21,647 nt of DNA from positions 1 to 21,647 of IMG/VR virus record IMGVR_UViG_3300049156_000001; one strand, written 5' to 3'. The notes under the pieces were generated by a model. It saw only the letters and a program-made list of their open reading frames with translations. It did not search any database and had not been told where the DNA came from. Shown here one piece after another: positions 1 to 21,647 of this stretch. A program made the translations under genes and the position numbers. Position 1 is the first letter of the stretch; each line of letters begins with the position of its first letter. Source of the stretch: a virus.

Positions 1-2
1 TA

Positions 3-425
3 CGAGCACTCGTGACTCCTCTCGGTATTGCTGATGCGGATGCGTGGGTCACGGAACTCATTGATGAGTACGACCGGATAGAACTCACCAACAATCCGAC
101 ATGGGCTAACTTTCGGAACAAGATCATCAGCGATGGAAAACTGCTGGCGATGGAAGTGTTTGCTGCGATGGAAGCGGCAATCGACCGACTGACGACAACT
201 TCGCAGGTTCGAGAAGATATAAACCTGATGGACTTGCGTGAAGAGCGCGATAACATCGACGCAGCGATTGACGAGATGAATGTGCTTATCGCAGCGCAAC
301 CGAATGACGCAGTAGGTCGCCTCGTGAAAGAGACGTTACGCATAGGGAAGGATCTTCTGCGTACACGGAAGGAACAGGTACGAAATGAAATTAGAGCAAT
401 CACAGGTGATCCAGATTCACTCTAG
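3..425 (+). CDS. Hypothetical helical protein (5' end probably outside window)
   Basis: I do not recognise this protein. The first possible start inside the window is a GTG at 12, but no ribosome binding site precedes it and the frame stays open to the window edge (codons for R-A-L before the GTG), so the gene most likely begins upstream. The visible part, about 137 residues, is charged and almost entirely helix-forming, with coiled-coil-like stretches (LREERDNIDAAIDEM and LLRTRKEQVRNEIRAI). There is no signal peptide, membrane segment or catalytic motif. It ends nine bases before the next gene and belongs to the same late operon, so a virion or assembly role is plausible but only inferred from position. 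Confidence 0.75.
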   Translation, partial: RALVTPLGIADADAWVTELIDEYDRIELTNNPTWANFRNKIISDGKLLAMEVFAAMEAAIDRLTTTSQVREDINLMDLREERDNIDAAIDEMNVLIAAQPNDAVGRLVKETLRIGKDLLRTRKEQVRNEIRAITGDPDSL

Positions 426-434
426 GAGAAGACG

Positions 435-689
435 ATGAAAGGGTTCAAACAAGGCGCGCAGTGTGGAACGGGAGTAGCATCCCACGGCGAAGCAATGGGG
501 TTCAAGAAAGGTGGCCGAGTGAAGGTCAAGGACACTGGCAACATGCCAGCGAAGCCGGACGGTGACAGTCAGCAAGAGAAGGAAGCTGGAGGTCGCCCGA
601 AGGTTCGCCCAGGATACAAGAAGGGCGGAAAGGCAATGAAGAAAGGCGGCAAGCGAGCCGGGAAAGCAGTGAAGCGCGGGAAGAAATAA
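435..689 (+). CDS. Small Lys/Gly-rich basic protein with KKGG motifs
   Basis: This 84-residue, very basic protein has a good ribosome binding site (AGGAG seven bases ahead of the ATG). The sequence shows two clear motifs, GFKKGGRV at residues 22-29 and GYKKGGKAM at 60-68, a further KKGG at 69-72, and a Lys/Arg/Gly tail ending KRGKK. A single Cys lies at residue 10. Small KKGG-rich proteins of this kind are common near structural genes of environmental phages, but I know of no proven function. Binding or condensing packaged DNA, or docking to another virion protein, are possible guesses. The same K/E-GG-x-V motif recurs in two large proteins downstream (13830-16841 and 16841-17914). The following gene begins on the base after its TAA. 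Confidence 0.85.
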   Translation: MKGFKQGAQCGTGVASHGEAMGFKKGGRVKVKDTGNMPAKPDGDSQQEKEAGGRPKVRPGYKKGGKAMKKGGKRAGKAVKRGKK

Positions 690-1772
690 ATGGCAACTTC
701 AGGAACAGTAGGACAGACGGTCTTTGAGACGCGGAAGGTGATCGACCATGCCCTCCGTCGTTGCAAGGTTCCGCCTCAGATAATCACGAGTGAGCACATA
801 GACACGGCTCTGGATCTGTTGTTCCTGAACCTGTCTGCGCTCGCGTCTTACGGAATCCCGCTATTCGTCATTGAGAAGGTTATCTTGCCCATCTATCGTG
901 GTCAGCGCTCAGTGCCGCTTCCGGCAGGAACGGTCGATATGATGACCATGAACATCCGTGACCTGAACAGGGTACTCGGTCAGACTGATTCAGCGAGTGA
1001 AGGTATTGCGGCGAATGCGTTTGATAGCGATCTGACGACGTCACTCGTGCAGACCATTGCGGCTGGATGGGTTCAGACTGACTACGGTGACGGGAATCAG
1101 GCGCAGATCGACAACTATGGCATCTTCTTCACGAACGCAGTGGCTGAAGTATGGGACATCACCATACAAGGGTCGCAGGATGGCATCACGTTCACTGACA
1201 TCTATGCGAACGCGGAGCTTGATGCTGTTCCAGGTGACTGGTTCTGGCTCGATTTGGAGGAGCAAGTCCCCTGGAGGTTCATTAGACTTCAGGCGAACGG
1301 CCTCACGATCCTCAATATCGCGGAATTCTACCTCGGAAACACTGCCAACGAGATTCCAATGCCGAAAATCGCGTTGGATAGCTACTCGAACCTCCCTGAT
1401 AAGACGTTCTTGAGCCGTCCGACGGAGTATTGGTACGATAAACAGGGAACGACGCCGAGTGGGCAGAGCATTCTGACTGTCTGGCCGCTCCCAGACACTG
1501 AATTCACGTTCTTTCAGTACATTCTCTACGTCAAACGGCAGATTCAGGACATCGGTACGATGGTCCAGGAGATTGAAGTCCCTCAACGGTGGTATGAGTT
1601 CGTGATCTGCGACCTAGCGCGCAAGTGTGTGAGGGAAATTGCTGAAGCAGACATTAGTCGACTGCCTATACTGGACGCAGACTTTGAAAAGGAGTCGATT
1701 AACGTCTGGGCTGGCGAGGATGACGGCGCTCCAGTGCGCATCACGCCACGAATAGGAGTATATACAAGGTGA
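690..1772 (+). CDS. Head-tail adaptor-like virion protein with inserted discoidin-like domain
   Basis: This 360-residue protein looks like a composite. Residues 1-97 form a helical start (TVFETRKVIDHALRRC, then LDLLFLNLSALASYGIPLFV) followed by a strand segment ending VPLPAGTVDM; the remainder resumes near residue 222, with a WPLPD motif at 265-269 and the segment EVPQRWYEFVICDLARKCV around 296-314. This arrangement resembles gp4-like or HMO-2011-type connector proteins that join portal and tail. Between the halves, residues 98-216 read as an F5/8 type C (discoidin) beta-sandwich: AFDSDLTT near 109-116, then GSQDGITFT at 161-169, RFIRLQANG near 196-204, and AEFYLG. The domain would be expected to bind sugar or another virion part. 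The ATG directly follows the previous TAA, and its GGGAAG lies inside the upstream gene. Adaptor call moderate, discoidin domain fairly confident. Confidence 0.65.
   Translation: MATSGTVGQTVFETRKVIDHALRRCKVPPQIITSEHIDTALDLLFLNLSALASYGIPLFVIEKVILPIYRGQRSVPLPAGTVDMMTMNIRDLNRVLGQTDSASEGIAANAFDSDLTTSLVQTIAAGWVQTDYGDGNQAQIDNYGIFFTNAVAEVWDITIQGSQDGITFTDIYANAELDAVPGDWFWLDLEEQVPWRFIRLQANGLTILNIAEFYLGNTANEIPMPKIALDSYSNLPDKTFLSRPTEYWYDKQGTTPSGQSILTVWPLPDTEFTFFQYILYVKRQIQDIGTMVQEIEVPQRWYEFVICDLARKCVREIAEADISRLPILDADFEKESINVWAGEDDGAPVRITPRIGVYTR
981..1337 (+). other. Discoidin (F5/8 type C)-like domain inserted in the adaptor-like protein
   Basis: This marks the inserted domain, residues 98-216 of the 360-residue protein. 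Visible hallmarks, in order, are an Ala-Asn-Ala-Phe-Asp-x-Asp-x-x-Thr start, a Gly-Trp followed by a Tyr-Gly strand, the loop Gly-Ser-x-Asp-Gly-x-x-Phe-Thr, a Trp-x-Trp strand, and a closing Arg-Phe-Ile-Arg-Leu strand followed by an Ala-Glu-Phe-Tyr-Leu-Gly strand. These match the general discoidin pattern as I know it. Ligand cannot be predicted. Confidence 0.6.
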
Positions 1773-2128
1773 GCATCTTCATAGACCCATCTGGTGAGTC
1801 AACATTCGGCATCGGCATCTGCGCAAGGTGCAGCCGAAAGATGAAGCTCGAGGATCTGTACGACGATCCGAATGCTCCAGGCCTCAAGGTCTGTCTTGAT
1901 GACTTGGATGACTATGACCCGTATCGCCTAGCAGCAAGACCGACGGAGGATATCAACCTTATCTTCACGCGGCCGGATAGACCACTGAATGAACTAGACG
2001 GGGACCCGACGTTCTCGCTGTTCTACATACGTCAGATCGGGGATGGACAGCTTCGCGTGACGGAGTCAGGGGAGTTCCGTGACATAGAACAAGCACTGGA
2101 CGGCGGAACGCCTCCATGGGAGTTATAG
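1769..2128 (+). CDS. Small zinc-ribbon-like phage protein
   Basis: This 119-residue protein starts at a GTG that overlaps the upstream TGA (GTGA), with AGGAG about eleven bases ahead. Residues 17-42 (ICARC at 17-21, then KVC at 40-42) followed by DPYRL at 50-54 resemble the short zinc-ribbon proteins common in environmental phages, whose usual pattern is CxxC, about twenty residues, then CxxC, then a D/H-P motif. Here Cys18, Cys21 and Cys42 are present, but position 45, where the fourth Cys would sit, is Asp. Metal binding may therefore be altered or lost. The C-terminal half ends with the segment DGGTPPWEL. Its place just after an adaptor-like gene suggests a virion or assembly role; the function is unknown. 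Confidence 0.75.
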   Translation: MSIFIDPSGESTFGIGICARCSRKMKLEDLYDDPNAPGLKVCLDDLDDYDPYRLAARPTEDINLIFTRPDRPLNELDGDPTFSLFYIRQIGDGQLRVTESGEFRDIEQALDGGTPPWEL

Positions 2129-2129
2129 A

Positions 2130-5100
2130 ATGAGCGTAAAGATTACAGATTTAGGAGCCATCGTACCTCCTCTCGTTGGGACGGAGGTGATGGAGATCGT
2201 TCAGGATGGTCTGAGCAGGAAGGTCACAGTCACCGAACTTTCTGCTGGCATCGGTGGACTTGATGCGGACTTCGTAACGCTCAGCTTGAACGCTCAGCTT
2301 CCGAATGAGCGAGTGCTGACGGCTGGCACTGACATCAGCATTGTTGACGGCGGACCAGGAGGTACGATCACGATCAATGCAGTGATCCCGACTCCTCCGG
2401 CCGGTAATCTGCCGGTTCCAACGGTCAACGGCTCGATGTTGTTCTCTGACGGTGCGACTGCGTGGCTTGAAGCCGTAGATCTGGCGTGGGATACTTTCTC
2501 AGTTGCTGGTGCTAACACCATGGATCTCGCCAGTGGCGTGACGCAGGGTGCGACGCCCATGATGCGCTTCAGCACGATTGCCCCAAGTGCTAGGATGATG
2601 GAGTTCCGTTCTACCGCGTCCACGAACTATGAGATCTTCCGTTGCTACGACCAGACGGTGACGCAATACTTCAACATGCGACACGACTACTCGCTGTCGT
2701 CATCCAACCATCGGCTCCACGTCGAGCATACTGGCAACGCCGATATTCTCACGTTCGTCAACAACGGAGACATGTATTTCGCTGGTCAGTTTGACATCCT
2801 GTTCGACCGCAGCGCACAGATGCTCAAGATCGGCAACAGTTATCACATCCAGTTTGATGAGCGAGCGTCTATCGCGTCTGTTGGTGCTGGTGACGGTGCA
2901 ATCTATGTGCGGAATGACACTCCGAATGTCCTGATCTTCAAGGACGAGAACGATACTGAGTGGGTGTTGAACACTGCTGGAGGAGGCACGTTAGCAGCAC
3001 TCACCGACGTTGATCTGACCGGACAAGCTCAGTACGACCTACTCTTCAACGTGGACGGATCAAACTGGGAGGACACTGCTGGTGATCTGATCTTTGATGT
3101 TGCGGCACAGGCTCTTCAATTCGCGGCTGGATTCGGCATCAACATGGGAGCCACTCCGACCAGAGTTTTGGAGATGGCATCTTCAGGTCTTCCATCGACC
3201 ACTATCGAACATACGACTGTCGAGGTGATCGCCGAGGTCAGCACGTCAAGCAACTCAGAGGTCGACGTCACGGGTGGTGTTCTTCCGTTGCTTACTGAGG
3301 GAGATGACTACCTCATTATGGGCATTGCTCAGCATCATCAGGGCAATACTGGCGGAGAGAACGTCCACGGAGCAGATATCGCGATCGCGTCTCAAGCAGG
3401 TGTTCCGCTCAGCAACTGCCGAGATGACATTGAACCTCCTGCGTGTGCAGTTGCTTCGGATCAAGGTGCGTGGTTCACTGGTATGAACGGGATCACGTAC
3501 ACGGCTGCTGCTTACGGTCAGATTCGCCTCGAGCATTCGGCTGGAACGGCGCAGACTCACTATGTCAACAACGCGAGCTTGATGGCATTCAATCTTACTG
3601 ATTTTGGTACAGAGAATGTCGATTGGTGGAGGGACGTCACGGCTCCATTCGTTACGGTGACAGATGCCGGATGGTCAAACCTATCCCCGAGCGTTACGAT
3701 TGGCGATGGCGTCAGCGACTGGTTGATCTTCGGTACTTTCCAGTGTGATCAACCACAGGCAGGTGGACAGATCCAGTTCGGTCTGTTCGATGGCTCTGTC
3801 AATACTGAATACGCGATGCATCAGTTCGCTGATGTTGCTGACATCAAGAGCATCGTCTTCTCTGCTGTCTTAACTGGGATTGCCTCAACGACCTTCCAGA
3901 CTGCGGCTCGTGCTGTTGCCGCTTCTGGTGACACGGCTCGAATCTTTACCAGTGGTCTCCACGTTCTTCGTTTGAATAGGTTCGCACAGTACTCTATCCA
4001 ATCTGCTTCCGGTCCTACTTCCCCAGGAAGCGGAGCTGAGTTCTCGTTGCTCACCGACAGCATGGTCGCGAATTCCAACAGCGATTGGGGGATCTTCGCC
4101 TTCGTCAGGAACCAGTGGATTGGAAACACTCTCTCCGGTACTTCTTACGGTCGAGCGAATATCAACGCCGGAGGATTCACAACCATCGCAGGGTTCGATA
4201 CGCCTCCTCAAGCAGTTGTAGAGAACGCGACTAATGAGTTGACTCCTAGACCGTTGGTCCCGCGTATCACGGAGCTCACAGGCGTCGTGGCGACGGATAC
4301 CGTTGGAGCAGAACTACGGTGGATTCCTCCTGCGACGTTTGGACCTACAAGAGCAGCCCTATATCATATGGTCATGTTCACGTGGGACACGTTTGACAGT
4401 TCTGTCAACGCGACCACACTAGGTGATCCGACTGTAGATACTCAGATTGACGGTGCAGCAGTCAACCTCTTCGGCGAGTATAGCTTCCCGCTCCTTGACG
4501 GTGCAGCAGGTGAAGGTCTCGTCACTGACGGTCTTGGTCAACTGTCATTCGCGGCAGCGTCCATCCCTGACCCACTGATCCTCGGGTCTATCAACTTGAC
4601 CAGTGCGCTGTCTACTTCAACCCTCGGCGCTCCGTACACCAACGTACCGATCAACATCGGTAATAGTTTGACGGGTACGCAAGGCATGACGCAACTGTCA
4701 CGTCAGAGGATTCAGACGAAGCCTAGTGCATTCAGTTTCAACTCTACTCTCTTCATCAACATTGATGGTGCGGGTACTTCCGGGTCTGATACGTACATCG
4801 GTGGTCTTAATAGCGCGGGCATTGAAGTTGAGTTCGGCGTCGCTGTCAGGCTTCAGCATGGTCTTGCGTCTTCTGTCGTCCTGGAGACAATAACTGGAGG
4901 CGTCTTGCTTCCAGATGGTTCGTTATACGTTACAGATAAAGCAGCACAAGGCGCGTTCACTGCTGGTCGCGGTGAGTTCTGGGCGCGAAACGATTCACCG
5001 AGTACGCCGATGTTCACGACAGACACTGGCGTCGATATTGACCTGAGCGCAGGAGCAGCGAGCTCACTCCAGGCAACGATGGCCGTCGGCGCGACCACTA

Positions 5101-5864
5101 CTATTGATCTTCAGATCATCACTGGTGCTGCGCTTACGATCTTTGACGCAGCCGACTCTGACAGTGTGTCGATGGAGATCAACACTACAACGATGGCTCC
5201 GGCAGAGGCCTTCGTCTTCACAGCAAGCGTGAACGTCGAAGTCTACTCGTTTGATGAAGGCATCAACATTGACGGTGGCGATCTGAACTTGGGGTCTGCG
5301 GGTGATATCAACTTCTATAGGTACGGTGATGCGGTCAGCTCCAGCATGGGTGATGACGGAACTGATATCAGAATCCAAGTCGTTGGCGGAACATCAACCT
5401 TCTTTGTACAGGCTGATTCAATTCGCCAAAGTGAATCGGCGTCTCCTGCTCCCAACATCGCAGGTCGAGGTCAGTGGTGGACGCGTTCGGCAGCACCGTG
5501 TCGCCCGATGTACACCGACGATACTGACGTTGACCAAGAGATGGATCCATCACGTTCGGATCTCAACACACAGAACGGCAACTATACGTTCCTGATGACA
5601 GACAAAGGCAAGACGATCTACAAGGCATCAGGCGGAGCGGGTGAAACGTACACCATCCCCGCGAGTGGAGCGGTCGCGTACCAGATCGGCACATGGATCG
5701 CTATCGACAACGATGGAGGAGGTAATCTATCTATCGCCATCACGACTGACACGCTAGTCGGAACTGATGGAGCCACAGGAACTCGAACTCTTGGAGATAA
5801 CCACAGAGCGTTGATCCAGAAGATCGGTGCGACTCGGTGGCGCTATCAGGCAACTGATCTATGA
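2130..5864 (+). CDS. Large tail fibre-like structural protein, modular beta-rich
   Basis: This 1244-residue protein starts one base after the preceding stop, with GGGAG eight bases ahead of the ATG. The composition (Gly, Ser, Thr, Asp, Asn; few Lys) and absence of long helices fit a fibrous beta-structured virion protein, probably a tail fibre or receptor-binding protein. N-terminal ITDLGAIVPPLVGTEVMEIV resembles the start of other phage fibre proteins. A short module with a W/Y-x-R-x-x-x-P core occurs three times, at residues about 251-270, 938-962 and 1104-1128. Three diverged sandwich-like segments begin around Asp393, Asp530 and Asp652. A YSFPLLDG...GLVTDG turn motif lies near residue 790. 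The final hundred residues (MTDKGKTIY, then TYTIPASGAVAYQIGT and IAITTDTL) match a C-terminal domain often seen at the end of phage fibre proteins. The exact receptor is unknown. Confidence 0.8.
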   Translation: MSVKITDLGAIVPPLVGTEVMEIVQDGLSRKVTVTELSAGIGGLDADFVTLSLNAQLPNERVLTAGTDISIVDGGPGGTITINAVIPTPPAGNLPVPTVNGSMLFSDGATAWLEAVDLAWDTFSVAGANTMDLASGVTQGATPMMRFSTIAPSARMMEFRSTASTNYEIFRCYDQTVTQYFNMRHDYSLSSSNHRLHVEHTGNADILTFVNNGDMYFAGQFDILFDRSAQMLKIGNSYHIQFDERASIASVGAGDGAIYVRNDTPNVLIFKDENDTEWVLNTAGGGTLAALTDVDLTGQAQYDLLFNVDGSNWEDTAGDLIFDVAAQALQFAAGFGINMGATPTRVLEMASSGLPSTTIEHTTVEVIAEVSTSSNSEVDVTGGVLPLLTEGDDYLIMGIAQHHQGNTGGENVHGADIAIASQAGVPLSNCRDDIEPPACAVASDQGAWFTGMNGITYTAAAYGQIRLEHSAGTAQTHYVNNASLMAFNLTDFGTENVDWWRDVTAPFVTVTDAGWSNLSPSVTIGDGVSDWLIFGTFQCDQPQAGGQIQFGLFDGSVNTEYAMHQFADVADIKSIVFSAVLTGIASTTFQTAARAVAASGDTARIFTSGLHVLRLNRFAQYSIQSASGPTSPGSGAEFSLLTDSMVANSNSDWGIFAFVRNQWIGNTLSGTSYGRANINAGGFTTIAGFDTPPQAVVENATNELTPRPLVPRITELTGVVATDTVGAELRWIPPATFGPTRAALYHMVMFTWDTFDSSVNATTLGDPTVDTQIDGAAVNLFGEYSFPLLDGAAGEGLVTDGLGQLSFAAASIPDPLILGSINLTSALSTSTLGAPYTNVPINIGNSLTGTQGMTQLSRQRIQTKPSAFSFNSTLFINIDGAGTSGSDTYIGGLNSAGIEVEFGVAVRLQHGLASSVVLETITGGVLLPDGSLYVTDKAAQGAFTAGRGEFWARNDSPSTPMFTTDTGVDIDLSAGAASSLQATMAVGATTTIDLQIITGAALTIFDAADSDSVSMEINTTTMAPAEAFVFTASVNVEVYSFDEGINIDGGDLNLGSAGDINFYRYGDAVSSSMGDDGTDIRIQVVGGTSTFFVQADSIRQSESASPAPNIAGRGQWWTRSAAPCRPMYTDDTDVDQEMDPSRSDLNTQNGNYTFLMTDKGKTIYKASGGAGETYTIPASGAVAYQIGTWIAIDNDGGGNLSIAITTDTLVGTDGATGTRTLGDNHRALIQKIGATRWRYQATDL

Positions 5865-6355
5865 GTTTCTTTCACGCATCTTCTGGGATCACCCGAGGTC
5901 CGGCCGGAGTCGTTCCGTTCGTCAGTGATATTGAGATTGAGGATTCCGTTTCCTCTGGTCAAGTCGCGGCAAGGATACGCTTCGGCAGCACTGGCGGCGA
6001 CTCAAGGGACTTGTACAAAGAACACGCTCTGGGCACCTTCTTTCTCATGGGCAATGATGATGCATCTGTTCCGGTGGATCATACTGGTGAATGGACTTCT
6101 GAAGTTATCACCGCATCAGAGTGGGAGGTCGCGATGCTCTCTCTGGACTCGGGGTCGTTCCTCACCACCTTTGCAGGACTCGGGGTTTACACCACGCTGG
6201 ACACGGCTGACATCGTCTACGGGAACTTCCGAATCGGAGGCAAAGGTTACACTCCAGGCACGACGACTGGAACGGCTACCTTCCGCATCCGAGAGGTCGC
6301 GGTTCCCGCCAACTTTACCGACTTTGAAGTTATCTGCACAGGAATACAAACATGA
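5861..6355 (+). CDS. Hypothetical beta-rich virion-associated protein
   Basis: I do not recognise this 164-residue protein. Its ATG overlaps the stop of the fibre gene (ATGA) and lacks a clear ribosome binding site of its own, so it is probably translated by coupling to the fibre gene. It has few helices and alternating hydrophobic strands (AARIRFGS, GTFFLMGND, WEVAMLSLDSGSF, IVYGNFRIGG, TATFRIREVAV), suggesting a single beta-sandwich domain. No signal peptide or membrane segment is seen. Its coupling to the fibre gene suggests a fibre partner, cap or chaperone; this is inference from position only. It also overlaps the start of the next gene by four bases. Confidence 0.8.
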   Translation: MSFFHASSGITRGPAGVVPFVSDIEIEDSVSSGQVAARIRFGSTGGDSRDLYKEHALGTFFLMGNDDASVPVDHTGEWTSEVITASEWEVAMLSLDSGSFLTTFAGLGVYTTLDTADIVYGNFRIGGKGYTPGTTTGTATFRIREVAVPANFTDFEVICTGIQT

Positions 6356-7029
6356 TCACGTTGCCACCTTACATCTACGACAGAGACAGCTACCATCAAC
6401 TTCCGATGGCTGATCGTTGGATAATGAACAAGCTCCAGGTCGCAGAACGACTCGGCTATACTTGCGGACCTGTCGGTACTAGACCTGTCGTGGCTACCCC
6501 GGTGATCGTTAGACCCCAGATGAACATCTTCGGACAAGGGAAGGGAGGCTTCTACGAGTATGATGAGTGGCCGTTCGCTGCATGGGACAACGTGCCGAAC
6601 TCTAACCCTGGATACTTCTGGTGTGAGCAGTTCACAGGTCGCCACGCTTACACGCAGTTCGTTGACGACGTCGCTCGATACTGCGCGTACTCAGAACCGG
6701 TCACGCTCGCTGTGAATCAGATGTGGGTCGGCGTTGAAGACATCGCACTGACAGAAGCTCCAGCGCTCCCTGTCGAGCTACAAGGAATTTCAAAGTACCT
6801 GTATGTTGAATCCATCGGTGGCAACATCATTGAAGTGTCGCCACGAATGGGAATGACAGGCGCGAGACAAGTTATCATTGACGAATACAAGTTGATCGAC
6901 CCAACGTGGGTTGAACCCAACGACATCGAATTTGGCATGGTTGATCAACGAGTCATGCCGGATATAGCCGGAGGATTTAGATGGGAGGTTCGAGAGAACA
7001 CCCGTCGGCCCTTCACCGTAGATCTATAA
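6352..7029 (+). CDS. Hypothetical protein with ATP-grasp-like motif series
   Basis: This 225-residue protein starts at an ATG overlapping the upstream TGA, with AGGA eight bases ahead. Its motifs fall in the order expected of an ATP-grasp fold: DRWIMNKL at 21-28 and LGYTCGP at 34-40 (pre-loop helix and turn), VIVRP at 51-55 with Arg54 where a nucleotide-binding Lys or Arg usually sits, the glycine loop GQGKGG at 61-66, GYFWCEQFTG at 87-96 resembling the hinge with Glu92, and YVESIGGNIIEVSPR at 151-165 resembling the metal-binding E-x-N-P-R strand, with Ser163 replacing Asn. ATP-grasp enzymes such as RimK and D-Ala-D-Ala ligase join a carboxylate to an amine using ATP. This reading is from motifs alone; the protein is short, its substrate is unknown, and it could be a degenerate non-catalytic relative. 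Confidence 0.8.
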   Translation: MITLPPYIYDRDSYHQLPMADRWIMNKLQVAERLGYTCGPVGTRPVVATPVIVRPQMNIFGQGKGGFYEYDEWPFAAWDNVPNSNPGYFWCEQFTGRHAYTQFVDDVARYCAYSEPVTLAVNQMWVGVEDIALTEAPALPVELQGISKYLYVESIGGNIIEVSPRMGMTGARQVIIDEYKLIDPTWVEPNDIEFGMVDQRVMPDIAGGFRWEVRENTRRPFTVDL

Positions 7030-7044
7030 CAAAGAGGAAGTACA

Positions 7045-7293
7045 ATGAATGCACAGACGCAACCACAACAAGTCCAAGTTCAACCTGAGCAAGTTCAGGC
7101 AGCGGCACAAGCCGGAGTGAAGTTACTGATGGATGACGCCCGTATAAGTATCCCGCCGAGTATGGCGCAGGATGGTACGTTCGTTCTCCTTACCGGGTTA
7201 CTCCAGGCTCTGGCGACTGGTCAGGCGGTCTTGGGCAATCCGGTAGACGCTGAGCCTGAAGGTGGCGAAGGCAGCGGAGAACCGCAGGAGTAA
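7045..7293 (+). CDS. Small protein with Gln-rich start and acidic Gly/Glu tail
   Basis: I do not recognise this 82-residue protein. AGAGGAAG precedes the ATG by five bases. Residues 3-23 are rich in Gln and Val (QPQQVQVQPEQVQ), the middle contains a helical, moderately hydrophobic stretch (FVLLTGLLQALATGQAVLG, about 46-64), and the last fifteen residues are acidic and flexible (DAEPEGGEGSGEPQE). The hydrophobic stretch is too polar and short to call a membrane segment with confidence. It lies between the ATP-grasp-like gene and the lysis cassette; its stop codon sits a few bases before the next start. It could be a small virion or assembly protein, or a substrate of the neighbouring enzyme, but nothing in the sequence proves either. 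Confidence 0.8.
   Translation: MNAQTQPQQVQVQPEQVQAAAQAGVKLLMDDARISIPPSMAQDGTFVLLTGLLQALATGQAVLGNPVDAEPEGGEGSGEPQE
7286..7290 (+). promoter_or_regulatory. Ribosome binding site deciding the start at 7298
   Basis: AGGAG lies inside the last codons of the upstream gene. It is four bases from the ATG at 7295 and seven from the ATG at 7298. The seven-base spacing is the better fit, and a GTG further upstream at 7262 would overlap the previous gene by over thirty bases without any such site. Confidence 0.65.
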
Positions 7294-7297
7294 GATG

Positions 7298-7654
7298 ATG
7301 GCAGGTAGCACAGCGAAGGAACGAGGGATACGGATCGGAATCAATCAGATCGTGACGTATGCCACTCTGATCCCCATACTCTGGTTCATCGGTCAGCCCA
7401 TAATCATGGATGCTATGGCCGAGGATATCAAAGAGATGGTACAGACTGAGATCGCTCCGATGAACTCGGCCTTCGTTGCGCTGCTCCGAACTAACGTGGC
7501 AAACACCAGACGGAAGATTGCTCACCTTGAATTCAAGCGTGACAATCCACCGGACGATGACTGGACGGCTCAGGATGCAGAGGACTTAGTGAATCTGCAT
7601 CTTGAGCTTTCTAGCAGCCAGCAAGCACTGACAGCATTGACGAATACTAGCTGA
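7298..7654 (+). CDS. Membrane-anchored coiled-coil protein; candidate i-spanin-like lysis protein
   Basis: The protein is 118 residues from the second of two adjacent ATGs (119 from the first). A basic start (STAKERGIRIG) is followed by one hydrophobic segment, about residues 16-35 (IVTYATLIPILWFIGQPIIM), then a long charged helical region with coiled-coil character (NTRRKIAHLEFKRD, and LVNLHLELSSSQQALTAL). A single N-terminal anchor with a helical domain beyond it is the shape of inner-membrane spanins (Rz-like), which act with an outer-membrane lipoprotein to fuse the membranes during lysis. It leads a run of lysis-type genes that includes a lipoprotein at 8330. Sequence similarity to Rz is not evident, so this is a candidate by topology and context; a pinholin-like or structural role is not excluded. 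Confidence 0.75.
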   Translation: MAGSTAKERGIRIGINQIVTYATLIPILWFIGQPIIMDAMAEDIKEMVQTEIAPMNSAFVALLRTNVANTRRKIAHLEFKRDNPPDDDWTAQDAEDLVNLHLELSSSQQALTALTNTS

Positions 7655-8106
7655 TGAACCTTACACTACATCGTTTCTCTGGCGCGACTGAATCTACCCT
7701 CGGCTTAGTATTCGTCGAGGATAGATTTTCGTGCTACTCGTTGGAAGATCAATGGAACGTACCGAAGGTTCCGGGAGAGACTCGCATCCCTCCTGGTAAG
7801 TATCAGATCATACTCCGCACAGAAGGCGGCATGAATGAACGGTACAAGGATCGGTTTGACTTCCATAGGGGAATGCTCTGGCTTCAGGACGTCCCAGAGT
7901 TCACCTTTATATACATCCATACAGGCAACAACGATGATCACTCAGAAGGGTGCATCCTTGTCGGGGATGGACAGGTTCAGAATATAACCGAGCGGGGACA
8001 GGTGACGAGTTCAGTTGCTGCGTACACCAGACTCTACAAGGTTATCACAGAAGCACTGCTTCGCGAAGAAGTGTGGCTTACAATCAAAGATGAGGAGTTA
8101 GCATGA
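7654..8106 (+). CDS. YkuD-like (DUF5675) protein, probable peptidoglycan-acting endolysin
   Basis: This 150-residue protein starts at an ATG overlapping the upstream TGA (TGATG) with no clear ribosome binding site, so it is probably coupled. The signature is IPPGKY at residues 45-50, a strand leading to His89-Thr-Gly-Asn, and Ser97-Glu-Gly-Cys100-Ile, which matches the His...S-x-G-C active-site pattern of L,D-transpeptidase (YkuD)-type folds and the phage family known as DUF5675. Cys100 and His89 would be the catalytic pair. Members of this family often occupy the endolysin position next to a holin, as here, but their exact cell-wall reaction has not, to my knowledge, been firmly established. 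There is no signal peptide, so export would rely on the holin. Family call confident, enzymatic role inferred. Confidence 0.85.
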   Translation: MNLTLHRFSGATESTLGLVFVEDRFSCYSLEDQWNVPKVPGETRIPPGKYQIILRTEGGMNERYKDRFDFHRGMLWLQDVPEFTFIYIHTGNNDDHSEGCILVGDGQVQNITERGQVTSSVAAYTRLYKVITEALLREEVWLTIKDEELA

Positions 8107-8333
8107 ACACAATCGTTGGAGCACTAATCGCCGCGTTGATTCTCTTCGGGTCTAGCATCGTTACGCTATTCACGAACAACCCGGATCTGACATTCGCGCA
8201 ACTTACGACCGCGACGTGGGTGTCGCTCGTCGGTGGCGCTGCCGTAGCATTTCTCAAGGACTTCCAGGCGATTTCCACCCGTCGCTTGGTGAACAAGGTC
8301 ACTGGATCGGGTGATGGAGGAGGTACAGTATGA
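8103..8333 (+). CDS. Holin-like small membrane protein
   Basis: This 76-residue protein starts at an ATG overlapping the previous TGA (ATGA), with GAGGAG five to six bases ahead. It has two hydrophobic segments, about residues 4-24 (GALIAALILFGSSIVTLF) and 38-50 (TWVSLVGGAAVAFL), separated by a short polar loop, then a basic tail (STRRLVNKV). Size, topology, tail charge and the position just after a probable endolysin fit a phage holin, which forms holes in the inner membrane to release the endolysin and time lysis. Similar short proteins with a segment like TNNPDLTFAQLTTATWV sit beside lysis genes in environmental phages, as far as I recall. No internal dual start typical of lambda S is seen. 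Confidence 0.75.
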   Translation: MNTIVGALIAALILFGSSIVTLFTNNPDLTFAQLTTATWVSLVGGAAVAFLKDFQAISTRRLVNKVTGSGDGGGTV

Positions 8334-8752
8334 CACGACTGCAAATAAAGCAGACCGCTCAGACTCTCTACCTTGTCGTAATCGCGGTCGCGCTCCAAGC
8401 GTGTGCGGCTTCTAACCCGATTGCGAAAGCAGAGACGACAGAGCAGAGAGCGTTCGCTACGTATGGAACGTTCGTTATCATCGAGGAGCAAGCCGCGAAG
8501 CTTGTTTCTAGTGGAGAGATCCCTAGAAGCGCAGTGATCGCGATTGGCAAAGCCGATGAACGAGCGAAGCCAGTGGCAGATTCACTGCTAGACGCAACCC
8601 TGGAGTTCACAGTAATCAGGGCTGAGTTTGAAGCGAACGGCGAAGGGCAGGAACAGTTCGTTGAATCCATGAATGATCTGAATAGTTGGGTTGAACGAGC
8701 GAAGCCACTCATCGCTAATCTTATATCCGCAGTGAAGGGAGCAGAACAATGA
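8330..8752 (+). CDS. Lipoprotein of lysis cassette; candidate o-spanin-like
   Basis: This 140-residue protein starts at an ATG overlapping the holin stop (ATGA), with a strong GGAGGAGG site. It begins with a lipoprotein signal peptide: basic residues (TRLQIKQ), a hydrophobic core at 13-22 (LYLVVIAVAL) and a lipobox Leu22-Gln-Ala-Cys25, so Cys25 should be lipidated and the mature protein would be about 116 residues. The remainder is mostly helical and lacks the proline-rich character of many outer-membrane spanins. The lipoprotein signal implies a host with an outer membrane if it acts as a spanin. It is placed with the holin and endolysin genes; partnership with the anchored coiled-coil protein at 7298 is an inference. 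Confidence 0.8.
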   Translation: MTRLQIKQTAQTLYLVVIAVALQACAASNPIAKAETTEQRAFATYGTFVIIEEQAAKLVSSGEIPRSAVIAIGKADERAKPVADSLLDATLEFTVIRAEFEANGEGQEQFVESMNDLNSWVERAKPLIANLISAVKGAEQ

Positions 8753-9165
8753 ATATCATCCAACTGATCCTAGTCGCTATTCGCGGATTGGCCGTCGTCA
8801 CGAACAACCCCGCTATCGGCGGAGGTTCCAGTGTGCGACTTGACGAAGCATCTAAGCTGCTCAACCTTCTTGGTGAACTGCTTGAACGCGGAGATGAGGC
8901 GCATACGGAGCTGAAGGAGTTTGCCGAAGTGATTGAACGGATGGCTAAAGAGGGACGAGCGCCGACGAACGCTGAATGGGATACTCTGAAGGAGCGCAGC
9001 GATGCGGCTCACTCTGTACTCCAGGCAGCGCTCGCGGAAGCAGAAGCAGAAGAGGAACCTGAGTTTGTTCCCGTGGACCGTGGAGGCAACCCACTCGAAC
9101 CAACTCCGGCAGTGGATACGCTACCGGACGACGATGAGCCGGTCGTAGACCCTGACGCTCAGTAA
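8749..9165 (+). CDS. Hypothetical acidic helical protein at end of lysis cassette
   Basis: This 138-residue protein starts at an ATG overlapping the lipoprotein stop (ATGA), with GGGAG seven bases ahead. It opens with a short hydrophobic patch (residues 2-17, IIQLILVAIRGLAVV), then a helical charged middle (LLNLLGELLERGDEAHTEL, and a segment APTNAEWDTLKERSDAAHS near 66-84) and an acidic, Pro-rich tail rich in Asp and Glu. The opening patch might tether it to the inner membrane but is short for a full membrane segment. Similar small helical proteins with a TPxEWxxLxxRSDAAH-type stretch occur near holins in environmental phages, as I recall, with no known function. A lysis accessory role is inferred from position. 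Confidence 0.75.
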   Translation: MNIIQLILVAIRGLAVVTNNPAIGGGSSVRLDEASKLLNLLGELLERGDEAHTELKEFAEVIERMAKEGRAPTNAEWDTLKERSDAAHSVLQAALAEAEAEEEPEFVPVDRGGNPLEPTPAVDTLPDDDEPVVDPDAQ

Positions 9166-9176
9166 GGAGTAAGAAG

Positions 9177-9821
9177 ATGCCAACCGCAATGACATTTGAT
9201 TCACTAGTGACAGACGTTCAGCAGTACCTCGAACGAGGCACGTCCGTTGACCCGACGGTGTTTGATCAGATTCCACGTTTGATCAACCTTGCAGAACGTG
9301 ACCTCGCAAGAGCGCTGAAGATCCAAGGCTTCATCAATGTCGTCACTGGGATTATGGCTGCTGGTGTCTCCGTGTATGCCAAGCCAGATCGATGGAGAGA
9401 TACGGTTAGCATCAACTTCGGCGTGGGAGTAGAGGAGGTGAGAACCCCTCTATTCCCGCGTTCTTATGAGTACTGTCGGCTCTATTGGCCTGACGAAGCT
9501 CTTCAGATACAACCGCAGTTCTACGCGGACTATGATTATAACAACTGGCTCTTCAGCCCGACGCCGGATTTTGCGTATCCATTTGAGATACTGTATTATC
9601 AACTTCCGGCGCTGCTGGATCTAGTCAATCAGACCAATTGGTCAACAGATTATGCGCCGAACGCATTGCTCCACGGAGCGCTCGTTCAGGCATCTCGTTT
9701 CGTGAAGAACGACCAGCGCGTCCCGCTATGGCAGCAAGCATACGAAAGGGACCTTCAGTTGCTCAATGGCGAAGACATACAGAAGATCATAGATAGGTCT
9801 TCAACCAGGAAGGAGGCGTAA
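9177..9821 (+). CDS. Head-tail adaptor protein, SU10-like
   Basis: This 214-residue protein starts at an ATG with AAGGAG seven to eight bases ahead. The sequence matches what I know of the adaptor family in SU10-like and many marine podoviruses: a helical start (DSLVTDVQQYLERG), the IPRLINLAERDLAR helix at 32-45, KPDRWRDT at 69-76, then FPRSYEYCR at 93-101, FYADYDYNNW at 115-124, the SPTPDFAYPFEILYY segment at 127-141, and a C-terminal helical part containing ASRFVKNDQRV. It would form a ring below the portal, linking head to tail nozzle. It is followed by a fibre-like gene and a nozzle-like gene, a sensible tail assembly order. This is a second adaptor-type protein in the window; this one is much the closer match to the family. 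Confidence 0.85.
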   Translation: MPTAMTFDSLVTDVQQYLERGTSVDPTVFDQIPRLINLAERDLARALKIQGFINVVTGIMAAGVSVYAKPDRWRDTVSINFGVGVEEVRTPLFPRSYEYCRLYWPDEALQIQPQFYADYDYNNWLFSPTPDFAYPFEILYYQLPALLDLVNQTNWSTDYAPNALLHGALVQASRFVKNDQRVPLWQQAYERDLQLLNGEDIQKIIDRSSTRKEA

Positions 9822-9822
9822 A

Positions 9823-12042
9823 ATGAGTTATTCAGAAGTCTTCGGCGGCGGAACCATCAATCCATCGCAGCGGACGTTTCTAAACCTTGTGTCTGCGGTA
9901 GACGTGACGCTCGAGTGGCCGCTCAATGCAGTCGCTGGAGATAACGTAGCAGCAGACATCATCAATGCTGACATGACTGCTCCAGGGTTGAACATCAATC
10001 TGAGTGATGCTCGTCAGGTCTCTAACGGATTCACGTCCCTCATCGTCAACATAGGGTCGCAGGACTTTACCGTCCGTGATGCACTCGGCGGAACAATCGT
10101 TTCACCGATTTCTGCGGTCGGTGGAACTGCTTGGTTCATCTACCTAGAGGACAACAGTACAGAGGATGGAACGTGGCAGACATTCCAACTCGGTGCGACG
10201 GTGTCTGTCGCCGATGCTGGTGCGCTCGCGGGTGCTGGCATCAAGGCGATCTCAACTTCGTTGAATCAACGCATCGTTCCTACGCTGACGTCTGCGACGC
10301 CGATAACATGGGTTGACGCTGACAGAGCGCAGTTCACAATCTGGGGCGGAGGCGTCGGTGTCTTAGATCTTCCTGCCCCAGGAACGGTCGGTGCTGACTG
10401 GTTCAGTATGATTCGCAACGAGGGAACGGGCATCCTTACGGTGACCCCTCCTTCTGGTCTGATCGACAGTGCGGCGACGCTCATTATGAATCCCGGAGAC
10501 TCGGCGTTCATTGTGACCAACGGTACTGACTTCTTCACTATCGGCCTCGGCGGTTCAACGGTCGTCGGGTTTGATTTCGTGCAGATTGACATCTCCGGCT
10601 CTGGTGACTTCATCTTAACTGGCGTTCAGTTGAACCGAATCTCTTATGAGTTTGTTGGTCTGCTGACAGGTACTCGGAAGGTCGTTGTACCGAATACGAT
10701 TCAGCAGTACTGGATCGGGAACTTTACGACCGGAGCGTTCACCTTTGAAATAGCGACGGCGGCTCAAGTCACGCCCATCCAGATCATTCAGAACAACAGA
10801 AGCATTCTATACTGCGACGGCACTGACGTCGTTGACGCTGAGACTGGTACACTCACTCCACCGATCACCATCGGTCAGGGCGGAACATCAGCGACAGACG
10901 CAGCGACGGCTCTGGCGAACCTCGGTGGTATCAGCGACACGCGCGAAGTGAACACTCAGTTGCTCAGTGGTCTAGGCGGAGGCGGCGACCTGTCAACGAA
11001 CAGAGATTTGGTGCTAGATGTTGATAACCTGACAGTCGAACTAACGATTGATCTGTCCGCAGATGTGCTGGCGTTCTATGATGACGACGCTGGAGCAATG
11101 CGTAAGACGCCTCTGTCTAACATCGCGGCAATCACAATTGAAGAAGAAGGTGCGCCGCTCGCAACACTGGCGAACACACTGAACTTCACTGGCGGAATCG
11201 TTACAGCATCCGGAGCCGGAGCGACTAAGACCATTGACATCCCTATTGAGGCAAGCACCGTCTTCGGTAGAATGCTCAGAGGTGATGGAGCCGGTGGATG
11301 GGAAGAATGGAACGGAGCTAGACTCACGACCACTCCTACTGAACTGAGGGTGGACGGAGCAACGATCGTCGCTACTCCTAACCTGACCATCGAGACCAGT
11401 ACAAATAACTACGGATGGTTCAGTGGCTTCAGTAATATCGTTTCCTTCAGTGGTGTCGGTACAGTTGACACGTTCAACCTCAGCGGGTTTGATACGATAG
11501 AGTTCGATGGCCCCTCTCTTAAACTGTGGGAACAAGGCTCAGCTCCTGGAGCAAACGAAGCCAGCTATGCTCAACTCTACCTGCGTACTGATCCATCCTA
11601 CCCATACCTGATGCTCCAGCAGGACGATGGCAACGAAGTTCCCATTTGTGAACAGGGTACGTTCACTCTGGATTGGGATGACGGCTTCTCTGACGCCTCT
11701 AACGTCAACAACTACTTCTACACTCGCATCGGCAACTTTGTTCATGCGGTGCAGATCGGGTCCAACCTCGGTAACTCCAACGCGAACAACTGCGGCACGA
11801 GTACAGGTGTCCCGGTCGCATTGCGTCCAACGACGAACAGGTGGTGCGGAGTCGGGTCGTTCGTTGACAATGCTTCCATCATCTCGCTGTGCCAGCTACG
11901 TCTGAACACTGATGGCACGATGGATGCTTACATCCTGGACGGTACTTCTGACCCCGGAGAGTGGGGTAACTTCTGGACGACGTCTGGAGTCAAAGGACCG
12001 AACGCTGGCACGTCCTTCTCCTGGCTGATAGAGGACGCTTAG
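9823..12042 (+). CDS. Tail fibre-like structural protein with GQGGTSATDA motif
   Basis: This 739-residue protein has a strong GGAGG site and starts one base after the adaptor stop. Its start MSYSEVFGGGTINPSQ is typical of a group of fibre-like virion proteins in environmental phages. Residues 1-125, 130-245 and 250-345 look like three beta-rich domains, the third with VVVPNTIQQYWIGN, TTGAFTFEI and SILYCDGTDVVDAET, a pattern common in phage fibres. It is followed by ITIGQGGTSATDAATALANL at residues 348-367, a well-known phage tail-fibre motif. Residues 577-608 carry the W/Y-x-R-x-x-x-P type module also found three times in the 1244-residue fibre. The Trp- and Cys-containing end (WCGVGSF, GEWGNFWTT) probably forms the tip or head-binding domain. 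Receptor unknown. Confidence 0.85.
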   Translation: MSYSEVFGGGTINPSQRTFLNLVSAVDVTLEWPLNAVAGDNVAADIINADMTAPGLNINLSDARQVSNGFTSLIVNIGSQDFTVRDALGGTIVSPISAVGGTAWFIYLEDNSTEDGTWQTFQLGATVSVADAGALAGAGIKAISTSLNQRIVPTLTSATPITWVDADRAQFTIWGGGVGVLDLPAPGTVGADWFSMIRNEGTGILTVTPPSGLIDSAATLIMNPGDSAFIVTNGTDFFTIGLGGSTVVGFDFVQIDISGSGDFILTGVQLNRISYEFVGLLTGTRKVVVPNTIQQYWIGNFTTGAFTFEIATAAQVTPIQIIQNNRSILYCDGTDVVDAETGTLTPPITIGQGGTSATDAATALANLGGISDTREVNTQLLSGLGGGGDLSTNRDLVLDVDNLTVELTIDLSADVLAFYDDDAGAMRKTPLSNIAAITIEEEGAPLATLANTLNFTGGIVTASGAGATKTIDIPIEASTVFGRMLRGDGAGGWEEWNGARLTTTPTELRVDGATIVATPNLTIETSTNNYGWFSGFSNIVSFSGVGTVDTFNLSGFDTIEFDGPSLKLWEQGSAPGANEASYAQLYLRTDPSYPYLMLQQDDGNEVPICEQGTFTLDWDDGFSDASNVNNYFYTRIGNFVHAVQIGSNLGNSNANNCGTSTGVPVALRPTTNRWCGVGSFVDNASIISLCQLRLNTDGTMDAYILDGTSDPGEWGNFWTTSGVKGPNAGTSFSWLIEDA

Positions 12043-12043
12043 T

Positions 12044-13597
12044 ATGCCAGAACTTCCAGTAAAAATTCGCTCAGCTCCAGGTATCAAGCGTGATGGGACG
12101 CAGCTTGAGGGTGAGAGCTACATAGACGGTCAGTGGTGTCGGTTTCAGCGTGGACGTCCGCGAAAGATGGGTGGATACCAGCGAGTGACAGACACTGTCC
12201 CAGAGTACGCACGAGGCATGACCAGCTTCAGTGCTGATGGTCTGCGTTACCTCCACATCGGTGGTGAGTCGCAGATCACTCAGTACGTTGTCTCCGGAGC
12301 AGGGACGCTCAGTGCGCAGAACGACAGGACTCCAGGAGGGTTCGTATCTCAGTTGGATCATCTGTGGCAGTTGGATCACTTCTACGACGGAGTGACGTTC
12401 ACGACTGATGTCGTTGCTCATCCTGGTAGGAACCTGAACAATATCGACAACACAGTAGAAACCGACATATACATTGGCTCGGCAACTGCGGCCGGAGTAC
12501 TGATTGACGCGACGCTGACCTCTGTCAGTGGCGGCATCGTCACCCTCGGACCGTACCTTATGTTCTACGGCAATAGTGGACAGATCGGCTGGTCAGACGT
12601 CAATGACCCCACGACATTGGACGGGGAAGCGTTCATTACTCAGCAGAAGGTTGTGAAAGGACTGCCTCTGCGCGGAGCAGGTCAGGGTCCGGCCGGTATC
12701 TTCTGGTCGTTGGATTCACTCATTCGTGCGGTATTCGTTGGCGGAACTCCAGTTTGGCAGTTCGATACACTCGCCAGTGACATCAGTATCTTGTCTTCGC
12801 AAGGAGTGGTTGAGTACGACGGGACGTTCTTCTGGCCTGGAGTAGATCGCTGGATGATGTTCAACGGTGTCGTGCGCGATATCCCGAACGACTTCAATGT
12901 CAATTACTTCTTTGACAATTTGAACTATACGCATCGGCAGAAGGTGTTCGGGTTCAAGGTTCCGCGCTTCGGTGAGATCTGGTGGTGCTACCCTAGAGGC
13001 AACGCTACTGAATGCACTCACGCGGTCATCTTCAACGTGAAGGAAGGGTACTGGTACGACACAGAACTTCCGCTTCAGGATGAGAACGCTCCATTGCCAT
13101 CCTCAAGCGGAAGGAGCGCTGGAATCTATGCGAAGGTCTATAACAAGCCGTTCCTGGTCGGTCTTGAGAACGTAGGAACTATCTTCACTCCAACCTATGA
13201 ACTCTGGCAGCATGAGACCGGAGTGGACAAAATTGCGCAGTCGCAGATTGACGCCATCCCGTCGCACTTTGAAACGGCAGAGATCGGAATGCCGGTAGAT
13301 GATCAGCAGCCGAACAACGCTGAGATGAGGGTGGCGCGAATTGAACCAGACTTCGTTCAGTCCGGACCTATGGATGTCACTATTAAAGGTCGGGTGAATT
13401 CAAAGGCTCCGGTCGTTGAAGCGGCAGCGGCGACGTTCGAAGAGACAGCAGCAACTCCGACGGATGAGACGGTCAAGCTGCGTGAGATCCGCCGATTGAT
13501 GAGCTTCAAGTTTGAGAGCAACGTTCAAGGCGGCAACTACGAGTTCGGTGAGACTCTTGCCCATATGGAACCGGCAGGAGACAGGGTAGAATCATGA
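12044..13597 (+). CDS. Tail nozzle-like structural protein
   Basis: This 517-residue protein starts one base after the fibre gene's stop, with GAGG about nine bases ahead. It opens with PGIKRDGTQLEGESYIDGQW and then CRFQRGRPRKMGGYQR (residues 12-47), a hallmark of a large family of podovirus virion proteins. It continues as a beta-rich, Trp/Tyr/Gly-rich protein resembling a beta-propeller (repeats such as LMFYGNSGQIGWSD, AVFVGGTPVWQF, GTFFWPGVDRWMMFNG, GEIWWCYP). This is the type of protein that, in P22 (gp10) and SU10-like phages, forms the nozzle closing the tail tube. The C-terminal part (residues 425-517) is a separate mixed region with an Ala/Glu-rich stretch. The context beside adaptor and fibre genes supports the call; no measured structure is claimed. 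Confidence 0.8.
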   Translation: MPELPVKIRSAPGIKRDGTQLEGESYIDGQWCRFQRGRPRKMGGYQRVTDTVPEYARGMTSFSADGLRYLHIGGESQITQYVVSGAGTLSAQNDRTPGGFVSQLDHLWQLDHFYDGVTFTTDVVAHPGRNLNNIDNTVETDIYIGSATAAGVLIDATLTSVSGGIVTLGPYLMFYGNSGQIGWSDVNDPTTLDGEAFITQQKVVKGLPLRGAGQGPAGIFWSLDSLIRAVFVGGTPVWQFDTLASDISILSSQGVVEYDGTFFWPGVDRWMMFNGVVRDIPNDFNVNYFFDNLNYTHRQKVFGFKVPRFGEIWWCYPRGNATECTHAVIFNVKEGYWYDTELPLQDENAPLPSSSGRSAGIYAKVYNKPFLVGLENVGTIFTPTYELWQHETGVDKIAQSQIDAIPSHFETAEIGMPVDDQQPNNAEMRVARIEPDFVQSGPMDVTIKGRVNSKAPVVEAAAATFEETAATPTDETVKLREIRRLMSFKFESNVQGGNYEFGETLAHMEPAGDRVES

Positions 13598-13830
13598 TCC
13601 TTGATCCGAGCTACATGGACGTCATCGAGTGGACCGATAGGCTCAACTCGTTTATTGAAATTGGAACTGGAACGGTACAGGTGTTGACTGAGCCTACGGA
13701 GTGGCAGGATTGGGCGATGAACTTAGTAGGCGATCCAGATTTAATCGGGCAAGATACTCCGAACCCGTATGACTTTGACAACTGGAGGGAGTGGGCAATG
13801 CTATTCTTTCTGACACAGGAATTAAACTGA
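13594..13830 (+). CDS. Small protein with duplicated WxxWAM motif
   Basis: This 78-residue protein starts at an ATG overlapping the nozzle stop (ATGA). AGGG lies seven bases ahead. The sequence carries two similar motifs, EWQDWAM at residues 36-42 and NWREWAM at 63-69, each within an acidic, aromatic-rich context (PNPYDFDNW before the second). Small proteins with a P-x-P-x-x-F-x-x-W-x-x-W-A pattern occur between tail and ejection genes in many environmental podoviruses, as I recall, with no known role. The stop codon overlaps the start of the next large gene (TGATG), implying coupled translation and similar amounts of the two products. Function not assigned. Confidence 0.8.
   Translation: MILDPSYMDVIEWTDRLNSFIEIGTGTVQVLTEPTEWQDWAMNLVGDPDLIGQDTPNPYDFDNWREWAMLFFLTQELN
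13817..13820 (+). promoter_or_regulatory. Ribosome binding site deciding the start at 13830
   Basis: AGGA lies nine bases ahead of the ATG at 13830. A GTG at 13791 is in the same frame but its purine run is directly adjacent to it, and it would overlap the previous gene by forty bases, so the ATG at 13830 is the better start. Confidence 0.5.
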
Positions 13831-16800
13831 TGGGATTTCTAAGTAAGATTACTGACCCTCTTGGCATCACTAAGAAGGCGAAGAAGAAGCTGGAGAAGAA
13901 GATCGGCTTTGACTACGAAGATCCGTTTGGCTGGGAGAAGAAGACGGAGGAGAAGATCAAAGGCGCGCTCGGCTATGACTTTGAAAAGTTCAACTTCAAA
14001 AGTATGTGGGATCAGCTTAGAAAGAATCCGCAGAGGGCTCTGTATGGATCCTTTGACCCGTTCAGTACGAAGATGTGGAACGAGGCCCTCGGTACAGACT
14101 ACGACCCCATCATCAATCAGCTCGGTGGACCGACCTCGCAGAGGTTCCAGGACTACATCGAGCAGGGAGGTGATCCGAGAGCCGCGAGTAACGCAGCGAC
14201 GGCTCATCAGGTAGCTGCGGCGATCGCTTCCTGGTATGCTGGCGGAGCTCTCGGTGCATTGGCTCCAGGAGCAGGAGCAGCCGGAGCAGGAGCAGCCGGA
14301 GCAGGAGCAGGAACGGCTGGAGGGTTGACTCTCTCAGCAGCACAAGCAGCAGCACTCGGACGAGCAGCAGTCGCAGCGGGAGCATCTGCTGCCGATGAAG
14401 AGTTTGCTCCGAAGCCTGTAGAACAGCCGAAGCCGTGGGATCCACGGATGATGGCGATGCTAGGATTAGGACGGACATTTGGGTATGGAGCACAGAATCC
14501 TTACGGGTTTGAGAGAGGTGGCGAAGTGAAAGGTTACAAGAAAGGCGGAAGGGTTCAATTGGAAGGTCCAGCAGCCGCGAAGAAAGGCGAAGCGATGGTG
14601 AAAGACATCAGCCGCATTGCTGAGGTTCCAGGTGGGCTGAACATGCTCGTCACTATGGCAGCAGAAGAGCTTGGACTTGCTGGTAAGGAAGGGAAGAAGC
14701 TGCGGCTCTATAACATGGGTGACGGACGTCCTCAAGGGTACGCGCAAGGCGGTCTGTCTCAGATAATGGAACAGCAAGCTGAGAACGTTCGCGGTGCTGG
14801 CCGAGGTGATGACGAGATGCTCCTTCACGTCAGCCCGGAAGAGTATGATGCGATCACTTCCATGTGGGGTGAGCCGGACATCAACCCGAATACAGGGATC
14901 CCAGAGTATGGGTTCCTCAGTAAGTTGTGGAAGGGCATCAAGAAGACAGTGAAGAAGATCGTTAAGTCACCTCTCTTCAGCTTCATTGCCCCGATCGCGC
15001 TGAACATCTTTGCTCCAGGTCTCGGCTCTGCCATCGGCGGGATGCTCGGAGCAACCGGACAGACAGCAGCGACCATCGGCAACACACTTCTTCGCACTGG
15101 CATCGGCGCTGCATCCGGCGGGAAAGAAGGTGCAATCTCTGGCGCGTTGACCGGCCTGACTGCATCTGGTGTCGGTGGGAAGCTCGGTGAAATGGCAGGG
15201 ATGGAAGGCAACATTGCGAAGGTCGCCGGTGATGCGGTTCTCGGTGGAATAGCTGGAGAAGGTACTGGCGTCGGCTTCGCTCAGGGTGCGCTCGGTCAAG
15301 GTATGGCGTCGCTCGCTGGCAACCCGATGCAGCAGATGGAGCAGAAGATCACTGACGTCGGTCGTGACATCTTCAATCCGGCTGAGACAGGCATCGGTGG
15401 AGGCGTTCAGCTTGGAGAGGGCATGAGCCCAGTCGCACAGGAAGCGCAAGATCCATTCGGCATCGAAGGGTATGGAGCGCCGGAGGGTGGACCGATGAGT
15501 CCGATTCCCGCTGCTCCACCGACAGACACTGTACTCGGCAACATCAGTCAGCCGGGGATGTGGGATCGAGGAATGGACTGGGTCAAAGACAATCCATGGC
15601 TCGCGGCTGGCGGAGCGCTTGCACTAGGTAGCGCATTCGGCGGAGGCGGACAAGAAGGAGGCGGACCTCCAAGTTCTATCGTTGGAATGGATACCAACTT
15701 CAATGATCCTATGGCGAACCTGTCATTCAACCGTGAACTGTTGCCGGTCGAAGACTACTACTCCTATGGTCGCACGTCAGGTGGTCAGCCGGGAGAAGCA
15801 ACTTTCTTCGGTGGAAACGCTATCACCAATGTCGGTCCTCCAGGAGGTGGATACACTCCTCCAGGCATGGGACCTCCGGGCAGAGGCGGAAGAGGCAGAG
15901 GCGGCGGAGGTCGTGGTGGAGGTCGCAGAGGACCGAACCAAGGAGGCGCTCCGACAGGGTACATGCCTCCAGGTCTTGGCGGTCTGCCTGATGTTGAAGG
16001 AGCGAGACCAATTCCACAAGGCATCAACGGTTTCATAGCGAAGGTAGCTATGCAGAACCAAGGATGGACGATCGATGAAGTGAACGGCATGATGTATCCG
16101 CCTGGAAGCTTCGGTGTTCAAGGTGGCGCGGAAGGTGGATACGTCGGGCAGTACGCACTCGGCGGTCTCGTTCGGAAGTACCAGTCCGGCGGTCATGTTC
16201 GTGGTCCCGGTACTGGTAGGAGCGATGAGATCCCGGCAGTCCTCAGTGATGGGGAGTTCGTAATAGATAGCGAGACGGTCGCGCTGCTCGGCGATGGCAG
16301 TACTGACGCTGGAGCGCGGAGGCTGGAGGAGATGCGCAAGAACCTCCGGCAGCATAAGTCAAAGAACCTTGCGAAAGGAGGCTTCAGTCATGCTGCTAAG
16401 ACGCCAGAGAAGTACATGGCGGAAGGCGGCGAAGTCACTACTAGCAAGGCAGCGTTGAAAGACCTGAAGCGGTTCGCTAACAAGTTGGAAGCAGCCATCA
16501 ATTCCGGCAACAAGAAGCGCGTCGCGGAGATCACATCCCAACTCAAGTCTCTGGATGGCGGCAACGACATCGTCGCTGGACTGGCGAAGGGAGGAAGCGT
16601 CAAGCGCATCATTGACACCCTGGAGCGTACAGCAAGTGACCCAGAGACAACCGGAACAACTGGTCCCCGCGAACGCAGAGCAAAGGAACGACGCAAGAAG
16701 GCACGAGAGAAGGGTAAAGGTAGACGTTTGACTGACAAAGAACGTTCAGATCTAGCCGAGGAACTCGGAGGGTTCAAGAAGAATTCTAGGTTCATAAGGA

Positions 16801-16841
16801 ACTTAAGAAAGCAACTGAAAGAAGCTAAGGAGACAAGCTGA
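13830..16841 (+). CDS. Large Gly-rich internal virion or ejection-like protein
   Basis: The protein is 1003 residues from the ATG at 13830, which overlaps the previous stop. It has a Lys-rich start (KKAKKKLEKKIG), an Ala/Gly-rich low-complexity stretch around 140-175, a basic FERGGEVKGYKKGGRV motif pair at 227-242, a KGIKKTVKKIVK basic helix at 368-379 followed by a hydrophobic Gly/Ala segment (SPLFSFIAPIALNIFAPG, from residue 380) that could insert in membranes, an Arg-Gly-Gly (RGG) box at 684-701, and a segment GPGTGRSDEIPAVLSDGEF from 792 onward leading to LLGDGSTDAGARRL, which is a widespread phage virion motif. The C-terminal part is very basic (RRAKERRKKAREKGKGRR). Internal virion proteins of podoviruses that pass into the host envelope during DNA ejection often have such Gly-rich and membrane-active features. 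Call by composition and position. Confidence 0.75.
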   Translation: MGFLSKITDPLGITKKAKKKLEKKIGFDYEDPFGWEKKTEEKIKGALGYDFEKFNFKSMWDQLRKNPQRALYGSFDPFSTKMWNEALGTDYDPIINQLGGPTSQRFQDYIEQGGDPRAASNAATAHQVAAAIASWYAGGALGALAPGAGAAGAGAAGAGAGTAGGLTLSAAQAAALGRAAVAAGASAADEEFAPKPVEQPKPWDPRMMAMLGLGRTFGYGAQNPYGFERGGEVKGYKKGGRVQLEGPAAAKKGEAMVKDISRIAEVPGGLNMLVTMAAEELGLAGKEGKKLRLYNMGDGRPQGYAQGGLSQIMEQQAENVRGAGRGDDEMLLHVSPEEYDAITSMWGEPDINPNTGIPEYGFLSKLWKGIKKTVKKIVKSPLFSFIAPIALNIFAPGLGSAIGGMLGATGQTAATIGNTLLRTGIGAASGGKEGAISGALTGLTASGVGGKLGEMAGMEGNIAKVAGDAVLGGIAGEGTGVGFAQGALGQGMASLAGNPMQQMEQKITDVGRDIFNPAETGIGGGVQLGEGMSPVAQEAQDPFGIEGYGAPEGGPMSPIPAAPPTDTVLGNISQPGMWDRGMDWVKDNPWLAAGGALALGSAFGGGGQEGGGPPSSIVGMDTNFNDPMANLSFNRELLPVEDYYSYGRTSGGQPGEATFFGGNAITNVGPPGGGYTPPGMGPPGRGGRGRGGGGRGGGRRGPNQGGAPTGYMPPGLGGLPDVEGARPIPQGINGFIAKVAMQNQGWTIDEVNGMMYPPGSFGVQGGAEGGYVGQYALGGLVRKYQSGGHVRGPGTGRSDEIPAVLSDGEFVIDSETVALLGDGSTDAGARRLEEMRKNLRQHKSKNLAKGGFSHAAKTPEKYMAEGGEVTTSKAALKDLKRFANKLEAAINSGNKKRVAEITSQLKSLDGGNDIVAGLAKGGSVKRIIDTLERTASDPETTGTTGPRERRAKERRKKAREKGKGRRLTDKERSDLAEELGGFKKNSRFIRNLRKQLKEAKETS
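14268..14310 (+). repeat. 15-base tandem repeat coding Gly-Ala-rich segment
   Basis: The 15-base unit GGAGCAGGAGCAGCC occurs twice perfectly and then a third time in part, coding repeated Gly-Ala-Gly-Ala-Ala. It lies inside an Ala/Gly-rich stretch that continues as GCAGCA-type codons to about 14380. It likely arose by slippage. Confidence 0.85.
15879..15932 (+). other. Arg-Gly-Gly (RGG) box in the large Gly-rich protein
   Basis: Eighteen consecutive codons encode only Gly and Arg (G-R-G-G-R-G-R-G-G-G-G-R and so on), residues 684-701. It is preceded and followed by Pro-Pro-Gly motifs (PPGGGYTPPGMGPP and GYMPPG). In other proteins such boxes bind nucleic acid, so contact with packaged DNA is possible; here it is inference. 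Confidence 0.6.
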
Positions 16842-17914
16842 TGCCTGTCAATGACTTTTTATTTGAAGGAAGACCGCCTCCATCTGTTTCTACATGGGGA
16901 GAAACGGTTGAGAACATGCCGAAGTGGCTGTCTGACTACACGAAGGGACTGATTGATCGTGCGAATGCCATCGGCTCTGAAGGCTATCAGCCGTATGGAG
17001 GTCCGCGAATAGCAGACTTCACTCCGGAGGAAGAGGCAGCGTTCGGCATGACCGAACAGAACGTGGGAGCCTATCAGCCGTATCTGGATGCCGCAGGACA
17101 GACGCTCGGTGGTGGACTGTCACAAGCGTACGGAATGCTCGGTGAAGGAACTTCACAGTTCCCAGATCAGGTCGGCCGGTACATGGACCCATTCATAGGT
17201 CATGTGCTGAACCGTCAAGCTGATCTAGCGTCGCGAGGATTCGCTGAACGGACATTGCCTGAACTACAGGGTGCGTTCACTCGTGCTGGTCATTTCGGCA
17301 GTGACCGCATGATGGACCTCGCTGGCAGAGCGACGCGTGACTTCAGTGAGAGCTTGACGGATCAGCAACTCGCTGCTCTGTCTGGTGGATACGGTCAGGC
17401 GGCAGACATCTTCGGTGCGGATGCTGCCAGAGCGCTCCAGGGTGCAGGGATCGCCGGCGAACTCGGCGTTCAAGGCTCAAGACAGATGGGAGCCCTCGGT
17501 GAGATGGCGTCCAGGATGGGCTATGGTGACGCGGCAGCGATGGAAGCAGTCGGAAGAACAAGGCGCGGAATGGATCAGAGCAGTCTGGATCTTGCGTACC
17601 AAGACTTCCAGCGTCAGCGCGACTATCCACGGAACACAATCGACTGGATGTCTAGTGTTATACGCGGACTGCCGTACGACAGAGCAAGAATCGAACAGTC
17701 CTACGGACCGATGGCTCATCTGGCATACGCACCATCTCAAGCCAGTCAGCTCGGCTCGCTGTTCTCAACGGGGATGGGCGTCTGGGATCAGTTCCGCAAC
17801 CCCGGAGAAGGCAACGCGAAAGGTGGACTCGTTCAGTACGCGGAGGGAGGCTTCGTAGAGAAAGAAGCTGATCCTCACTGGCTGAAACGAACAGAAGGAT
17901 GGGGAGATATCTAA
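16841..17914 (+). CDS. Internal virion-like protein with YMDPF motif
   Basis: This 357-residue protein starts at an ATG overlapping the previous TGA, with AAGGAG eight bases ahead. It shows PRIADFTPEEEAAFGM at residues 55-70, GRYMDPFIGHVLNRQ at 112-126, and AFTRAGHFGSDRMMDL near 145-160, a motif order I recall from virion proteins of marine podoviruses (pattern Y-M-N/D-P-F/Y then A-x-x-G-x-F-G-S-x-R). The middle is helical and Ala/Gly-rich, and the C-terminal end carries two tight GG motifs, AKGGLV and YAEGGFV at about 326-339, like those in the preceding protein. It sits between two larger ejection-like proteins, so it may be part of the internal DNA-ejection complex. The exact role is not shown by the sequence. 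Confidence 0.75.
   Translation: MPVNDFLFEGRPPPSVSTWGETVENMPKWLSDYTKGLIDRANAIGSEGYQPYGGPRIADFTPEEEAAFGMTEQNVGAYQPYLDAAGQTLGGGLSQAYGMLGEGTSQFPDQVGRYMDPFIGHVLNRQADLASRGFAERTLPELQGAFTRAGHFGSDRMMDLAGRATRDFSESLTDQQLAALSGGYGQAADIFGADAARALQGAGIAGELGVQGSRQMGALGEMASRMGYGDAAAMEAVGRTRRGMDQSSLDLAYQDFQRQRDYPRNTIDWMSSVIRGLPYDRARIEQSYGPMAHLAYAPSQASQLGSLFSTGMGVWDQFRNPGEGNAKGGLVQYAEGGFVEKEADPHWLKRTEGWGDI
17901..17906 (+). promoter_or_regulatory. Ribosome binding site deciding the start at 17914
   Basis: GGGGAG lies seven bases ahead of the ATG at 17914, which overlaps the preceding stop (TAATG). An in-frame ATG at 17899 has its purine run directly touching it, so the later ATG is favoured. Confidence 0.65.
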
Positions 17915-19371
17915 TGTCAGCAACTGAACAGGACGTCCTATCGGTATTGTCAAACATCGGCAACCCTCAGTCGTCCGATGAGAGTCTAGACTACGCTCGG
18001 CAGATCCTAGCGCAGTACCAGATGGGATTGCCTGGACCTGAGCAAGAAGCGCTCGAAGATCTGCGTGAACAGCAAGCTGACGTCCGTGGAGCGCTGGAAA
18101 GGGCTCGTGAAAGAATCATGGAGTTACGAGGCCCGAGCAGAGCGGAGAAGTGGCTGGCTCTGGGTCGTGGGCTCGGGCAGACTACGAAGGCAGGAAGCAT
18201 CGGTGAGACTGCGGCGAACGTGGCTGAACAGATGCAACCACTCGCAGCGAGACAGACTGCGTTTGATGCTAGTCAAGCATCGAGCCTCAGCGATCTGGAT
18301 CTTGCGCTGGCTCAGGTCAATGCGCCTGTGACTCAGGCTGAGTTCCAAATAGCGAAGCTTCAGTTCGAGCAAGAAGGACGGATGGCCCAGGAAGCATTGA
18401 AGACGATCCGCGGAGCAGGAACCAGTGGAGGCAGTCGTACGAGAGAGCCGAAGATACAAGACCTGATGAACCTTCATGGGTGGAAGCGAGCTGATGCGGC
18501 TGCTCTGGTGGATGGCTTCGTCGGTATTGAGATGGTCCCAGAGCTAGGCGTCGGTCGCATCGTGAATGAGATCACGGGCACAGTTCACGAGATCCCATTG
18601 GAACAGATGGATGACTTCATGGGCTACTTCCCAGACGATGACGATAGCAGACCGAGCAACGTACCGGGTGACAGTAGAGAGAACGCGGCGTCTGACTACC
18701 GCACAGACATTGAAAAGATGGCGGACGACATCGTTATGCAGCGCATCGATGAAGGCACGTCACTCTGGGATATGGCTGGAGTATCCACTGGTCCATGGGC
18801 TCAGGCACGAGTCGGAGCGTCATACCTCACGTCTTTGTTCGGCGCTGATACATGGGTCGCAACGAAGACTATTGAAGGCAGACAGGGACTGAAGCTGCGG
18901 TCACGTGATCTGGCGAGGGTTCTCATTGACAACCCACGGATGCCGGTCAAGTTGATTGAGATGGCGATTGAAGAAGCGGCGCTGGAAGACTCGGTCATTG
19001 ACACGCCTGACCTCATGCAGACGCGGCTCGTTGCACTGGACAGGGAACTCTGGGACAGATACCTAGACGCCGCTGAAGGCGCGCAGGATCCAGGCATTGA
19101 CCCCACTGAACGCGCGGACATGAAACAGAACGCACGATACCTCGCTATCTTCCTGCGAGACTTGCGTGTACCAGTTGAAAGACAGAAGAGGCGGACGAGA
19201 GTGCTGCCTGATGGGACCATGATTGGTGATGAGTCCGAAGACGAGACGGTGGATAAGTACGCGACGCCTCCGCCTGGATGGACAGGAACAGAACTGCAAT
19301 GGAAGCTCGTTCCACCAGAGAAGAAGTTTCACTGGGACGCGTTCTATGAAGTAGAAGGAGTAGAATTCTAA
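17914..19371 (+). CDS. Putative internal virion or ejection protein
   Basis: The protein is 485 residues from the ATG at 17914. It begins with a helical region containing a likely coiled coil (EALEDLREQQADVRGALERA, and RERIMELRG), then a segment AEKWLALGRGLGQTTKAGS with GETAANVAEQM that I recall from virion proteins beside YMDPF-type proteins in marine podoviruses, then another helical stretch (ASSLSDLDLALAQV, IAKLQFEQEGRMAQEAL). An acidic linker (DDDDSRPSN, near residue 245) precedes a second mostly helical domain with DIVMQRIDEGTSLWDMAG. No membrane segment is obvious. It is translated in overlap with both neighbours. Membership in the ejection complex is inferred from family memory and location. 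Confidence 0.75.
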   Translation: MSATEQDVLSVLSNIGNPQSSDESLDYARQILAQYQMGLPGPEQEALEDLREQQADVRGALERARERIMELRGPSRAEKWLALGRGLGQTTKAGSIGETAANVAEQMQPLAARQTAFDASQASSLSDLDLALAQVNAPVTQAEFQIAKLQFEQEGRMAQEALKTIRGAGTSGGSRTREPKIQDLMNLHGWKRADAAALVDGFVGIEMVPELGVGRIVNEITGTVHEIPLEQMDDFMGYFPDDDDSRPSNVPGDSRENAASDYRTDIEKMADDIVMQRIDEGTSLWDMAGVSTGPWAQARVGASYLTSLFGADTWVATKTIEGRQGLKLRSRDLARVLIDNPRMPVKLIEMAIEEAALEDSVIDTPDLMQTRLVALDRELWDRYLDAAEGAQDPGIDPTERADMKQNARYLAIFLRDLRVPVERQKRRTRVLPDGTMIGDESEDETVDKYATPPPGWTGTELQWKLVPPEKKFHWDAFYEVEGVEF

Positions 19372-21647
19372 TGGCAGCATCAGAAGACGAAGTACGCGCA
19401 CAGATACAGGCTGAGGCGGCAGAGCGCGAGCGTCTGTACCTTGACTCTCAGCGCAGAGCGGAACAGCTTGATGAGCCCATGGAGGAGTTCGGTCATGGTG
19501 CTGCGCTCGGGATGGCTAATACGTTCGGAATACCAGTGGACGCGGCGAATGCCATTATGAACGCGGCAGGAATCCAGTCGGATGCTCCATTTGGGTCCGG
19601 CGATAGCATCATGGACCTGATGGAGTTCGTGGGTGCTGCGCCTGAAGATTCACCAGACGAGCCAGTCGGTCCACTCGGAAGATCAGGCGAAGCTGTCGGT
19701 ATGGCAGCAGTCATCACCCCGGCTATGCTGGCTCCGTTCATTGAGATGGCGATGGACCCGAACTTTGAAACACGACAGGCACAACAGACCAGAGCGTTCT
19801 ACGGTGGACCAGAAGACAGCCCGACTCGTATACCTCGTTCTCGTGCTGCTCGTGCTGCGTTCCTTATGAAGCAACTCGGCCAACAGATCACGCGAACGGC
19901 AGTAGAGAACCCGAAGTTGTTCGCGGCTTCTGAGCTCGCTGGTTCTGCGGCTGCTGGATATGCAATGGGGAAGGTTGAAGAAGGCGGCGGAACTCCTACG
20001 CAGCAGACGGTCGCTGGACTCGGTGCTGGTGTCGGTTCGTCGCTGACGGTCGCTGGACTCCCACGTGGATTGATGAATATGTGGCGATGGGGAATGCGGA
20101 ATGCCTTCCCGTTCACCGAAGCTGGAGGTAGTGCCAGAGCAGCGGCTCAAGTACAGGCGAGAACAGAGAACATCCCGGGAGCAGTGGCAGCGATTGACGA
20201 GGCTCCGCCTGGAGTAACTCCTGCCCGAGCAACCGGCGAACAGAGGTTGATGGCTCAGGAACAGCGTATGATCGATGATGATCCAGCATTGGATCTGCTC
20301 GTGCGCGAAGACCTTGAAGGTGCAGTGCGTCGGTCACAGAATGAACTGCGCGGTCTGTATGAAACGCCGAGAGGGAAGGCTGACTGGGAATACACTGTGA
20401 TGCAGCGTATAGCGCCAGACGGCACTGAGATCAACCCTTCAACGACCGATGACATGCTTGATCAGGTCTACGATTCCTTCAAGCCTCTGTACGAAGTGGC
20501 GAAAGGCTTTCCCATACGGAACCGACTGATCACGGATGCAACGACGTCGCTCGATACGCAGATGGCGAACGTATCTAGGAGTCGAGCGGTGATGGCTGGC
20601 AACGGTACACGCAAGCAGGTCCGGTCGTGGCTTGAGAACCAGATGGAAGGACTGCGCGGTAAGAGCAGAACACTACAGGGTGAGAGCGATAGGTTCTACC
20701 GGAGTGATGACTTGCTTGAAATGCGCAGCAGAGTTCGGCAGGAGATACGCAAGCAACGCAAGTCTACGACGTCAGGCTCCAACGAGCGAGCTGACCTACT
20801 TGAGATCGCAGAGCAGCGCATCACAGGTCTGCTCCATGACCAGATGCCGGAAGAAGCATTGCAAGGTTTGAAGTTCGCCGATGATCACTACCGCAACTAT
20901 AAGATCCTCGAGGATGCAGTCTACCGTTCCGGCGAGGGAGGCCTCAGCCCGAATGGTCTGCTCACTGCCATCCGTGGTTCAGCTTCTTCTCATGGGTCGT
21001 ATGCTCGCGGCGAAGCAATGGAGCTCAGGTCACTGGCTCAGTCTGGTCGGCAGATAGATCGGCTGATGAACAACCCGGAGCAGGTCGGCCGAATGGTTCA
21101 GAACATGGCAGCAGACGACGTTGATAACTTGAAGTCGCAGTTCATGGAAGAGCTATTCCGCAAGTCTATTCCGCAGAACCAGTTCGGTCCTGACGGCGAG
21201 GAGCTGATCTCTGGCCTCCGCCTCCAGGGTAACAGGAACAAGTTCATGCGAACTGCTAGAGCGCTCGGCTTTGACGATGACGAGATCAGTCGGCTCGACC
21301 AGATCATTGCGCAGATACGTGTCGTTGAAAAGAACCCCGAGGCAGCGGTCGCTCAGTTGTTTGAGGACGGACCGTCTACTATCATGGAACTCGGTGCGGT
21401 GCTGCTCGGTGCGAAGTCTGGTCAACGACTAGCTGAAGGCGGCATCGGTTCGTCCATGGTCATGGCGTCGTATGGTGCGAACAAGTGGCGAGGCTTCCTA
21501 GGTAAGTTCACGTCGGATCAAGCAGAACGGTTGATGCGTGAAGCAGTGCGTGACCCTGAGAAGTTCAAGGCTCTGCTGCTCCAGCCCGGAGCGCTACCGG
21601 CCGAGAAGAACAAGGCTTTCCAACTGCTGATGACTGCTATGGCTCAG
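19371..21647 (+). CDS. Large internal virion or ejection-like protein (3' end outside window)
   Basis: The ATG overlaps the previous stop (TAATG) with AAGGAG about ten bases ahead, and the frame stays open to the window end, giving at least 759 residues. Visible parts are an acidic helical start, FGHGAALGMANTFGIPVDAAN at 40-60 (a short motif I associate with podovirus internal proteins), hydrophobic Ala/Gly-rich stretches at about 108-127 (AVGMAAVITPAMLAPFIEM) and 184-230 (FAASELAGSAAAGYAMG, VAGLGAGVGSSLTVAGL) that could contact membranes, then a long helical, charged remainder without a recognised enzyme motif. Such very large late-operon proteins next to other ejection proteins usually form the internal core that enters the host first. 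No lytic transglycosylase motif is seen in the visible part. Confidence 0.8.
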   Translation, partial: MAASEDEVRAQIQAEAAERERLYLDSQRRAEQLDEPMEEFGHGAALGMANTFGIPVDAANAIMNAAGIQSDAPFGSGDSIMDLMEFVGAAPEDSPDEPVGPLGRSGEAVGMAAVITPAMLAPFIEMAMDPNFETRQAQQTRAFYGGPEDSPTRIPRSRAARAAFLMKQLGQQITRTAVENPKLFAASELAGSAAAGYAMGKVEEGGGTPTQQTVAGLGAGVGSSLTVAGLPRGLMNMWRWGMRNAFPFTEAGGSARAAAQVQARTENIPGAVAAIDEAPPGVTPARATGEQRLMAQEQRMIDDDPALDLLVREDLEGAVRRSQNELRGLYETPRGKADWEYTVMQRIAPDGTEINPSTTDDMLDQVYDSFKPLYEVAKGFPIRNRLITDATTSLDTQMANVSRSRAVMAGNGTRKQVRSWLENQMEGLRGKSRTLQGESDRFYRSDDLLEMRSRVRQEIRKQRKSTTSGSNERADLLEIAEQRITGLLHDQMPEEALQGLKFADDHYRNYKILEDAVYRSGEGGLSPNGLLTAIRGSASSHGSYARGEAMELRSLAQSGRQIDRLMNNPEQVGRMVQNMAADDVDNLKSQFMEELFRKSIPQNQFGPDGEELISGLRLQGNRNKFMRTARALGFDDDEISRLDQIIAQIRVVEKNPEAAVAQLFEDGPSTIMELGAVLLGAKSGQRLAEGGIGSSMVMASYGANKWRGFLGKFTSDQAERLMREAVRDPEKFKALLLQPGALPAEKNKAFQLLMTAMAQ

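What the first reader, a model, noticed from the sequence alone, without database searches (positions are those of the whole stretch)
6352..7029. Compact ATP-grasp-like protein inside a structural operon
Seen: DRWIMNKL (21-28), VIVRP (51-55), the Gly loop GQGKGG (61-66), FWCEQFTG (89-96) and IIEVSPR (159-165) occur in the order and rough spacing of ATP-grasp enzymes: about 38 residues from Arg54 to Glu92, then about 69 to Glu161. Known: ATP-grasp ligases (RimK, D-Ala-D-Ala ligase) attach amino acids or peptides using ATP, and phage-borne amidoligases have been proposed to modify virion proteins. Inferred: this gene, coupled to a beta-rich protein after a long fibre gene, could modify a virion component. 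Ser163 in place of the usual Asn is a caution, and 225 residues is small.
Basis: partly seen in the sequence, partly recalled or inferred. Interest (0 to 1): 0.7.

Follow-up and report, generated by a model that had tools for sequence, protein, structure and literature searches.

The report
Virus-only mini ATP-grasp enzyme family
This small phage gene belongs to a large, so far unlabelled, virus-only family that has the fold and nearly all the catalytic residues of ATP-grasp enzymes, the class that uses ATP to join an acid to an amine; its substrate is unknown, and the idea that it decorates the virus particle is not supported by where its relatives sit.

Summary
Confirmed: window 6352-7029 (+) encodes a 225-aa protein with all the motifs listed. 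It belongs to a large phage family (PHROG 3577, 'unknown function') that no Pfam or NCBIfam model recognises. In 125 distinct homologues the residues named as critical are near-invariant (R54 122/125 with Lys in the other three, E92 124, E161 125, R165 125), as are K27 (124) and E153 (125). AlphaFold models of this protein (pLDDT 65) and of a 194-aa relative (pLDDT 91) return ATP-grasp enzymes as their significant Foldseek PDB matches (PylC, L-amino-acid ligases, Ddl, PsnB; best E 1.6e-6). So ATP-grasp is well supported. Ser163 is not disqualifying: E. coli PurT has the identical EVSPR; most of the family has His there. Sequence profiles do not reach RimK/Ddl, and the family lacks defining R2K-clade features and the peptide-ligase arginine, so it is filed only as a divergent, N-terminally minimal ATP-grasp family. 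The virion-modification idea is not supported: relatives sit beside speD and baseplate genes, bilin-synthesis genes, or replication genes. Best reading: an accessory ATP-dependent ligase acting on an unknown small-molecule or protein substrate.

The parts
6352..7029 (+). ATP-grasp-like protein, 225 aa, PHROG 3577 family
   Evidence: ORF and translation; PHROG 3577 E = 3.3e-9; Foldseek of AlphaFold models to ATP-grasp enzymes
6430..6432 (+). codon of K27, probable counterpart of the linker Lys of RimK/Ddl
   Evidence: Lys in 124/125 homologues, Arg in one; equivalence inferred from motif order
6511..6513 (+). codon of R54, basic residue of the strand before the Gly loop
   Evidence: Arg 122/125, Lys 3/125
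6532..6549 (+). Gly-rich loop GQGKGG, residues 61-66
   Evidence: sequence; G61 113/125, G63 100/125
6625..6627 (+). codon of E92, hinge glutamate
   Evidence: Glu 124/125
6808..6810 (+). codon of E153, first metal-site acidic residue
   Evidence: Glu 125/125; PurT has Glu at the matching place
6832..6846 (+). codons of E161-V-S163-P-R165, the ExN-type metal motif plus Arg
   Evidence: E161 and R165 125/125; column 163 is His in 121 and Ser in 2; identical EVSPR in E. coli PurT
5861..6355 (+). small 164-aa protein upstream, stop overlaps the ATP-grasp start codon (ATGA)
   Evidence: homologues upstream of the enzyme in L001 (53%) and L002 (42%); no family match
2130..5864 (+). 1244-aa fibre-like protein upstream (context only)
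   Evidence: ORF; only short, 28-33% identical matches in L001 and L002; no informative family match

Best explanation
The gene encodes an ATP-grasp enzyme, probably catalytically competent, of a previously unlabelled family found so far only in viruses. Shown: predicted ATP-grasp fold and near-invariant residues at the places expected for the ATP and metal site. Inferred: K27, R54 and the Gly loop hold the phosphates; E92 lies at the adenine hinge; E153 and E161 (with H/S163) bind Mg2+; R165 stabilises an acyl-phosphate intermediate. Inferred by analogy with PurT, PylC and L-amino-acid ligases: a carboxylate is activated with ATP and joined to an amine. In place of a full pre-ATP-grasp domain it has only about 45 N-terminal residues, plus a family-specific C-terminal extension (IPVW ... 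RxGF) that may form the acceptor site. Its role is accessory: modifying a metabolite or a host or phage protein during infection. The substrate is not known.
For: Foldseek matches of two AlphaFold models are ATP-grasp enzymes, mostly ligases; the good model has pLDDT 91 and pTM 0.86; viral library hits are ATP-grasp proteins. K27, R54, E92, E153, E161 and R165 near-invariant in 125 proteins, with Arg/Lys exchange at 54 and at 27. EVSPR shared with PurT. Strong purifying selection: 80% identity where most neighbours have 28-74%. Variable gene context in different phage groups.
Against: No sequence-level link: Pfam and NCBIfam silent, hhalign against a RimK/Ddl profile not significant. TM-scores only 0.35-0.51 against PDB. 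His in place of the metal-binding Asn in most members. The model of the window protein itself is of middling confidence (pLDDT 65). The ligase reaction is an inference from the nearest structures; some ATP-grasp proteins are kinases.
Confidence: 0.7

Rival explanations
1. One reading: it adds an amino acid or peptide to a virion protein, here the fibre or the coupled small protein.
For: In the window clade the gene follows the fibre and the small protein and overlaps the latter's stop codon; in cyanomyovirus-like contigs it lies close to the baseplate genes gp25 and gp6.
Against: Other relatives sit beside speD, bilin-synthesis genes or replication genes with no structural partner; the fibre varies greatly while the enzyme does not.
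Confidence: 0.12
2. It is an ATP-grasp-fold kinase or another ATP-dependent phosphotransferase rather than a ligase.
For: ATP-grasp kinases share the fold: PPIP5K2 is among the listed PDB matches and an inositol trisphosphate kinase among the viral ones; the arginine that marks the peptide-ligase assemblage is not conserved.
Against: The best matches are ligases; the metal-site motif with Arg at +4 is shared with PurT and biotin carboxylase.
Confidence: 0.12
3. A catalytically dead ATP-grasp-fold protein used for binding or structure.
For: The Asn of ExN is replaced by His in nearly all members, and the protein is short and lacks a substrate domain.
Against: All acidic and basic active-site residues are near-invariant across very divergent members; decay of at least one would be expected.
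Confidence: 0.06

Closest known systems
PHROG 3577 (phage protein family of unknown function; cyanophages S-T4, ACG-2014f, BUCT-ZZ01)
   Same: All 11 members of the first alignment match it, P0001 at E = 3.3e-9; same conserved motifs.
   Different: Not previously labelled as ATP-grasp in the library; P0001 lies on a long branch with two other contigs, has Ser for His at 163 and a longer C-terminal part.
PurT (formate-dependent GAR transformylase, E. coli)
   Same: Identical EVSPR with Glu as the preceding acidic residue; ATP-grasp.
   Different: PurT is 392 aa with pre-ATP-grasp and C-terminal domains; PurT was not among the listed structure matches.
PylC (4ffl), L-amino-acid ligases (3vot, 4wd3), 3df7, D-Ala-D-Ala ligase, graspetide ligase PsnB
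   Same: Best structural matches of the two models; E from 1.6e-6 to about 1e-3.
   Different: About 290-410 aa against about 195-225 aa; 10-19% identity; TM-scores 0.35-0.51; no sequence-profile link with RimK/Ddl.
R2K clade of ATP-grasp (CDC123 and phage R2K.2 proteins; PMC4431377)
   Same: A divergent ATP-grasp group found in some caudoviruses and proposed to modify proteins.
   Different: R2K lacks the linker Lys and the GxG loop motif; this family keeps a conserved Lys ahead of the first core strand and a Gly-rich loop, and matches neither R2K model.

Membership tests
ATP-grasp superfamily | RAGNYA plus kinase-like two-part fold | tested here: met
   Foldseek of two AlphaFold models: the listed matches are ATP-grasp superfamily structures; moderate TM-scores
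ATP-grasp superfamily | basic residue near the end of RAGNYA strand 2 | tested here: met
   R54: Arg 122/125, Lys 3/125, in strand 48-54 of the L019 model
ATP-grasp superfamily | Lys in the linker before the RAGNYA domain | tested here: inconclusive
   K27 conserved in 124/125 in a segment like the DK......G..P of RimK/Ddl; spatial equivalence not superposed
ATP-grasp superfamily | acidic residue in the fourth strand of the kinase-like part | tested here: met
   E153 in 125/125; Glu in PurT too
ATP-grasp superfamily | ExN motif at the last core strand (Asn sometimes another polar residue) | tested here: met
   E161 in 125/125, followed by ExH in 121 and ExS in 2; EVSPR in PurT
ATP-grasp superfamily | significant profile match | tested here: not met
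   no Pfam or NCBIfam match; hhalign against RimK/Ddl not significant. Membership therefore rests on predicted fold and residues
ATP-grasp superfamily | ATP-dependent activity | not testable with these tools
   needs the purified protein
[quoted passage not shown]
   the stretch after E92 (GxHxSxDY) holds no conserved Arg; column 97 is variable; register judged by motif order
R2K clade | linker Lys absent, replaced by a Lys/Arg in the loop after strand 2 | tested here: not met
   K27 conserved in 124/125
R2K clade | loop after strand 2 lacks the GxG motif | tested here: not met
   Gly-rich loop kept in most members: G61 113/125, G63 100/125
R2K clade | match to the R2K_2 or R2K_3 model | tested here: not met
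   no match for any of 56 members; the R2K_2 model does find the known Myrna member, and the family profile does not find Myrna
PHROG 3577 | HMM match | tested here: met
   E = 3.3e-9 for P0001; 11 of 11 members

The most novel reading that the evidence does not exclude
A widespread virus-only enzyme family performing a ligation (or other ATP-dependent activation) not known from cells: a stand-alone ATP-grasp core without a full substrate domain, with a private C-terminal extension and a His-for-Asn metal site, carried by T4-like phages, cyanophages and podoviruses to make a phage-specific metabolite or protein modification.
Probability: 0.3. Interest if true: 0.75.

Novelty: new variant of a known kind. 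Interest (0 to 1): 0.52.

Why it matters
It turns a large phage protein family of 'unknown function' (hundreds of IMG/VR loci from two capped scans) into a testable enzyme family with named catalytic residues. Phage-borne ATP-grasp proteins have been proposed to modify proteins or make metabolites, but their substrates are largely open; a small, well-conserved member carried by cultured cyanophages can be expressed and assayed.

Tried and rejected
Pfam, NCBIfam and consensus-sequence hmmscan: no informative match. PDB sequence search: only short spurious matches such as VapB-type antitoxins and a ketol-acid reductoisomerase. hhalign with a RimK/Ddl profile: not significant; one local hhalign script failed. 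Cellular or prophage relatives: none in two genome-contig scans, but the patterns were narrow. A scan for relatives of the small upstream protein found none. R2K membership considered and rejected on defining features. Papers: PHROG 3577 is not mentioned in the papers held, and no description of this family was seen in the search results. Considered and not adopted: a polyamine-ligase role suggested by speD next door in cyanomyovirus-like contigs, because speD is a neighbour in one syntenic lineage only. The S-SRM01 copy was left out of alignments because its reading frame is interrupted.

Full report
Observation. The finding's ORF and motifs are present at the stated coordinates. The start codon overlaps the stop of the 164-aa gene upstream (ATGA at 6352-6355). 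The window is a 21.6-kb virus record. Its 'stabilisation' protein (12044-13597) is 45% identical to that of Caulobacter phages GB2A, RW, RLK and KcrB, and it has an SU10-type adaptor, so it is probably a short-tailed phage. No close relative of the whole window is in the phage collection.

Family. P0001 matches only PHROG 3577, 'unknown function'. tblastn in named phages finds only Synechococcus phages, annotated hypothetical. Two scans of 84,980 cellular genomes found none, with the caveat that the search patterns were narrow. No member matches a relevant Pfam or NCBIfam model.

Conservation test. From the loci held I extracted 125 distinct complete family proteins. K27 is Lys in 124 (Arg in 1); R54 is Arg in 122 and Lys in the other 3; E92 is Glu in 124; E153, E161 and R165 are invariant; column 163 is His in 121 and Ser in 2, P0001 being one of those. 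In 33 representatives below 60% identity the picture is the same.

Fold test. AlphaFold2 with 53 family sequences gives a middling model of P0001 (pLDDT 65, pTM 0.66; core well predicted, C-terminal quarter poor) and, with 44 sequences, a good model of the 194-aa relative from locus L019 (pLDDT 91, pTM 0.86). The second model's are 3df7 (E 1.6e-6), Ddl, PylC, PsnB, LysX and a carbamoyl-phosphate synthetase. From their descriptions, the listed rows are ATP-grasp superfamily entries (my reading of the names). TM-scores of 0.35-0.51 for these matches mean a shared core rather than a close structure. In BFVD, after an uncharacterised protein that is 48% identical, most of the named significant hits are ATP-grasp proteins of phages and giant viruses. 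The link rests on structure prediction, because profile-profile comparison with RimK/Ddl is negative.

Reading of the active site (inference from order and motif, not from superposition). K27 lies in an [ND]KL..A..LGY.CGP segment resembling the DK......G..P linker of RimK/Ddl. R54 is in the strand before the Gly-rich loop. E92 is the hinge Glu. E153 and E161 are the metal-binding acidic residues, with H/S163 for the usual Asn, and R165 follows. E. coli PurT has an upstream VE and then EVSPR, identical to 161-165, so Ser163 is compatible with catalysis. The family has only about 45 residues before the first clear core strand, so it lacks a full pre-ATP-grasp domain, and it has a conserved C-terminal extension (IPVW ... 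RxGF) whose role is unknown.

Membership. Superfamily membership is met on fold and on the second, third and fourth catalytic features listed in PMC4431377, not on a profile match. The R2K clade of phage and eukaryotic ATP-grasp proteins is defined there by loss of the linker Lys and of the GxG loop; both are kept here, so it is not filed as R2K. The arginine that marks the large peptide/amide-ligase assemblage is not conserved, so placement in that assemblage is not claimed, although the nearest structures are ligases. Working like a ligase and being a member of the peptide-ligase assemblage are kept apart.

Context. Clustering of neighbouring genes shows several settings. In the window clade (3 contigs): fibre, small protein, ATP-grasp. 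In cyanomyovirus-like contigs: a 252-aa protein, ATP-grasp, speD (AdoMet decarboxylase, Pfam E 4e-30), an 80-aa protein, gp25, gp6. In other T4-like contigs: bilin reductase and heme oxygenase, ATP-grasp, late-transcription coactivator, gp59, and a gp32-like protein (by resemblance); or a UvsW-like helicase, ATP-grasp and gp46/47-like genes; or PhoH- and DexA-like genes, ATP-grasp. There is no constant structural partner. In the window clade the enzyme is 80% identical across contigs whose fibre is about 30% identical, the opposite of what a fibre-specific modifier would suggest, though not proof. I therefore judge the virion-modification idea unsupported and favour an accessory enzyme acting on a metabolite or a general protein target.

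Precedent. Phages are known to carry RimK-like and other ATP-grasp genes, including cyanophage S-RIM8, the LUZ24-like phage UFV-P2 (PMC3890496) and R2K members in jumbo phages (PMC7824862). What is new here is the recognition of this particular compact family; no description of it was seen in the papers held.

Limits. No biochemistry; no coordinate superposition; the model of the window protein itself is of middling confidence; cellular absence was tested only with narrow patterns; contigs in IMG/VR are partly redundant; the ligase reaction and the substrate class are inferences.

Noticed in passing
L012 (Synechococcus phage S-SRM01), about 11980-12577: The family gene of this phage is interrupted in its reading frame as deposited, so the record shows only a shortened CDS; it could be a sequencing error or a broken gene.
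   Followed up: no
Loci such as L113, L133, L136, L141, L169: Uncultured T4-like contigs carry a ferredoxin-dependent bilin reductase and a heme oxygenase directly upstream of the family gene, a pigment-synthesis pair known from aquatic phages.
   Followed up: partly
Cyanomyovirus-like loci (e.g. L049, L050, L060): speD (AdoMet decarboxylase) lies directly downstream of the family gene, and a conserved 252-aa protein without Pfam match (glycosyltransferase-like by eye) directly upstream.
   Followed up: partly
window 7654-8106: DUF5675 protein (E 3e-26) with weak Tlde1 and YkuD similarity, placed like a lysis gene.
   Followed up: no
window 8103-8333: A 76-aa membrane-type (holin-like) protein is 88% identical to its copy in L002, one of the most conserved genes of the region.
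   Followed up: no
window 690-1772: Weak F5/8 type C (carbohydrate-binding-like) domain match in a 360-aa protein (E 0.0019, below the cut-off).
   Followed up: no
L107 (Synechococcus phage S-RIM8), 3866-4744: A separate true RimK-like gene near the terminase and tail sheath genes of a cyanomyovirus, distinct from this family.
   Followed up: no
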